From Actinoallomurus purpureus (GTDB lineage: Bacteria > Actinomycetota > Actinomycetes > Streptosporangiales > Streptosporangiaceae): a stretch of 64,000 bases of DNA. Position 1 is the stretch's first letter. Every line of letters starts with the position of its first letter. Location: contig NZ_JAMXMY010000006.1 of the NCBI RefSeq assembly GCF_024055795.1, forward strand, positions 248,001-312,000. The letters run 5' to 3'. The notes under the pieces are model-generated. The model saw only the letters and a program-made list of their open reading frames with translations. It was not told the DNA's origin and did no database searches. The position numbers and the translations under genes were made by a program. Shown in pieces: positions 1 to 64,000 of the stretch.

Positions 1-874
1 CCTGCAGGGAACTCGGATCGACCTGGAGCTCCGCGAACTGGGACGCGATGCCGTTCTGCTCGGCACTGCGCCTGATTCCGTCCAGCCTCAGGACCTGGCC
101 TGGGGTGGCGATCTGGACGAATCGGTCGAACTGGTACTCGTAGAGCTTTTGGGCGCCGACCGCGCGGGTGAACTCGGTGATGGCGTTGGCGTCCCGGGTC
201 TGGGCGGAGAACACACTGCTCTCGAAGGCCGCATGGGCGGCGTCGGCGCGCAGGACCGTGTTGAGCAGATTGACGACCGAGGACGACGAGGTGTCTTCGA
301 TGCGGCCGAGCCCGATGCCGTCGATCAGATAGTCGACCGCGGAGGCGTATGCGGGGTCGATGTTGGCGGCGGGGACGTAGGTTCGCTCGAGCTTCTCGTG
401 CAGGACGGCAAGGCCACCGATGTACTGCAGTGCCTGCGCCTCCTCCTTGCCCAGGCTCGACCCGAACGCGGAACGCACGGCGGCGACCTGCGCGTCGGTG
501 TCCCGCTGTGCCCGGCGATAGGCGGTGGTCGACGGCAGGTCGGCTCCGGGGCGGGCCGACTCGTACTGCACGGACAGCAGGAGCGCCTGCCGGTGTTCGG
601 CCTGGATGTCGTTGATCAGTCTCGCGACCTGCTCGCTGTCGCGCACCAGCTCCGCGGTCCGGCCGGCGGCCCGGGCCTGCTCCGCCTGACCGTCGACGCC
701 GACGCCGAGAAGCGCGCCGACGATCGCGATGGGCAGGATCACCAAGACGTTGAGTTTCCGCCGGAACGGCCATCGGTCGAGGACGGCGCCCGCCCTTCGG
801 CGGAACCGCGGCGTCGGGTGTCCACGCCCGGGCGGGTCGGGTGCGAGCTGCGGCTCAACTGTCTTCGCAGACAC
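1..874 (-). CDS. NIT-domain sensor histidine kinase, N-terminal part (truncated by window edge)
   Basis: The frame opens at a GTG at 874 with a strong GAAGGAGG ribosome site 5 bases upstream and stays open to base 1, giving about 291 residues without the C-terminus. Residues 1-40 are a basic, Pro/Arg-rich cytoplasmic tail. Residues 41-60 are one hydrophobic membrane segment. The rest is an Ala/Arg-rich extracytoplasmic helical region, including stretches such as LVRDSEQVARLINDIQAEH and QALLLSVQY, that looks like the nitrate- and nitrite-sensing (NIT) domain of actinobacterial histidine kinases. The HAMP and kinase parts should lie left of the window. It is divergent from the sugar-binding lipoprotein gene. 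The kinase assignment rests on domain resemblance only. Confidence 0.7.
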   Translation of the reverse strand, partial: MSAKTVEPQLAPDPPGRGHPTPRFRRRAGAVLDRWPFRRKLNVLVILPIAIVGALLGVGVDGQAEQARAAGRTAELVRDSEQVARLINDIQAEHRQALLLSVQYESARPGADLPSTTAYRRAQRDTDAQVAAVRSAFGSSLGKEEAQALQYIGGLAVLHEKLERTYVPAANIDPAYASAVDYLIDGIGLGRIEDTSSSSVVNLLNTVLRADAAHAAFESSVFSAQTRDANAITEFTRAVGAQKLYEYQFDRFVQIATPGQVLRLDGIRRSAEQNGIASQFAELQVDPSSLQ

Positions 875-1052
875 CCCGGCCTCCTTCAATGTGCTCTCTA
901 GCGACGACTGGGGCGTCGTTGCCGTTGGACCGCCGGCGACCGGGGAGCGGAAGTGACCCTGTCGCAGCTCACGCCCGAATACCGGTGAACGGGATCGTGC
1001 GCCACGTGTCCGGACTGCGGGTGCAGGATGCGTAGGTTACCGCTCGCATTAT

Positions 1053-1114
1053 CGTTCACGTAGCCGTTCACGTGTTATGTCCAATGAAGAGTTGGTTACG
1101 AATCATTCGTGAAC
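1053..1114. promoter_or_regulatory. Repeated TTCACG half-sites in divergent promoter region
   Basis: The 431-base gap between the kinase and the lipoprotein gene (875-1305) has no convincing gene. It contains CGTTCACGT at 1053-1061 and again, with one base less upstream match, at 1065-1073, and the reversed form TTCGTGAAC at 1106-1114. The last overlaps a perfect 6+1+6 palindrome, ACGAATCATTCGT (1098-1110). The arrangement looks like an operator cluster for one or both divergent genes. No regulator is identified. Confidence 0.4.
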
Positions 1115-1305
1115 TATCTGCCAGCCACAGGGTTTCGTCTATTGGTACGCTCCGTCACCGCGAGCGATGCCGACCGGTGATCCGCCAACTCTTGGCGGTG
1201 TGTCGGAGGCGTCGCTTGGATCGTCGGCGGCGCCCCGACATCCCCCCAGGCACCTGGCGACTCGATCCGTCTCTCCCGCCCCTCTCGCGCCCGCGAGGAG
1301 CCCAT

Positions 1306-2454
1306 ATGCATCCTGCCCGCAAGGCGGCACTGACGTCCGCCGCGCTGCTGGCCATGGCCGTCACCGCCGTCGCCGGCTGCGACGGTGGCTCAGCCATCAC
1401 CGCGTCCCCTGCCGCCGGCTCCTCCGAACCGGGCTGCCCCACCGTCGTGGCCAACGCCAAGCAGGCCGTCGAGAAGGCCGAAGACGTCAACGCCCCCTGG
1501 ACCGGCCCAAGCACCGGGCCGAAGGCCGTCCCCGGCAAGGCCATCGTCTATGTCGCCCAGAGCATGGCCAACCCTGGCGTCGTCGGCGTCGCCCAGGGCG
1601 TCCAGGAAGCCGCCAAGGTCATCGGCTGGGAAGTCCGCGTCATCGACGGCCGGGGCACCCACGCCGGCCTCCAGGCCGCTTTCAGTCAGGCCGTCGCCCT
1701 CAAGCCCGCCGGCATCGTCATCGGGGGCTTCGACCCCAAGTCGACCTCCAAGCAGGTCGAGCGGGCCAACGCCGCCGGCATCCCCCTTATCGGCTGGCAC
1801 GCCGTCGCCAACCCCGGCACCAGCAAGGATCCGAAGCTCTTCAGCAACATCACCACCAAGGTCAAAGACGTCGCGAAGATCAGCGCCGACTGGATCATCG
1901 CCCAGTCCAACGGCCGCGCGGGCGTCGTCCTGTTCACCGACGCCTCGATCCCCTTCGCCAAGAAGAAGTCCGACCTGATCAAAACGGAGCTCGGCATCTG
2001 CTCCGACGTCAAGCTGCTGAGCTACGAGAACATCCCCATCTCCGAATCCAACACCCGCACCATCCAGGCGGTCTCCTCCCTTCTCTCCCGCTTCGGCGGC
2101 AAGTGGACCTACTCTGCCGCCATCAATGATCTGTACTTCGACGACGCTGCCCCAGCCCTGCGCGCCGCGAGCAAGCAGGGCGCCGACGCCCCGTTCAACA
2201 TCGGCGCCGGCGACGGCGACCCGTCGGCCTTCCAGCGCATCAACGGCAAGCAGTTCCAGGCCGCCACCGTGCCCGAGCCCCTGTCCGAACAGGGCTGGCA
2301 GATCATCGACGAGTTCAACCGCGCCTTCGCCGGCAAGCCCGCCAGCGGATACATCGCCCCCGTCCACATCACCACCGCCGACAACAGCGGCGGCGCATTG
2401 TCCTGGGACGCCGAGGGCTACCGGGAGGCCTACCGCAAGATCTGGGCCAAGTGA
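1306..2454 (+). CDS. Sugar ABC transporter substrate-binding lipoprotein
   Basis: A 382-residue protein predicted to sit on the outer face of the membrane and bind a sugar or similar solute. The ATG at 1306 is chosen because GAGGAG lies 5 bases before it and it directly opens a signal peptide (HPARKAALTSAALLAMAVTAVAGC) with a lipobox ending in Cys, about residue 26. The mature part has the type-1 periplasmic binding fold of the Peripla_BP_4 family: alternating beta strands and helices, GIVIGGFDPKS near the first hinge and GAGDGDPSAFQRI in the second lobe. No permease or ATPase gene is adjacent, so it is an orphan binding protein or works with a transporter encoded elsewhere. The ligand is unknown. 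Confidence 0.8.
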   Translation: MHPARKAALTSAALLAMAVTAVAGCDGGSAITASPAAGSSEPGCPTVVANAKQAVEKAEDVNAPWTGPSTGPKAVPGKAIVYVAQSMANPGVVGVAQGVQEAAKVIGWEVRVIDGRGTHAGLQAAFSQAVALKPAGIVIGGFDPKSTSKQVERANAAGIPLIGWHAVANPGTSKDPKLFSNITTKVKDVAKISADWIIAQSNGRAGVVLFTDASIPFAKKKSDLIKTELGICSDVKLLSYENIPISESNTRTIQAVSSLLSRFGGKWTYSAAINDLYFDDAAPALRAASKQGADAPFNIGAGDGDPSAFQRINGKQFQAATVPEPLSEQGWQIIDEFNRAFAGKPASGYIAPVHITTADNSGGALSWDAEGYREAYRKIWAK

Positions 2455-2544
2455 GCGACCGGCGACCGACCTGGAGCAGCGATACATTCCCCGGCGCCGT
2501 GCCGCGCTGATCGGAAAACATGACCTCGGGCACGCGTGCGGCAG

Positions 2545-2578
2545 CGGACCCCGGGTGTTGAGCTCGGCGCGGGGTCCG
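2545..2578 (+). terminator. Possible terminator hairpin after binding-protein gene
   Basis: CGGACCCC (2545-2552) is complementary to GGGGTCCG (2571-2578), with an 18-base loop. It lies between the convergent binding-protein and methionine aminopeptidase genes. There is no U-tract, so the call is weak. Confidence 0.3.
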
Positions 2579-2671
2579 TCTGGACGGCACCGTCGGCTGG
2601 CCCAAATCGGCTTGCTGGTCCACGTGCGGCAACCAGCGTGACCAACGAGCCATCCTTTATTCCCGATCGGG

Positions 2672-3439
2672 TCAGGGCAGCGTGAGGATGAGGGGGCCTT
2701 GTTCGGTGATGGCGATGGTGTGCTCGATATGGGCGGCTCGGCTGCCGTCGATGGTGCGCAGGGTCCATCCGTCGGGGGCCGTGCGGTAGTTGTTGCGTCC
2801 GCCGGCCATGAGCATGGGTTCGATGGCGATGGTGAGGCCGTGGCGGAGGGGGAAGCCGCGGCCGGGGCGGCCGTGGTTGGGGACGTGCGGGTCTTCGTGC
2901 ATCTGGCGGCCGATGCCGTGGCCGCCGAAGTCGGCGGGCATGCCGCATGCGGCGGTTCGAGCCACGGTGCTGACGGCGTGGGAGATGTCTCCGATGCGAT
3001 TGCCAACGGTGGCGGCGGCGATGCCGGCGTCCAGGGCTTGCTGGGTGGCAGCGATGAGTTCCAGGTCGGCGGGGCGGGGGGTGCCGACGGTGAAGCTGAT
3101 GGCGGCGTCGCCGGTCCAGCCGTCGAGTTCGGCTCCGCAGTCGATGCTGACAAGGTCGCCGTCACGCAGCCGGTAGTCGTCGGGGATGCCGTGGACTACG
3201 GCGTCGTTGACCGATGCGCAGATCACAGCGGGAAAGGCGGTGGGAGCGAAGGAAGGGCGGTAGCCCAGGAAGGGGGAGCGTGCTCCGGCCTTGCTCAGGA
3301 CGGTGCGGGCTACTTTGTCGAGTTCTCGCAGGCGGACTCCCACGGCGGCCGTCTGCCGGACTGCAGCGAGCGCGTGGGCGACGACGCGCCCGGCCTCGCG
3401 CATCGCTTCGAGTGCCGTATCAGTCTTGATCTCCACCAT
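2672..3439 (-). CDS. map: Type I methionine aminopeptidase
   Basis: A 255-residue enzyme that removes initiator methionine from nascent cytosolic proteins. The start at 3439 (MVEIKTDTALEAM) has AGGAG about 10 bases upstream and gives the usual family length; a start at 3538 would add a non-conserved tail. Metal-binding and catalytic motifs are present in order: NDAVVHGIPD with the conserved His, IDCGAELDGWTGDAA with the two Asp ligands, GGHGIGRQMHEDP with the His ligand, IEPM with Glu and EHTIAIT with the last Glu. It is divergent from a small XRE regulator, with 63 bases between the starts. It is probably an accessory map copy, since the housekeeping gene is usually in the secY-adk region; that is inference. 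Confidence 0.9.
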   Translation of the reverse strand: MVEIKTDTALEAMREAGRVVAHALAAVRQTAAVGVRLRELDKVARTVLSKAGARSPFLGYRPSFAPTAFPAVICASVNDAVVHGIPDDYRLRDGDLVSIDCGAELDGWTGDAAISFTVGTPRPADLELIAATQQALDAGIAAATVGNRIGDISHAVSTVARTAACGMPADFGGHGIGRQMHEDPHVPNHGRPGRGFPLRHGLTIAIEPMLMAGGRNNYRTAPDGWTLRTIDGSRAAHIEHTIAITEQGPLILTLP

Positions 3440-3479
3440 GTGCTGTGGCTCCTGCCCAGTGCGACGGTACCCAATTATT

Positions 3480-3489
3480 ATACCGGTAT
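3480..3489. promoter_or_regulatory. ATACCGGTAT palindrome between map and XRE gene
   Basis: A perfect 10-base palindrome lies in the 63-base divergent gap, 13 bases before the XRE start and 40 before the map start. The flanks are unusually AT-rich for this genome (AATTATT on one side, TAGTAT on the other). It is a plausible operator for the XRE protein acting on both genes. Confidence 0.4.
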
Positions 3490-3502
3490 TAGTATCACGG
3501 TC

Positions 3503-3778
3503 ATGGTGAGAACTCCTCTGACTCCGCAGGAGCGGCACCGTGGAGAGCGGTTCGGAGCTTTGCTCCGCCAGGCCCGCGGCGACCGCAGCATGGTGGACGT
3601 GGCGGCGGCGGCCGGGCTGTCCGCGGAGACGCTGCGCAAGATCGAGACCGGTCGGGCTCCGACCCCGGCCTTCTTCACCGTGGCGGCCCTGGCCTCCGCA
3701 CTGAACCTGTCCTTGGACGCGCTGGCCGCCGCTTGCGTAGAGGAGGCCGACCGTGCCGAGCAGGCCATGTCGGCGTGA
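3503..3778 (+). CDS. Small XRE-type DNA-binding regulator
   Basis: A 91-residue protein consisting almost entirely of a Cro/C1-type helix-turn-helix. Residues 15-28 are the first helix (ERFGALLRQARGDR), VDVAAAAGLSAETLRKIETGR is the helix-turn-helix, and LASALNLSLDALAAAC closes the domain. The ATG at 3503 is taken because it opens directly onto the conserved domain and leaves the divergent promoter intact; the frame remains open upstream but that part is antisense to map. It probably controls itself and the divergent map gene through the ATACCGGTAT site. No separate effector domain is visible. Confidence 0.75.
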   Translation: MVRTPLTPQERHRGERFGALLRQARGDRSMVDVAAAAGLSAETLRKIETGRAPTPAFFTVAALASALNLSLDALAAACVEEADRAEQAMSA

Positions 3779-3808
3779 ACGACGTCAGCGCATACGGACG
3801 GGCCAAGC

Positions 3809-4054
3809 TCATCGCTGTTCCCCGCTCAGATGGACAGCGAGGTAGTCCGCCCAGCTGTCCTGCGCGTACTGCGCCCAGCGGTAAGCGGTCCCGGCACTGA
3901 CGCCGAACAGGTCGCTGACGACGATCGGTGGCCCCGGCGGCGAGTTCATCGCCAAGCCCAAGACCCCGATCGACTGATCGGACGGCCGGCGAATTGTCCC
4001 AAGCTCCGGCAGCGTGAGGGTCTGGCGAAAGGGCGGGCTTCCTGCGGCGTTCGG
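3809..4054 (-). pseudogene. C-terminal remnant of a tyrosine-recombinase-like protein
   Basis: Reading the minus strand after a TGA at 4055-4057, the frame gives about 80 residues ending at a TGA at 3809-3811. The tail DLFGVSAGTAYRWAQYAQDSW resembles the C-terminus of the actinobacterial site-specific recombinase-like family, in which a LxD(L/M)(F/L)G-x-x-x-x-TAxRW motif closes a small helical domain. No start, ribosome site, catalytic core or upstream part is present, so it is a decayed fragment. It sits in a 416-base gap with no other gene and close to tRNA-Arg, which fits a former integrated element. The family resemblance is from memory. Confidence 0.5.
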
Positions 4055-4194
4055 TCACTATGCCGTGATGCAAGATAAGGAGTTTTCGTACCGACCTCGG
4101 GTCACGTGTCGATTCGGCGTCAAGCCGCCCGTATAGAAGTGAAGGGCCGGCACGATGCCGGCGACCACGGCAAGTCGAGGAGGCTCTCGAAACA

Positions 4195-4557
4195 ATGAAG
4201 CACTACCTGCTCAGCATCCAGCAGCCCGACGGAGGCCCGCCCGCGCCCGAAACCCTCGAGCCGATCATGCGGGACGTTGCGGCCTTCAACCAGGAGCTAC
4301 GGGACGCCGGGGCATGGGTCTTCGCCGGTGGGCTCCATCTGGCCTACATGGCCGTCGTGGCCCAGCCGGGAGAAGGTGAGGTCCTCGTCACGGACGGCCC
4401 GTACACCGAAGGCAAGGAGCACGTCGGCGGACTGTCCATCATCAAGGCCTCCGACCTCGACTCCGCGACCGAGTGGGGCCGCAAGCTCGCCCGAGCGACA
4501 ACGCTCCCCGTCGAGGTACGGGAGTTCCAAGGGGAAGCGGCCGATCACTTGCCGTAG
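4195..4557 (+). CDS. YciI/DGPF-domain protein
   Basis: A 120-residue single-domain protein of the YCII-related (DGPF) family, with a ferredoxin-like fold. It starts at the ATG after a GAGGAGG ribosome site. The signature VTDGPYTEGKEHVGG lies at residues 65-79. The family is often encoded beside ECF sigma factors of the ECF41/ECF42 type, but no sigma gene is adjacent here, so it stands alone. A strong hairpin follows at 4611. Its enzymatic role is not known. Confidence 0.8.
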   Translation: MKHYLLSIQQPDGGPPAPETLEPIMRDVAAFNQELRDAGAWVFAGGLHLAYMAVVAQPGEGEVLVTDGPYTEGKEHVGGLSIIKASDLDSATEWGRKLARATTLPVEVREFQGEAADHLP

Positions 4558-4610
4558 ATCGCGTGGTCCGGCGTGGGCGTACGAATAAGGTCGCAGGTGC
4601 TGAACAACGA

Positions 4611-4650
4611 GAACGGGCCGGACTCAGTGAGACCTGAGTTCGGCCCGTTC
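4611..4650. terminator. Strong hairpin terminator between YciI gene and tRNA-Arg
   Basis: Two 17-base arms (4611-4627 and 4634-4650) pair with only one G-T wobble, leaving a 6-base loop, and are followed by TTGTGTGT. The hairpin lies between the convergent YciI gene and tRNA gene and could serve both strands. Confidence 0.7.
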
Positions 4651-4699
4651 TTGTGTGTCTGCACAGGTCAGCAGCTTGATCACGCTGGCTGCTGTGGTG

Positions 4700-4771
4700 C
4701 GCCCCCTGCTGGATTCGAACCAGCGCACCCGGCTCCGGAGGCCGGTGCTCTATCCCCTGAGCTAAGGGGGC
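4700..4771 (-). tRNA. tRNA-Arg (anticodon CCG)
   Basis: The minus strand folds as a cloverleaf. The acceptor stem is GCCCCCT with AGGGGGC, the D arm is GCTC...GAGC, the anticodon stem CCGGC/GCCGG closes the loop CTCCGGA with anticodon CCG, and the T arm CTGG-TTCGAAT-CCAG is followed by a discriminator G. The 3' CCA is not encoded. The 3' end faces the accessory genes on the left, as expected if the gene served as an attachment site. Confidence 0.95.
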
Positions 4772-4963
4772 TCGGGACGGGTAGAGACTACCAGCTCAGC
4801 GACCACACTCGGACACATTAGATGCCCGAGTGGACCGCCGTACGCCGATGAGCTGGGCGAACGTCGTCCTCCCCACGGCGCGAAAAGATCGTTCCGCTCA
4901 CGAATCCCGGGTCGGGTGAGGTGCATGTCGCGGTTCTCCGTGTGTCCCGGCCCGTGGACGCGT

Positions 4964-4969
4964 TAGCTT
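4964..4969 (+). promoter_or_regulatory. -10 element TAGCTT, probable leaderless start
   Basis: TAGCTT fits the actinobacterial TAnnnT -10 pattern and ends 7 bases before the GTG at 4977, so transcription would begin at or next to the start codon. This supports GTG 4977 over the TTG at 4968, which lies inside the element. No clear -35 is visible. Confidence 0.45.
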
Positions 4970-4976
4970 GGCGGCC

Positions 4977-5360
4977 GTGACATTGGGACGTGTACTGGTC
5001 GTTGACGACGACGAGGTGATCAGGCAGCTGATCGCCGTGAACCTCCAGCTGGAGGGATTCGAGGTGGTGACCGCCGTGGACGGGAAGGACTGCCTCGAAC
5101 GGGTGCGGGAGCTCGCTCCGGACGTGATCACCCTCGACGTCATGATGCCCCGGCTCGACGGCTGGGTGACGGCCGTCAAGCTGCGCGACGATCCGGTGAC
5201 GCGTGACATCAAGGTGGTCATGATCACTGCGCGGGCCCAGGAGCACGACATCAGGCGCGGGCACGAGATCGGCGTCGACGCCTATGTGACGAAGCCGTTC
5301 GACCCGGCCGAGCTGATCCGAACGGTCCGGGAGCTGGCCGGTGCGGGGCCGTCGGGCTGA
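4977..5360 (+). CDS. Single-domain CheY-like response regulator
   Basis: A 127-residue receiver domain with no output domain. All key residues are present: Asp10 and Asp11 for magnesium, Asp54 as phospho-acceptor in LDVMMPRLDG, Thr84 and Lys106 in YVTKPF. The start is GTG 4977, likely leaderless. There is no adjacent kinase, so it probably acts by protein-protein contact with a partner encoded elsewhere. It lies 109 bases upstream of the ArgRS-like gene, whose own promoter appears separate. Confidence 0.85.
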   Translation: MTLGRVLVVDDDEVIRQLIAVNLQLEGFEVVTAVDGKDCLERVRELAPDVITLDVMMPRLDGWVTAVKLRDDPVTRDIKVVMITARAQEHDIRRGHEIGVDAYVTKPFDPAELIRTVRELAGAGPSG

Positions 5361-5457
5361 CCGGGGGAGTGGCAGAACCTCCGCTCATCCCGGCTCTGGC
5401 CGGAGAATCTCGCCCGAAGGTGGTCCTCGGCGCAGGAATGTCCACATGCTGGTCGGT

Positions 5458-5463
5458 TAGTCT
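5458..5463 (+). promoter_or_regulatory. -10 element TAGTCT, probable leaderless start
   Basis: TAGTCT matches TAnnnT and ends 6 bases before the GTG at 5470. No ribosome site is visible, so a leaderless transcript of the ArgRS-like gene, possibly continuing into lysA, is likely. Confidence 0.45.
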
Positions 5464-5469
5464 CATCTC

Positions 5470-6201
5470 GTGACTCCGGCCGAGTTGAACGCCGCCGTCG
5501 TGGCCGCCGTCCGCGGTGCGGTCGACGACGGTGAGCTCGCCGCGCCCGTACCCGATCGCGTTCCAGTGACGGCGACCGCGACCGGCGACTACGCCACCCC
5601 GCTCCCGCTGCGCCTGGCGCGGGCCGCCGGGCGGCCGGCCACGGAGATCGCGGACCTGCTCGCGGCACGGCTCGCCCGGATGCCCGGGGTCGGCGACGTA
5701 CGGGTCACCGGGCCGGGTTTCCTGTCGATCGGTGTGAGCGCCTCACTGGCCGCCCACATCGACGAGACGTACGGCGTCGTCGCCGTGCCGCGGGCCACCT
5801 GGCCGGAGCACCCACTGACGTTCGACAACCCGGGATTCGTGGTGCGCTTCGCGTACGCGAGGGCGGTCGCCGTACGCCGGCAGGCCGCCGAGCTGGGCAT
5901 CCGCGCGGCCGACGGACCGCTGGCGGACCCGCGCGAGAAGCGCCTGCTGGGACTGCTCGCGGAGTTCCCCGGCCGGGCCGAGCAGGCGGCCCGGACGAAC
6001 GACCCTCGGCCGTTCACCCGGCAGCTGGAACTCATCGCCGACGCGTACCACGATGTCCACGAGTGGTGTTCGCCGCTGCCGAAGGGCGACGAGCCCATCA
6101 CCGGTCACCACGCCGCACGCCTTAGCCTGGCTGGAGCGGCGTACATCGTTCTGGGCAATGGCCTGCGCATGCTCGGCGAGACCCCGAACGACCGACTTTG
6201 A
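5470..6201 (+). CDS. ArgRS paralogue lacking catalytic core (DALR anticodon-binding domain protein)
   Basis: A 243-residue protein built from the two ends of arginyl-tRNA synthetase. Residues 1-100 resemble the N-terminal additional domain ([12 protein letters not shown] and GPGFLSI are typical ArgRS strings). Residues 120-243 are the all-helical DALR anticodon-binding domain ending in [16 protein letters not shown]. The class I core with HIGH and KMSKS motifs is absent, so it cannot activate arginine. It lies 22 bases upstream of lysA and is probably co-transcribed with it. The role is unknown; tRNA binding or control of amino-acid biosynthesis are possibilities. It does not look like a frameshifted argS because the two halves are fused cleanly. 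Confidence 0.8.
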
Positions 6202-6223
6202 GTTCATACGGAGAGAGCAGTCG

Positions 6224-7603
6224 ATGAGTCGAGTTCACCCGGCCGGCCCTCGGCACGCGGACGTGCTGCCCGAGGATCACCCGTTGCCTCCGCCGAGCGA
6301 CCTGAACGCGCTCACGCCGAGCATCTGGCCGCGCGGCGCCCGTCGTGAGGACGGGGTGCTGACGGTCGGCGGTGTGGACGTCCGCGACCTCGCGGGGGAG
6401 TTCGGCACGCCGTTGTACGTCTACGACGAGGAGGACTTCCGGTCCCGCTGCCGGGAGTTCGCGGCCGCCTTCAGTGACGGCGACGTCTACTACGCCGGCA
6501 AGGCCTTCCTGTGCACCGAGATCGCCCGGTGGGTGAGGGACGAGGGGCTCGGACTCGACGTCTGCAGCGGCGGAGAGCTCGCGGTCGCGCTCCGGGCGGG
6601 GTTCCCGCCGGAGCGGATCACGTTCCACGGCAACAACAAGTCGGCGGGCGAGCTGGCGCGGGCCCTGGAGGTCGGCGTCGGCCACATCGTCGTCGACTCC
6701 TTCGAGGAGATCGTCCGCCTGGGCCACCTCGCGCGTGAACGGGGCGTCCGAGCCAAGGTGCTGATCCGCGTCACGACGGGCGTCGAGGCGCACACGCACG
6801 AGTTCATCGCCACGGCCCATGAGGACCAGAAGTTCGGGTTCGCCCGGGAGACCGCGCAGGAGGCCGCCCGCCGCGTCGTCGGCATCGAGGAGCTCGAGCT
6901 CGTCGGCCTGCACTCCCACATCGGCTCGCAGATCTTCGACACCGACGGCTTCGAGCTGGCCGCCCGGCGCGTGGTCGAGCTGATGGTCGCCATCCGGGAC
7001 GAGCACGGCATCGAGCTCCCCGAGCTCGACCTCGGCGGAGGGTACGGCATCGCCTACACCGAGGGCGACGACCCGCTGGACCCGAAGCGCATCGCCGACA
7101 ACCTGCGCGGCATCGTCACCCGCGCCTGCGAGGAGAAGAGCCTCTCCGTACCCCGCCTGACCGTCGAACCCGGCCGTACGATCGTCGGTCCGGGCGGCGT
7201 CACGCTGTACGAGGTCGGCACGATCAAGCCGCTCGAGGGCCTGCGCACCTATGTCTCCGTCGACGGCGGCATGAGCGACAACATCCGCACCGCGCTGTAC
7301 GGCGCCGAGTACACCTCCGCGCTCGCCTCCCGGCGCTCCGACGCGGCCCCGATGCTCAGCCGCATGGTCGGCAAGCACTGCGAGAGCGGCGACATGGTGG
7401 TCCGTGACCTGTGGCTTCCGGCGGACCTCGCCCCGGGCGACCTGGTCGCGGTCGCGGCGACGGGAGCGTACTGCCGCTCACTCGCCAACAACTACAACCA
7501 CGTGCCCAAGCCGGCGGTCGTCGCCGTCCGCGATGGCAGGGCGCGCCTCATCCTCCGCCGCGAGACCGAGGACGACCTGCTGCGCCTGGAGGTTTCGCCG
7601 TGA
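6224..7603 (+). CDS. lysA: Diaminopimelate decarboxylase
   Basis: A 459-residue PLP enzyme that makes L-lysine from meso-diaminopimelate, the last step of the DAP pathway. The ATG at 6224 follows GGAGAGAG and opens [20 protein letters not shown]; the frame is open upstream but overlaps the preceding gene. The PLP lysine is in YYAGKAF, the glycine loop in DLGGGYGI, and the active-site region ends with the CESGD motif (near residue 390) and YNHVPKP. The stop overlaps the hom start by GTGA, indicating translational coupling. Confidence 0.96.
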
Positions 7604-8910
7604 GTTCCGCAGGACCCTTGAAGATCGCCCTGCTCGGCTGTGGAGTGGTCGGTACCGAGGTGGTCCGCCTCCTGCACGAGCAGGCGGAGGATCTCGCCGC
7701 ACGGGTCGGCGCCCCGCTGGAGCTGGTCGGCATCGCGGTGCGCCGGAAGGACAAGCGGCGCGAGGGCGTGCCGCCGGAGCTGCTGACGACGGACGCGACC
7801 GGGCTGGTGACCCGCCCGGACGTCGACATCGTGATCGAGGTGATCGGGGGCATCGAGCCCGCCCGCGGCCTGCTCCTGGACGCGATGAAGTCCGGCAAGT
7901 CGGTCGTCACGGCCAACAAGGCCCTGCTCGCCGAGGACAGCGCGACGCTCTTCGGCGCGGCCCGCGAGCACGGCGCCGACATCTACTACGAGGCGTCCGT
8001 GGCGGGGGCGATCCCGCTGTTGCGTCCGTTGCGCGAGTCGCTGGTCGGTGACCACGTGCATCGGGTGATGGGCATCGTCAACGGCACGACCAACTACATC
8101 CTCGACAAGATGGACTCCTCGGGGGCCGGCTTCTCCGACGCCCTGGAGGAGGCCCAGGCCCTCGGGTACGCCGAGGCGGACCCGACGGCCGACGTGGAGG
8201 GCTTCGACGCGGCGGCCAAGGCGGCGATCCTCGCGCAGCTGGCCTTCCACACCCGGGTCACCGCCGCCGACGTGCACCGGGAGGGCATCGCGGAGGTCAC
8301 CTCCGCCGACGTGGCCAGCGCCCGCGCGATGGGCTGTGTCGTCAAGCTCCTGGCGATCTGCGAGCGGGTGCCGTCCGAGGACGACCGGAACGGCCGCGGC
8401 GTGTCGGTCCGCGTCCATCCGGTGATGATCCCGCGCACGCATCCGCTGGCGAGCGTCCGCGAGGCGTACAACGCGGTGTTCGTGGAGGCGCAGTCCGCCG
8501 GCTCGCTGATGTTCTACGGTGCCGGCGCGGGCGGTGCTCCGACCGCGAGCGCGGTGCTCGGCGACCTGGTCGCGGTGGCCCGCAACCGGGTGAACGGCAC
8601 CCGCGGACCCGCCGAGTCCACCTACGCGGACCTGCCCGCGCTGCCCATGGCCGACACGGTCACGCGCTACCACGTCGCCCTCGACGTGGCCGACCGGTCC
8701 GGCGTGCTCGCTCGCGTCGCCGACGTGTTCGCCGACCACGGCGTCTCGATCCAGGCGGTCCGCCAGGAGGGCCACGGCGAGGAGGCGCAGCTGGTCATCG
8801 TCACCCACCGGGCACCCGACGGCGCGCTGTCGGCCACCGTGGAGAACCTCCGCGACCAGGAGATCGTCCGCGAGGTCGCCAGCGTCATGCGCGTCGAGGG
8901 TGACGAGTAA
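7600..8910 (+). CDS. hom: Homoserine dehydrogenase with ACT domain
   Basis: A 436-residue NAD(P)-dependent enzyme that reduces aspartate semialdehyde to homoserine, feeding threonine, methionine and isoleucine. The GTG start overlaps the lysA stop by 4 bases, with GGAGG just upstream. The N-terminus has the Rossmann motif [12 protein letters not shown]. Residues around 160-290 contain the catalytic region ([21 protein letters not shown]). The last 80 residues are an ACT domain ([18 protein letters not shown]), expected to mediate feedback by threonine. It is unusually separated from thrC-thrB by about 3.2 kb of unrelated genes. Confidence 0.96.
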
Positions 8911-8927
8911 GAGCCCGCGCGGGCTCT
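8910..8927. terminator. Palindromic hairpin at the end of hom
   Basis: AGAGCCCGCGCGGGCTCT is a perfect 18-base palindrome that starts at the last base of the hom stop codon. There is no U-tract. It may end the lysA-hom transcript. Confidence 0.45.
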
Positions 8928-8976
8928 AAGAAGGGCGAACCGGCCGATGGGCCCGGATAAGCGCTGACACGGGCGT

Positions 8977-8982
8977 TAGCAT
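8977..8982 (+). promoter_or_regulatory. -10 element TAGCAT, probable leaderless start
   Basis: TAGCAT matches TAnnnT and is followed by 8 bases and then the ATG at 8991. No Shine-Dalgarno sequence is present, so a leaderless mRNA is likely. Confidence 0.45.
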
Positions 8983-8990
8983 GCGGTGCG

Positions 8991-10256
8991 ATGGCCGCAT
9001 CCGCCGCACCAGCCGCCGAACCCGCCGAACCCGCCGAACCCGCAGGGCCGAGCCGGCCCGCCGGGCGGCGTGACGGAGTGCTCGGCACAGTACTGCTGCC
9101 GGTGTCGGCGCTCCGGCTCGCGGCGCGGTTCTTCGTCCCGCTGGCGATGTGGTTCAGTGCCGGGTCGATCATTCGTTACCTGCTGCTGCAGGGGATCTCG
9201 CATCTGGGAAGCGGCGGTCATCCTGGCGTTCGGCGGGCCGTCGTCCTGCTGCCGCTCAGCGTGGCGGTGCTGGCCTCGCTGGTGGTCACGATCGGGATGA
9301 TGTTCACGCTCGGCCGCGGCCTGTCGGTGATCAAGGATCCCGACGAGCCGTACGTCACCGCGGTCGGGCGGACTCTGTTCCCCTTCGTCCTGGTCTACCT
9401 GGGCTGGAGCCTCTACACGACGGATCTGCGCGACGTGCTGCGCGCGGACGCCCAGCGGCGGGTGAACACCGGCGACGTCATGAACGTCGGCAACGTCCTC
9501 GACCTGCCGATCGCGGTCTGCCTGTTGGTCGCCGTGGTGGCGTGGGCGCTCCGGGTGGTCTGCGAACGCCGGTACGAGGAGAAGCACGGCCGCACCATGG
9601 GCGTGCTCACCGCGTTCCTCGAGGTGAACGTCGCGCTCTACACGCTGTACTCGATCATGCAGCTCGTGATCGCGGCCCGGAACTGGCTCGCCGACCGGGT
9701 GTTCTGGCAGGCGCTCACCCATGTCCTTCCCGTGCCGCGGCCGGGTCCGGTCAAGGACGCCCTCGTCCTTCCGCTGGTGTGGCTGGCGATCGCCGCGATC
9801 GTGTACGGGCTGGAGATGCACCACCGGGAGGCGATCCGCGGTACCCCTCTGGAGCGGCTTCCCGACCGTCTGGAGGGCCGTCGCCGGCGTCTGGCGGAGG
9901 TGGCCAGCCGGAGCCTGCGGGACAAGTACGTGCCGGTCGTGCACGCGCTGCGGCTGACGTATCGGGCGGGCGCGCCGGTGTTCGCCTGGTTCTGCCTCTG
10001 TTACGTGGCGATCGGCCTGCTGCTCGATCCGCTCCAGCGCGGCGTCGTCGCCCTGTTCGGCACCGACCACACCGTACGGTTCTGGAACCTCGTGCTGGTG
10101 CCGATCGAGTTCGGGCACCGCATGGTCGGTGAGGTCCTACGGCTGGCCCTGCTGGCGGCGACGTTCGACCTGGTCATGCGCCGGGTCAACGGCGGCGGAA
10201 CACCAGCTCCGGACCGCCCAGCGCCGGAGACAGATCCTGATGCTCGTGACGCATGA
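8991..10256 (+). CDS. Multipass membrane protein of unknown function
   Basis: A 421-residue integral membrane protein with no recognised family. After a Pro/Ala-rich cytoplasmic head with EPA repeats (residues 5-20) there are about seven or eight hydrophobic segments, for example LRLAARFFVPLAMWFSAG, VVLLPLSVAVLASLVVTIG, VGRTLFPFVLVYLGWSLY, LPIAVCLLVAVVAWAL, PLVWLAIAAIVYGLEM and VFAWFCLCYVAIGLLL. A basic loop rich in Arg (residues 280-305) lies between two of them. The tail is Pro/Asp-rich. The 3' end overlaps the convergent gene at 10186 by 71 bases. It lies between hom and thrC, but nothing in it suggests amino-acid transport specifically. Confidence 0.7.
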   Translation: MAASAAPAAEPAEPAEPAGPSRPAGRRDGVLGTVLLPVSALRLAARFFVPLAMWFSAGSIIRYLLLQGISHLGSGGHPGVRRAVVLLPLSVAVLASLVVTIGMMFTLGRGLSVIKDPDEPYVTAVGRTLFPFVLVYLGWSLYTTDLRDVLRADAQRRVNTGDVMNVGNVLDLPIAVCLLVAVVAWALRVVCERRYEEKHGRTMGVLTAFLEVNVALYTLYSIMQLVIAARNWLADRVFWQALTHVLPVPRPGPVKDALVLPLVWLAIAAIVYGLEMHHREAIRGTPLERLPDRLEGRRRRLAEVASRSLRDKYVPVVHALRLTYRAGAPVFAWFCLCYVAIGLLLDPLQRGVVALFGTDHTVRFWNLVLVPIEFGHRMVGEVLRLALLAATFDLVMRRVNGGGTPAPDRPAPETDPDARDA

Positions 10257-10701
10257 CCAGTTCGAACGTGCCGACCGCCCATTCGGGCACCAGGCCCATC
10301 ACGTACGCGGGGTCCTTGCCGCCGGGAATGATCGTGGTGTGCCACTCGTCCGCGCTCCAGCTGTGGCCGGCGTGGTCGCGCAGCGAGAAGTCGATCTCGA
10401 AGTCGCGCGGCTTCTTGGTCAGCGGTTCGGCCCGCAGCGTGGCGACCACGAGCGTCTCGCCGGGGCGAACGGGCCACCCGATCAGGTCGGGCGGTAGATC
10501 ACCGGGCCCCAGTTCGGCCCTGCCGTAGCGGAGCAGGGTCCAGCGGATCTGCTGGAAGACGGCCGACCGGCCGGGCGCGACCGTACGCGTGTGGGTCGCG
10601 GGCACGTGCTTGCGGTAGTACGCCCACTCGGGGCGGAACGGCAGGGAGATCGCCCCGCCCATGAGCGCGAGCAGGGCGACGATCCGGGCGGCGCGCCTCA
10701 T
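10186..10701 (-). CDS. Membrane-anchored protein of unknown function, third gene of a three-gene operon
   Basis: A 171-residue protein with an N-terminal signal or anchor helix (ARIVALLALMGGAISLPF) followed by a beta-rich external domain. It starts at an ATG that overlaps the preceding stop by ATGA. A strand pattern near residues 80-150 (GETLVVATLRAE, FEIDFSLRDHAG, WAVGTFELVMRH) resembles the immunoglobulin-like folds of DUF4352-type proteins, and the same pattern recurs in the two genes upstream. No enzyme motif is seen. The 3' end is buried in the convergent membrane-protein gene. Confidence 0.6.
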   Translation of the reverse strand: MRRAARIVALLALMGGAISLPFRPEWAYYRKHVPATHTRTVAPGRSAVFQQIRWTLLRYGRAELGPGDLPPDLIGWPVRPGETLVVATLRAEPLTKKPRDFEIDFSLRDHAGHSWSADEWHTTIIPGGKDPAYVMGLVPEWAVGTFELVMRHEHQDLSPALGGPELVFRRR

Positions 10702-11336
10702 GACGGCTCCGGGACCGAATACCCGATGGGCGGCGGCCGGGTCAGCCGGGCGGCCTCGGCGGGGTCGAGGCCGAGGTCGACGTGGACCTCGTCGGCGAAC
10801 CGCCGCGGGTCGTCGCGGTAGAAGCCGAACGGCGCGTCCTCGGCGTCGTGGTCGGAGACGTAGAGCCGCGCGCCGGCGACGGCCTCGCGTGGCACGTCGA
10901 AGACGTAGGCGCCCCGGCGCGGCATGCCGGGCTGGAAGCGCACGTAGCTCAGCGGCGTGACGAGGGGCTTGGAGAGTCCGCCTCCGCCGCCGAGCTTGTC
11001 GGTCGGGAAGTAGTCGCCGTACCGGGTGTGCAGCCGCGCCTGCCCGGCGTACACGAGAGATCTGCGGGCCTCGATGGTGGCCAGGACGACGACGAAGACG
11101 CCGTTCGCTGGGATCTCCTGTGCCTTGGTGTACTCCGTCCCGGGGATGGAGATCGTCCGTGCGCTGTCGACCTGGTCGACCCGGATGGTGAACAGCGGCT
11201 CGGTGACGGTGCGGCCGATCCGCCCGCTCTTCACGAACGGCCCGTACGCCCGCGTGTAGCTCCAGTGCGCGGCCTGCAGGGCCACCGCCGCGCAGGCGAG
11301 GGCGACGGCGAGCACGATCGACGCGATCCGTCTCAT
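10698..11336 (-). CDS. Membrane-anchored protein of unknown function, second gene of a three-gene operon
   Basis: A 212-residue protein starting at an ATG that overlaps the upstream stop by ATGA. The N-terminal hydrophobic segment IVLAVALACAAVALQAA is an anchor or uncleaved signal. The external part has beta strands typical of a DUF4352-like domain: NGVFVVVLATIEA, a tyrosine-rich RLHTRYGDYFPTD turn, then RRGAYVFDVP and GARLYVSDHD. The C-terminal 35 residues are Pro/Glu-rich. It overlaps the next gene by 4 bases. The three proteins have similar size and layout and are probably distant paralogues. The function is unknown. Confidence 0.65.
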   Translation of the reverse strand: MRRIASIVLAVALACAAVALQAAHWSYTRAYGPFVKSGRIGRTVTEPLFTIRVDQVDSARTISIPGTEYTKAQEIPANGVFVVVLATIEARRSLVYAGQARLHTRYGDYFPTDKLGGGGGLSKPLVTPLSYVRFQPGMPRRGAYVFDVPREAVAGARLYVSDHDAEDAPFGFYRDDPRRFADEVHVDLGLDPAEAARLTRPPPIGYSVPEPS

Positions 11337-12004
11337 CGCCGCACCGGCAGTGTCACGTCGGCGACGAGCACGGGGATGATGTGCGTGACCCGGCCCGACT
11401 TGTGCGTCAGCGGGTTCGTCTCGTACCGGGTCTCGTGGCGGCGGGCCTTCCACTCCCAGTAGCCACGCGGGTCGAGGATGCCCGACTCGGTGCGCTCGTA
11501 GTCCGCCAGCGCCACGGTCACGTGGTCCGGCACGCGGGTGGCGGCCGCCAGCCGGTACTGCACCGCGACATAGGTCGGCAGGCGCGGCTGCAGGGAGCGG
11601 AACAGGGTGTCCCCGGCGATGGCCTGGGCGTCGATCGGCTCCGGGCGGGGACCGTCCTGCGATCGCCAGTGGAGGAACACTCCGTGCCCGAAGACGTTGT
11701 CGTCGGTGCCGTACGTCCCGAGCGTCTCGCGGGTCGGGTTGGTCACCCAGGCGTTCACGACCAGCATCCGCGTGTTCTCGCCGAACTTCTTGACGGTGGT
11801 GACGTGGGCGCCGACGAGCCTCGTATGGAAGAGGTGCTGGTCGATCTCCTTGCCCGGCCCGGCGCGGACAGGGGTGCCGGCGGAGTCGAGGCCGCCGTTC
11901 GCCCAGAGCGTGCCCACGACGACCAGGACGGCGGCGGTGGCGTAGCCGGCGACGCGTGCTCGGGGGTGCACGAGAGACGATGGTAATCGCACCGCGTCGT
12001 CCAC
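11333..12004 (-). CDS. Membrane-anchored protein of unknown function, first gene of a three-gene operon
   Basis: A 223-residue protein. The GTG at 12004 is the most upstream plausible start; a second GTG at 11992 is possible and neither has a clear ribosome site. A single membrane segment ([18 protein letters not shown]) is followed by an external domain with [15 protein letters not shown], the kind of strand seen in DUF4352-like proteins, and a Trp-rich segment near [10 protein letters not shown]. It is divergent from thrC with 75 bases between starts and is followed by two similar genes with 4-base overlaps. Confidence 0.6.
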
Positions 12005-12079
12005 GATGTGGAACGACGTGAGACACACGGTCACGGGGCCGTAGACTCGCTGAACGACACCGCAGGTCAGGAGGAATCC

Positions 12080-13120
12080 GTGAGCAGGGCATGGCGTGGC
12101 GTCATCGAGGAGTATCGCGACCGGCTCCCCGTGACGGCCGGGACGCCGGTCGTCACCCTTCTGGAGGGTGGCACGCCTCTGCTGCCGGCGACGCGGGTCT
12201 CCCAGCTGACCGGCTGCGACGTGTACCTCAAGGTCGAAGGGGCCAACCCGACCGGGTCGTTCAAGGACCGCGGCATGACCATGGCGATCAGCAAGGCCGC
12301 CGAGGAGGGGGCCAAGGCGGTCATCTGCGCCTCCACCGGCAACACCTCCGCGTCGGCGGCCGCGTACGCCGTGCGGGCCGGGATGGTGTGCGCCGTGCTC
12401 GTGCCGCGCGGGAAGATCGCGATGGGCAAGCTCGCGCAGGCGCTGGTGCACGGTGCGAAGCTGCTGCAGATCGACGGCAACTTCGACGACTGCCTGGAGC
12501 TCGCCCGTAAGCTCGCCGCCGATTATCCCGTGGCGCTCGTCAACTCGGTGAACAAGTTCCGGCTGCACGGCCAGAAGACGGCGGCCTTCGAGATCATCGA
12601 CGCGCTCGGCGAGGCCCCGGACGTGCACTGCCTGCCCGTGGGCAACGCCGGCAACATCAGCGCGTACTGGATGGGCTACAAGGAGTCCGACGCGCGCCCG
12701 CGCATGCTGGGCTTCCAGGCGGCCGGGGCCGCGCCGATCGTCCGCGGGGAGCCGGTCGCGGCACCGCAGACGATCGCGACGGCGATCCGTATCGGCAACC
12801 CCGCCTCGTGGGACCTCGCGCTCAAGGCGCGCGACGAGTCCGGCGGAGCGATCGAGGCCGTGACCGACCGGCAGATCCTGGCCGCCTACCGTCTGCTCGC
12901 CCGCGAGGAGGGCGTGTTCGTCGAGCCCGCGTCGGCGGCGAGCGTCGCGGGGCTGCTGCAGGCCAGTCACGAGGGTCTCGTGCGTCCGGGCGAGCGCGTC
13001 GTCTGCACGGTGACCGGAAACGGGCTCAAGGATCCCGACTGGGCCATCTCGGGCGCGCCGGCGCCGATCACGGTGCCCGTCGACGCGCACGCGGCCGCGT
13101 CCGCACTGGAACTCGCTTGA
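12080..13120 (+). CDS. thrC: Threonine synthase
   Basis: A 346-residue PLP enzyme converting O-phosphohomoserine to threonine. The GTG at 12080 has AGGAGG 5 bases upstream. The PLP lysine lies in [10 protein letters not shown], and the phosphate-binding and substrate loops [14 protein letters not shown] and [12 protein letters not shown] are intact. Residues 295-305 (FVEPASAAS) and the TGNGLKDP motif match the short actinobacterial form of the enzyme. The stop overlaps the thrB start region. Confidence 0.96.
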
Positions 13121-14055
13121 CGGCGAGGCACTCCCCGCCCGTGGCCGTCCACGTGCGGGTGCCCGCGACCAGCGCGAACCTCGGCCCCGGCTTCGACGCG
13201 CTGGGGCTGGCCGTCACCCTGTACGACGACGTGGAGGTCGAACTCGCCGACTCCGGTCTGTGGATCGACGTCACGGGGGAGGGCGAGGAGACCGCGAATC
13301 GGGGCGAACAGCACCTCATCGTGCGGACGTTCCGGGAGGCGTACGCCCTCATCGGGGCGGCGCCCGCACCCGGGCTGCGGATCCGCTGCGTCAACCGCAT
13401 CCCGCACGCGCGCGGGCTCGGCTCGTCCTCGGCGGCGACGGTCACCGGGATCCTCGCCGCCCGCGCCCTGCACCCTGAGGGCGAGCGCTTCACCGACGCG
13501 GACGTCCTCGCCCTGGCCACCGGCTTCGAGGGACACCCGGACAACGTCGCGCCGTGCCTGGCGGGCGGGCTGACCATCGCGTGGGACACCGGCGACGGAC
13601 CCCGCATGACGAGGCTGGACGTCGCCCCCGACATACGCCCCGTGGCGTTCGTGCCCGAGCACCGGCTCGCCACCGAGCGCGCCCGTGGCCTCCTGCCGGA
13701 CGTCGTTCCGCACGCGGACGCCGCGGCGAACTCCGGGCGCGCCGCCCTCCTGGTCGCCGCGCTCACCGCCCGGCCCGAGCTGCTGCTGGACGCCACCGAG
13801 GACCGCCTGCACCAGGCGTACCGCGCTCCGGCCATGCCGGAGTCGGCCGCGCTGGTGGACCGGCTGCGCGGGCGAGGGGTGCCGGCGGTGATCTCGGGGG
13901 CCGGGCCGACCGTCCTTGCCTTCGTCTCCACAGGCGAGGTTGATTCGATCGGCTCGGAAGTGGGTACTTCGTGGCACATACACCCGCTGAACGTTGACCC
14001 CCACGGCGCATGCGTTCAGCCGATCGATCAGGAAACGCGAGTCTCCGGGGAATAG
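13117..14055 (+). CDS. thrB: Homoserine kinase
   Basis: A 312-residue GHMP kinase that phosphorylates homoserine for ThrC. The start given is a TTG overlapping the thrC stop (TTGA); a GTG at 13141 is an alternative and would remove 8 residues. Family motifs are [18 protein letters not shown] near the N-terminus, the ATP loop [12 protein letters not shown] at about residue 95, and the C-terminal glycine motif [11 protein letters not shown]. It completes the hom-thrC-thrB branch. Confidence 0.94.
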
Positions 14056-14074
14056 CAGTGTGCCCAGGTGATGT

Positions 14075-14391
14075 TAGGCTTAGTGCCGCACCAGATGCCC
14101 CGCACGGGGGCGTGGGCTCGTCGGCCTCCTCGGCTGACGTCGGCCGCGTGACGCGGATGTGTTTCCCCGACAACGAAACCGCTCGTTGTTCAGCGTTCAA
14201 TCAAAACTTCGAACGTATCGGGATCGGGGATCTCTCGCGAGAACCTGCCTCCACCATCTGGATGTGGCCAGAACTCTTCGCCGATCACATGGAGATCAGC
14301 AGAGCTCGACTGATCCGGCGCCCCCGCCGGTTCGCACGACCGGGTTGCCTGGCCGACGGCGGCCACACCCGCTCCCTGGGAAGGACCCTTA
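14075..14391 (+). promoter_or_regulatory. Promoter-like element and long 5' leader of rho
   Basis: TAGGCT preceded by TGT (14072-14080) looks like an extended -10 element and would start transcription near 14087, leaving a leader of about 300 bases before the rho GTG. No gene is visible in the leader. Long leaders before rho are compatible with Rho autoregulation, which is known in other bacteria; here it is inference. Confidence 0.4.
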
Positions 14392-16383
14392 GTGAGCGAA
14401 TCCACCGAACTCCTCTCGGACTCAGCAGTCACCACGGCTCCTGAAGCCGTTCCCGCCGAGAAGGCGACGACGGCTGCTCCGCGGCGCCGCCGTACGGGCA
14501 CGGGCCTGTCGGCGATGGTGCTGCCCGAGCTGAAGGCACTCGCCTCCAGCCTCGGGATCAGCGGTACGGGCGGAATGCGGAAGAGCCAGCTCATCGCCGC
14601 CATTCAAGAGCGGCAGGCGCAGAACACCGGAGGCGGTGAGCCGGCGACCTCCGCCAAGGCTGACGCCACCAAGACTGAAGCCAAGACCGACGCCGAGCCC
14701 TCCGTCGCGCAGGACACCGTCGCGGCGACCACCTCGGCCGCCGCGACGACGCAGAAGCCGCAGCGCGAGCGCTCCGCCAAGCGCGACGAGGCACCGACAC
14801 AGGAGCAGCAGGAGATCAAGGTCGACACCGACTCCACCGCCGGCGAGAGCGGAGCGCGTGAGAGCGCCGGCCGCGAGGGCGGCCAGCAGCGTCAGCGCCA
14901 GCGCGGCAACCGCAACGACAACCGCGGCCAGCGCGACGATAACCGTGGGCAGCGCGACGACAATCGCGGGCAGCGCGAGGACAACCGCGGCCAGCGCGAC
15001 GACAACCGCGGCCAGCGCGACGACAACCGCGGCCAGCGCGGCGAGGACAACCGCCGGCAGCGCGGTGACGACGACCGCGGCCAGCGCGGCGAGGACCGCG
15101 GCCAGGGCCAGCGCGGTCCCAACCAGCGTCAGCAGAACGACTCCGACGACGAGGACGCCAGCGGCCGGCGTCGGCGCGGCCGGTTCCGGGAGCGCAACCG
15201 CGGCCGTGGCGGGCGCGAGCGTTTCGGCGAGCCCGAGCCCGTGGTCAGCGAGGACGACGTCCTCATCCCGGTCTCCGGCATCCTCGACATCCGCGACAAC
15301 TACGCGTTCGTGCGGACCACCGGCTACCTTCCGGGCCCGCAGGACGTCTACGTCTCCCTCGCCCAGGTTCGCAAGAACGGCCTGCGCAAGGGCGACGTGA
15401 TCACCGGTGCGGTGCGCCAGCCCCGCGACGGCGAGCGCCGGGAGAAGTTCAACGCGCTCGTGCGCCTCGACACCGTCAACGGCATGGAGCCGGAGCAGGC
15501 CAAGGGCCGCGTCGACTTCTCCAAACTGACCCCGCTGTACCCGCAGGATCGGCTCCGCCTGGAGACCGAGCCGAACCAGCTGACCACGCGGATCATCGAC
15601 CTGGTCAGCCCGATCGGCAAGGGCCAGCGCGGTCTGATCGTCTCGCCGCCGAAGGCCGGTAAGACGATGGTGCTGCAGGCGATCGCCAACGCGATCACCA
15701 AGAACAACCCCGAGTGCCACCTCATGGTCGTCCTCGTCGACGAGCGGCCGGAAGAGGTCACCGACATGCAGCGGTCGGTGAAGGGCGAGGTCATCCACTC
15801 GACCTTCGACCGGCCCGCCGAGGACCACACGATGGTCGCCGAGCTGGCGATCGAGCGGGCCAAGCGGCTCGTCGAGCTGGGCCACGACGTCGTCGTGCTG
15901 CTCGACTCGATCACCCGTCTCGGGCGCGCCTACAACCTGGCGGCCCCGGCCAGCGGCCGGATCCTGTCCGGTGGTGTGGACTCCACGGCGCTGTACCCGC
16001 CGAAGCGGTTCTTCGGCGCCGCCCGCAACATCGAGAACGGCGGATCGCTGACGATCCTGGCCACCGCGCTGATCGAGACCGGCTCGCGGATGGACGAGGT
16101 CATCTTCGAGGAGTTCAAGGGCACCGGCAACCTGGAGGTGCGCCTCCGCCGCGAGCTCGCCGACAAGCGGGTGTTCCCGGCGATCGACGTCGACGCCTCC
16201 AGCACCCGTAAGGAAGAGATCCTGCTGGCTCCGGAGGAGCTGCGGATCGTCTGGCAGCTGCGCCGGGTGCTGCACGCGCTCGACACCCAGCAGGCGCTGG
16301 AGCTCCTCATCGAGAAGATGAAGGAGACCAAGTCGAACGCCGAGTTCCTCCTGCAGGTGCAGAAGACCACGCTGAACGACTGA
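14392..16383 (+). CDS. rho: Transcription termination factor Rho with long disordered insertion
   Basis: A 663-residue hexameric RNA helicase that ends transcription. The GTG at 14392 follows GAAGGA. Residues 35-75 are the Rho N-terminal helical domain (LPELKALASSLGISG). Residues about 80-275 are a low-complexity, charged insertion whose core (about 176-240) repeats DNRGQRD and ends in RGR-rich sequence. Then come the cold-shock-like RNA-binding domain (GILDIRDNYAFVRT), the Walker A motif PPKAGKTMV, the Walker B region VVVLLDSITRLGRAYN and the Q and R loops. The insertion makes it about 240 residues longer than E. coli Rho, as usual in actinobacteria, where it promotes RNA binding. Confidence 0.97.
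   Translation: MSESTELLSDSAVTTAPEAVPAEKATTAAPRRRRTGTGLSAMVLPELKALASSLGISGTGGMRKSQLIAAIQERQAQNTGGGEPATSAKADATKTEAKTDAEPSVAQDTVAATTSAAATTQKPQRERSAKRDEAPTQEQQEIKVDTDSTAGESGARESAGREGGQQRQRQRGNRNDNRGQRDDNRGQRDDNRGQREDNRGQRDDNRGQRDDNRGQRGEDNRRQRGDDDRGQRGEDRGQGQRGPNQRQQNDSDDEDASGRRRRGRFRERNRGRGGRERFGEPEPVVSEDDVLIPVSGILDIRDNYAFVRTTGYLPGPQDVYVSLAQVRKNGLRKGDVITGAVRQPRDGERREKFNALVRLDTVNGMEPEQAKGRVDFSKLTPLYPQDRLRLETEPNQLTTRIIDLVSPIGKGQRGLIVSPPKAGKTMVLQAIANAITKNNPECHLMVVLVDERPEEVTDMQRSVKGEVIHSTFDRPAEDHTMVAELAIERAKRLVELGHDVVVLLDSITRLGRAYNLAAPASGRILSGGVDSTALYPPKRFFGAARNIENGGSLTILATALIETGSRMDEVIFEEFKGTGNLEVRLRRELADKRVFPAIDVDASSTRKEEILLAPEELRIVWQLRRVLHALDTQQALELLIEKMKETKSNAEFLLQVQKTTLND
14917..15117 (+). repeat. 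Tandem 21-base in-frame repeats inside rho
   Basis: About seven to nine copies of a 21-base unit of the form GACAACCGCGGCCAGCGCGAC encode the heptad D-N-R-G-Q-R-(D/E/G). Early copies carry synonymous changes (GATAACCGTGGG, GACAATCGCGGG), while copies from 14980 to 15040 are nearly identical, suggesting recent copy-number change. The last units are degenerate (DDRGQRGEDRGQGQRG). Confidence 0.85.
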
Positions 16384-16394
16384 CCCAGCGGTAG

Positions 16395-16428
16395 ACGACG
16401 CCCCGGAGACATGTCTCCGGGGCGTCGT
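16395..16428 (+). terminator. Terminator after rho
   Basis: A perfect 34-base palindrome begins 12 bases after the rho stop. Its 5' arm is ACGACGCCCCGGAGACA. It is followed by TGTGTCC rather than a clean U-tract. Confidence 0.75.
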
Positions 16429-16544
16429 TGTGTCCGCGCCCGGTAGGGATAGCCCTACCCGCCGAAGGCTGGGATGCTCCATGGTGGGACGCTCCGCCGT
16501 TCAGGAGGCTTGACCCGTACGCCCATACGGCAGAAGGGACCCCG

Positions 16545-17843
16545 GTGAACGGCACCGTCGACACATCGTCCTCCGGGAGACACGGCCCGACACGGCTGTT
16601 GAAGGACCCGCTGACCTGGCGGTCGGCCGCGTACCTTCTACTCCACTTCCCCCTTGGCCTGGCCTACTTCATCGGCCTCGCCGTGCTGCTGTCGGTCTCG
16701 GTCGGGACGATCGTGATCTGGGTGGGCGTCCTCGGCTTCGCCCTCACCATGATCCTCTGGCGGGGGGCCGCGATCCTGGAACGACGGCTCATGCACCTGG
16801 CCTTCGGCGTCGAGCTCCGTGCCCCGTACCGCGCCCTCCCGCCCGGCAACAACCTGCTGCGCAAGTGGAGGGCGATGGCCGCCGACCCGGCCACCTGGAA
16901 GGATCTGCTCTACCTGATCCTGGTGTTCCCGCTCGGCACGGCGGAGTTCGTGCTGTCGCTCACGCTGTGGTCGACGGCGTTGTGGCTGGTCACGATGCCG
17001 GCCTGGATCATGACGAACCACGGCGGCTACCTCTACGTGACGATCGGCGGCCACGAGATCTGGCTGGACGACCCGATCACCACGCTGCCGGCGGTGCCGC
17101 TGGGGCTGGGAGTCTTCGTCCTCGCGATGTACGCCGTGCGCATCGTCGGCGCGGCGCACGGGGCGATCGGCCGCTACCTCCTGGGGCCGAGCGAGACGCA
17201 GGCGCTGCGAGTCCGTACGGCGCAGCTGCAGGCGAGCCGGGCGCGCGGCGTGGACGCCGCGGAGGCCGAGCGCCGGCGGATCGAGCGCGACCTGCACGAC
17301 GGCGCCCAGCAGCAGCTGCTGGCCGTCGCCATGGACCTCGGCCGTGCGCGGGCGAAGCTGGAGACCGACCCGGTGGCCGCCCAGGAGCTGCTCCAGCAGG
17401 CCCACGCGGGCGCCAAGGAGGCCATCGTCGAGCTGCGCAACCTCGCGCGCGGCATCTACCCGGCGATCCTCACCGACCGGGGGCTGGACGCGGCGATCTC
17501 CGCGGTCGCGGCCCGGGCGCACCTGCCCGTCGAGGTGGAGGTCGACCTGCCGACCAGGCCGCCCGCCGCCGTGGAGAGCATCGCGTACTTCATCGTCTCC
17601 GAGGCGCTCACCAACGCGGCGAAGTACGCCCGGGCGACGCAGGCCTCCGTGCAGATCACCCGGGACCAGAACTGGGTCGTCGTCGAGGTCGCCGACAACG
17701 GCGTCGGCGGGGCCGAGGCCACCCCCGGCGGCGGGCTGGCCGGTCTCGCGGACCGCGCGGCCGGCATCGACGGCATCCTGACGGTGAACAGCCCCGTCGG
17801 GGGGCCGACCGTGATCCGTGCGGATCTTCCCTGCGTCTGGTGA
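16545..17843 (+). CDS. NarL-family sensor histidine kinase with tandem putative-sensor segments
   Basis: A 432-residue membrane kinase. The GTG at 16545 has AGAAGGGA 5 bases upstream. The N-terminal half contains two similar membrane units, each opening with a TW(R/K)-x-(A/L)-x-YL motif (LTWRSAAYLLLHFPLG near residue 24 and ATWKDLLYLILVFPLG near residue 120), typical of the putative-sensor domain of actinobacterial kinases. A HisKA_3 dimerisation segment RRRIERDLHDGAQQQLLA carries the phospho-accepting His251, followed by a HATPase domain with NAAKYARA and DNGVGGA. It is paired with the response regulator at 17865. The signal is unknown. Confidence 0.9.
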   Translation: MNGTVDTSSSGRHGPTRLLKDPLTWRSAAYLLLHFPLGLAYFIGLAVLLSVSVGTIVIWVGVLGFALTMILWRGAAILERRLMHLAFGVELRAPYRALPPGNNLLRKWRAMAADPATWKDLLYLILVFPLGTAEFVLSLTLWSTALWLVTMPAWIMTNHGGYLYVTIGGHEIWLDDPITTLPAVPLGLGVFVLAMYAVRIVGAAHGAIGRYLLGPSETQALRVRTAQLQASRARGVDAAEAERRRIERDLHDGAQQQLLAVAMDLGRARAKLETDPVAAQELLQQAHAGAKEAIVELRNLARGIYPAILTDRGLDAAISAVAARAHLPVEVEVDLPTRPPAAVESIAYFIVSEALTNAAKYARATQASVQITRDQNWVVVEVADNGVGGAEATPGGGLAGLADRAAGIDGILTVNSPVGGPTVIRADLPCVW

Positions 17844-17851
17844 GTTTCCTC

Positions 17852-17857
17852 TACGCT
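17852..17857 (+). promoter_or_regulatory. -10 element TACGCT, possible leaderless promoter inside the kinase-regulator gap
   Basis: TACGCT fits TAnnnT and ends 7 bases before the GTG at 17865; there is no ribosome site. The regulator may have its own leaderless transcript besides read-through from the kinase gene. Confidence 0.35.
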
Positions 17858-17864
17858 GATCTCC

Positions 17865-18512
17865 GTGCGGGTGGTGATCGCGGAAGACGCCGTAATGCTG
17901 CGCGAGGGGCTCATCCGCCTACTCGCCGACGAGGACATCGAGACGGTCGCCACGTCGGGTGACGGTCCCGGGCTGATCACGATCGTCGAGGAGCACCGCC
18001 CGGACCTGGCCATCGTCGACGTCCGGATGCCGCCCTCCTTCACCGACGAGGGCCTGCGGGCCGCGCTGGAGGCCCGGCGCCGGGTTCCGGGCACGCCGAT
18101 CCTGGTCTTCTCCCAGTACGTCGAGGAGCGCTACGCCACCGACCTGATCGGGGCCGGCGCGGAAGGCGTCGGATACCTCCTGAAGGAGCGGGTCGCCGAC
18201 GTCGCGGAGTTCACCGCCGCCGTACGCCGGGTCGCCGACGGCGGCACGGTCATCGACCCGGAGGTGATCGCCCAGCTGCTGGGCCGGCGGCGCCGCGGCG
18301 ACCGGCTGGAGGCGCTCACGCCGCGCGAGCGGGAGGTGCTCGGCCTGATGGCGGAGGGCCTGTCGAACGCCGCCGTGGCCCGCAAGCTCTACGTCACCGA
18401 CGGCGCGGTGGAGAAGCACATCTCCAACATCTTCGCCAAGCTGGACCTGCAGCACGCCGACAGCACCCACCGCCGCGTGAAGGCCGTGCTCGCCTACCTA
18501 GGCCAGAGCTAA
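17865..18512 (+). CDS. LuxR/NarL-type response regulator
   Basis: A 215-residue cytosolic regulator, partner of the kinase 21 bases upstream. The receiver domain has Glu7/Asp8, phospho-acceptor Asp52 in VDVRMPPS and Lys in YLLKERV. The C-terminal LuxR helix-turn-helix is LTPREREVLGLMAEGLSN...VTDGAVEKHISNIFAKL. Its stop overlaps by 4 bases the stop end of a convergent paralogous regulator. Confidence 0.92.
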   Translation: MRVVIAEDAVMLREGLIRLLADEDIETVATSGDGPGLITIVEEHRPDLAIVDVRMPPSFTDEGLRAALEARRRVPGTPILVFSQYVEERYATDLIGAGAEGVGYLLKERVADVAEFTAAVRRVADGGTVIDPEVIAQLLGRRRRGDRLEALTPREREVLGLMAEGLSNAAVARKLYVTDGAVEKHISNIFAKLDLQHADSTHRRVKAVLAYLGQS

Positions 18513-19159
18513 GAGCCGTCGAGGAAGGCCAGCACGGCGAGGACGCGGCGGTTGTCGTCGTCCGACGGCGGCAGGTCGAGCTTCGCGAAGATGTTGGACG
18601 TGTGCTTGGCGATGGCGCGTTCGGTGACGACGAGCCGCTGGGCGATCGCGACGTTGGACCGCCCCTCGGCCATGAGTTCCAGCACCTCGCGCTCGCGGGG
18701 TGTCAGCCCGCCGAGCGGTTCGTTGCGGGAGTTGCGCGCCAGCAGCTGGGAGATCACCTGCGGATCCATCGCGGTCCCGCCGCCCGCCACGCGCCGTACG
18801 GCGTCGACGAACTGGTCCGCGTCGAAGACCCGGTCCTTCAGCAGGTAACCGATGGCGCCGCTGCCGTCGGCGAGGAGCTCCCGGGCGTACAGCTGCTCGA
18901 CGTGTTGGGACAGCACCAGCACGGGCAGGCCAGGGATCTCCCGCCGGGCGTGCAGCGCCGCCTGCAGGCCCTCGTCGGTGAAGGTCGGCGGCAGGCGCAC
19001 GTCGACGACGGCCACGTCGGGCTTGACCGACAGCAGCGCCCGGGTCAGCTCGGGACCGTTGTCGACGGCCGCGGCGATCTCGAAGCCGTACGCCTCCAGC
19101 AGCCGGATGAGCCCGTCACGCAGCAGGAACAGGTCCTCCGCGAGGACGACGCGCATCAC
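18509..19159 (-). CDS. LuxR/NarL-type response regulator, second system
   Basis: A 216-residue regulator closely similar in layout to the convergent one. The start is a GTG at 19159 after GAGGGA, with ATG immediately following as an alternative. The receiver has Glu8/Asp9, Asp53 in VDVRLPPT and Lys in YLLKDRV. The LuxR domain is LTPREREVLELMAEGRSN...ERAIAKHTSNIFAKL. It lies 7 bases after the kinase gene at 19167 and is co-transcribed with it. Confidence 0.92.
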   Translation of the reverse strand: MMRVVLAEDLFLLRDGLIRLLEAYGFEIAAAVDNGPELTRALLSVKPDVAVVDVRLPPTFTDEGLQAALHARREIPGLPVLVLSQHVEQLYARELLADGSGAIGYLLKDRVFDADQFVDAVRRVAGGGTAMDPQVISQLLARNSRNEPLGGLTPREREVLELMAEGRSNVAIAQRLVVTERAIAKHTSNIFAKLDLPPSDDDNRRVLAVLAFLDGS

Positions 19160-19166
19160 ATCTCCC

Positions 19167-20444
19167 TCAGGAAGGGCGGCTGCGAGGGGAGGACAGGACG
19201 CACGGCAACTCCATCGTCACGATCGTCGGGCCGCCCATGGGGCTGCTCAGGGCGAGGACACCGTCGAATGTACCGAGCCGCCGCTCGATTCCGCGCAGTC
19301 CCGTGCCGTGGCCCAGGTCCGCACCGCCCCGGCCGTCGTCGGTGACCATGATTCGCAGCCGGTCGCCTTCGTAGCGGAGGTCGAGCCAGACACGATCCGC
19401 ACCGGAGTGCTTGGCGGCGTTGGTCAGCACCTCCGACACCGCGAAATAGGCCGCGGACTCGACGGGGGCCTCGAGGCGGCCGGGGAGGTCCACGGCGACC
19501 TCGGTGTTCAGGGGGCTCGCCATGGCCAGCGCGCGTACGGCGTCGCCCAGGCCGCGTTCGGCGAGCACCGGCGGGTGGATGCCGCGCACGAGGTCCCGCA
19601 GCTCGGTGAGGGCCTTGGAGGACGACTCGCGCGCCTCCGCCAGCAGCTTCCGGGCCTTCTCCGGGTCGCGTGTCATCAGGTGCTCGATGGTGCCGAGGCT
19701 CATGCCCATGGCGACCAGCCGGGCCTGCGCGCCGTCGTGCAGGTCGCGCTCGATCCGCCGCAGCTCGGCGGCCTGGGTGTCCAGGGCGTCGGAGCGGGAC
19801 TCGGTCAGGTGGGCGACGCGCAGTGCCAGTTCCCGCTCCCGCGTCGGGGCGAGCAGTCCGCGTGCGAGGCTCGAGTTGGCCCGCATCAGTTTCGGAGCCA
19901 GCCAGAGGCCGAGCACCGAGTAGACGATGCCGAGGAGCCCCGCCTTGTCGGCCGCGTCCTGACTGACGATGTGGACGAAGGTGTACCAGTCGCCGCCGCC
20001 CGAGTTGTAGATCGGCTTCCACACACCGGCGGCGAGCACCCAGCCGTACGGGCCGTACATCGGGAGGGTGAACGCCAAGATCGCCAGGACGAAGCCCGCC
20101 GTCGGGTCCACGATCAGCCACAGCAGGTCCCGCCAGGTCGCCGGGTCGGTCACGATCCAGCGGTAGCGCTCCACGATGCCGATCAGGCCGCCGCGGAAAC
20201 GCGGGGTGGGCTTGTACGGTTCCTTGATCTCCACACCGAACCACTGGTGCGCCAGCCGCCGCCGCACGTTCGTGTAGCCCCGGATGGCGCTCGTGACGAG
20301 GGGCACGAGGAAGACGCCCAGGCCGATGATCGACAGCGCGAACGACACCACGAAGAAGATGAACAGCACGAGCGACCCGAGCATGGCGGAGAGTGCCAGC
20401 GCGAGGCCGCGAACGGCCGCGAGCAGTGCGGCACCTATCTTCAT
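19167..20444 (-). CDS. NarL-family sensor histidine kinase, second system
   Basis: A 425-residue membrane kinase starting at an ATG after GGGAGG. The N-terminal 200 residues hold at least four hydrophobic segments (LGSLVLFIFFVVSFALSIIG, LLWLIVDPTAGFVLAILAF and others) with a VTDPATWRDLLWL string that matches the putative-sensor units of the neighbouring kinase. LRRIERDLHDGAQARLVAMG carries the phospho-accepting His, and the ATPase domain has EVLTNAAKHSGA, DDGRGGA and GTGLRGIERR. Together with 18509 it forms a mirror-image paralogue of the 16545-18512 system. Confidence 0.92.
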   Translation of the reverse strand: MKIGAALLAAVRGLALALSAMLGSLVLFIFFVVSFALSIIGLGVFLVPLVTSAIRGYTNVRRRLAHQWFGVEIKEPYKPTPRFRGGLIGIVERYRWIVTDPATWRDLLWLIVDPTAGFVLAILAFTLPMYGPYGWVLAAGVWKPIYNSGGGDWYTFVHIVSQDAADKAGLLGIVYSVLGLWLAPKLMRANSSLARGLLAPTRERELALRVAHLTESRSDALDTQAAELRRIERDLHDGAQARLVAMGMSLGTIEHLMTRDPEKARKLLAEARESSSKALTELRDLVRGIHPPVLAERGLGDAVRALAMASPLNTEVAVDLPGRLEAPVESAAYFAVSEVLTNAAKHSGADRVWLDLRYEGDRLRIMVTDDGRGGADLGHGTGLRGIERRLGTFDGVLALSSPMGGPTIVTMELPCVLSSPRSRPS

Positions 20445-20528
20445 AGTTCCTCCCGATCAAGGCCAATCATTCACCACCGAGCGTGCCGGAGGCGGGCGCT
20501 CGGGTCACGGGGTGTGGGAGGCAGACGA

Positions 20529-20545
20529 TGGTGGTGCCACCACCA
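20529..20545. promoter_or_regulatory. Palindrome in the kinase/desaturase divergent promoter region
   Basis: TGGTGGTG and CACCACCA flank a single C, forming a 17-base perfect inverted repeat in the 223-base divergent gap (20445-20667). It is a candidate operator. No regulator is identified, though the adjacent LuxR-type regulator is one possibility. Confidence 0.35.
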
Positions 20546-20667
20546 CTCTTTACTTGGGGCATACCTCCGGGCCCCTAGGGTGCTCACCGGCTGGGAGCGT
20601 CGTCGGCAGGTCCGTAGCGTTTCGCGACAGTCAGTACGGATCCCGACGACCGCGAGGAGAATCCCGC

Positions 20668-21702
20668 ATGCCCGAGACCGTCACGCTGCCCAAAGGCGAC
20701 TTCGCGCCGCTGATCCGGGAGGTGCGCGCCGCCGGTCTGCTGGAGCGGCGCACCCGGCGCTACGCCGGCACCATGGGGCTCGACGTGGTGCTGTACGGCG
20801 CCGTGTTCGCCCTGGTCGCCTTCGTCGGCGATTCGTGGTGGCAGCTCGCGGTGGCCGTGCCCGCGGCGATCCTGACCACCCGGCTGTACTTCGTCGGTCA
20901 CGACGCCGGGCACGGGCAGATCGCCGGGACCCGCCGCGTGAACCGGCTCATGGGGCTGCTGATCGGCAACCTTTCGGTCGGCCTGAGCTACGGCTGGTGG
21001 ACCGACAAGCACAACCGGCACCACGCCAACCCGAACCACGTGGACAAGGACCCGGACGTCGGCGTCGGGGTCCTCGTCTGGACGGCCGAGCAGGCCGCGG
21101 ACCGCCAGGGCGCCCTCATCCGGTGGCTGACGCGGAACCAGGGCCGGATGTTCTTCCCGCTGCTCCTCCTGGAGGGGTTCAACCTCAAGGTCTCCAGCGT
21201 GCAGTCGGTCATCGCGGCGACGCGCGGCCGGTGCGGGGCCCGGCAGCGCCGCATCGCGCTCGTCGAGGCGGTCCTGCTGGCCGTGCACGTCGCCGGCTAC
21301 CTCGGCCTGGTCTTCAGCGTCATGTCCCCGGGCAAGGCGGTCGCCTTCATCTTCGTGCACCAGGCGCTGCTCGGCGTCCACCTCGGCTCCGCGTTCGCCC
21401 CGAACCACAAGGGCATGCCGATGCCCGGCCCGGACGATCGGTGGGACCACCTCCGCAAGCAGGTCCTCACCTCCCGGAACGTCCGCGGCGGCCTCCTCAC
21501 CGACTGGTTCCTGGGCGGGCTGAACTACCAGATCGAGCATCACCTCTTCCCCGGCATGCCGCGCCCGAACCTGCGCCGCGCGCAGCCCCTCGTACGGGCG
21601 CACTGCGAGCGGCTCGGCCTCCCGTACGCCGAGGAGGGCCTCATCGAGTCCTACGCCCACGCACTCGGCCACCTGCAGGCCGTCGGCGAGCCCCTGCGGT
21701 GA
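20668..21702 (+). CDS. Membrane fatty-acid (acyl-CoA) desaturase
   Basis: A 344-residue diiron membrane enzyme that inserts a double bond into acyl chains. The ATG at 20668 has GAGGAGA 7 bases upstream. The three histidine boxes of the membrane desaturase family are present: HDAGH near residue 78, HNRHH near residue 115 and QIEHH near residue 290. The last box begins with Gln, as in front-end (delta-6-like) desaturases, but there is no fused cytochrome b5. Divergence from a two-component system suggests, without proof, control by membrane state. Confidence 0.88.
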   Translation: MPETVTLPKGDFAPLIREVRAAGLLERRTRRYAGTMGLDVVLYGAVFALVAFVGDSWWQLAVAVPAAILTTRLYFVGHDAGHGQIAGTRRVNRLMGLLIGNLSVGLSYGWWTDKHNRHHANPNHVDKDPDVGVGVLVWTAEQAADRQGALIRWLTRNQGRMFFPLLLLEGFNLKVSSVQSVIAATRGRCGARQRRIALVEAVLLAVHVAGYLGLVFSVMSPGKAVAFIFVHQALLGVHLGSAFAPNHKGMPMPGPDDRWDHLRKQVLTSRNVRGGLLTDWFLGGLNYQIEHHLFPGMPRPNLRRAQPLVRAHCERLGLPYAEEGLIESYAHALGHLQAVGEPLR

Positions 21703-21837
21703 CCCGCCGGGCCGGGGAATGCCCGGTGGCCTCGGCATGTTGTCATCTCTGGCACACTGGTACGCGCTGTGGTACCGGTTCACATCCCCGAATTCCCTCT
21801 GGGATGACCCGGCGACCGCCAGAAGCGAGGAGAAGTC

Positions 21838-22062
21838 GTGAAGCCTGATATCCACCCCGAATACGTCGTCACCACGGTGACGTGCACGTGCGGGAGCACC
21901 TTCCAGACCCGCAGCACTGCGCAGAACGGCGCGATCCACGCCGACGTGTGCTCGAGCTGCCACCCGTTCTACACGGGCAAGCAGAAGATCCTCGACACCG
22001 GCGGTCGCGTGGCGCGCTTCGAGAAGCGTTTCGGCAAGAAGGCCGCGGGCGGCAAGAAGTAG
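21838..22062 (+). CDS. rpmE: 50S ribosomal protein L31, zinc-binding form
   Basis: A 74-residue ribosomal protein with a GTG start after GAGGAGAAG. The zinc-binding C+ pattern is intact: Cys-X-Cys at residues 16-18 (TCTCGSTF) and Cys-X-X-Cys in VCSSCHPF. The tail is Lys-rich. It lies in the conserved rpmE-prfA-prmC order, though separated from rho by an inserted block. Confidence 0.96.
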
Positions 22063-22074
22063 GTCGTACCGCCA

Positions 22075-22106
22075 CGCCGGCCGGAGGCACGCCCCTCCGG
22101 CCGGCG
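22075..22106 (+). terminator. Hairpin after rpmE
   Basis: CGCCGGCCGGAGG pairs with CCTCCGGCCGGCG across a 6-base loop, 13 bases after the rpmE stop. The sequence after it is TTCCGG, so it may attenuate rather than end transcription into prfA. Confidence 0.65.
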
Positions 22107-22146
22107 TTCCGGCTGTTCACGACCGAGCCAACCCGAGGACCCTGAC

Positions 22147-23202
22147 GTGAATCTCGACGATCTGGTCGGCGAATACGCCGACATCGAAAAGCGGCTCTCC
22201 GATCCGTCGGTGCACGCCGACCAGGCCGTGGCGCGCCGGCTGGGCAAGCGCTACGCCGAGCTGCGGCCGATCGTCGAGACCGCCCGCGACCTGCGGGCCG
22301 CCCAGGGCGACGCCGCCGCCGCGCGCGAACTGGCCGATGAGGACCCCGCCTTCGCGGAGGAGGCGGCCGACCTCGACAAGCGCATCAGCGAGCTCGAGGA
22401 GACGCTGCGGCGGCTGCTCGTGCCCCGCGACCCCAACGACGACAAGGACGCCATCCTCCAGATCAAGGCCGGGGAGGGCGGCGAGGAGTCCGCGCTGTTC
22501 GCCGGCGACCTGCTGCGGATGTACCTGCGGTACGCCGAGCGCGCCGGGTGGAAGACCGAGGTCATCGATGCCCAGCACTCCGACCTCGGCGGGTACAAGG
22601 ACGTCACGGTCGCCGTGAAGTCCCGCGGGTCCGAGGATGGCGTCTGGGCGCGCCTGAAATACGAGGGCGGCGTGCACCGCGTCCAGCGGGTCCCCGCCAC
22701 AGAGTCGCAGGGGCGCATCCACACGAGCGCGGCCGGCGTGTTCGTCATGCCCGAGGCCGAGGACATCGACGTCCAGATCGACCCGAACGACCTGCGCATC
22801 GACGTCTTCCGATCGAGCGGCCCCGGCGGCCAGAGCGTGAACACGACCGACTCCGCCGTCCGGATCACCCACGTGCCCACCGGCATCGTCGTCTCCTGCC
22901 AGAACGAGAAGAGCCAGCTCCAGAACAAGGAACAGGCGATGCGCATCCTGCGCGCCCGGATGCTGGCCGCCGCCCAGGAGGAGGCCGAGGCCGCCGCGTC
23001 GGCCGAGCGGAAGAGCCAGGTGCGCACGGTCGACCGTTCTGAGCGGGTTCGCACCTACAACTTTCCGGAGAATCGCATCTCCGACCACCGCGTGGGCTAC
23101 AAGGCATATAACCTCGACCAGGTACTTGACGGGGACCTGCACAATGTCACGCAGGCGCTCGTCGACGCCGACATGGAGCAAAGACTCGCCGAAGCCACAT
23201 GA
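22147..23202 (+). CDS. prfA: Peptide chain release factor 1
   Basis: A 351-residue factor that ends translation at UAA and UAG. The start is the GTG at 22147 after GAGGA. The catalytic GGQ is in [15 protein letters not shown] near residue 225. The tripeptide anticodon region (PATESQGR) shows the P-A-T form of RF1, not the SPF of RF2. The N-terminal coiled-coil is Ala/Glu-rich. It overlaps prmC by ATGA, so the factor and its modifying enzyme are coupled. Confidence 0.97.
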
Positions 23203-24062
23203 CCCACCTGCTCTCCGACGAGATCGCCCGCGCGACGGCCCGCCTGGCCGCCGCGGGAGTCCCGTCCCCGCGCGCCGACGCCGAGGAGCTCGCGGCATTC
23301 GTGCACGGCGTCAAGCGCGCCGAGCTGCACACCGTGCCCGATGCCTCCTTCGACGCCCGGTTCTGGGCGGGCATCGCGCGGCGTGAGGCGGGTGAGCCCC
23401 TCCAGCACATCACCGGGCGGGCGTTCTTCCGCTACCTCGAGCTGAAGGTCGGGCCGGGCGTCTTCGTCCCCCGTCCCGAGACCGAGGTGATGGCGGGCTG
23501 GGCCATCGACACGCTCCACAAGATGGACGTCGGCGATCCCCTCGTCGTCGACCTCGGCACCGGCTCGGGCGCGATCGCGCTGTCCATCGCCCAGGAGGTG
23601 CCGCGCGCACGGGTGCACGCGGTCGAGAAGGACCCCAAGGCGTACGTCCACGCCGCCCGCAACGTCGAGGAGCTCGACGAGCGCGGCCGCGTCCAGCTCC
23701 ACCTCGGCGACTTCGCCGACGCGCTCCGTGAGCTGGACGGCACCGTCGACCTGGTCGTGAGCAACCCGCCGTACATCCCGATGTCGGAGTGGGAGTACGT
23801 CCCCGGGGACGTCCGCGACTTCGACCCGGCGGCGGCCCTGTGGGGTGGGGGAGACGACGGCCTCGACGCCATGCGCGCCGTCGAGCACACCGCCCGGCGA
23901 CTGCTGCGCCCAGGCGGCTGGAGCGCGGTCGAGCACAGCGACCTCCAGGGCCACCCGGTCTACTGGATCTTCTCCGAGGAGAACGGCTGGCGCGACGTCC
24001 GCAACCACAAGGACCTCACCGGCCGCGACCGCTTCGTCACCGCCCGCCTCGGCACCGACTGA
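23199..24062 (+). CDS. prmC: Release factor glutamine N5-methyltransferase
   Basis: A 287-residue SAM-dependent enzyme that methylates the GGQ glutamine of RF1/RF2. The N-terminal helical substrate-binding part is followed by FVPRPETE, the SAM loop [13 protein letters not shown] near residue 117, and the catalytic NPPY motif (SNPPYIP) near residue 189. The start overlaps the prfA stop by 4 bases. Confidence 0.95.
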
Positions 24063-24142
24063 GTTGCTGATCGGGGCCGTCTGACCCTGGCCGATCGGCC
24101 TGCTCCGGGGCGATCCTTGTCCGGGCGCGTGCGCCGCAGTGG

Positions 24143-24148
24143 AAGAAT
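24143..24148 (+). promoter_or_regulatory. -10-like AAGAAT, probable leaderless start
   Basis: AAGAAT has the important A and T of the -10 hexamer and ends 7 bases before the GTG at 24156; no ribosome site is present. An in-frame ATG at 24147 overlaps the element and is therefore unlikely to be the start. Confidence 0.35.
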
Positions 24149-24155
24149 GGCGATC

Positions 24156-24989
24156 GTGAGCCGACGATACGACTGCTCGGACCCGCTGGAGCGGACGAAA
24201 GGGATCGCGGACGCCGTCTCGGTGATCCGCCGTGGTGAGCTGGTGGTGCTGCCCACCGACACGGTGTACGGGATCGGCGCCGACGCGTTCACGCCGTCGG
24301 CGGTGACGGGCCTGCTCGACGCCAAGGGTCGAGGCCGCGACATGCCGGCCCCCGTGCTGGTCGGGTCGGTGCGCGCCGCGCAGGCGCTGGTCGACGACCT
24401 CGGCACGTACGGCCAGGACCTCATCGACGAGTTCTGGCCCGGCGCGCTGACGATCGTGTGCCGCGCCAACACGACCCTCGCGTGGGACCTCGGCGAGACC
24501 AAGGGCACCGTCGCGATCCGGATGCCGCTGCACCAGCTGGCCTTGGAGCTGCTGAAGGAGACCGGCCCGATGGCGGTCAGCAGCGCCAACCGGTCGGGCG
24601 CCGCCCCGGCGCGTACGGCCGAGGAGGCGGAGACCCAGCTCGGCGACTCGGTGGCGGTCTACCTGGACAACGGACCGAGCGGCGACGGCATGCCGTCGTC
24701 GATCGTCGACCTGACGGGCGCGGTGCCCCGCCTGCTGCGCGCGGGTGCCATCTCCGAGGAGCGCCTCCGCGAGGTCTGCGGCGTCCTCCTCAGCGACGAG
24801 GACGACCCGGCCCCCGAGCCGGCAGAGACCCCGACCGACGAGGGCGCGGACGCGGCTCCGGACGGTGCCGTGAAGGCCGCTGAGAGCACCCAGGACGGCC
24901 GTTCCCCGGCAGGGGACGAGGAAGCCAAGCCCGCTGGCCCGGCCACCCGTACGGCCGCCGAGAAGGACGCGCCGCCGGCCGATCGCTGA
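24156..24989 (+). CDS. L-threonylcarbamoyladenylate synthase (Sua5/YciO/YrdC family)
   Basis: A 277-residue protein for the first step of t6A tRNA modification, using threonine, bicarbonate and ATP. GTG 24156 gives the N-terminus SRRYDCSDP, which matches actinobacterial homologues. Residues 1-210 are the YrdC domain, with LPTDTVYGIGADA, KGRGRDMPAPVL, FWPGALTIV and MAVSSANRSG. The last 65 residues are a Glu/Ala/Pro-rich disordered tail not needed for the fold, and there is no Sua5-type C-terminal domain. Conserved synteny with prfA-prmC ends here; an accessory block follows. Confidence 0.92.
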   Translation: MSRRYDCSDPLERTKGIADAVSVIRRGELVVLPTDTVYGIGADAFTPSAVTGLLDAKGRGRDMPAPVLVGSVRAAQALVDDLGTYGQDLIDEFWPGALTIVCRANTTLAWDLGETKGTVAIRMPLHQLALELLKETGPMAVSSANRSGAAPARTAEEAETQLGDSVAVYLDNGPSGDGMPSSIVDLTGAVPRLLRAGAISEERLREVCGVLLSDEDDPAPEPAETPTDEGADAAPDGAVKAAESTQDGRSPAGDEEAKPAGPATRTAAEKDAPPADR

Positions 24990-25019
24990 CGATCCCCTTG
25001 TGGATCTCCGGGAGAGCGG

Positions 25020-25772
25020 TCAGTGGTGTTGCCGCGGTCGGCGCACTCCTTGATCTTGCCCCTGCGAGTCGTCCAACAGGCTTAGCACCGAGGCGAAGCC
25101 ACTCACAAGGGAGTCGAGGACGGCCTTGCCCTTGTCGGCGGTGCCGAGTGAAGGTCGACCGATCACGCCACTCTCGGTGTAGGCCTGCATGCCTGTCATC
25201 AGCAAATGACGGCGATCGTTTGCGATGCAGTCGGCGGACTCGTAGCCGTCCCGCACGAGATCCGGAGCGACGTGTAGCAGGATGGAAGTCTCGATCTCTC
25301 CCGCATGCATATCCTCACTCGTTGTGGTGGTGAGTCGACCGGCTACACGTGCGTCGTCCCAGTCGGCATGCTGAGGGAAAAGGGCCATCCGGCGTCCTTG
25401 TGAGTTGGCCTCCTGAACGACATTGCCGAGTACGTAGTTTCCGCCGTGGCCGTTCACGACGATGAGAGCGGAGAGACCCGATCTGATGACCGAGTCGTAG
25501 ACGTCAGTGACGATGGCGTGGAGAGTCCGCGCCGAGATGCTGGTCGTCCCTGGCCATGCACTGTGTTCGTGTGAACATGAGATGGTCACAGGTGGGAGTA
25601 GGAGGAGCCCATAGGCGTCCGCCAGCCTCCGCGAAATCGCGCCTGCTATGACGGTGTCGGTGATCAGTGGCAGATAGTCACCGTGCTGTTCGAAACTTCC
25701 GACCGGCAGGACCGCTATGTGTGCGTTTCGGGCTTGCTCTTCGGCAGTCGTTGCCGTTGACAGTAGGTCCAT
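25020..25772 (-). CDS. Creatininase-family amidohydrolase
   Basis: A 250-residue metal-dependent hydrolase. Family motifs are GSFEQHGDYLPLITDT at residues 27-42, with the metal-binding Glu, His and Asp, VVNGHGGNYVLGN near residue 108 and HAGEIETS near residue 155. Family members cleave creatinine, FAPy-type intermediates or the mycofactocin precursor peptide; the substrate cannot be told here, and no riboflavin or mycofactocin genes are nearby. It lies 37 bases downstream of an HTH-TPR regulator gene and is likely in its operon. Third positions are less GC-rich than in the neighbouring core genes. Confidence 0.85.
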   Translation of the reverse strand: MDLLSTATTAEEQARNAHIAVLPVGSFEQHGDYLPLITDTVIAGAISRRLADAYGLLLLPPVTISCSHEHSAWPGTTSISARTLHAIVTDVYDSVIRSGLSALIVVNGHGGNYVLGNVVQEANSQGRRMALFPQHADWDDARVAGRLTTTTSEDMHAGEIETSILLHVAPDLVRDGYESADCIANDRRHLLMTGMQAYTESGVIGRPSLGTADKGKAVLDSLVSGFASVLSLLDDSQGQDQGVRRPRQHH

Positions 25773-25809
25773 CAGGTGGCTTCCTCTGGCTGCGGTACGG
25801 GGGAGAGGA

Positions 25810-27069
25810 TCAGTCGATCAAGAGATCCAGCGTTGCGAGCAATTCTGCCGTCGCAGGATTCCGAGACCATCGGGTCAAATGATCATGTAGGCGCTTGAGT
25901 TGAGCCAGCAGTCTGGTCGACCCAAGGGACTGAGCGAGTGGCACCACCTCGGACGTGACGTGGCGCGCCTCTTCCGGCTCGTCGGCGGTGGCATAAGCAG
26001 TGGCCAGCCTGGCGAGGCAGAGGGCCCGATCTCGGGTTTGAGTTGAGCCCTGCAAGTGGACTCTGCTTCGCTCGAAGACGGGGATTGCGGCGGCCGCCTG
26101 CCCTAATGCGACGAGCGAAGCCCCTACCTCCATCCGGATGAACGCCGGTGAGCAGTAGTCGGCGCGATCCTGTTCGTGACTGTTCGAGCCCTCCATGGCT
26201 TGGGCGAGGGCCTCCTCGGAGTCGGCCTGGAACTTGCTCTGCTCTCCGAGCATCGCATGGGCCTTCGCCCGCGACCGAAGAGTCACGGCTTTCAGGCGAG
26301 GAGTCAGGTCGCCGACGTTCTTGAGTGCAGTGTCAGCGAGGCTTAGCGCGTGGCCGGGATCGCCCGCTTCGACGGCGATATCGCTCTTGCGCATCAGGAT
26401 ATAGGAGGTCACCCGTGGATCACCGAGCTCCAAGGCGTAATCCAGTGCCCTGGTGGTCCAGTACATGGCTTTCTCGAACGAGCCGGAATCTTGGTGAAGC
26501 CATCCGCAGAATTCGAGGAATTCACTGCCGAAGTCCAGCACCTGCCTACGATCAGGCCCCCTTGCCGTCCGACATAGGAACTCAACGATAGGTATTTGAG
26601 CTTCCGCGGCAGGCAAGAGTAGGAGCGAGCCTATACCGGCCTCTGCGCGAACATGGGCTCTGAGGATTCCTCGTAGGCCAGCGGCGATGTCCGTACCCTC
26701 GACAACAGGAAGGAGTGACGCTACCCGCATCCTTCCTTCATCTTGCCGCCCCTGAGGCGATTCCTGGAAAGTGCTGCGGGGAGCGAGGCCAAGATGGACG
26801 CGGGCGTGATCGGGCATGTTAAGACCGTCTGCGATGCGCTCGAAGACCTCCAGTTGGAGGACCGGTCCGCCGGTTCTTCTCATCATAGCGTTGACCCGAC
26901 CCTGGGGCACTCCGGTTGCGGCGGCGATGCGGTTCTGGCTGGCGCCGGCGTACTTCTTCGCGAGATGGAAGAGGCTGCCGATGTCACGAGTGCGAAGCAT
27001 GGCGACTGTCGCCTTGTCCCGCCAGAGCTGATCCGGCAGCTTGATCGGCTCGAACGCGGACCCGGACAT
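25810..27069 (-). CDS. Helix-turn-helix regulator with TPR-like C-terminal region
   Basis: A 419-residue protein. The ATG at 27069 has GAGGAG 10 bases upstream. Residues 30-85 contain a Cro-like helix-turn-helix (NRIAAATGVPQGRVNAMMRR), followed to the end by helical repeats of the tetratricopeptide kind (for example FEKAMYWTTRALDYALELGD and GHALSLADTALKNVGD). This layout is common in actinomycete regulators that sense a ligand or peptide. It is divergent from two small genes and upstream of the creatininase gene, either of which may be its target. The ligand is unknown. Confidence 0.8.
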   Translation of the reverse strand: MSGSAFEPIKLPDQLWRDKATVAMLRTRDIGSLFHLAKKYAGASQNRIAAATGVPQGRVNAMMRRTGGPVLQLEVFERIADGLNMPDHARVHLGLAPRSTFQESPQGRQDEGRMRVASLLPVVEGTDIAAGLRGILRAHVRAEAGIGSLLLLPAAEAQIPIVEFLCRTARGPDRRQVLDFGSEFLEFCGWLHQDSGSFEKAMYWTTRALDYALELGDPRVTSYILMRKSDIAVEAGDPGHALSLADTALKNVGDLTPRLKAVTLRSRAKAHAMLGEQSKFQADSEEALAQAMEGSNSHEQDRADYCSPAFIRMEVGASLVALGQAAAAIPVFERSRVHLQGSTQTRDRALCLARLATAYATADEPEEARHVTSEVVPLAQSLGSTRLLAQLKRLHDHLTRWSRNPATAELLATLDLLID

Positions 27070-27233
27070 ACGGAGCCATCTCCTCAAAACGCGCGGCAAT
27101 AACGTCGCGTGACCGATGACGAGAAGCCTATATCCAACGCCTGGTTAATCCCATGAGATTGGTTTACCCCCTGCGATCCGCGAACCTCCGAGATGGAACT
27201 TCGATCGTCTCCCCATGAACGAAGGAGTGCCGT

Positions 27234-27515
27234 ATGAGCGGATCGACATCTGATCGGAAGCTTCAGACGCTGGTGGCGCTGTGCCAGGAACTGATCAAGC
27301 TCGGGGTCAAGGTCGGCTTGAGCGATGCGCGGCCGGCGTTGTCCGTACGGGGCGCTCTGGTCGAGCGGAAGCTGTGGATCGAGATCGATCCGACCGGCGA
27401 GTTCTTCGTATGGCGGCTGGATGACCGGGTCCATCGCGCGGTGAACGATCCGGCCGGAGCGGCGGCTGAGATCACCGAGTACCTCAACCGACGCGACGCG
27501 GGACCCGGGGCGTGA
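27234..27515 (+). CDS. Small protein of unknown function
   Basis: A 93-residue acidic-basic mixed protein with a GAAGGAG ribosome site before the ATG. It starts with a helix (RKLQTLVALCQELIKLGVKV) and has a beta-rich middle (KLWIEIDPTGEFFVWRLD) and a helical end (AGAAAEITEYLNRRD). No domain is recognised. It is divergent from the HTH-TPR regulator gene, and its stop overlaps the next start by GTGA. Confidence 0.65.
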   Translation: MSGSTSDRKLQTLVALCQELIKLGVKVGLSDARPALSVRGALVERKLWIEIDPTGEFFVWRLDDRVHRAVNDPAGAAAEITEYLNRRDAGPGA

Positions 27516-27790
27516 GCGCGATGCCCGATCCCGTTACGGTGCTGAGGCGGCGCTTTCCCGGCTTAGTGTTCTGGTATGGCAGGCGTACGGGAACGTGGTG
27601 GGCACTGGTTTCCCCTCCGGACGGCCCGCGGCTGGTCGAGGCGACAGACCCGGAGCAGTTGACACACGCGGTCATCCAGGCACATGGGTGGCCATGGCTC
27701 GCACCGCGTCACGGAGCATGCTGGAGCTTGGGCGCGCCCAATGCTCCGGTTAATCCGCAGCGAATGTCGTCGCCGACGGTCATTCGGTAG
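27512..27790 (+). CDS. Small tryptophan-rich protein of unknown function
   Basis: A 92-residue protein starting at a GTG that overlaps the upstream stop by 4 bases. The sequence is rich in aromatic residues (FPGLVFWYGRRTGTWWALVSPPDGP and HGWPWLAPRHGACWSLG). The pair with the upstream gene looks like a translationally coupled unit, perhaps regulated by the divergent HTH-TPR protein. No family is recognised. Confidence 0.55.
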   Translation: MSAMPDPVTVLRRRFPGLVFWYGRRTGTWWALVSPPDGPRLVEATDPEQLTHAVIQAHGWPWLAPRHGACWSLGAPNAPVNPQRMSSPTVIR

Positions 27791-27870
27791 GAGTGGCGCG
27801 AATGAGGATTGGCCGACCCGGCACGGCCATCCTTCTCGGCATCGTCTATATGGCCGGGGCCAATCCGGAG

Positions 27871-28377
27871 CTATTGAGCGGAAACCAAAGCTCGACATTC
27901 GTCTTTACCGAGCGGGATGACGGCAGCGGATCTGTGAGCATCGCGATAGAGCGTGTGGGGCGCGCTCGTTGGCGGAGGGATTTTAAACTCATTGGCTGCT
28001 TGATCGAGTTCGTTCAATCCCAGTATGTCATCGTCCGTATTTCCAGGGCGCTTCGCTAGTCGGCTCTGGTAGGCGAATTGTGATGACTCGCTGCAGTGGA
28101 GACTGAACGTCAACTCCAGCCAGTAGGCATTTCCGTCGTGGCGAGTCTTGAATCTCACCTTTCCCGCACTTTTCGGCAATTCTATGGAGTGATCCGAGAG
28201 CGTGCGTCCCAAGCTGATTCCAGGGTCGCTGCCGGGCTGTGCTCGCGGATCGCTGTTCTTGTCCGATAGGGGTCCGTTCCCAAAGCCGCAGGCTCCCGCG
28301 AAGCTGATTAGGCAGAGTGGCACTGAAAACCAAGTGATCACTTGGGATGCATGCTTCGTTGCAGCTCGGCTTCGCAA
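27871..28377 (-). CDS. Small lipoprotein immediately downstream of RHS gene; candidate immunity protein
   Basis: A 168-residue predicted lipoprotein. The TTG at 28377 is chosen because GGAGGT lies 7-8 bases before it, overlapping the end of the RHS gene; a GTG at 28341 is weaker. The basic head (RSRAATKH) is followed by a hydrophobic segment ending SFAGAC, a plausible lipobox near Cys30. The mature part is beta-rich and without known motifs (KVRFKTRHDGNAYWLELTF). The gene begins 7 bases after the RHS stop and shares its low GC content, the usual arrangement of a polymorphic toxin and its immunity protein. Export to the membrane face would suit an incoming or surface-active toxin. The immunity role is inference. 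Confidence 0.6.
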   Translation of the reverse strand: MRSRAATKHASQVITWFSVPLCLISFAGACGFGNGPLSDKNSDPRAQPGSDPGISLGRTLSDHSIELPKSAGKVRFKTRHDGNAYWLELTFSLHCSESSQFAYQSRLAKRPGNTDDDILGLNELDQAANEFKIPPPTSAPHTLYRDAHRSAAVIPLGKDECRALVSAQ

Positions 28378-28383
28378 GAGAGT

Positions 28384-31300
28384 TTACCTCCATGGCCAAT
28401 ATACTGAACCCGGGTCAACACCGTCCACGCGGCGTGTGATCGTTACCGAACCATACACGTCGAAGTCGCGTGCTACTCCCGATGTGTGGAGGTGGGAAAT
28501 GTCCTCCTGTGGTATCTGGCCTACCAGGGGGAAGTTTACGGGCCGGCGTCCCTCCTCCTTGGTTCCAAAGTTGTACCGTTTGTAGAAGTCTACTCTATAG
28601 GTTTGGTATACCGTCTTGCCGTCTGTGGAGTAGGAGCCGCCGCTAACTCGGACCTGGTATCCATTGAATGCATAATACAGATCTAGATTTTCTCTTTCGT
28701 TGAATCTAGTACTCTTCCATCCGGTGTCGAAGGCGAGCTCTCCCTTGTGTGCTTCGACCAGGCTCTTAACTAGGGAATTCATCGATGGGCTCCGTGCCAT
28801 AAGGGCCTTGGGGTCGGTCACTACTGGAGACCCTGAGTTGTCCAGCCAATGATTGAGTAGATAGCTGGCTGCAGGGGCCTTCCCTGATACCACCCCGCCC
28901 ACAACGACAAGCCCAAGCTTGCTTTGAACTTCCCTATCTCTACTTGATGGTTTTTCAACGTTGTATGGTCGGACGTCGGTTTTTGCCCACCTCGGAGGCT
29001 CGCCGTCGAAGTACGGAACCGAAGCAGGAGTCGACCCAGAGCCACTATCCATGGCGCTGGTGGGAGTGATCTCCGGTGGTGCCTGTGATGCTAGTGACAG
29101 ATTTGAAACGACAGGTCCGGCGGCCTTCACTGCGTTGGCGTGGATGGCGTTCAGTGAGGCCGATGTATCGCGTACGACGTTGTGCGTCTGGGACGTCTTG
29201 GCGGCAGGCTGCCGGGGGTTCTTGGATACCTTCTCTCGCGGGTCGGCGAAGTGGGGGAGCCTGGCCTTCTTGTTGATCCCGAAGGCGTGGTGCTTGGCGG
29301 CGTAGGCCGCTTGGCGGCGGGCGGCCTCGGTCCGGCGCCTTGCGAGTTCGGCCGGCGAAGGTCCCCTGTGGACCTGGCCGCCTCCGCCGCCCGTTGATCC
29401 ACCGTTCGAGCCGCCGCCTCCGCTGCCGGGGTTGCCCCCTCCACCGCCGCCACCACATCCGTCGGTGCTCATGAGCATGCAGGGGGAAGGGGGCGTGCTG
29501 CTGCAGGGGTAGCTGATCCCGTATTTACTGCACCAGTAACCACCGTTATCGCCACAGCCGCTGCTCAGCGTGGTCATCCGCGCATCGCAGGGGTTATGGC
29601 CGGTGGGATCGCTGTTGTCGAGCGGGTCGCCGTCGCCGTAGGTGTAGCGGTTCGCGCTGACCGAAGCGGGGCTCGGGTCGAGGCTCCAGCTGTCACGGGA
29701 GCTGAAGCTGCCCTGACTTGGGTCGTACCAGCGGGCGCCCATATTGACGTTGCCGGTATCCGGGTCGGTCCAGGCGCCTTGGAAGCCGAGGTTGGATCGC
29801 GTCCCGGACGCTGCGGTCACCTGCCCGAACGGGTCATAGGCGGTTGAGCTGGTGAGCGCGTTGAGGTCGGCCGTCGGGCTGAAGTCACCGATCAGGTCAC
29901 CGTGGTCGTCCGTCAGCGGGATACGCGCGTCACTGCCCTGTCCGGTGGCCAGGACCCCATCGTCCGGGCCGCGCGCGTATCGGCTGGTGCCGTCGGTGAC
30001 GGGCGCGGCGCTGAGACCGGCATAGCTGAAGGCAGTGCCGTTGCGATCGGCCGGCCGGTCGAGCCCGTCGTATGTGTAATGGGTGGCGTCGTCGGCGATG
30101 AGCCGGTCGAAGGCGTCGAAGTCGAACTTCTCTTGCTTCCCGTCCGTGGTCTTGGACGCGACGGTGCCGCGGGGGGTGTAGGTGTAGGCGTCGGGTCCGT
30201 CGGTGATACGGCGATTGCGCTCGTCGAAGGTGGCCGATCGGTCCCCGGCCTTGGTGCGGTTTCCGGAGTCGTCCCAGGCGTAGGCGGTGGTCTTGTCGCC
30301 CTGTTTCCAGGACGTAAGCCGGTTGGCCTGGTCATAGGTGTAGGTGTTCTCGCCTGCGCCCGCGGTTCCGACGGTGGTCTTGCTCGTCGTGTTGTCGTTG
30401 TCGTCGTAGCCGTAGCTCACCGACGCGACGGTGTTCCCGGCCGCGTTCTTCAGGGTGTCGGACTTGGGGCGGGACAGGTCGTCGTAGCCGACGGTCAGCG
30501 TCCGGCCCGCTCCGTAGTCGATCTGGTCGAGCTGCCCGGCGTCGTCATAGCCGATCGTTCGCGTCAGGCCGGTGATGCCGTCTTGCGCGGCGTTGAGACG
30601 GCCCTTGGCGTAGCCGAAGGAACTGGTTCCCGCGCCGTCGGTACGGCTGGTGACCTGTCCGTCAGGGTTGTACGTGTAGCCGGCCTTGCCGGATGGCCCG
30701 TCAGCGGAGAGGAGCAGGTCCCGGTCGTTGTAGGTGTAGGTGTTCTTGTCATTGCCGGCGTTGACCTCCGTGAGGCGGCCGGCCTGGTCGTAGCTGCGGA
30801 TCCGGTCGGCGGTCGGTGCCTCCGCTCCGGTACCCGTTTCCTGCAGCACTCGCCCGTTCGCGTCGAACGTGCGTTCCTGGGTCACGCCGCCAGGTGCGGT
30901 GAGCTTGAATGGGTTCCCCGCCTTGTCGTAGGAGGCGGTCCAGGTTCGGTCGGCCGCATTCGGGGTCGCGCTGGTGGCCGGCTCGATGACCGCCTCGGGT
31001 AGTCCGAGGCTGTTCACCGTGTAGACGGTCGAATTACCACGCCCGTCGGTGAAGCGGGTTCGATCGCCCGCGGCGTCGTAGCCGAAAGTCGTGGTGATCG
31101 ATGAGTTGTCGGTGACGGGCTCGACTTGCCTGGTCAGTTGGTTCGCGGCGTCGTAGCCAAAGGTCGTCGTGTGGTGGAGGGCGTCGGTCGCCTCCGTCGG
31201 GTTCCCGGCGGGGTCGTAGGCGTACTTGGCCCTGCGAAGCTCGTTGCCCTTCGGGTCGAGGTCCGCCTGATCGACCAACTGCCCGAAGAGGTCGTAATCC

Positions 31301-34300
31301 GATCGGGTGGTACGCCCCAGACCATCGCTGACGCGGACCTGCCTGCCCCCGAAGTCGTAGCCGTACTGGGCGACGGTTCCGGCCGGGTCGGTGGCCTTTG
31401 TCAGCTCGCCGACCTTGTCGTAGACGTTCACGGCCGTCGCCCCGCTCGGCCTGGCCGTTCCGACGAGGTTGTCCGCATCGTCGTACGAGTTGCGGGTTAT
31501 GTAGTTCTCCGCGTTCGGGTAGCGCTCCACCTGGGTCGTGGTGACCTGGCGATCAAGATCGTCGTACGTCGCCTCGAGGCGGGCACCGAGCGGACCGGTG
31601 ACCGATAGCAGCTGTCCGGTGCGCGTGTGGGTGTAGCGGGTCTTGGCGCGGTCGTCGTCGTCCTTGGCCGGTTCGTCCGCCGCGCTCACGTGGTTGAGCC
31701 GGTCGTAGGTGTAGCGGCTGGTGTTGTCGCGCGGGTCGATGACCTCGGTGGTGTTTCCGAGGGCGTCGTACTTGAACCGGGTCGTCGGCGTGAGCGGTGT
31801 CGTCGATCCAGGCGGCGTGTAGGACGGCGCGGTCGCCTTCACGATCCGGCCGAGTTTGTCGTACTCGATCCGGTTGATGTTTCCGAGCGGGTCTTTGGCT
31901 TCCGTCTGCTCGTCGAACGCGCTGTAGCCCGTCACGCTCTCGGGCCGGACGGTGCCGGGTGCACCGCCGTTGCTCTCCGCCGCGACGGGCGGCCCGGTCG
32001 TCTTCACCGGACGTCCGAGCTCGTCGTAGTCGACGTTGGTGGTGAAGGCGGTCTTGTCGGCTCCGGCCACATTGCCGCGGGGATCGGTGATCGAGGTGGT
32101 CAGGCCGCGCTGGTCGTACCCGTATGTGGTGACGCGGGTGTCGGTACCGTTGATCTCGGTCTGTTTGCTGAGGCGTTCGGCCGCGTCGTATTCGTAGCCG
32201 ACGGTCTGCGCCGCGGTCGGCATCGGCCACGTGACGTTGGACGCCAGGCCGGACCAGGCGAGCTGGGTGACGTTCCCCGCATGGTCGTAGGCGTAGGCGG
32301 TGCGGCGGTTCAGCCCGCCCGGGTCGAGGGTCGTGGCCTTGAGCTGGCCGCTTTCATCGAATTCGTTCTGGGTGATCGTCGTACCGTTGCCCGTGGTCTC
32401 CTTGGCCGGGTTTCCGTCTCCGTCGTACTCAAGGGCCTGGAGGACGTAGTCACGCTTCGTCCCGTCGGGGTTGTGGAAGCCCTTGAGGGTGACGTTCTTG
32501 AGCAGGTCGTCGCCGTAATAGGCGTAATCGATCTCCCGTCCCATCGCGTCGGTGTCCCGTACCTGCCGGCCGGCCCAGTCGTAGGCGTAGGAGTGCAGGA
32601 CGAGGTAGTCACCGGTGTCAGGAGCCCCATCCGGATCACCGTCGTAGTCCCGGAGCCGAACTTCGGCGATCATGTTCCGCGCGGTGTAGCGGTACTCGTA
32701 CCGGTTCTGGTTCCCGTCGACCATCGCGGTGACGTTGCCGGACCTGTCGTAGTCGTAGTCGGTCTCGTTCCCCTCCGGGTCGGTGACCTTCTCGACGCGG
32801 TCGTGATCGTCGTAGTCGAACGTCGCGACCCGTGGTACGGCGTCCGGTGCCGTGTCGCTGCTCTGGAGCCTTAGGAGGTTCCCGTCGTCGTCATAGGCAC
32901 TGTCGGTCCGAAGCTGCTGGGCGGTACCGGTCACCGCGTTCTTCGCCGCCGGGTAGATGACGCTGGTCATCCGTGACAACTCGTCGTACCCGTAGGACGT
33001 GGTGGCTCCGCCGGGAACGCTGTCGGACACGACCGTCTGAGAGGCCCGCCGGCCGAGCTCGTCGTAGGTGTACTTGGTCACCAGGTCGGACGGATCGGTG
33101 ATCTGAGCCAGGTCGCCGTTGCTGTAGTAGGCGTAACGCGTCGTGGCGCTCCGGGCGTCGGCGGCGGTGAGGAGCAACCCCGCGGGCATCTGACCGCCAC
33201 CTGTGGCGGGCTCGGTTCCGTTCGTATAGGTGTACTTGATCAATCCGCCATCGGGGTTGGCCTGTGTCGCCAGGTTCCCCATGGTGGTGTAGGTGTAGGC
33301 GGTCTTGTAGCGGTTGTCGGTCGCGCTGGTCGATCGTGCGTCCCGGGTTTCGAGAGGCCGGTCGTTACGCGGATCGGCGAGGTTGGTCACCGTGGCGGGG
33401 TAGGTGGAGTACGCGGTGTGGCAGTCGCCTTTCGCCCGGCAGGTCGTACGCGACGTGATGTTGCCGCGCTGGTCGTACCCGAAGTTGATCGAGTCGCCGT
33501 TCTCGTTGGTGACGAGGGAGAGGTATCCGTCGTCGTCATAGTCGTAGGTGCGAAGCGCCATCCCGTCCAGGTCGTGCCGGACGAAGTCCGGCTCGTCGCC
33601 GGTTCCGGGCGGCAGAGTGGTGCAGAACGTCGGGTCGCCCGGGTCTGGGCTGGTGCAGGTGTACGTCGGCGACGGGGTCGGGCTCGGGGAGTCGGAGGGT
33701 TCGTCGTCACGAGCGCCCAAGCCGGTCGGCATCCCGAGCCGGACCATGGCTCCGGTCAGGGCGTCGTACTCGTACAGGTACGGGTGGTCGGCCGGGTCAC
33801 TGACCTCGACCGCCCGCCGGAGGTTCGTGTCATCGCCGTAGACGACCGGTTTCTTGATCTTCCAGGTTCCACCGTCTTGGTCGGTGTACTCCGAGACGCG
33901 GTCGGCCTCGGTGTCATAGTCGATCTCGGCGGCGGTGGTTCCGTTCGGTAGCGTCACTTTGGTGACCTGGTCGGAGGTGCGCAGCGCCTCGCGGTAGTGC
34001 GCCGCGACGGCCTCGGGTCCGAGCGGATGCTGATAGATGGCGGTCTCGTCGATGGTGCCGGCGAAGAAGCGCTTGGGGCTGCTGCCCCAACCGGGCCAGG
34101 ATCCGGGCGTGGTGGCGTACGCCGCGCCGATCTGGTCGTAGGTCAACGTGCTGTGCCCAGGGGTCTGGCCCGTCAGCGTCCCGATCGACTTCCCGTCCAG
34201 GTACAGGTTCTGGGTCGATCCCATGGCGGACAGCACGGCGTGGTGCCACTTGCCGTCGTTGACCGCGACGAGAGAAGTGATCGGGGAGATCGCGCCGCTC

Positions 34301-37300
34301 CAGAACTGTCCGCGCAGCTTCCCGTCCGTGCCCACGTACAGGGCGGGCACCCCGAGGGTGGAGGTGGAGTCCAGTGACTTGTCCTGATAACCGATCAGGG
34401 GACCGCCCAGGCCGGTGGCGATCGTCTTGAACCAGACCTCGACCGCGAGATCGCGGCTCTTCTTCACCGCGCCGTTCGGCAGCGCCACGTAGGAGGTGTT
34501 GCCGTTGAACGTGCCAGCGGTGTCGTTCACCCCGGTGATCGCGCCGGTCGCGCCCAGGGTCACGTTCTTGTAGGTGCCGCGGTCCTTGCCCAGATTGACC
34601 GCGATTTCGCTGTTCGCGGCCGAACCGTCGTCCTCCCCGAGGCGGTAGTAGGACTCCGGCTGGGAATCCAGGACGACGCTCCGATAGTGCGAGCCCTGGC
34701 CGTAGTCGTAGGAGGTGCATCGGTTTCCCGGGGCGCACACCGTCTTCAGCAGGTCGCCGCTGTACGTGTACACCCACGTCAGGGCCTTGCCGTTGACCGG
34801 GTCGGTGCTGACCGTCGCGACGTGGCCGCCGTTCCAGGTGAAGGACAGGGCCCGGGTTCCCGGCTGCGCCGAGACCTTGCTCAGTTTTCCGTTGCTCGTG
34901 TCGTACGTGAGCGTGACCGAATGGCCGGCGGCATCGCTGATCTTGCTCAGCCGCCCGTAGGAGAACTGATACGCGGTGCCGGTCTTGTCGACGAGCTTCC
35001 AGGAGTTCGCCGAATCGCTGGTCAGAATGGCCTGATGACCATCCGGCGGAGCGTACGAGCCGTCCGGGTTCTTGCCGAATCTCACTTGCCGACCGTCGGG
35101 ATAGGTGACCACGACGTTGCCGGAACCGTCCTGATCCTCGACCAGCTTCATGTCGTAACGCGTCGACCAGCCCGCACCGAAGGCCGCATCACGCCGCGGA
35201 TCCAGGCTGTTGTAGGTGCGTTCCACACTCAGTTCCGGCCCCACAGACGCGACCGACGCGTCCAGCGCGCTGGAGGAGTAGTTACCGACCTGTGGGTTGA
35301 AGTCCCGGCCTTGGGAGTCCTGCGTCGCGTCGGCCAGCTTGGATGTCACCACGGGCTGCGGCACCGAGGCGAGCAGCGCCACGCGAGGTGAGGGCACCTC
35401 GCTGCCGGTGTCCTTGACGAAGACACGCCAAAGGTACGCCCTGCTCCATGACAGCTTTCCGGCCGGCACGGTCCACGCCCAGGCTGTCGAATAGCCCGAG
35501 TCGAAGCAGTTGGCGGCGCTGCCATCGGGCTGGCGCTCGCAGACTTCGAACTTGTACTGCAGCGTCGAGCCGGTCGGGGCGTCCAGGTCCACCGCCGTAG
35601 CCCACAGCTCGGGAGTCAGCGTGGGCGCCTGGTACCCGTTCTCCGGATACAGGCCCTGCAGCACTGGCGGGATGTCAATGATCTTGATGATCAGACGGAC
35701 CGGTGGAACCTGCTCGTCAATGAACACCGGGCCGCCGGTGTGGACCATCGTGAAGTCGATCGAGTACGTACCGGGCTTCAGCGGTTTGATCGTCGCGTCG
35801 AGCTTCACCTTCGCGCCGCGCGCCACGTCCTGCGTCAGGTTGGCCGATCGCTGCTGAGTGACGATCTTGCCCTTGGTGTCGTAGACGCGGTACCCGAGGT
35901 AGTAGGTGCTCGGCGTCCACGTCTCCGCACCCAGGTTCTTGACGGCGATCTTGATCTTGCCGTTCTGGGCCTGGGTGACCGGTGGGTTCGGCACGGGGTC
36001 GGTGATCGAGTAGGAGGCGTTGTACGCGCTGTGCGTGACGAACAAGCGCGGCGGGTTCGCCGTGTCGTAGCCGGTGAACTTCTTGTAACCGAGGCCGTCG
36101 GACGATCCGTCGCGCACCGAAAGCCCATAGTCGGGCTGGTCTCCGTTGACCCATCGCTGAACCAGGTCACGGCCGCCCTTACCGAGGTCGATCAGCTGGG
36201 CCTTCTTCGGCGGGCAGGCCGACTTGGTGGAGCCGGTCGCGATGTAGCCATAGGAGAAAGACGAGCGCGCAACGGGCGAACTCGTGTTCGGCCCCGGATA
36301 CGCCAGCCCAGACTTCCCCGCCCAAGCCTCGGTGACCGGGTTCACCGTGACCGGCCGCGACCGGCATGTCGCCGAGTCATAATTGACCAGCGAGAGCCAC
36401 GCTCCGAAGATCCGGTGGTACTTCAGCTTCTCTTCGAGCTGCGGGAACGACAGGTACGCGGCCGATCGGGCACCGATGGTCAGGTCCTGCGCGCCGCTGC
36501 TGGCCCCACTGTCGCTGACCGATATCCCGGAGCCCGCGACCGAGGTGAAGACGCTCGGGTCGATCTTGACGGGATATGTACGTGCCTTGTCGTGCAGCCA
36601 TCCGGGATCAGCAGTCACCTGGAGCGCCGGAGTCCCTCCGGACGAGATGACGCGATAGGTCACGCCCGTGGAAGTCTGCGGCTTCGCCCCGGAATCCGTC
36701 ATGGAGCCGGCCGGGATCACGGCGCGGGTGCGACCTGCCGCGTCGGTGAAGATGACCTGCCCACCGGTCACTTGGGCGGTAAGGCCCTCCAGCTGGAGGG
36801 GGAACACGAAGCTGCTGGGCGCGTCGGCCGAGCGCAGCACGATCGTCTCTTTGACGCCGCCAGGCGCGATGTCGAGCTTCAGATCGGTATCGGGCCTGAC
36901 ATCCGGGTAGAGGACGTTCTGCTCACCCGCAGTGCCAGGCGCCTTCGCTGAGTCCTGCAGCCCGAAGGCGATCGCGTGGTCAGAGTCCACACCGATCTGG
37001 ACCATTCCCGCCGAGCCGGCCTGTGCCGCCAGCCGGACGTCCACCGCGTCGGCCGTGTTCCTCCAACCCGCAGGGGGCGTTGAGGTGTCTCCGTTGTCTC
37101 CAGCACCACGGGCGGTGCCGCTCTCACCTACCGGTGTGACGTGGGTGTCGATCGGCGCCCAGCTCCCGTCGGCTCGCCGAAAATTGATCGGGCCGGGAGA
37201 GAGCTCGGTCGTCTGCGAACCGTCCGGGTTGATCACGGTCCGTGTGTTTGCGTCCACGAGCTGCGGCGTGCCGTCGGCCCTCTGGACGTCACCCGTGGCG

Positions 37301-37665
37301 AGATCCGTGGCGAACCGTTGTGCCTCGGGTGTTGAGGACGATGAGACCTGCGCACGAGCCACAGAGGCGACGTTCGGCTGCACCGATCGGGCCTGCATGG
37401 ACTGCGTCACCGGGTACCGCGATCGCAAGGTTCGGGGTTCGCGACGATTCCGTTGCGAGCCGACCAGGTGCGGCAGTCTTTTTGCCGATCCCCACATCTG
37501 CCGCGGTGCGCGATGGCTCGGCACACCGTGTCCGACCGTCACCGGTATCTGCGCCGGCCCGACTACCACGAGCAACGCCATGATCGCGGCGGTCAGCCGA
37601 AGCCATGCATAAGGCTGGCCGGTAATCCGTAGCAGCGAAGGGACTGAGTGGAAGCGACCGCGCAC
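28384..37665 (-). CDS. Giant secreted RHS/YD-repeat protein with variable C-terminal tip
   Basis: A 3,093-residue protein starting at a GTG after GGGGGA. Residues 1-48 are a signal sequence (LRLTAAIMALLVVVG). In order: a beta-rich N-terminal part to about 380; a DNRLRE-like domain about 382-545; a CARDB-like domain about 558-655; an Ig-like domain to about 750; the RHS start (SSALDASVASVGPELSVERTYN) near 790; a LamG-like domain about 1000-1210 inside the repeats; many YD repeats to about 2635; and the RHS core end GARWYDPSQGSFSSRDSW near 2643. A Cys/Gly/Ser-rich linker follows (about 2690-2775), then a 200-residue tip with DFYKRYNFGTKEEGRR and LHTSGVARDFDVYG. RHS shells enclose and deliver C-terminal toxins. 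The tip is of unknown activity and differs in base composition from the core. Confidence 0.9.
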   Translation of the reverse strand: MRGRFHSVPSLLRITGQPYAWLRLTAAIMALLVVVGPAQIPVTVGHGVPSHRAPRQMWGSAKRLPHLVGSQRNRREPRTLRSRYPVTQSMQARSVQPNVASVARAQVSSSSTPEAQRFATDLATGDVQRADGTPQLVDANTRTVINPDGSQTTELSPGPINFRRADGSWAPIDTHVTPVGESGTARGAGDNGDTSTPPAGWRNTADAVDVRLAAQAGSAGMVQIGVDSDHAIAFGLQDSAKAPGTAGEQNVLYPDVRPDTDLKLDIAPGGVKETIVLRSADAPSSFVFPLQLEGLTAQVTGGQVIFTDAAGRTRAVIPAGSMTDSGAKPQTSTGVTYRVISSGGTPALQVTADPGWLHDKARTYPVKIDPSVFTSVAGSGISVSDSGASSGAQDLTIGARSAAYLSFPQLEEKLKYHRIFGAWLSLVNYDSATCRSRPVTVNPVTEAWAGKSGLAYPGPNTSSPVARSSFSYGYIATGSTKSACPPKKAQLIDLGKGGRDLVQRWVNGDQPDYGLSVRDGSSDGLGYKKFTGYDTANPPRLFVTHSAYNASYSITDPVPNPPVTQAQNGKIKIAVKNLGAETWTPSTYYLGYRVYDTKGKIVTQQRSANLTQDVARGAKVKLDATIKPLKPGTYSIDFTMVHTGGPVFIDEQVPPVRLIIKIIDIPPVLQGLYPENGYQAPTLTPELWATAVDLDAPTGSTLQYKFEVCERQPDGSAANCFDSGYSTAWAWTVPAGKLSWSRAYLWRVFVKDTGSEVPSPRVALLASVPQPVVTSKLADATQDSQGRDFNPQVGNYSSSALDASVASVGPELSVERTYNSLDPRRDAAFGAGWSTRYDMKLVEDQDGSGNVVVTYPDGRQVRFGKNPDGSYAPPDGHQAILTSDSANSWKLVDKTGTAYQFSYGRLSKISDAAGHSVTLTYDTSNGKLSKVSAQPGTRALSFTWNGGHVATVSTDPVNGKALTWVYTYSGDLLKTVCAPGNRCTSYDYGQGSHYRSVVLDSQPESYYRLGEDDGSAANSEIAVNLGKDRGTYKNVTLGATGAITGVNDTAGTFNGNTSYVALPNGAVKKSRDLAVEVWFKTIATGLGGPLIGYQDKSLDSTSTLGVPALYVGTDGKLRGQFWSGAISPITSLVAVNDGKWHHAVLSAMGSTQNLYLDGKSIGTLTGQTPGHSTLTYDQIGAAYATTPGSWPGWGSSPKRFFAGTIDETAIYQHPLGPEAVAAHYREALRTSDQVTKVTLPNGTTAAEIDYDTEADRVSEYTDQDGGTWKIKKPVVYGDDTNLRRAVEVSDPADHPYLYEYDALTGAMVRLGMPTGLGARDDEPSDSPSPTPSPTYTCTSPDPGDPTFCTTLPPGTGDEPDFVRHDLDGMALRTYDYDDDGYLSLVTNENGDSINFGYDQRGNITSRTTCRAKGDCHTAYSTYPATVTNLADPRNDRPLETRDARSTSATDNRYKTAYTYTTMGNLATQANPDGGLIKYTYTNGTEPATGGGQMPAGLLLTAADARSATTRYAYYSNGDLAQITDPSDLVTKYTYDELGRRASQTVVSDSVPGGATTSYGYDELSRMTSVIYPAAKNAVTGTAQQLRTDSAYDDDGNLLRLQSSDTAPDAVPRVATFDYDDHDRVEKVTDPEGNETDYDYDRSGNVTAMVDGNQNRYEYRYTARNMIAEVRLRDYDGDPDGAPDTGDYLVLHSYAYDWAGRQVRDTDAMGREIDYAYYGDDLLKNVTLKGFHNPDGTKRDYVLQALEYDGDGNPAKETTGNGTTITQNEFDESGQLKATTLDPGGLNRRTAYAYDHAGNVTQLAWSGLASNVTWPMPTAAQTVGYEYDAAERLSKQTEINGTDTRVTTYGYDQRGLTTSITDPRGNVAGADKTAFTTNVDYDELGRPVKTTGPPVAAESNGGAPGTVRPESVTGYSAFDEQTEAKDPLGNINRIEYDKLGRIVKATAPSYTPPGSTTPLTPTTRFKYDALGNTTEVIDPRDNTSRYTYDRLNHVSAADEPAKDDDDRAKTRYTHTRTGQLLSVTGPLGARLEATYDDLDRQVTTTQVERYPNAENYITRNSYDDADNLVGTARPSGATAVNVYDKVGELTKATDPAGTVAQYGYDFGGRQVRVSDGLGRTTRSDYDLFGQLVDQADLDPKGNELRRAKYAYDPAGNPTEATDALHHTTTFGYDAANQLTRQVEPVTDNSSITTTFGYDAAGDRTRFTDGRGNSTVYTVNSLGLPEAVIEPATSATPNAADRTWTASYDKAGNPFKLTAPGGVTQERTFDANGRVLQETGTGAEAPTADRIRSYDQAGRLTEVNAGNDKNTYTYNDRDLLLSADGPSGKAGYTYNPDGQVTSRTDGAGTSSFGYAKGRLNAAQDGITGLTRTIGYDDAGQLDQIDYGAGRTLTVGYDDLSRPKSDTLKNAAGNTVASVSYGYDDNDNTTSKTTVGTAGAGENTYTYDQANRLTSWKQGDKTTAYAWDDSGNRTKAGDRSATFDERNRRITDGPDAYTYTPRGTVASKTTDGKQEKFDFDAFDRLIADDATHYTYDGLDRPADRNGTAFSYAGLSAAPVTDGTSRYARGPDDGVLATGQGSDARIPLTDDHGDLIGDFSPTADLNALTSSTAYDPFGQVTAASGTRSNLGFQGAWTDPDTGNVNMGARWYDPSQGSFSSRDSWSLDPSPASVSANRYTYGDGDPLDNSDPTGHNPCDARMTTLSSGCGDNGGYWCSKYGISYPCSSTPPSPCMLMSTDGCGGGGGGGNPGSGGGGSNGGSTGGGGGQVHRGPSPAELARRRTEAARRQAAYAAKHHAFGINKKARLPHFADPREKVSKNPRQPAAKTSQTHNVVRDTSASLNAIHANAVKAAGPVVSNLSLASQAPPEITPTSAMDSGSGSTPASVPYFDGEPPRWAKTDVRPYNVEKPSSRDREVQSKLGLVVVGGVVSGKAPAASYLLNHWLDNSGSPVVTDPKALMARSPSMNSLVKSLVEAHKGELAFDTGWKSTRFNERENLDLYYAFNGYQVRVSGGSYSTDGKTVYQTYRVDFYKRYNFGTKEEGRRPVNFPLVGQIPQEDISHLHTSGVARDFDVYGSVTITRRVDGVDPGSVYWPWR

Positions 37666-37745
37666 GAGGATCCCCCAGCTGGAGCAGCATCAACACTTAT
37701 CGCATTCAAGGCATTACAATTTCGGTAAACCTGTTATGACGCAAA

Positions 37746-37759
37746 ACGTTCTGGAACGT
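37746..37759. promoter_or_regulatory. ACGTTC-TG-GAACGT palindrome upstream of RHS gene
   Basis: A 14-base inverted repeat with a 2-base centre lies 81 bases upstream of the RHS start, in an unusually AT-rich 401-base divergent gap (37666-38066). It is a possible operator. No gene is seen in the gap. A weak hairpin, GCTAAGAATTTTTAGC, lies near 37972. Confidence 0.35.
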
Positions 37760-37812
37760 AACCCGAGTTGCATCCATGCGCAAGGTAAGGCTGCTCGAAC
37801 AGGTAGGTCGAA

Positions 37813-37828
37813 TGTGGCCTACGTCACA
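37813..37828. promoter_or_regulatory. CRP-like site between RHS and lectin genes
   Basis: TGTGGCCTACGTCACA matches the CRP consensus TGTGA-N6-TCACA at 9 of the 10 fixed positions with exact spacing. Actinobacterial CRP-family proteins use closely related sites. It lies 148 bases upstream of the RHS start and 239 upstream of the lectin start. Assignment is by pattern only. Confidence 0.4.
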
Positions 37829-38066
37829 TCTGTTGATGTAAACCGAATGCCCTGCATGTGTGCTGACGTGGACCGATGTCCGTTGCTTTTCCTGTCACTG
37901 GTTACGTAGATGGAGCTGGCCAAAAGCGGACATACCCCGAATGGCTCGTCCTGTTATTGTCGGCAGCGGGGCTAAGAATTTTTAGCTGCGGCCAAACGCA
38001 TGCATCTCCGTCGTTCCTGCGTTCTCGACGCGTCCATCCGGTGTCTCACGTTTGAGGAGTTAAGTC

Positions 38067-40070
38067 ATGAAGAGAAAGTTTGGCGGCCTGCATTGCGGCA
38101 CTCCGCGGTCCTTGGCGACCGCGCTTGCGATGGCCGCATTGATTGGCCCGCTTCTGACGCATCCGAGCTCTGCAAATGCCTCAGACTTCGCCTGTGATAC
38201 TGAAGTCAGGCTTTACTCGATCGGGGATGGCATATTTTCGGAGTACGACCACTCAAAGGCGGATGCCGAGGACGGAGGGACTCTTTCTTCCTTCGCGGCC
38301 GATCACGGGAGTGGATGGCAGAAGTATGGCCACGTCTTCGGGGGAGCGGACGGGAGGGTATACGCGATAGAGCCCAACGGTAACCTATGGCGTTACCGTC
38401 TGAATGGTTCTGATTGGGATACTCCACTTCGCCAGCAGATTGACACCGGCTGGAGTTACTACTCTCAGGCGGCTCGCCATAATCAGGTCACCGCTGATTC
38501 TGCTGGCTACTTTTATGCAGTAGATGCCGCCGGCAAGCTGCGCATTTATCATTATGATGAAACTGCGAAGGCGTGGACCGTCCGAGGGAAGGTGATCGAT
38601 AACGGCTGGGATTCTTTCAATCTGATCGTTGCGGCCGGCAACGGCGTTCTCTATGCGCGCACGGGGGCTGGAGTGCTGCAGCGCTACATATATGACATCA
38701 ACAGCCAGCGATGGTTGGAAAGGGGTAAGCAGGTAGGTACTGGATGGCAGAAGTACAGTAATGTATTCTCTCCGGGTGGTGACGTCCTTTATGCCATACA
38801 AATGACTGCCAATGGCGCTGGGGATGTCTATTGGTACCGTTTCCTGCCCGATACTGCTACGTGGCACAAGAATTCTGGAAAGAAGATCGCTGATAATGAT
38901 AGCGGAGGTACTGTAGTACCCGACTACCCGACGACTGCGGACGCTGATGGTTGCAAGCTATCGAGGGCGGCGATTGCAACCCCGTCTAATCCAGCAGAGA
39001 GCTATACCGCAACTAATGCGATGCAGTCATCTGCGGGATCCCTTGAATACGCCTTTACCGACAATCTCGGGCGGCTCATATACGGCAGGCAGACCGATCC
39101 GGCGAACTTCGAGTCGATTCAGTGGGCGCCCTTGTCGGGAAACGAAGCGTTCTCAGGGATACCGGCGCTTGCGCAGAATCAGGACGGCCGAGTGCAGGTG
39201 GCAGCCCAGAATACGACCAGCAACGCCTGGTTGCGTACTCAGTCGGCAGCCGGCAGCTCGGATTGGAAGCCATGGGATGATCTCGCTGGTGCCATGAAGT
39301 CACATCCCGCAGTGGCACGTCTGACAGATAACTCGCTTGTCATGTTCGCCTTGGACTCGGACGGGCGATTGTGGTGTCGGCCGCAGGATGGCCCCAACGG
39401 CGATTTCATGGGATGGCGGATACTCGGGGGAACAGGGATGCGCGGTCCCATCACCACCACAGGAATCGCCAATCAGGCTGTCGCCGTGACCGCGTACGAC
39501 GCGAACGGGGCGATCAACCTGGCGACCTACCAGAACAACAAGGTCTCTGCGTGGACGGCGCTCGGCGGCTCCGGGTTTTCGGGTACTCCCTCCGTCGTGC
39601 TTTATCCGGGATATCGGCTCCGAGTCTTCGGTCGTGATGGCACGGGCAGGATCGTGACTCAGATCCAGACCGACAGCGGTGCCTTCCCTGGCACTTGGGA
39701 TGGGGTAGGCGGCAGTGGCTTCTCCGCCGCTGGCTCTCCCACTGCCGTTATCAGCCCACAGTCGGGAAAGGTCACGGCGCTCTCACGAGGTACGGACGGT
39801 CACATTTACTTCTCGACTGAGACGGCACAGGGATCTGGGGCGTTCGGTGACTGGAAGATCGCCCAGCCCGATGGGGACGCCGCGACATGGGCCACGGACC
39901 CCACTCTCTTCACCTACACAGACAGCAACGGGCCTGCTTGGGCCTACGTCGTGCGCAACACGGACAACCAGACCAGCGTCTACACGATCTCATCAACGGC
40001 CTCAAGCGCGCTCCGAGTGAACGGACCGGCTTTCACGCGGCACACCCTGCCGAAGCCGCCGCAGGGCTGA
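38067..40070 (+). CDS. Secreted tachylectin/PLL-like beta-propeller lectin
   Basis: A 667-residue secreted protein. The ATG at 38067 is preceded by GAGGAG and opens a signal peptide ending near ANA-SD (residue 39). Residues 45-290 contain repeated GW(Q/S/D)xY or F blades with VYAI, LYAR and FYAV strands, as in tachylectin-2-like propellers. Residues 320-640 form a second propeller with recurring (G/D)xxxxW(xx)LGGxG blades (GWRILGGTG, AWTALGGSGFSGT, TWDGVGGSGFSA), as in PLL-like lectins. It is divergent from the giant RHS gene, and such lectins are often found beside RHS proteins in actinomycetes, so joint surface attachment or target recognition is likely. The sugar specificity is unknown. 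Confidence 0.82.
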   Translation: MKRKFGGLHCGTPRSLATALAMAALIGPLLTHPSSANASDFACDTEVRLYSIGDGIFSEYDHSKADAEDGGTLSSFAADHGSGWQKYGHVFGGADGRVYAIEPNGNLWRYRLNGSDWDTPLRQQIDTGWSYYSQAARHNQVTADSAGYFYAVDAAGKLRIYHYDETAKAWTVRGKVIDNGWDSFNLIVAAGNGVLYARTGAGVLQRYIYDINSQRWLERGKQVGTGWQKYSNVFSPGGDVLYAIQMTANGAGDVYWYRFLPDTATWHKNSGKKIADNDSGGTVVPDYPTTADADGCKLSRAAIATPSNPAESYTATNAMQSSAGSLEYAFTDNLGRLIYGRQTDPANFESIQWAPLSGNEAFSGIPALAQNQDGRVQVAAQNTTSNAWLRTQSAAGSSDWKPWDDLAGAMKSHPAVARLTDNSLVMFALDSDGRLWCRPQDGPNGDFMGWRILGGTGMRGPITTTGIANQAVAVTAYDANGAINLATYQNNKVSAWTALGGSGFSGTPSVVLYPGYRLRVFGRDGTGRIVTQIQTDSGAFPGTWDGVGGSGFSAAGSPTAVISPQSGKVTALSRGTDGHIYFSTETAQGSGAFGDWKIAQPDGDAATWATDPTLFTYTDSNGPAWAYVVRNTDNQTSVYTISSTASSALRVNGPAFTRHTLPKPPQG

Positions 40071-40078
40071 TCTCGAAA

Positions 40079-40104
40079 CCTGCGCCCGGTCACCCGGGCG
40101 CAGG
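40079..40104. terminator. Hairpin terminator after lectin gene
   Basis: CCTGCGCCCGG and CCGGGCGCAGG form an 11-base perfect stem with a 4-base loop, 8 bases after the lectin stop and between convergent genes. There is no U-tract. Confidence 0.6.
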
Positions 40105-40189
40105 TCCGGTCTCGGTCTGGCCAAAGCCGAATAGAAGCCCGCTGCCGGATGGCTGCTCTGAGACCTCGACGCAATGCGGAGGGGAACGA

Positions 40190-40600
40190 TCAGTAGTGCT
40201 GGCGCCAGCCGGCGCACTTCTTGGTCTTGAAGGTGCCCTTGCTCCACGTGCCCCGGCACTCCTGGACGTACAGGTGCTTGAGCCGGGTGGACGACACCGT
40301 CTGCCACTTGTCCTGGACCCGGTCGCCCTGGAGCGCGACGACTCGCACGTCGTCCTTCTGCTTCTTCGTGCCGGTGAAGGTGAAGCGGAGCGCGGCGCTG
40401 TAGCCGTCCTTCTTCGTGTCCTTGAGGTCGAAGTTCAGCGTGACCTTGGTCGCTTCGGCGTTGTAGTAGCCGAAGGCGTCGACGCCGGACAGTCCCACCG
40501 TGCGCCAGAAGCCGACCGCCGCGTCCGCGGGCGTGGTGGTCAGGGCGAAGGTCGTGATGAGAACGCCGGCTGCGAGGGTCGCCGTCGCAATTCGCCGCAT
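40190..40600 (-). CDS. Small secreted protein, MRRIA family member 1
   Basis: A 136-residue secreted protein. The ATG at 40600 follows TGGAGGATCA. The signal peptide (RRIATATLAAGVLITTFALTTTPADA) ends near residue 28. The mature part is basic and beta-rich and shares the string FDLKDTKKDGYSAAL with the two paralogues upstream (VKDTNLKDGLTAAL, LKDTAPKDGLSPAI). Two Cys near the C-terminus (ECRGTW, KKCAGW) could form a disulphide. The function is unknown. A -10-like TAAGAT lies at 40640-40645 on the minus strand. Confidence 0.75.
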   Translation of the reverse strand: MRRIATATLAAGVLITTFALTTTPADAAVGFWRTVGLSGVDAFGYYNAEATKVTLNFDLKDTKKDGYSAALRFTFTGTKKQKDDVRVVALQGDRVQDKWQTVSSTRLKHLYVQECRGTWSKGTFKTKKCAGWRQHY

Positions 40601-40685
40601 TGATCCTCCAGGATCGCTTTTTTGCGGAATCGGCTGGCGATCTTACCATCTTGACCGCTTTGGCTTTGTGTGAGAAAGCGGGAAA

Positions 40686-40707
40686 GGCCCCGCCGTGTGG
40701 CGGGGCC
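40686..40707 (-). terminator. Rho-independent-like terminator after MRRIA member 2
   Basis: On the minus strand GGCCCCGCC-ACAC-GGCGGGGCC is followed by TTTCCC, 22 bases after the stop at 40729. Confidence 0.7.
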
Positions 40708-40728
40708 GATCCGTTGTGCGAAGGGCGG

Positions 40729-41205
40729 TCAGCCCAGCTTCTTGTAGCTCTTGGCGTGCTTGGTGACCCTGAACTTGGTGCTGGAGATCGGGTAGCCCAG
40801 CACTTCGCGGACATACACCTTCGTGACCGCGTAGTACACCGTGCCGGAGGCCTTGACGGTGCCCGCGGGCAGGGGAAGGATGACCACCTTATTGCCGTGG
40901 ATGACCTCGAGGGCGGCAGTCAGGCCGTCCTTCAGGTTGGTGTCCTTCACCGTCAGGTTGATCTTGATCTTCTTCTTGCCGTTCTTGGTGTAGTGGGCCC
41001 AAGAGCCGTAAGCCTGGACGCCCGAGATGCCGTACTTGCCGGAGGTCTTCCAGGCGTGGTTGACGGCATCGACCGAGACCTGCGGGCCGCCCCGAAGAGG
41101 CTCGGCCGTACGTACCGTGTCGGCGCTGGCCGGTCCCGCCGTGAGGGCGATGGCCGTGGTTGCTGCGACGGCCCCCGTGGCGACAAGAGTCGCGATGCGA
41201 CGCAT
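40729..41205 (-). CDS. Small secreted protein, MRRIA family member 2
   Basis: A 158-residue secreted protein. The ATG at 41205 follows CGGAGGATCA. The signal peptide (RRIATLVATGAVAATTAIALTAGPASA) ends near residue 28. The mature protein contains GSWAHYTKNGKKKIKINLTVKD, which is nearly shared with member 3 (GTWARYTKNGKKKVRLDIKLKD), and ends in a Lys/Tyr-rich tail (KHAKSYKKLG). There are no Cys in the mature part. The promoter-like TACGGT lies at 41243-41248. The function is unknown; its basic character would suit wall or DNA contact, which is inference. Confidence 0.78.
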   Translation of the reverse strand: MRRIATLVATGAVAATTAIALTAGPASADTVRTAEPLRGGPQVSVDAVNHAWKTSGKYGISGVQAYGSWAHYTKNGKKKIKINLTVKDTNLKDGLTAALEVIHGNKVVILPLPAGTVKASGTVYYAVTKVYVREVLGYPISSTKFRVTKHAKSYKKLG

Positions 41206-41242
41206 TGATCCTCCGTGATCGATTCTGGACGAACGATCAAGG

Positions 41243-41248
41243 ACCGTA
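41243..41248 (-). promoter_or_regulatory. -10 element TACGGT of MRRIA member 2
   Basis: On the minus strand the block GCTACGGTCC-T-TGATC contains TACGGT. The same block with one base changed (GCTACGGTCC-A-TGATC) lies upstream of member 3. TACGGT is 37 bases from the ATG at 41205, leaving a short leader that ends in the shared CGGAGGATCA ribosome site. Confidence 0.45.
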
Positions 41249-41275
41249 GCACTTCCGGAAAGATCAACTTACCGA

Positions 41276-41303
41276 TTTTTATGGCAGGTTACGGCCATAA
41301 AAA
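41276..41303. terminator. AT-rich bidirectional hairpin
   Basis: TTTTTATGGC and GCCATAAAAA form a perfect 10-base stem around an 8-base loop. It lies just upstream of the promoter of MRRIA member 2 and may insulate it from upstream transcription. Confidence 0.4.
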
Positions 41304-41584
41304 GGATGGAACCGTTGCGAGCTCGCCAAGCTCTAAGAGCGGAGCGCAGGGGTGCGTCGACCCGAGATCGGCCGAAGGGGGCACGCCAGGGCGATTTCAA
41401 AGCCGGTGGCTGACGAGTGCCGGTGACGCTATGTGATGAGCGGAAGGGCTCGCTCGGGTCGGTGATGCCCGCCAACATCTCCAGTAGCGACGAGACCTGA
41501 GATTGGCCATGCGAAACTGGCGCCGGTGACCTTACAGAAGGTCATCCTCATTTTCACGTCACGCTAAGTAGCCGCAATCGATCC

Positions 41585-41639
41585 GGACATCAGGTGACGA
41601 TAGCCCCAGACGGGCAAACTCGAAATCGTCCCGGGGGGA
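41585..41639 (+). repeat. Diverged 55-base direct repeat, copy A
   Basis: It begins GGACATCAGG and contains CCCCAG...AAATCG...GGGGG. It aligns without gaps to copy B, 359 bases away, with about 42 of 55 identities and mostly transition differences. The arms CCCC-GACG and CGTC-GGGG can pair. Confidence 0.6.
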
Positions 41640-41943
41640 CCCGTGTATTTCCACGCCGTCCGCTGAGACGGGAAAATTATCGTCTCAGTGGAAGGCGGCT
41701 GAGGCGGTGACGTGCCGTCGGCGCCCATTACATGGGTATATATCACGCGAGGCCAGGGCGATAGCGGGCGGTGTCGGCGCGGGTGCGCGCGGTGTCGGTG
41801 GTGACCGGCACCCCCGGCGGGTGTCCCCTACTCGGCGCGGCGAACCGCTGTCCGACCGGATCTCGGCGGGCGCCCGGCAACCGCGACAGCTCCTGCGGTG
41901 GATCGGCTGCCTACCGGCCACGCAACGCAGTCGCATCCAATCT

Positions 41944-41998
41944 GGACATCAGGCGGCAATAACCCCAGGCAGACAACCTTCAAATCGCCCTGGGGGCA
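41944..41998 (+). repeat. Diverged 55-base direct repeat, copy B
   Basis: It begins GGACATCAGG like copy A. CCCCAGG and CCTGGGG can form a 7-base stem around a loop containing AAATCG. It lies 16 bases beyond the terminator of MRRIA member 3. Confidence 0.6.
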
Positions 41999-42014
41999 CA
42001 CGCCATGGGAAGTG

Positions 42015-42044
42015 AAAGGGCCTCGCCGCGCCGCGAGGCCCTTT
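42015..42044 (-). terminator. Terminator after MRRIA member 3
   Basis: AAAGGGCCTCGC and GCGAGGCCCTTT form a perfect 12-base stem with a 6-base loop, 22 bases after the stop at 42066. Confidence 0.75.
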
Positions 42045-42065
42045 CGTGAGTCCCGGTGGAGGGGC

Positions 42066-42560
42066 TCAGAACAGCTTCTTGAACTTCTTGCCGGCCCTGG
42101 ACGTCTTGAAGTGGTTGGACGACACCGGAACGCCGACCGCCTCGCGTACCTTGACGCTGGTGGCCGTGTAGGTGAGGATCCCTTCGCCGGAGGTTTCGCC
42201 CGGCCACAGGAACAGGAAGTACTCCGCCTGGCCGGGGAACTTGATCCCGATGGCGGGGCTCAGGCCGTCCTTCGGGGCGGTGTCCTTGAGCTTGATGTCG
42301 AGCCTGACCTTCTTCTTGCCGTTCTTCGTGTAGCGCGCCCACGTGCCCTGGGCGGCCGCCCCCGCGACGCCGGACGCGCCGCCGGTCTTCCACGGGTGGA
42401 GCTTGAGGGCCTCGATCGTCATGACCGGCCGGGCGCCCCGAAGGGGGCCTGTCCCGTCGCCGTTCGCCGGTGTCGCGGCGGTGGCCGGTGCCGCGAGGAG
42501 AGCGGCGGCCGCGGTGGCCGCGACGGTCCCCGCGGCGAGAGAAGTCGCAATGCGACGCAC
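42066..42560 (-). CDS. Small secreted protein, MRRIA family member 3
   Basis: A 164-residue secreted protein. The GTG at 42560 follows CGGAGGATCA, and the first codons (MRRIATS) match the paralogues even at base level. The signal peptide ends near PATA-AT (residue 29). GTWARYTKNGKKKVRLDIKL and LKDTAPKDGLSPAI are the family segments, PLRGARP matches PLRGGPQ of member 2, and the end is Lys-rich (SRAGKKFKKLF). The gene is slightly longer than member 2 because of a Gly/Asp/Thr stretch after the signal peptide. The function is unknown. Confidence 0.78.
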   Translation of the reverse strand: MRRIATSLAAGTVAATAAAALLAAPATAATPANGDGTGPLRGARPVMTIEALKLHPWKTGGASGVAGAAAQGTWARYTKNGKKKVRLDIKLKDTAPKDGLSPAIGIKFPGQAEYFLFLWPGETSGEGILTYTATSVKVREAVGVPVSSNHFKTSRAGKKFKKLF

Positions 42561-42597
42561 TGATCCTCCGTGGTGGGTACGGGGTTAAGGATCATGG

Positions 42598-42603
42598 ACC
42601 GTA
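42598..42603 (-). promoter_or_regulatory. -10 element TACGGT of MRRIA member 3
   Basis: It is part of the block GCTACGGTCC-A-TGATC shared with member 2. It lies 37 bases from the GTG at 42560, the same distance as in member 2, supporting duplication of gene plus promoter. Confidence 0.45.
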
Positions 42604-42751
42604 GCAGTCTCGGAGGAACCGGCGGGGCCATGTGATCACCCGCACACCCGGAGGGGCGACGCGCGTCGCGGGCGCCGTCTCCGGGAGCGACGCGGCCGAT
42701 CATCCTTCGCCTGTCGGGGGCGAGTGACCGCCGTCGCTCGGTCATCCGCAA

Positions 42752-42757
42752 TAGAGT
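42752..42757 (+). promoter_or_regulatory. -10 element TAGAGT upstream of wecA
   Basis: TAGAGT fits TAnnnT, and transcription would start near 42764. A good GGAGGGAGG ribosome site follows before the GTG at 42803. No -35 is obvious. Confidence 0.35.
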
Positions 42758-42802
42758 TGGGTCCCGCACGGCAGGCTCGGCGACGGTGGAGGGAGGTGGG
42801 CG

Positions 42803-43951
42803 GTGCGGGAGTACATCCTCACGTTCTTGACGGCGTCGATCGTCACCTACCTTCTCGTCCCCTTGGTGCTGAAGTTCGCGATCGCCTTCAAGGCGATGAC
42901 CCCGGTGCGCGACCGGGACGTGCACGCCATCCCCACGCCACGGCTCGGCGGCCTGGCGATGTTCTTCGGGATGTGCGCGGCGCTCCTGATGGCCTCCCGC
43001 CTGCCCCACCTGCACAAGGTGTTCACCGAGAACTCCACGTGGATCGGCCTGTTGTCGGCCGGCGGCCTGCTGGTCGTCGTGGGCATCGCCGACGACCGCT
43101 GGGAGATCGACGCGCTGACGAAGATGGCCGGTCAGGTCGCGGCGGCCGGGCTGCTCATCATGAACGGCGTCCAGCTGCTGTGGATCCCGTTGCCGGGTAA
43201 GACTCTCGCGCTGCCGCCGTCGTACGGTGTTCCGCTGACGATCCTCATCGTCGTCGCGACCATCAACGCGGTGAACTTCATCGACGGGCTCGACGGCCTG
43301 GCTGCCGGCATCGTGGGCGTCTCGGCGCTCGCCTTCTTCGTGTACGCCTATCTGGTCACGGTCGTGGCGCACCTGGACCACCAGAGCGCTCCGGCGTTGA
43401 TCGCGGCGGTCCTCGCCGGCATGTGCGTCGGGTTCCTCCCGCACAACTTCAGTCCGGCCCGGATCTTCATGGGCGACACCGGGTCCATGCTGATCGGCCT
43501 GATGCTGGCCACGTCGATGATCACGGTGTCGGGCTTCGACCCGGCGGCGCTGAAGGGGTCGATCAACCGGTTCCCGACGATCCTGCCGCTCTTGCCGGTC
43601 GCGATCCTGGTCGTGCCGTACGCCGACATGCTCATGGCCGTCGTGCGCCGGACGTACGGCGGGCGGTCGCCGTTCGCGCCGGACAAGAAGCACATGCACC
43701 ACCGGCTGCTCAACCTCGGCCACTCGCACCGGGGGGCCGCGCTGGTCATGTACCTCTGGACGGCGCTGTTCTCCTTCGGGGTGGTCGCCCTGTCCGCCGC
43801 CAAGTCGCCGCTGGTGGTGCTGGCGGCCGCGAGTGTCGTGGCCATCGCCGCGCTCGTCGTGATGGCGTTTCCGCAGTTGCGCCCGCACGGGAGGCGGCAC
43901 CGTACGGAGGACGAGACCCCCTCGGACAAGCGTCCTCGGCAGGCTGCCTGA
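42803..43951 (+). CDS. wecA: Decaprenyl-phosphate GlcNAc-1-phosphate transferase (MraY/WecA family)
   Basis: A 382-residue multipass enzyme that transfers GlcNAc-1-phosphate from UDP-GlcNAc to a polyprenyl phosphate, the first step of arabinogalactan or teichoic-type wall polymer synthesis. The GTG start is preceded by GGAGGGAGG. About eleven hydrophobic segments are visible. Family motifs are GIADDRWEID with the DD pair near residue 95, NAVNFIDGLDGLAAG near 155, FMGDTGSM near 225 and the His-rich HMHHRLL loop near 295. Its position just before the atp genes matches rfe in M. tuberculosis. Confidence 0.9.
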   Translation: MREYILTFLTASIVTYLLVPLVLKFAIAFKAMTPVRDRDVHAIPTPRLGGLAMFFGMCAALLMASRLPHLHKVFTENSTWIGLLSAGGLLVVVGIADDRWEIDALTKMAGQVAAAGLLIMNGVQLLWIPLPGKTLALPPSYGVPLTILIVVATINAVNFIDGLDGLAAGIVGVSALAFFVYAYLVTVVAHLDHQSAPALIAAVLAGMCVGFLPHNFSPARIFMGDTGSMLIGLMLATSMITVSGFDPAALKGSINRFPTILPLLPVAILVVPYADMLMAVVRRTYGGRSPFAPDKKHMHHRLLNLGHSHRGAALVMYLWTALFSFGVVALSAAKSPLVVLAAASVVAIAALVVMAFPQLRPHGRRHRTEDETPSDKRPRQAA

Positions 43952-44058
43952 CCTGGGGACTTTACCGTTACTTGGCAGGTAATTCCGAGGTGTGAGAAGC
44001 TTGTGATACCTTTCACGAACGGACAAGCGAACACTCACCGTGAACACTCGGAGCACTC

Positions 44059-44487
44059 ATGCAGTCCAACGACGCCCGGATTCTCCGCGGCGCCGCGATC
44101 CCGACTGGCATCGTCGGGCTGGTGGCCATCGTCGCCGGCCTGGTGCTCGCCGGAGCTAAGGGAGCCCTCGGCTCCGCGATCGGTGTCGCGGTTGTTCTCG
44201 TATTCTTCACCTTCGGGGTGCTCGTCGTCAGCTATGTCACGAAAATTTCCCAGCAGCTGATGATGATGGCGGGGCTGATCAGCTTTCTGATCAAGTTCAT
44301 CGCGGTGTTCGCCCTGATCGCGGCGTTCAAAGGCGTGACCCTCTGGAGCGCGCACGCCTTCGGATGGACCGTCCTCGCCCTCACGCTCGTCTGGCTCGCC
44401 GCCGAGACGAACGCGACGATCAACACGAAGACGCCGTACACGGAAACCGCCCCCCGGTCGCGTGACCAGGAGAAGTCGGGCGGATGA
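44059..44487 (+). CDS. ATP synthase-associated membrane protein (AtpI-like)
   Basis: A 142-residue membrane protein with four hydrophobic segments (AIPTGIVGLVAIVAGLVLAG, AIGVAVVLVFFTFGVLVVSY, AGLISFLIKFIAVFALIAAF, FGWTVLALTLVWLAAET). The start is ATG 44059 after GGAG. By position it corresponds to the Rv1303-type gene between wecA and atpB and probably helps assemble the c-ring or supply magnesium. The 107-base gap before it has no obvious terminator, so it may be read from the wecA transcript. Confidence 0.75.
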   Translation: MQSNDARILRGAAIPTGIVGLVAIVAGLVLAGAKGALGSAIGVAVVLVFFTFGVLVVSYVTKISQQLMMMAGLISFLIKFIAVFALIAAFKGVTLWSAHAFGWTVLALTLVWLAAETNATINTKTPYTETAPRSRDQEKSGG

Positions 44488-44547
44488 TGACAATGGACTA
44501 CTCCAATATGACTACGCGGGAGGTGGCCTGCTATCGTCCGAGACGCG

Positions 44548-44766
44548 ATGACCGGGAATGGGCGTCAGCCCAGCGAAGCGGAGAACCGCAAGTTCGCCAA
44601 CGACGTGTCGGCCGCACCTGCCACCATCGTGGCTGGGATGCTGGTCTATGGCGGTGCGGGCTGGGTGCTCGCTCGCTGGCTGCACCTGTCAGCGTTGTTC
44701 CCCATCGGGCTGGTGTTCGGCCTGGTCTTCGCTGGCTACCTGGTCTACGCCCGCTACGGCCGCTGA
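44548..44766 (+). CDS. AtpZ/AtpI-type small ATP synthase accessory protein
   Basis: A 72-residue protein with two membrane helices (PATIVAGMLVYGGAGWVLARWL and FPIGLVFGLVFAGYLVYARY), the typical AtpZ hairpin. The ATG at 44548 gives the family length. TATCGT at 44532-44537 could be a -10 element for a nearly leaderless transcript. Two different AtpI-like genes therefore precede atpB. Confidence 0.75.
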   Translation: MTGNGRQPSEAENRKFANDVSAAPATIVAGMLVYGGAGWVLARWLHLSALFPIGLVFGLVFAGYLVYARYGR

Positions 44767-44848
44767 GCGCGTCCGGCGGAGCCGTAGCCCACCGAGACGA
44801 CAGCAAGGTTGCCGCCTTGATGAGCTACGACTGCGAAAGGAACGCCGG

Positions 44849-45637
44849 GTGAGTGCGCCGCACGTCCTCGCCAAGGACTTCGAAGCCCCTGGGCTCTGGC
44901 TTTTCCAGTGGAAGCCCCTCTTCCACATCGGCCCGGTCGCCGTCGCGAAACCGATGGTGCTGAGCCTGCTCGTCATGGTGATCGTCGTGGCCTTCTTCTG
45001 GGCCGCGTTCGCCAAGCCGAAGATCGTCCCGCGGGGCGTGCAGAACCTCGGCGAGGTCGCCTACATCTTCGTCCGGGACGAGATGGGCCGCCCCTTCCTC
45101 GGCAAGGACGCCGAGAAGTGGATGCGCCTGCTCGTGCCGCTCTTCTTCTTCGTGTGGATCGGCAACCTCATGTCGGTCATCCCGTTCGCGCAGTTCCCGG
45201 TGAACTCTCGGATCGCGTTCCCGATGGTCCTCGCCGTGCTGGTCTACGTGACCTTCTGGGTCGTCGGCGTGAAGAACCAGGGCTTCTTCGGACTGCTCAA
45301 GAACGCGACGATGCCGCCCGACCTGCCGGTGGCGCTGTACTTCATCGTCATCCCGATCGAGTTCGTGTCGACCTTCTTCATCCGGCCCTTCACCCATGCG
45401 GTCCGGCTGTTCGCCAACATGTTCGCGGGTCACATTCTGATCGCGCTGTTCGCGACCGTCGGCTTCCACTTCCTGTGGGAGAAGGTCACCCCGCTGGGCT
45501 TCGGCGTCGGCGTGCTCGGTGTGGTCCTCACCATCGCCATGACCGCCTTCGAGCTGTTCATCCAGGCGGTGCAAGCCTACGTCTTCACGCTGCTGGCCGC
45601 GTTCTACATCAGCGCCGGCCTGCACGCCGACCACTGA
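44849..45637 (+). CDS. atpB: ATP synthase F0 subunit a
   Basis: A 262-residue proton-channel subunit. GTG 44849 follows AAAGGA. Five to six membrane helices are visible. The essential Arg is in FTHAVRLFANMFAGH near residue 188, and the C-terminal AFELFIQAVQAYVFTLLAAFYI helix is the family signature. It is the first gene of the complete atpBEFHAGDC operon. Confidence 0.95.
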   Translation: MSAPHVLAKDFEAPGLWLFQWKPLFHIGPVAVAKPMVLSLLVMVIVVAFFWAAFAKPKIVPRGVQNLGEVAYIFVRDEMGRPFLGKDAEKWMRLLVPLFFFVWIGNLMSVIPFAQFPVNSRIAFPMVLAVLVYVTFWVVGVKNQGFFGLLKNATMPPDLPVALYFIVIPIEFVSTFFIRPFTHAVRLFANMFAGHILIALFATVGFHFLWEKVTPLGFGVGVLGVVLTIAMTAFELFIQAVQAYVFTLLAAFYISAGLHADH

Positions 45638-45684
45638 GACTCAACCCCACGACATGACCGGCGGGCGGACCGCCGGCCGAGTGA

Positions 45685-45939
<255 letters not shown>

Positions 45940-45974
45940 CCCAGGCTCACTTCTGACGGAAGGCTGTGCACGCC

Positions 45975-46535
45975 ATGTTTTTGGCCGAACACACCGTCGG
46001 GCTACTCGCCGAGAACACGGAGAACCCGAACCCTCTGCTGCCCGACGTGGCAGAGATGGTCGTCGGCATCTTCGCGTTCCTCGTCGTGCTGTTCTTCCTC
46101 GGCAAGATCCTCGTGCCGCGCATCCAGAAGGCGCTCGAAGAGCGTACGGACGCGATCGAGGGCGGGATCAAGCGGGCCGAGGAGGCGCAGGCCGAGGCCC
46201 AGCGGACGCTTGAGCAGTACCAGACGCAGCTGGCCGAGGCCCGGCAGGAGGCCGCGCGGATCCGCGAGGAGGCGCGCGAGCAGGGCGCCCAGATCATCGC
46301 GGAGCTGCGCGACCAGGCGCAGGCCGAGGCGCAGCGGGTCATCGACCAGGCACACGCCCAGATCGACGCGGACCGGCAGCTGGCGTTCACCCAGCTCCGC
46401 GCGGAGATCGGGCAGCTCGCGGTCGAGCTGGCCGGTCGTGTCGTCGGCGAGTCCCTGGAGGACGAGTCCCGGCGTCGTGGCACCGTCGACCGGTTCCTCG
46501 ACGAGCTCGAGGACCGGGCTCGGGCGGGGGCGTAA
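45975..46535 (+). CDS. atpF: ATP synthase F0 subunit b
   Basis: A 186-residue peripheral-stalk subunit: one membrane helix (MVVGIFAFLVVLFFLGKILV) followed by a long Ala/Glu/Gln-rich coiled coil. ATG 45975 is preferred because GGAAGG ends 11 bases upstream; the in-frame GTG at 45966 is only 2 bases from that site. The stop overlaps the atpH start (TAATG). Confidence 0.94.
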   Translation: MFLAEHTVGLLAENTENPNPLLPDVAEMVVGIFAFLVVLFFLGKILVPRIQKALEERTDAIEGGIKRAEEAQAEAQRTLEQYQTQLAEARQEAARIREEAREQGAQIIAELRDQAQAEAQRVIDQAHAQIDADRQLAFTQLRAEIGQLAVELAGRVVGESLEDESRRRGTVDRFLDELEDRARAGA

Positions 46536-47350
46536 TGATCGGCGCGAGCAGGGCCTCGTTCGTCGAGGCAAGGGAGCGGCTCGAGGCCGCCCTGTCCGCC
46601 GGTGACCCGGCGGCGTTCGGCGACGAGCTGTTCGCCGTGGTGCACCTGCTCGATCGTGAGCACGTGCTGCGCCGGGCCCTGTCGGACCCGGCCCAGCCGG
46701 CCGAGCGGCGGGCCGGGCTGGCCACGGCCGTGTTCGACGGCAAGGTCTCCGCGGCGGTCCGCGACTTCGTCGCCGACGTCGTCCGGCTCCGGTGGGTGCG
46801 CTCGGTCGAGCTGGCCGACGCGTTCGAGGAGCTCGCGGTGTCGGCCGTCGCGGCCGGTGCCGAGGCGCAGCGGCGGATCGACGACCTGGAGGACGAGCTC
46901 TTCCGGTTCGGGCGGATCGTCGAGGCGCAGTCGGCGCTGCGCGGGGCGCTGGTCGACCGGCGTGTGCCGGGCGGGCCCAAGGCTGAGCTGCTGACCACGC
47001 TGCTGGAGGGCAAGACCACCGCGGCGACGCTGCGGCTGGTCACCGAGGCGGTGACGCACACGCGAGGACGTAGTCTGGAGCGAGCGCTCGAGACCTACGG
47101 ACGGATCGCGGCCGAGCGTCGTCACCGGCTGGTCGCGGTGGTCCGCACGGCGGTCGAGCTCGACGAAGGGCAGAAGACGCGCCTGACCACCGCGCTTTCG
47201 GCGCAGTACGGCCGCGACGTTCATCTGAACATCGAGGTGGATCCTTCGGTTCTGGGCGGTATTTCCGTTCAAATCGGGGACGAGGAAATCGACGGCACCA
47301 TCGCTCGCCGGCTGGAAGACGTCCGCCGGCGAATCGAACGGGCGAGCTGA
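46535..47350 (+). CDS. atpH: ATP synthase F1 subunit delta
   Basis: A 271-residue delta subunit, longer than the 180 residues of E. coli as is usual in actinobacteria. Two helical bundles are followed by the conserved C-terminal part [17 protein letters not shown] and [17 protein letters not shown]. It is translationally coupled to atpF by a one-base overlap. Confidence 0.93.
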
Positions 47351-47387
47351 ACCAAGCATCGGACTCACGGAGAGAGACGAAGAAGAC

Positions 47388-49025
47388 ATGGCGGAGCTGA
47401 CGATCCGGCCGGAGGAGATTCGGGGCGCACTTGAGCGCTTCGTCCAGGCCTATGAGCCGGAGACCGCCGCGCGCGAGGAGGTCGGGACCGTCGTCGAGTG
47501 CTTCGACGGCATCGCCTTCGTCGAGGGCCTGCCCTCGGCCATGGCGAACGAGCTCCTTGAGTTCGAGGACGGCACGCGCGGTATCGCGCTGAACCTTGAC
47601 GTTCGGCAGATCGGTGTCGTCATCCTGGGCGACTTCTCCAAGATCGAAGAGGGCCAGCAGGTACGCCGTACCGGCGAGGTCCTCTCGGTCCCCATCGGCG
47701 ATGGCTACCTCGGCCGCGTCGTGGACTCGCTGGGCAACCCCATCGACGGCAAGGGCGGGATCGAGACGACCGGCCGTCGCGAGCTGGAGCTGCAGGCGCC
47801 GGGCGTCATGCAGCGCCAGCCGGTGGGCGAGCCGCTGCAGACGGGCATCAAGGCGATCGACGCGCTGACGCCGATCGGCCGCGGTCAGCGGCAGCTGATC
47901 ATCGGTGACCGGCAGACCGGCAAGACCACGGTCGCGATCGACACCATCCTGAACCAGAAGCAGGCGTGGGAGACCGGCGACCCGAGCAAGCAGGTCCGCT
48001 GCATCTACGTCGCGGTCGGCCAGAAGGGCTCGACCATCGCGCAGGTGCGGGCCACCCTCGAAGAGGCCGGCGCGCTGGAGTACACCACGATCGTGGCGGC
48101 CCCGGCGTCCGAGCCCGCGGGCTACAAGTACATCGCCCCCTACACCGGTTCGGCCATCGGCCAGCACTGGATGTACGAGGGCAAGCACGTCCTGATCGTG
48201 TTCGACGACCTGTCCAAGCAGGCCGAGTCGTACCGCGCGATCTCGCTGCTGCTGCGCCGCCCGCCGGGCCGTGAGGCCTACCCCGGCGACGTGTTCTACC
48301 TGCACTCGCGGCTGCTGGAGCGGTGCGCGAAGCTGTCGGACGACATGGGCGCCGGCTCGATGACTGGTCTGCCGATCATCGAGACCAAGGGCAACGACGT
48401 CTCGGCCTACATCCCGACCAACGTCATCTCGATCACCGACGGCCAGGTCTTCCTGGAGACGGACCTGTTCAACCAGGGTGTCCGCCCGGCCATCAACGTC
48501 GGTATCTCGGTGTCCCGCGTCGGCGGCGCCGCGATGACCAAGGCCATGCGGAAGGCCACGAGCAACCTGAAGCTGTTCCTGTCGCAGTTCCGTGACCTGG
48601 AGGCGTTCGCCGCCTTCGCGTCCGACCTCGACGCCGCGTCGCGCGCCCAGCTGGACCGCGGTGTCCGCCTGGTCGAGCTGCTCAAGCAGCCGCAGAACGC
48701 ACCGTTCCCGATGGAGCAGCAGGTCGTCTCGATCTGGTCCGGCACGAACGGCGAGCTCGACGACGTGCCGATCGAGGACGTCCGCCGGTTCGAGGCGGAG
48801 CTCCTCGACCACGTCAGGCGCAACAACGCGGGTCTGCTGGACAGCATCCGGGAGACCGGCAAGCTCGACGACGACGCCATCTCGACCCTGAAGGACTCCA
48901 TCGCGGAGTTCAAGAAGGGCTTCGAGACCACCCACCACGGCCTGCTGGTCCAGGAACAGCCGGTCGAGGCCATCGATGAGGGTGACGTCGAGCAGGAGAA
49001 GATCACCCGCGTGAGGAAGAAGTAA
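47388..49025 (+). CDS. atpA: ATP synthase F1 subunit alpha
   Basis: A 545-residue nucleotide-binding subunit. The Walker A motif is GDRQTGKT near residue 170, Walker B is [12 protein letters not shown], and the family signature is [14 protein letters not shown]. The C-terminal 30 residues are acidic and extend past the E. coli protein, as in mycobacterial alpha subunits, where the extension suppresses ATP hydrolysis; a similar role here is inference. Confidence 0.97.
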
Positions 49026-49028
49026 GGC

Positions 49029-51388
<2,360 letters not shown>

Positions 51389-51415
51389 CGCCTCGGGCGT
51401 TCGGAGGAGAAGCAA

Positions 51416-51805
51416 GTGGCAAAGCTGCACGTCGAGCTCGTCTCACCGGAGCGTGAGATCTGGGCCGGCGAAGCCGATATGGTCGTCGCCAAGACCATCG
51501 AGGGTGAGATGGGCATCCTGCCCGGTCACGCGCCGGTCCTTGGCCTGCTGGTGGACGGCAGTGTCGTGCGGATCAAGCCCGCCGACGAGTCGGAGATCAT
51601 CTCCGCGATGGTCTCCGGCGGTTTCTTCTCGGTCGCCTCCAACGAGGTGTCGGTGCTCGCCGAGTACGCCGAGCTGGGCGGCGAGATTGATCTCGACGCC
51701 GCCCGCGAGGAGTACGAGCGGGTCTCCGGGCTCGAGGGCGAGGACGCGGCGCTCGCACAGCGCCGCGCCCGGGCACGACTGCGGGCCGCAGGGCAAGAGG
51801 TCTGA
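51416..51805 (+). CDS. atpC: ATP synthase F1 subunit epsilon
   Basis: A 129-residue subunit starting at GTG 51416 after GGAGGAG. The N-terminal beta-sandwich (ELVSPEREIWAGEADMV and GEMGILPGHAPVLGLL) is complete. The C-terminal helical hairpin is Ala/Arg-rich. It closes the atp operon. Confidence 0.95.
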   Translation: MAKLHVELVSPEREIWAGEADMVVAKTIEGEMGILPGHAPVLGLLVDGSVVRIKPADESEIISAMVSGGFFSVASNEVSVLAEYAELGGEIDLDAAREEYERVSGLEGEDAALAQRRARARLRAAGQEV

Positions 51806-51838
51806 CCGTCTCGGATCGCGTGGGGGAAGCAGGGGGGA

Positions 51839-52276
51839 GTGGGCGAGTACCTGGCTTGGGACATCGGCGGGGTGCTCGTCGTCATTCTGGTGGCGGTGCT
51901 CGCCACGTTCGCCCTGCTGTCGGTGCGGCGTTGGCTACTCGAACGCCGCGGCGGCACGGTCGAATGTAGCCTTCGTGACCCTCACGGCCGTGGCGTATGG
52001 CGGCTCGGCATCGGTCGTTACAACGGTGACGAGCTGCTCTGGTTCGCGATTTTCGGCGTTCGGCTGAGGCCCCGGCGGGTGGTACACCGCCGGGGCCTCG
52101 TCGTTTCCGGCCGCCGCAAGCCGGAGGGCGAGGAGGAGGCCGCGCTCCAGCCGGACGTCGGCATCGTCGAACTCCAGGATGGCAGCGGCACCGTGGAGCT
52201 GGCGATGAGCGGATCGGCGCTGACCGGCTTCCTCGCCTGGATGGAGGCGGCCCCGCCGGGGTCGCCCATCACCTGA
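51839..52276 (+). CDS. DUF2550 membrane-anchored protein
   Basis: A 145-residue protein with one N-terminal membrane helix (GGVLVVILVAVLATFALLSV) and a cytosolic domain of about 110 residues (RLGIGRYNGDELLWFAIF...RPRRVVHRRGL) matching the DUF2550 family encoded after atpC in mycobacteria. The GTG at 51839 touches the GGGGGGA stretch, so the working ribosome site is probably GGGGGAAG further upstream. The function is unknown; it may be read from the atp operon. Confidence 0.85.
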   Translation: MGEYLAWDIGGVLVVILVAVLATFALLSVRRWLLERRGGTVECSLRDPHGRGVWRLGIGRYNGDELLWFAIFGVRLRPRRVVHRRGLVVSGRRKPEGEEEAALQPDVGIVELQDGSGTVELAMSGSALTGFLAWMEAAPPGSPIT

Positions 52277-52309
52277 CGAGGGCGCGCCTGAGATCCGTCC
52301 GCGATCGGG

Positions 52310-52903
52310 TCAGCGTTCGCCGCCCGGCTTCCACAGCACGTCGCCGTGGTCGGCGTTGGCCTTGCGGGCGAGGATGAACAGCAGGTCGGACAGCCGGTTG
52401 AGGTACTGCGCGGTCAGCGGGTTCATGTCCTCGTGCGCCGACAGGGCCGTCCACGCCGAGCGCTCGGCGCGCCGGACGACCGTACGGGCGACGTGGAGGA
52501 GGGCGGCGCCGGGAGTGCCGCCGGGAAGCACGAAGCTGCGCAGTTTCGGCAGATCGGCGTTGTGCTCGTCGCAGGCGTGCTCCAGCAGGGTGACGTAGTC
52601 CTCGGTGACCCGCAGCGGCGGGAACTCCGGCTCGGCGACGACCGGCACGCACAGGTCCGCGCCGACATCGAACAGGTCGTTCTGCACCCGGATGAGCAGC
52701 GTCGCGATGTCCTCGGGCAGGCCGCCCATGGCGAGGGCGACGCCGATCGCGCTGTTCGCCTCGTCGACGTCCGCGTACGCCACGAGCCGCGGATCGGTCT
52801 TGGCGGTGCGGCTCATGTCGCCGAGGCTGGTCGTGCCGTCGTCGCCGGTCCGCGTGTAGATCTTCGACAGGACGACGGGCTGGTCATCACGCTTCTTGGC
52901 CAT
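52310..52903 (-). CDS. Cob(I)alamin adenosyltransferase, PduO type
   Basis: A 197-residue trimeric enzyme that makes adenosylcobalamin. The N-terminus KIYTRTGDDGTTSLGDMSRTAKTD is the ATP-binding signature. AYADVDEANSAIG and the helix RVQNDLFDVGADL follow, then FVLPGGTPGAALLHVARTVVRRAER near residues 124-148 and YLNRLSDLLFILAR at the end. It is convergent with the DUF2550 gene, as in M. tuberculosis Rv1314c. Confidence 0.93.
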   Translation of the reverse strand: MAKKRDDQPVVLSKIYTRTGDDGTTSLGDMSRTAKTDPRLVAYADVDEANSAIGVALAMGGLPEDIATLLIRVQNDLFDVGADLCVPVVAEPEFPPLRVTEDYVTLLEHACDEHNADLPKLRSFVLPGGTPGAALLHVARTVVRRAERSAWTALSAHEDMNPLTAQYLNRLSDLLFILARKANADHGDVLWKPGGER

Positions 52904-53045
52904 GCCGTAACCCTAACGAGAGACGGTCCCCGCGCCTGCGCCCGATGACGCCGTCGGCCGCGAGGAGCCAGGCGTATCGATCATGAATGCCCCCGCAGCG
53001 ATAGGGTCGCTTCCCCCATTGAACGCGACAAAAGGTGCATATCGA

Positions 53046-54041
53046 ATGAAGCGCAGGGTAGTCCTCGCCGGATGTGGCGTGCTCCTCGCCGCGACGGCCG
53101 CCGTCGCGGCCGGCGGGCCGAGCCCGGCCCGGGGTACCGCCGTGACGGACTCGGCGCCGGCGGCGTTCGCGAACAGGTTCGAGCTGAAGGGGTCCTGGGC
53201 GCTGCTGTTCCGGAACAAACGGCTGGCCGGCTCCCGGGCGGCGCAGTCATTCGCGTTCGACAACGCTCATCGGCGTATCTATGTCGCCGAGCTCGGCCCG
53301 GGCGCGACATCCGGCGGCAACCTTTACATCACCCAGCTGAACTGGTCCGGCACCCGGCTCGGGCACATGACGCTCAAGGGATTCGGCCACGGAGTGTCGA
53401 TCGGCCTGGAGGTGATGGGCTCCACGCCGTACCTGTGGACCGAGGTGGACGTCGATCCGAAGAAGGGACGCGGCCGCCGCATCGCCCGCTTCAAGTACGC
53501 CGCCGGCAGGACGCTGACCAGCACCTCATCCGCGCTGAAGAAGTTCGACCTCGTGCCGGGGGCGACGGCGGAGACGGTGTCGATCGACCAGACCTACAAG
53601 CGGATCGTTCTCCGGTACTTCAAGGGGACGAGCAAGCACTACGCGACGTACGACCTGGCGGCCTTCCAGAAGAAGCACGTCTTCACGAAGGTCTACGCGG
53701 ACATCAAGGAGCCCTCATGGATGAGCACTCCGTCCTTCCAGGGCTACACGACGTACGACCGTCATCTCTACATGGTCCAGGGCACCGCGTACGGGACCGA
53801 CAACGCTCGCTCGGGAAAGGGCGACACCATGCTCACCTCGGTGGACCTCGCCACCGGTCGGGTCGAACAGCGGCAGGTGCGGACCACGGCGGGCTCGTCC
53901 CTGTACACGCGTGAGCCGGAGGGACTGGCGATCCAGGTGGTGAACGGAGCACCACGGCTCTGCATCGGCTTCGCCACCACGGCGACGGCGACCAGTACGA
54001 CTCGGCTCTTCACCGTCTACGACACGAGCAAGCGGGTGTGA
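53046..54041 (+). CDS. Secreted TagC-like beta-propeller protein
   Basis: A 331-residue exported protein. ATG 53046 (KRRVVLAGCGVLLAATAAVAAGG) opens a signal peptide; a Cys at residue 10 lies too early for a normal lipobox. The mature part has blade-like repeats: QSFAFDNAHRRIYVAEL, GNLYITQLNWSGTRLGHM, LKGFGHGVSIGLEVMG and the C-terminal YTREPEGLAIQ. This pattern matches proteins annotated as teichoic acid biosynthesis protein C and the phage P68 RBP/TagC-like propeller. A direct role in teichoic acid synthesis is doubtful; carbohydrate binding or hydrolysis at the surface is more plausible. Confidence 0.75.
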   Translation: MKRRVVLAGCGVLLAATAAVAAGGPSPARGTAVTDSAPAAFANRFELKGSWALLFRNKRLAGSRAAQSFAFDNAHRRIYVAELGPGATSGGNLYITQLNWSGTRLGHMTLKGFGHGVSIGLEVMGSTPYLWTEVDVDPKKGRGRRIARFKYAAGRTLTSTSSALKKFDLVPGATAETVSIDQTYKRIVLRYFKGTSKHYATYDLAAFQKKHVFTKVYADIKEPSWMSTPSFQGYTTYDRHLYMVQGTAYGTDNARSGKGDTMLTSVDLATGRVEQRQVRTTAGSSLYTREPEGLAIQVVNGAPRLCIGFATTATATSTTRLFTVYDTSKRV

Positions 54042-54077
54042 GGCCCGCCGCCTACCTCGGCGGCGGGCCTCACACCC
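54034..54077. terminator. Strong hairpin after TagC-like gene
   Basis: A perfect 19-base stem (arms 54034-54052 and 54059-54077) encloses a 6-base loop and starts inside the last codons of the gene. It lies between convergent genes. Its right arm shares CACACCC with the next hairpin, so the two cannot form together in full. Confidence 0.8.
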
Positions 54078-54108
54078 GTGACCACGCCCGGCGTGGTCAC
54101 GGGGTGTG
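54071..54108. terminator. Second, overlapping hairpin before the peptidase stop
   Basis: CACACCCGTGACCACGCC (54071-54088) pairs with 54090-54108 with one bulged G. It shares 54071-54077 with the first hairpin. It ends 6 bases from the stop of the convergent peptidase gene and is likely its terminator. Confidence 0.7.
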
Positions 54109-54113
54109 TGGGG

Positions 54114-55610
54114 TCAGCGAAGGTCGCGGCCCACGGGGGTGTGGGCACGGGCCTTGGCGGCCTTGGGAGCCGCGACGCGTCCGCCGTTGACCGGCAGGGT
54201 GCTGCCCGCGAACACCTGCGCGGCGTGCGCGGCACCGTCCGCGAGCTGGTCGAGGATGGTGCTGTTGTTGTTGGCGTACGTGTCGCAAGCCAAGTGGTAG
54301 CAGGGGTCGTACGCCTTGCCCGCCTCACCGCCGTAGATCTTCGCCTCGGCCTCGGTCTTCAGCTTCTCCGCGCCGGAGTCGAGGCCGCCGGCCGGGATGC
54401 CGTTCTCGATGAACGGCCCGTAGTCGGAGCGCCCGTTGAACTCGCTCGGCGAGGTCGCCAGCTTCCGCGTGCCGTAGTAGTCGAGGAAGACCTTCTCGAT
54501 CGCGCCGGAGCCGGCGGGCGGGTTGGTGCCCGCGCCCTCCGAGTCGTCGCCGTCGTACACGCCGCGCACGCCGTTGGGCGAGCCGAGCATGTCGAAGTTG
54601 AGGTTGAGGGCGATCCTGGACTTCTGGGCGGCCGTCAGGTGCTCGACGTAGTACTCCGAGCCGAGCAGGCCCTCCTCCTCGGCACCCCAGAACGCGAATC
54701 GCACCTTGTTCTTGATGCCCTTGCCGAGCTTGTCGATCTGCTCGGCGATGGTGAGGACCGTGGCGGTGCCGCTGCCGTTGTCGTTGATGCCGGGGCCGGC
54801 CGTGACGCTGTCGAGGTGCGCGCCGAGGACGACGACGTTGTCGGCGCGGCCGCGCCTGGTCTCGGCGAGGACGTTGTGCGCGGTGCGCTTCTCGCTGAAC
54901 GTGTCGGTCTTGATGTGCAGCTTCAGCGTTCCGGACGCCGAATCCTTCACCAGGTCGGTACCGAGCTGGTAGGTCGGGCCGATCACCGGGATCTTCCACG
55001 GCGTGCTGGCGGTGCCCTGCACCGGGCCCATGCGCTCGGGCGACGCGCCGTCGTTGTAGATCGCGATGGCGGCGGCGCCGGCGGTCTGGGCGTTGCCGGC
55101 CTTCACCGAGAAGTTGCAACCGCCGCGCTTGACCAGGGCGATGTTCCCCTTCGGGAAGCCGGCGAAGTCGTCGGCCTCGCAGCCGCTGCCCACGCCGGCG
55201 CCCGCCGCGTCGACCGCCGTGGCGACGGCGGTGACGTCACCGGAGCCGGAGAAGTCCAGGGTCGCGTAGTCGGTGCCGTAGACGTACGAGGGGCCGCCCG
55301 GCCGGTCGAGGACCGCGGGCGTCTTCTCCTTGTAGTAGTCGAAGGGGAAGTCCTGCACCGTCGGGCGGTAGCCGGCCTTCTTCAGCTGCTTGACGACGTA
55401 CTTCGTGGAGATCTCGAAGCCGGATTCGCCCGCCGCGCGGGTGCCGCCGTTGTAGGTGGCGATCGTCTGGAGGTCTTTCTGATGCCGGCGGATGTCCTTG
55501 AGCTTCACCAGCTTGTCGAGGCGCGGCCGTGCGGCCGCGTCAGCGGGGGCCGCCGCCCCGATGGAGGCGGCGGCCAGGCCGATGAGGGTACTGATGGCCA
55601 GTTTGCGCAA
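54114..55610 (-). CDS. Secreted M28-family aminopeptidase with PA domain
   Basis: A 498-residue exported zinc peptidase. The TTG at 55610 is chosen because AAGGGG lies 6 bases upstream and the signal peptide (RKLAISTLIGLAAASIGAAAPADA) begins there. Residues about 110-220 are a protease-associated domain (GCEADDFAGFPKGNIALVKR). The M28 domain follows, with zinc ligands in GAHLDSV, GINDNGSG, GAEEEGLLGS, FDMLGSP and CYHLACD. It probably trims peptides outside the cell. It is divergent from the GMC oxidoreductase gene, with 192 bases between starts. Confidence 0.92.
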   Translation of the reverse strand: MRKLAISTLIGLAAASIGAAAPADAAARPRLDKLVKLKDIRRHQKDLQTIATYNGGTRAAGESGFEISTKYVVKQLKKAGYRPTVQDFPFDYYKEKTPAVLDRPGGPSYVYGTDYATLDFSGSGDVTAVATAVDAAGAGVGSGCEADDFAGFPKGNIALVKRGGCNFSVKAGNAQTAGAAAIAIYNDGASPERMGPVQGTASTPWKIPVIGPTYQLGTDLVKDSASGTLKLHIKTDTFSEKRTAHNVLAETRRGRADNVVVLGAHLDSVTAGPGINDNGSGTATVLTIAEQIDKLGKGIKNKVRFAFWGAEEEGLLGSEYYVEHLTAAQKSRIALNLNFDMLGSPNGVRGVYDGDDSEGAGTNPPAGSGAIEKVFLDYYGTRKLATSPSEFNGRSDYGPFIENGIPAGGLDSGAEKLKTEAEAKIYGGEAGKAYDPCYHLACDTYANNNSTILDQLADGAAHAAQVFAGSTLPVNGGRVAAPKAAKARAHTPVGRDLR

Positions 55611-55802
55611 TGAGGGCCCCTTGAAACGGTAAAAGGGAGGTAATGCGCAAATCGTGACATCGCCGGGAGTCTCGCCGCCAGACATGAGACCGACTCGTTG
55701 CGGAAGATCGGAACGGTTCGCCAGAACGTGATTCGGTGCACTGTCCGGAATCGTCCGTGATCGATAGTGTTTCGCGCAGGCTCACAAGGCGTGGAGGCGG
55801 CC

Positions 55803-57389
55803 GTGTACGACTTCGTCATCGTCGGTGCCGGCAGCGCGGGCTGCGTGCTCGCCGAGCGGCTCAGTGCGGACCCGGGGACGAAGGTCCTGCTCCTGGAGGC
55901 CGGACCGCCCGATGACGCCCCCGAGATCCACATTCCGGCGGGGATCTCGGCGCTGTTCAAGAGCCAGTACGACTGGGACTACACGACCACCCCGCAACCC
56001 GGCGCGGGAGACCGCACGGTCTACTGGCCGCGCGGCCGGACCCTGGGCGGCAGCTCGTCGACCAACGCGATGATCTACATCAGGGGTCACCGGCACGACT
56101 TCGACACCTGGCGCGACGAGTACGGCTGCAAGGGCTGGGGCTACGCCGACCTGCTGCCCTACTTCCTGCGCGCGGAGGACCAGCAGCGCGGCGCGTCGGA
56201 CTACCACGGCATCGACGGGCCGCTCCGCGTCGAGGACCTGCGCTACAAGCATCCGCTCACCCGTGCCTGGGTCGAGTCGGCGACGGCCTTCGGCCTGCCC
56301 GCCAACAACGACTTCAACGGCGCCGAGCAGGACGGGGTCGGGTTCTACCAGGTGACGCAGCGGCGGGGCCGCCGGTGGTCGACGGCCGACGCCTACCTGG
56401 CGCGAGCGGCGGAGCGCCCGAACCTGACGGTGGCGACCGACGCGCTGGTCACCCGGGTGGTCATCGAGAACGGCCGGGCCACCGGCGTCGCGTACGTGCG
56501 CGGCGGGGCGGAGCAGCGGGCCGTCGCCCGGCGCGAGGTCATCCTGTCCGGCGGAGCGGTCAACTCACCGCAGGTCCTCATGCTGTCCGGCGTGGGGCCC
56601 GCCGACCACCTGCGCTCGCTCGGCATCGACGTGGTCGTGGACCTGCCCGCCGTGGGAACCGGGCTGCAGGATCACCCGATGGTGCCCGTCATGTGGCACA
56701 CGCCGGGCAAGAAGGCGCTCTGGGAGGGCGTCAACACGCGCAGCCTCCTGCTGTACCAGGCCCTGGGGCGCGGACCGTACGCCTCGAACGTCGCCGAGGC
56801 CGGCGGCTTCGTACGGACCCGTCCCGACCTGCCGGCGCCGGACCTGCAGTACCACGTGCTGCCGACGCCGTACCTCGACCAGGGCCTGACCGACCCGAAC
56901 AAGCGGATCATCTCGGTGTTCGCCACCACCGTGGCCGTGGCCGGTCGCGGCAGCGTGACCCTGCGGTCCGCCGACCCGCGCTGGAAGCCCCTGATCGACC
57001 CGGACTACCTGGGTGACGCGGCGGATCTCGACGTGCTCCTCGCGGGCGTCCGCCAGGCCCGGGAGATCGCGGCGACCGGCCCGCTGGCCCGGATCGTCGG
57101 CGGGGAGTACGCCCCCGGCGAGGACGTCGAGGACCTCGCCGAGTGGGTCCGGGGGCAGGTCGTGACGCTCTACCACCCCACCAGCACGTGCGCGATGGGC
57201 GGGGCCGATGACGCGGTCTGCGACCCCGAACTACGGGTGCGCGGCGTGGACGGCCTGCGCGTCGTCGACGCGTCGGTGATGCCGGCGGTGCCCCGGGGCA
57301 ACACGAACGCCCCGACGATCGCGATCGCCGAGCGGGCCGCCGACCTGATCGCCGGCGGCACGCTGCTGCCTCCGGTCGAATTCGCCTGA
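55803..57389 (+). CDS. GMC-family FAD oxidoreductase (choline dehydrogenase-like)
   Basis: A 528-residue flavoenzyme oxidising an alcohol. GTG 55803 has GGAGG 6 bases upstream. The FAD-binding motif FVIVGAGSAGCVLAERLS opens the protein. RGRTLGGSSSTNAMIYIRG is the first GMC signature and SGGAVNSPQVLMLSGVG the second. The catalytic His is in YHPTSTCAMG, followed by PRGNTNAPTIAIAERAAD. It resembles choline dehydrogenase and PEG or alcohol dehydrogenases; the substrate is unknown. No betaine aldehyde dehydrogenase is adjacent. Confidence 0.9.
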   Translation: MYDFVIVGAGSAGCVLAERLSADPGTKVLLLEAGPPDDAPEIHIPAGISALFKSQYDWDYTTTPQPGAGDRTVYWPRGRTLGGSSSTNAMIYIRGHRHDFDTWRDEYGCKGWGYADLLPYFLRAEDQQRGASDYHGIDGPLRVEDLRYKHPLTRAWVESATAFGLPANNDFNGAEQDGVGFYQVTQRRGRRWSTADAYLARAAERPNLTVATDALVTRVVIENGRATGVAYVRGGAEQRAVARREVILSGGAVNSPQVLMLSGVGPADHLRSLGIDVVVDLPAVGTGLQDHPMVPVMWHTPGKKALWEGVNTRSLLLYQALGRGPYASNVAEAGGFVRTRPDLPAPDLQYHVLPTPYLDQGLTDPNKRIISVFATTVAVAGRGSVTLRSADPRWKPLIDPDYLGDAADLDVLLAGVRQAREIAATGPLARIVGGEYAPGEDVEDLAEWVRGQVVTLYHPTSTCAMGGADDAVCDPELRVRGVDGLRVVDASVMPAVPRGNTNAPTIAIAERAADLIAGGTLLPPVEFA

Positions 57390-57506
57390 CCGTAGACCGG
57401 AGATCGTGGTCTCGCGGCCCTGGGAGCTGTGCGCCCGCGTTGAGCCCCGCCCGGATGGAGGGCGCCTGTACGGGCGGGGCCCAGCGGGGGCGCACAGATC
57501 CGGCAG

Positions 57507-57531
57507 GGGCGCCCCGATCCGTGGGGCGCCC
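57507..57531. terminator. Hairpin between GMC gene and small convergent gene
   Basis: GGGCGCCCC and GGGGCGCCC form a 9-base stem with a 7-base loop. It lies 14 bases from the stop of the small minus-strand gene. Confidence 0.5.
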
Positions 57532-57544
57532 GGATCCGGCGGGG

Positions 57545-57655
57545 TCACCGCGTACGACGACGCAGAAGGCGGCGGGGCTGGTTCTCCTCCCGCGCCTGGA
57601 CGCGCAGCTCGCGGACGCGCTCGTCCATGAGGGCCTTGACGATGTCCGGATGCAT
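57545..57655 (-). CDS. 36-residue small protein
   Basis: An ATG at 57655 with AAGGAG 8 bases upstream opens a 36-codon frame beginning MHPDIVKALMDERVRELRVQ and ending in a strongly basic RRLLRRRTR tail. Such MHPD-type short helical proteins recur in actinomycete genomes in my recollection, which together with the ribosome site makes it a likely gene. The function is unknown. Confidence 0.5.
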   Translation of the reverse strand: MHPDIVKALMDERVRELRVQAREENQPRRLLRRRTR

Positions 57656-58073
57656 CTTCGTGCTCCTTGCGGTGCGAGCCGGTCGATCCGGCCTCGCACT
57701 CATAAGGTTCGTTCTAAGGCGGGGTCCGGGGCATCGGAACAATGCCTCATCCTTCGGCCGCCCGGGGTCTAAGCACCCCTCCGACGCGCGTACGCCGCCT
57801 AAGGCCGCCTCAGGCCACCCGGGTGCGGGGGACGCGGCGGCGGTTAGAGATGTCCCAGAGCTTCGGTCCGTTGACGTCGGCGTCCTCCAGAGGGGCGGCG
57901 CCCACGCCGCGGCGGCCGAGGTGACACGCTGATCCCAATCGACACGTGAGCGGCGCGCGTCGTCTGGACTGAGGAGCGCAGGGAGCGAAGCGACCGGAGC
58001 GACGAGGGAAGACGGCGCATTGGGCGCCGCGAACCGCGCTCGCGAAGCGAGCGCAATTCAACATGGAGGACAC
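57656..58073. other. Intergenic region before zinc dehydrogenase, with purine-rich repeat and hairpin
   Basis: No gene is supported in these 418 bases. A run built on GAGCG/GAAGCGAC units (about 57973-58008) is followed by an 8-base stem hairpin, GCGCTCGC-GAA-GCGAGCGC (58036-58054), 10 bases before the GGAGG of the dehydrogenase gene. The hairpin lies where it could influence translation. Confidence 0.4.
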
Positions 58074-59060
58074 ATGGCCACACTTCCGGCGTTGATCTGG
58101 CGGGGTGGGAGCGAGGCGGCCGTCGTCGACGTGCCGCGTCCGGCGGCGCGCGAGGGCTGGTCACGGGTCCGCGTCGGGTACGCCGGGCTGTGCGGCAGCG
58201 ACCTGCACATCCTGGCCGGTGAGCACATCCGGGCGCAGCCGGGCATCGTGATCGGGCACGAGTTCGCCGGCACGCTCGACGAACCGGCCGCCGGGCTGGA
58301 GGCGGGCACGCCCGTGTTCGTCAATCCGATGGTGCACTGCGGCGTCTGCGACGCCTGTACGCGCGGCCGGGTGAACATCTGCCAGTCCCTCACGTCGGTC
58401 GGCATCGACTACCCCGGAGCCGCCTGCCCCGAGGTCGTGGTGCCCGACTACGGGCTGTACCCGCTGCCGCCCGGGATGCCGCTCGCCGACGCCGCACTGG
58501 TGGAGCCCCTCGCCGTCGGCGTACGGGCCGTCCGGCGTGGTGAGGTGCGTCTCGGTGACCGCGTGCACGTCATCGGGGCGGGGCCGATCGGCTGCATCGT
58601 CGGCCTGCTGGCCAGGATGGCCGGGGCCGTCGAGGTGACCGTGTCCGAGCCGTCGGCGTTCCGGCGGGAGCAGGCGGCGGCGCTCGGCCTGACCGTCGTG
58701 GACGGCGGCGCCACCCCGACGGCCGACGTCGTCTTCGACGCGACCGGGCACCCGGCGGCGGCACCCGAGATCACGTCATGGGCGCGGCCGGGCGGGCGCA
58801 TCGTCCTCGTCGGGGCGTACCCGCCGGCGCCGCAGCGGACGGCCCTACTGTCGATCATGTTCGCCGAGCTCACCCTCGTCGGCACGCGGATCTACACCCG
58901 CCCGGACATCCTGGCCGCGATCGAGCTGATCGCGACCGGCCGCGTCGACGTCTCCCGTTTCGTGACCGAGGTCGTGCCGCTGCGCGACGCCGCGAAGGCG
59001 GTCGAGCGGCTGCGGGCGGGGACCGCGATGAAGCTGCTGGTCGCCCCGGAGGGCACATGA
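58074..59060 (+). CDS. Zinc-dependent medium-chain dehydrogenase
   Basis: A 328-residue NAD(P)-dependent alcohol or polyol dehydrogenase. The ATG at 58074 has GGAGG 4 bases upstream. Catalytic zinc ligands are Cys40 (GLCGSDLH) and His62-Glu63 (GHEF). The structural zinc Cys are 89, 92, 95 and 103. The cofactor motif is [12 protein letters not shown]. It is coupled by ATGA to a mannonate dehydratase gene, so the substrate is probably a hexonate or uronate-derived sugar acid such as idonate, gluconate or fructuronate; this is inference. Confidence 0.88.
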
Positions 59061-60265
59061 AGATCACTGACGCCGCGGTCATCGTCACCGCGCCGGGACG
59101 CAACTACGTCACCCTCAGACTGACGACCGACGACGGCATCGTCGGGTACGGCGACGCGACCCTGAACGGACGCGAGCTGGCCGTCGCCGCCTACCTGAGC
59201 GAGCACGTGCTGCCGCTGCTGGCCGGCCGCGACGCCTCCCGGATCGGCGACACCTGGCAGTACCTCTACAAGGGCGCGTACTGGCGGCGCGGCCCGGTCA
59301 CGATGACCGCGATCTCAGCGGTCGACCAGGCACTGTGGGACATCAAGGGCAAGGCCGCGGGCCTGCCGGTGTACCAGCTGCTCGGCGGCAGGGCACGGGA
59401 GGCGCTCACCGTGTACGGGCACGCCAGCGGCGTCGACGTCGACGACCTCCTCGCCGACGTCGCGCGGCACCTCGAGCTCGGCTACACCGCCGTTCGCGTG
59501 CAGGCCAAGATCCCCGGGATGGACTCCACGTACGGGATGCACACCGGCTCGCAGATCTACGAGCCCGCGTCCGGCGCGCTGCCCCGGGAGGAGACCTGGA
59601 ACACCGCCGCGTACCTCGACTTCGTCCCGACCCTGATGAAGCGGGTCCGCGAGGAGTTCGGATACGGCTTCCACCTGCTGCACGACGCGCATCACCGGCT
59701 GACCCCGATCGAGGCGGCCCGGCTCGGCGGCGCGCTGGAGCCGTACCGCATGTTCTGGCTGGAGGACGCCACCCCGGCCGAGGACCAGGAGGCGTTCCGC
59801 CTCATCCGCTCGCACACGGTCACGCCGCTGGCGGTCGGCGAGGTCTTCAACACCATCTGGGACTGCCGGCAGCTGATCACCGAACGGCTCATCGACTACA
59901 TCCGGACGTCCGTCGCGCACGCGGGCGGCATCTCCCACGTACGCCGGATCATGGACCTGGCCGACCTGTACGGCGTCCGCTCCGGCTCACACGGCCCGGG
60001 CGACGTCTCACCGGTCGGCCTGGCCGCCAACCTGCATCTCGACCTGGCCATCCCGAACTTCGGGATCCAGGAGTACATGGGCCACCGCGACCCGGCCGGC
60101 GAGGTCTTCGACTGGGGCTACCGGTACGAGAGCGGGATGCTGTGGCTGTCGGACCGGCCGGGGCTCGGCGTCGAGGTCGACGAGGAGGCCGCGCGGCGAT
60201 ACCCCTACGACCCGAAGTACCTGCCGGTCGCGCGGCTGCCGGACGGCGGCATGCACGACTGGTGA
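59057..60265 (+). CDS. manD: Mannonate dehydratase ManD type (enolase superfamily)
   Basis: A 402-residue enzyme converting D-mannonate (or D-gluconate in less specific relatives) to 2-keto-3-deoxygluconate. It starts at an ATG overlapping the upstream stop. ManD signatures are [12 protein letters not shown] with the catalytic Arg, [16 protein letters not shown] with the Asp ligand and His, [18 protein letters not shown] with Glu and [15 protein letters not shown] with Glu. The C-terminal [10 protein letters not shown] and the end [10 protein letters not shown] are typical. With the dehydrogenase it forms a sugar-acid catabolic operon; no KDG kinase or aldolase is in the window. Confidence 0.9.
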
Positions 60266-60270
60266 GCGGC

Positions 60271-60298
60271 GCGCGGGAGCGGCCGGCCGCTCCCGCGC
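60271..60298. terminator. Palindromic terminator between ManD and aldehyde dehydrogenase genes
   Basis: A perfect 28-base palindrome (5' arm GCGCGGGAGCGGCC) starts 5 bases after the ManD stop, in the 81-base gap between convergent genes. A 14-base direct repeat GGTCAGCGGTAGCG occurs at 60302 and at 60345, the second covering the end of the aldehyde dehydrogenase gene. Confidence 0.65.
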
Positions 60299-60346
60299 CC
60301 CGGTCAGCGGTAGCGCCGGCGCGGTGCCGGCCGCACGCGCGCTTGG

Positions 60347-61849
60347 TCAGCGGTAGCGGCGGCCGTGCAGCAGGCCGACGAGCTGCAGCAGCTTGGCCAT
60401 GTCCTTGTCGGTGCGCTTGAACGACGTGAGGTTCATCGGCGCGGCGAACCGCTGCCGGGTGATGGCCTTGGCGCGGGCGAACTCCCGCAGGCCGTCGGCG
60501 CCGTGGATGCGGCCGAAGCCGGAGTCGCCCACCCCGCCGAACGGCAGGGCCGGGACGGCCGCGAAGGCGATCACGGCGTTGATCGAGGTCATGCCGCTGC
60601 GGAGCCGGCGCGCCGTGTCCATGGCCGTCGAGCGGCTCCGGGAGTAGATCGCGCCCGCCAGGGCGTACGGGGTGGCGTTGGCGCGGGTGACGGCCTCGTC
60701 CATGGACTTGACCCGGTGCACGGTGATGGTCGGGCCGAAGGTCTCCTCGCGGACCGCGGGGGCGTCGTCCGGAACGTCCACGAGGATCACCGGTTCGACG
60801 TAGGGTTCCTTCACCGCGTCGGCGCCGCCGACGATCGCCCGGCCGCCCCGTGCCAGGGCGTCGTCGACGTGCCGCTTGATGACGTCGAGCTGGCCGGGCA
60901 TGGTGATCGGGCCGTACGCGGCGGTGCGGTCCTCGCCGGGCCGCAGCGTCCTGGCCTGTTCGGTCAGCTTGGCGACGAAATCGTCGTAGACACCGTCGAT
61001 GACGTACACCCGCTCGACACCGGCGCAGGTCTGGCCCGCGTTGGACATCGCGCCCCACAGCGCCGCCTCGGCGGCTTCGTCGAGGTCGGCGTCGGCGTCG
61101 ACGATGAACGCGTCCTTGCCGCCGCACTCGGCGACGATGGGGGTGAGGCGCTCGGCGCAGGCCGCCATGACCTTCCGCGCGGTGGGCGCGGACCCGGTGA
61201 AGGCGATCTTGTCGACGGCACCGCGGGTGAGCGCCGCGCCGGTCTCGCCCAGGCCGGTCACGACCTGGAACACCGGCTGCTCCGGGATGACCTCGGAGAC
61301 GATCTCGGCGAGCAGCAGGCCGACGCCGGGGGTGTACTCCGAGGGTTTGAAGACGACCGCGTTGCCCGCCGCCAGCGCGTACGCGATCGAGCCGACGGGG
61401 GTGAAGAGTGGGTAGTTCCACGGCCCGATCACGCCGACGACGCCGAGCGGCTGGTACTCCAGGACGCACTTCTGGTTGATCGCGACGAGGCCCGGGAAGA
61501 CGCCGCGCGGGCCGAGGACCTTCTGAGCGTTACGCGCCGCCCAGTCCAGGTGCGTGATCGCCAGCACCGTCTCGAGCTGGGCGTCGGCCACCGGCTTGCC
61601 GGTCTCCTGGTGGATCGCGGCCGCCACGCGGTTCAGCGCGCGGGTCAGGGCGCCCTTGATGTTGAGCAGCCGGGCCCGGCGCTCCTTCCAGCCGAGGTCC
61701 GCCCACCACACCGAGGCGACGCGGGCGCGCTCGACGGCGGCGTTCACTGCGGCCTCGTCGTGGACCGGGTGCTCGCCGAGGACCTCGCCGGTCGCCGGGT
61801 TCAGGGAACGGAACGTCTCGGCGGTCTTCTCGTTCGCAGTCGCGGTCAT
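60347..61849 (-). CDS. Aldehyde dehydrogenase (succinate-semialdehyde type)
   Basis: A 500-residue NAD(P)-dependent aldehyde oxidiser, reading from ATG 61849 after GGGTGA; an ATG at 61867 would add six residues. GPWNYPLFTPVGSIAYALAAGN is the family N-terminal signature, the general base Glu is in VAECGGKDAF, and the nucleophile Cys is in NAGQTCAGVERVYV. LPFGGVGDSGFGR closes the fold. It lacks close functional neighbours besides the convergent sugar-acid operon. The substrate is uncertain. Confidence 0.9.
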   Translation of the reverse strand: MTATANEKTAETFRSLNPATGEVLGEHPVHDEAAVNAAVERARVASVWWADLGWKERRARLLNIKGALTRALNRVAAAIHQETGKPVADAQLETVLAITHLDWAARNAQKVLGPRGVFPGLVAINQKCVLEYQPLGVVGVIGPWNYPLFTPVGSIAYALAAGNAVVFKPSEYTPGVGLLLAEIVSEVIPEQPVFQVVTGLGETGAALTRGAVDKIAFTGSAPTARKVMAACAERLTPIVAECGGKDAFIVDADADLDEAAEAALWGAMSNAGQTCAGVERVYVIDGVYDDFVAKLTEQARTLRPGEDRTAAYGPITMPGQLDVIKRHVDDALARGGRAIVGGADAVKEPYVEPVILVDVPDDAPAVREETFGPTITVHRVKSMDEAVTRANATPYALAGAIYSRSRSTAMDTARRLRSGMTSINAVIAFAAVPALPFGGVGDSGFGRIHGADGLREFARAKAITRQRFAAPMNLTSFKRTDKDMAKLLQLVGLLHGRRYR

Positions 61850-61995
61850 CGGCGTCACCCGGTCCATAACGAGGTTCGGTTTCCCCGTAATCTATCGCTT
61901 ACGCGCCGCGTGGGAACGGCGCGGAACGCGAACCGCGGCCCGCCGTGCGCCCGGGCGAGCGTACGGCGGGCCGAGCGCAGCCGGTGGTCGCCGGA

Positions 61996-62451
61996 CTACC
62001 AGTAGACCGGTCCCGAACTGCATGACGGGTCGTCGCCTGGGTGATCGAAGGTGACGTACATGTACATGCTCTGCTGATGGCGGGTGTAGGAAATATCCTT
62101 CTTCGCAGGCGTCAGCAGGTGGCGGGTCTTGCCGTCACCCATGCCGTTGTCCCTGTTCTCCCATTCTTTCGTGGGATTGACGCCGTAGTCCTTGAAGGAG
62201 ATGTTGTTCTTGTTCCTCGACTTCGCGTACTTCTTCTTGATGTTGTAGGTGATGTAGTTGACGTGCCTGGTGCGGTTCTTGCCGAGCGTGAAGTGGATGT
62301 AGAACGTCGCGACGTCGCCCGACTTCTTGTTCTTACAGGTGATCGGCTGCGGCAATGAGGCATAGGCCGGGGTGGCGACGGCCAGGGTGCCGCAGGCGAC
62401 GGCGGCGGCCGCGCCGACGGCCGCGACCCTGCGCCGGGACAGGAAGGACAT
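61996..62451 (-). CDS. Small secreted Lys/Tyr-rich protein
   Basis: A 151-residue exported protein. The ATG at 62451 follows GAGGA. The signal peptide (FLSRRRVAAVGAAAAVACGTLAVATPAYA) ends near residue 31. The mature protein is basic and aromatic (FYIHFTLGKNRTRHVNYITY, NIKKKYAKSRNKNN, YTRHQQSMYMYVTF) with three Cys, one early (ITCKNKK) and two late (DPSCSSG region has one). No family is recognised. Composition recalls the MRRIA secreted family at 40-42.6 kb, but no shared motif is visible. Confidence 0.65.
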   Translation of the reverse strand: MSFLSRRRVAAVGAAAAVACGTLAVATPAYASLPQPITCKNKKSGDVATFYIHFTLGKNRTRHVNYITYNIKKKYAKSRNKNNISFKDYGVNPTKEWENRDNGMGDGKTRHLLTPAKKDISYTRHQQSMYMYVTFDHPGDDPSCSSGPVYW

Positions 62452-62546
62452 GGCGCTCCTCGGTAGCGGGATTTTGAAGATCAACTGTCGGGGCTCGGCG
62501 CCGTCGGGGTCAAGGGTCTGCAGTCCCAATGCGGTCTGCCCGAAAG

Positions 62547-63173
62547 TCACCGCCCAGGGGAGGGGAGGATGCCGCGTTCGATGGCCGCGGTCACCGCGGC
62601 GGTCCGGCCGGAGACCCCCAGCTTGCCGAACGTCCGCAGGAGGTGGGTCTTGACCGTCGCCTCGCTGATGAGCAACTCCCGGCCGATCTCGGCGTTGGTA
62701 CGGCCGCGGGCGACGAGCCGCAGCACGTCGATCTCCCGGCGGGACAGCTCGACGGGGGAGCGTATCCGCGACACCAGCTTCGCGGCCACCGAGGGGGCCA
62801 GCACCGTCTCGCCGCGCGCGGCCGCGCGGACGGCCTGCGCGAGGTCGTGCCGCGAGGCGTCCTTGAGCAGGTATCCGGCGGCGCCCGCCTCGACCGCGCG
62901 GAGGATGTCGGCGTCCGTGTCGTACGTCGTCAGCACCACGACGCGGGTCTGCGGGCGCTGGACGAGCACCCGCGCGGTCGCCTCCACGCCGTCACCGCCC
63001 GGCATCCGCAGGTCCATCAGCACGACGTCCGGTTCGTGCGCCCGGACCGCCGCGACCGCCTCGGCGGCGCCACCGGCCTCGGCCACGACCGTCAGGTCGT
63101 CCTCGGCCGACAGCATGCCGCGTAGCCCCTCGCGTACGACCGGATGGTCGTCGACGAGCAACACCTTGATCAC
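62547..63173 (-). CDS. LuxR/NarL-type response regulator
   Basis: A 208-residue regulator. The receiver has Asp8/Asp9, phospho-acceptor Asp54 in LMDLRMPGGDG and Lys in YLLKDAS. The C-terminal LuxR domain is LSRREIDVLRLVARGRTNAEIGREL with the recognition helix EATVKTHLLRTFGKL. Its start overlaps the kinase stop by ATGA. The small secreted protein gene lies downstream and may be a target, but this is a guess. Confidence 0.93.
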   Translation of the reverse strand: MIKVLLVDDHPVVREGLRGMLSAEDDLTVVAEAGGAAEAVAAVRAHEPDVVLMDLRMPGGDGVEATARVLVQRPQTRVVVLTTYDTDADILRAVEAGAAGYLLKDASRHDLAQAVRAAARGETVLAPSVAAKLVSRIRSPVELSRREIDVLRLVARGRTNAEIGRELLISEATVKTHLLRTFGKLGVSGRTAAVTAAIERGILPSPGR

Positions 63174-64000
63174 GCCGGTACCTCCACCGCGACGGCCGTT
63201 CCCGCGCCCGGCTCGCTCCGTACGTCGAGGGTGCCGCCGACCTGGCCGACGCGTTCGCGCATGCCGAGCAGGCCGAAGCCGCGCGCCGTTCCGGGGGAGA
63301 AACCGACGCCATCATCGCGTATCTCCAGGCGTACCGACTCCGCCGCGTACGCCAGGCGCACCTCGACCCGGTCCGCCTTCGCGTGCTTGCGGACGTTGGC
63401 CAGGCCCTCCTGGGCGGCGCGCAGCAGCACGACCTCCGCCCTGGCGGTCAGCCGTCGCGGCTCGCCCGTCAGCGTGTAGTCCGCCGCCATCCCCAACTCC
63501 TCACGGATCCGTTCCGTCAGGCGGCCGACGGCCTCGTCCAGCGAGGAACCGCCGAGCGGGGCGGGCGGCAGGGCGGCCACCAGGGCGCGGGCCTCGGCGA
63601 GGTTCTCCCGCGCGGTGCGGGCCGCCAGGCCGAGCTGCCGTCGCGCCTCTTCCGGTGCACGGCCGACATACGCGTCGGCCGCCTGCAGCAGCATCAGGAT
63701 GCTGGTGAACCCCTGGGCGAGCGTGTCGTGGATCTCCGCGGCCATCCGCTCGCGCTCGGCCATCACGCCGGCCTCCCGGCTGACCTCGGCCAGCTCCGCT
63801 CGCGTCGTCTCCAGCTGCTGGATCAGGTTCCGGCGGTCCGTGCTCTGGGCGATGATCCGCTCGATCCAGATCCCGAAGAACGTCGAGAATCCGATGACCA
63901 CGACCGTCCACAGCACGAACGACGCGATCGAACCGGCGTCGGGGTCGCTGTCGAGGAACCGCGTCGCCGGGACGGCGTTGAGGAGGATCAGGGCGACGAG
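63170..64000 (-). CDS. NarL-family sensor histidine kinase, C-terminal part (truncated by window edge)
   Basis: At least 276 residues, open to the window end. The visible N-terminal part has a membrane helix (VLWTVVVIGFSTFFGIWIER) and a preceding hydrophobic stretch, then a coiled linker. The HisKA_3 segment MAAEIHDTLAQGFTSILMLLQ carries the phospho-accepting His. The ATPase domain has LANVRKHAKAD, IRDDGVGF and GFGLLGMRERV. It is coupled to the regulator at 62547 by a 4-base overlap. The sensor is outside the window. Confidence 0.92.
   Translation of the reverse strand, partial: LVALILLNAVPATRFLDSDPDAGSIASFVLWTVVVIGFSTFFGIWIERIIAQSTDRRNLIQQLETTRAELAEVSREAGVMAERERMAAEIHDTLAQGFTSILMLLQAADAYVGRAPEEARRQLGLAARTARENLAEARALVAALPPAPLGGSSLDEAVGRLTERIREELGMAADYTLTGEPRRLTARAEVVLLRAAQEGLANVRKHAKADRVEVRLAYAAESVRLEIRDDGVGFSPGTARGFGLLGMRERVGQVGGTLDVRSEPGAGTAVAVEVPA

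Follow-up and report, generated by a model that had tools for sequence, protein, structure and literature searches.

A low-GC RHS tip and its neighbouring lipoprotein as a candidate toxin–immunity pair of a family remotely related to colicin M

The C-terminal tip of an RHS protein encoded in the window (the whole stretch of 64,000 nucleotides of Actinoallomurus purpureus DNA that was analysed) is best read as a member of a mainly actinobacterial toxin family, remotely homologous to the catalytic domain of colicin M (ColM). The assignment of the tip and the adjacent lipoprotein to a toxin–immunity pair is well supported by sequence comparison, since both share a low GC content, homologous tips occur on other carriers, lipoprotein genes are linked to such tips, and the nearest RHS core ends in an unrelated tip. 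It is probable that the tip would be a remote colicin M-type toxin, directed at lipid-linked wall precursors outside the membrane and checked by its cognate lipoprotein.

The carrier protein and its recognizable parts are arranged as follows.
28384..37665, minus strand: ORF of the RHS protein carrying the putative toxin tip, 3093 aa, GTG start
37531..37614, minus strand: hydrophobic segment resembling an export signal, about residues 18–45, read from the translation
35077..35298, minus strand: DUF6531 domain, residues 790–863 (Pfam E 1.7e-13)
34003..34506, minus strand: Laminin_G_3 lectin-like domain, residues 1054–1221 (Pfam E 9.9e-18)
29596..29838, minus strand: RHS repeat-associated core domain, the shell end, residues 2610–2690 (TIGR03696 E 1.6e-18)
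Besides DUF6531 and Laminin_G_3, Pfam matches included RHS_repeat in 21 stretches, and the NCBIfam matches were YD repeats and Rhs_assc_core. The RHS/YD repeats and the core-associated domain are followed by a C-terminal tip, as in polymorphic toxins, and the reading frame is intact through this tip.

The proposed pair occupies the downstream end of the RHS gene and the gene following it.
28387..29013, minus strand: candidate toxin tip, a remote colicin M-like domain of ~209 residues (RHS residues 2885–3093), with homologues on other carriers and a family-profile match to ColM
27871..28377, minus strand: ORF of the candidate immunity lipoprotein, 168 aa, TTG start, with homologues adjoining tips in L050 and L002
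28387..28391, minus strand: GGAGG, resembling a ribosome-binding site, within the 3' end of the RHS gene and 9 nt upstream of the lipoprotein TTG
The gap between the RHS stop codon and this TTG is six bases. The preliminary description claimed that the tip and the lipoprotein gene differ in composition from the RHS core, which was confirmed: GC and GC3 are 53.6% and 0.584 in the tip and 56.0% and 0.604 in the lipoprotein gene, against 66.5% and 0.857 in the core (residues 1–2840). The G/C counts given there were exact (26 of 60 at 28561–28620, 41 of 60 at 31381–31440). All 268 segments of the tip's length, taken every 10 codons along residues 1–2884, have a GC content above that of the tip, with a minimum of 63.3%. 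Within the 64 kb, six of 1268 segments are equally low, two located at the tip and lipoprotein and four lying at 38301–39077 within another ORF. The fall in GC starts at about residue 2851, ahead of the conserved domain, which starts near residue 2885.

Homologues of the tip were found on ESX-like, pilin-like, and RHS carriers. Tips 51% and 58% identical to that of the window form the ends of ESX-like proteins from Actinomadura rubrisoli (L002) and genome G124 (L004/L050), respectively; both carriers were called ESX-like by reading, with only a sub-threshold PPE match for L050 (E 0.021). The carrier of the L061 tip matches WXG100_2 (E 8.4e-9), and that of the L044 tip is pilin-like. In the tree, the RHS-borne window tip groups with the ESX-borne L002 and L050 tips as a trio (support 100/98). 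The nearest RHS core found among eight genomes of the genus (L085) is 40% identical over residues 1–2717, where the similarity to the window protein stops, and its tip is unrelated; this comparison of conserved core and variable tip comprises one core at this length. With profile A1, tips were found in 30 of 297 same-family genomes and in 3 of 396 phylum-wide genomes (own genome included). A deltaproteobacterial contig (L003) was dropped as a chance match, consisting of 34 residues inside an unrelated ORF. The occurrence of tips on several carriers, together with the lipoprotein linkage described below, supports the proposal made earlier of an exchangeable toxin–immunity unit acting outside the membrane, and modular exchange is likewise supported at the sequence level.

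The N-terminus of the window lipoprotein, read by eye, is a hydrophobic signal ending in FAGAC, a permissive lipobox; searches of Pfam and PADLOC gave no match to the protein at E 1. Its homologues adjoin tips in L050 (32% identity, lipobox LAAC) and L002 (27% identity, membrane helix), and in both L002 and L004/L050 the gene overlaps that of the tip by 4 nt. A lipoprotein gene lies directly downstream of 18 of 34 full tips; among other ORFs the figure is 7 of 161 (Fisher p 5e-11). These 34 tips (window, L002, L044–L071, L089–L093) come from chosen regions, selected largely by score out of 44 places, plus plasmid hits, and are thus a non-random sample. From the 40 rows of the linkage table, four covering fewer than 150 of 199 profile positions were removed (two in L051, one each in L067 and L071), as were L053 (contig end) and L061 (same gene as L093). 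Adding L026, L029, L034, and L041, which have flanks of ~1.5 kb and show no lipoprotein, gives 18 of 38 (p 4e-10). Lipoprotein partners were also found on Streptomyces, Mycobacteroides, and Polymorphobacter plasmids. A point against the pair is that the lipoproteins of different branches are only weakly related (hhalign probability 12.5%). Outside the count, hand reading of L069 revealed a membrane-anchored partner whose frame was too long for the counting script, and a lipoprotein follows the second toxin of L045 at a distance of about 600 nt. The neighbour of L062, which we take to be MscL-like, was scored as a transmembrane protein by the script and was not regarded as a partner.

The remaining 16 of the 34 tips have no lipoprotein gene directly downstream, including all seven of the WXG100_2-fused branch (where none was seen by eye in stretches of 8–12 kb) and all three in genome G057. 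In addition, one window-type lipoprotein stands by itself, in a genome without a tip (G143). Both observations favour the view that the tip and lipoprotein are unrelated neighbours acquired together, the tip being an adhesive or structural RHS end and the lipoprotein a housekeeping protein. We consider this improbable, as the linkage is far above background, 4-nt overlaps recur in unrelated lineages, and the tips are rare, carried by several kinds of protein, and similar as a family to ColM. Homologous tips are also not mostly lone domains: 14 of 34 have neither a lipoprotein nor a single-helix membrane protein next door, seven of these in one branch, and the recurrent co-occurrence anticipated in the preliminary description was observed, one or other of these partner types recurring beside tips well above background. 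Nor is the lipoprotein retained in strains devoid of the tip, as it was matched in 4 of 297 genomes, two with a tip, one with the orphan mentioned above, and one marginally. Most of the checks suggested earlier thus came out in its favour, and the toxin–immunity reading, with its link to an extracytoplasmic partner, is the one supported here.

Searches of Pfam, NCBIfam, and PADLOC assigned the tip to no family. For 24 members of its family, Pfam, PHROGs, and NCBIfam gave scattered matches of one or two members (best E 0.0033), and PDB searches gave a best E of 0.72 by sequence and 0.052 by the 24-tip profile, both taken as chance. The motifs named earlier, DFYKRYNFG and LHTSGVARDFDVYG, are both present in the translation, and three conserved motifs were delimited.
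28831..28851, minus strand: HWLDNSG, with the invariant His (RHS residue 2939) and Gly, aligning with HYLWGNG of colicin M
28567..28581, minus strand: KRYNF, corresponding in the 30-tip alignment to the DxYD half of the colicin M motif; its Tyr is RHS residue 3031
28450..28491, minus strand: LHTSGVARDFDVYG, conserved C-terminal motif of the 30-tip alignment
His and Gly of the first motif are kept in all 30 tips. The Tyr of the second is equally invariant, with Asp (17/30) or Lys (13/30) two positions before it and Asn (15/30), Asp (13/30), or Ser (2/30) after it. The third retains both glycines in 30, Ala in 29, and His in 23 of 30 tips.

The relationship of the tip family to colicin M was missed in the preliminary description. 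When the profile of 30 tips was compared with that of five ColM domains, hhalign returned a probability of 90.4% (E 1.4e-6), while 100 column shuffles gave at most 0.7% and reversed ColM 0.1%. The alignment comprises 105 columns, from the H-x-L...G motif through to DxYD. In ranking, the tip profile placed the five ColM domains within the top 6 of 2060 sequences; reciprocally, when the ColM profile ranked the 30 tips together with 2055 decoys, tips took ranks 1–10 and 19 of the top 20 places, with L002 and L050, the nearest relatives of the window tip, at ranks 1 and 2. The ColM list at E 50 contains 24 of the 30 tips, the window tip being absent from it. In hhalign against ColM, the window tip alone gave 0.1%, and the window tip with its two or four nearest relatives 12–13%. 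The model Colicin_M (PF14859) of Pfam, which matches colicin M itself at 3e-154, found none of 24 members at E 0.5 and, at E 10, none of the 7 proteins tested that bear a tip; in 149 phylum-wide genomes it gave no matches, the controls being silent as well. Homology to the colicin M catalytic domain is supported, at the profile level, for the 30-tip family and not for the window tip by itself.

One of the invariants that align is the Tyr of DXYDX5HR, a motif that the ColM review describes as required for hydrolase function (PMC5821083). This motif is not kept: the window has KRYN without HR, DxYD occurs in 6 of 30 tips, and HR follows in two only, after KRYD with six residues between. The same review reads a similar deviation, IXYNX5LK, as suggesting lost activity (PMC5821083). 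It is conceivable, though unlikely, that the two genes encode a true toxin–immunity pair active outside the membrane, the toxin having a fold derived from ColM but a changed active site, so that the tip would catalyse another reaction (on another lipid or wall substrate) or merely bind, as by lipid II sequestration. The degenerate KxYN, the scarcity of HR, and the extracytoplasmic partner would fit this, as would the His invariant in 30 of 30 tips, which is H or N in the five ColM domains; against it stand the invariant Tyr, the DxYD of 6 tips, and the profile aligning with ColM across the surrounding 105 columns. A decayed toxin, retained in inactive form for immunity or adhesion, would explain the replacement of both Asp of the ColM motif by K and N. 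However, the frame is intact, and KRYNF is also found in L002 and L050, which both have a partner gene. The motif therefore resembles a conserved feature of the subfamily more than a sign of decay, and the decayed-toxin explanation seems quite improbable.

In the mechanism favoured here, that of a colicin M-type toxin with a lipoprotein antidote, the RHS protein would be exported via its N-terminal signal, and the tip, carried in the RHS shell, would be delivered to a neighbouring cell. We infer that, once released, it would exert its toxicity at the outer leaflet, where, like colicin M, it would most likely cleave the undecaprenyl-linked precursors of the wall (lipid II). The producer would be protected by the lipoprotein, which, anchored to the outer side of its cytoplasmic membrane, would bind the tip there and neutralize it. 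A broader proposal can be put forward tentatively: within the colicin M superfamily, the tips may represent a so far unrecognized branch, found mainly in actinobacteria, whose active site has been rebuilt (invariant His and Tyr, K/D-x-Y-N/D) and which has unrelated carriers (RHS, ESX, pilin-like), Gram-positive wall precursors as targets, and a fast-diverging lipoprotein antidote.

To our knowledge, RHS toxins act mostly inside cells. If the proposed mechanism is correct, an actinobacterial RHS tip hitting lipid-linked wall precursors externally, with a lipoprotein antidote, would extend the strategy of colicin M to warfare among Gram-positive bacteria. A tip family recognized by none of the libraries used would thereby gain a function, and the altered active site would be a natural test of which residues colicin M catalysis needs.

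The tip could alternatively be a TelC-like (lipocone) lipid II phosphatase with a TipC-like partner. Several tips sit on ESX-like proteins, and Streptococcus TelC is described as a T7SS-delivered toxin that attacks lipid II from outside the cell; its immunity protein TipC counters it, likewise outside the cytoplasm (PMC5555719, PMC12419801). TelC, however, is mostly alpha-helical and has an aspartate-rich motif, whereas the tip family can be aligned with the ColM domain, which makes this reading very improbable. TelC was considered first and was dropped, as the PDB chains that the 24-tip profile listed at E 10 included no TelC and no aspartate-rich motif was seen by eye in the alignment.

With the colicin M family (PF14859; colicin M, pectocins M, PaeM) the tip family shares the remote profile similarity, the invariant Tyr, and the expected extracytoplasmic action. 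It differs in lying below Pfam detection, in the KxYN of the window, in usually lacking HR, and in its RHS, ESX-like, and pilin-like carriers, found here mostly in actinobacteria. As outlined in the ColM review, the proteins that give immunity to ColM associate with the cytoplasmic membrane, Cmi by a helix anchor and PmiA by four membrane helices, whereas the partner here is a lipoprotein (PMC5821083). The DUF3289/DUF943 effector–immunity pair is, by its published description, likewise a structural colicin M homologue with periplasmic toxicity and a cognate partner, but belongs to a proteobacterial T6SS (PMC11148199). It was compared via this description and the Pfam model DUF3289 (PF11692), which matches in E. 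coli and gave no match at E 10 in the window's genome or in 8 tested proteins. PMC12419801 describes a polymorphic toxin of Colicin M fold that lies outside classical ColM and, as here, has a partner anchored in the membrane; it has a cystatin-like carrier, of a kind not recognized here, and a BamE-like immunity protein, and, compared by description, may overlap the tip family. Finally, Imm65, as presented in PMC3482391, is paired with another toxin, Tox-JAB-1, and the window lipoprotein belongs to no Pfam family at E 1, yet both appear to be lipobox-anchored.

The gene for the 3093-residue RHS protein and the candidate immunity gene next to it are read from the same strand:

28384-37665, minus strand: RHS gene
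27871-28377, minus strand: lipoprotein gene (168 residues), TTG start

The gap from the RHS stop to the lipoprotein start is six bases, and GGAGG lies nine bases 5′ of the TTG. The pair fits the preliminary description, the base counts of which were exact on recount. The C-terminal tip (residues 2885-3093) has 53.6% GC (GC3 0.584) and the lipoprotein gene 56.0% (GC3 0.604); the RHS core has 66.5% (GC3 0.857), and GC exceeds that of the tip in all 268 same-length windows from the rest of the RHS gene. Upstream and divergent lies a low-GC ORF (38067-40067, plus strand; 667 aa) with a Tachylectin domain (E 9.2e-27), the DNA of which contains the other four windows with GC as low as the tip’s. Pfam and NCBIfam searches of the RHS protein revealed DUF6531, 21 RHS-repeat stretches, Laminin_G_3, and an RHS-associated core at residues 2610-2690; its N-terminus looks like an export signal. 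The best RHS match in eight genomes of the genus (L085) shares 40% identity across residues 1-2717, beyond which its tip is unrelated; the tip is thus the exchanged part. The tree, in which the RHS-borne tip groups with two ESX-borne tips (support 100/98), shows exchange of carriers. A second RHS protein of the same genome (L086, 1814-9040, plus strand) has a different tip, including a stretch that we take to be HINT-like, and a different 172-aa ORF downstream.

Close relatives of the tip were found in Actinomadura rubrisoli (L002; 51% identity) among the named genomes and in genome G124 (L050; 58%) among 297 same-family genomes. In both, the tip is the end of a 364- or 368-aa protein, the N-terminus of which reads as ESX-like, with an ORF upstream that reads as WXG-like; the only library support for these labels is a PPE match below threshold (E 0.021) for L050 and a clear WXG100_2 match for the distant L061. 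A profile of eight tips matches 30 of the 297 same-family genomes (44 places) and only 3 of 396 phylum-wide genomes, namely its own and two marginal ones. Plasmid records hold further tips in Streptomyces, Mycobacteroides, and the alphaproteobacterium Polymorphobacter, where the tip gene also overlaps a gene for a lipoprotein with LAGC. Other tips (L044, L045, L046, L048, L049, L051-L060) are joined to a pilin-like N-terminus (GASxxEY..., degenerate in some), presumably Flp-type; L044 had no Pfam match, and the one for L060 was to something other than a pilin. This N-terminus is possibly a toxin delivery route, and the word “pilin” is absent from 300,000 of the 357,715 characters of PMC3482391. 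The divergent tip of L062 (3817-4722, plus strand) lies within a protein whose own start is a lipoprotein-like signal (VVAC).

In L050 and L002, the neighbouring gene, which shares 4 nt with the toxin gene, encodes a homologue of the window lipoprotein (32% and 27% identity; 29 invariant columns). The L050 partner has the lipobox LAAC and the L002 partner a membrane helix. Linkage was assessed with one scripted test for all tips: an ORF of 90-260 aa with a lipobox, its start between −60 and +150 nt relative to the stop of the tip gene. Incomplete, contig-end, and duplicate tips were left out. The expectation that lipoproteins recur beside homologous tips was borne out for 18 of 34 tips, against 7 of 161 other ORFs of the same regions (Fisher p 5e-11), but 14 of the 34 have a neighbour of neither the lipoprotein nor the membrane-helix class. 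The latter class was passed by two tips (L002, L062) and eight background ORFs (both classes together, p 1e-9); the L062 neighbour, presumably MscL-like, was not counted as a partner. Adding four more partnerless tips gives 18/38 (p 4e-10). Seven of the 14 belong to a WXG100_2-type branch with no lipoprotein seen nearby, which perhaps has another immunity or a domesticated role. This branch includes a tandem pair in L089 (3824-5296 and 5656-7077, minus strand) and occurs in L090-L093. In genome G057, none of the three tips analysed has a lipoprotein neighbour. At L051 (2913-3559, plus strand), broken tip pieces occur, the last still followed by a lipoprotein gene, with two intact cassettes in the same 13 kb.

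Conservation of the lipoprotein in strains lacking the tip had been named as evidence against the pairing. A profile from the three nearest lipoproteins matches 4 of the 297 same-family genomes; two of them (its own and G124) have the tip and the G191 match is marginal, but G143 carries an orphan homologue (L098, 5434-5955, plus strand; E 7e-39, GC3 0.68). No tip was found in the 11 kb around it, nor is G143 among the 30 tip-positive genomes; five of eight chosen neighbour ORFs have GC3 >0.9. Orphan immunity genes are a common pattern in toxin–immunity systems, so this case weakens the pairing only a little.

Searches of family libraries and of the PDB gave the tip no name. The conserved core (HxLxxSG, G, DxYN/D, LHxxGxAxxFxxxG) resembles colicin M, and 30 tips were compared with five diverse ColM domains. 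The colicin M catalytic-part query is identical to PDB 2xtq and matches cma genes whose annotation is lipid II-degrading bacteriocin. With hhalign, the two alignments gave a probability of 90.4% (E 1.4e-6, 105 columns), compared to at most 0.7% for 100 column-shuffled ColM alignments, 0.1% for reversed ColM, and 0.1% for the lipoprotein alignment against ColM. In hmmsearch with the tip profile, all five ColM domains ranked sixth or better among 2060 sequences (best E 0.0037). Conversely, among 30 tips and 2055 decoys, the ColM profile filled ranks 1-10 with tips, which took 19 of the first 20 places (best E 0.042), with L002 and L050 first and second. Each score is weak singly, but both search directions agree, so homology of the tip family to the ColM domain is likely. 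The ColM profile list at E 50 includes 24 of the 30 tips and not the window tip, which in hhalign reached 0.1% alone, 13% when two relatives were added, and 12% when four were; judged by its 51-58% identity to L002 and L050, it belongs to this family.

Among the papers listed, titles and abstract beginnings contain no description of the actinobacterial tip family, and its newness at family level is provisional. The available text of PMC12419801 mentions a novel toxin domain that is grouped with the colicin M fold and has carriers of cystatin-like type and a BamE-like immunity. With expression experiments, DUF3289 was proposed to be homologous to ColM and to have DUF943 as its partner (PMC11148199, as far as available), and Imm65 is the sole lipoprotein immunity in the collection of PMC3482391, judging from the part available. 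A partner outside the cytoplasm implies that the target of the tip lies there too, by analogy with TelC/TipC (available part of PMC5555719) and colicin M. In the most economical account, the RHS protein would deliver the tip, which would attack lipid-linked wall precursors in a ColM-type manner, and the lipoprotein would block it at the producer’s own membrane; toxicity, neutralisation, and substrate are what we infer. The motif DXYDX5HR is required for colicin M hydrolase function, and a comparable deviation was interpreted as suggesting lost activity (both from the available part of PMC5821083). DxYD is retained in 6 of 30 tips, and an HR comes after the motif in two (L064, L065). Position one holds D (17 tips) or K (13), position four N (15), D (13), or S (2), and the window tip has KRYNF. 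Colicin M-like catalysis is therefore plausible but not secured. The Tyr of the motif, and the His and Gly upstream of it, are invariant in all 30 tips.
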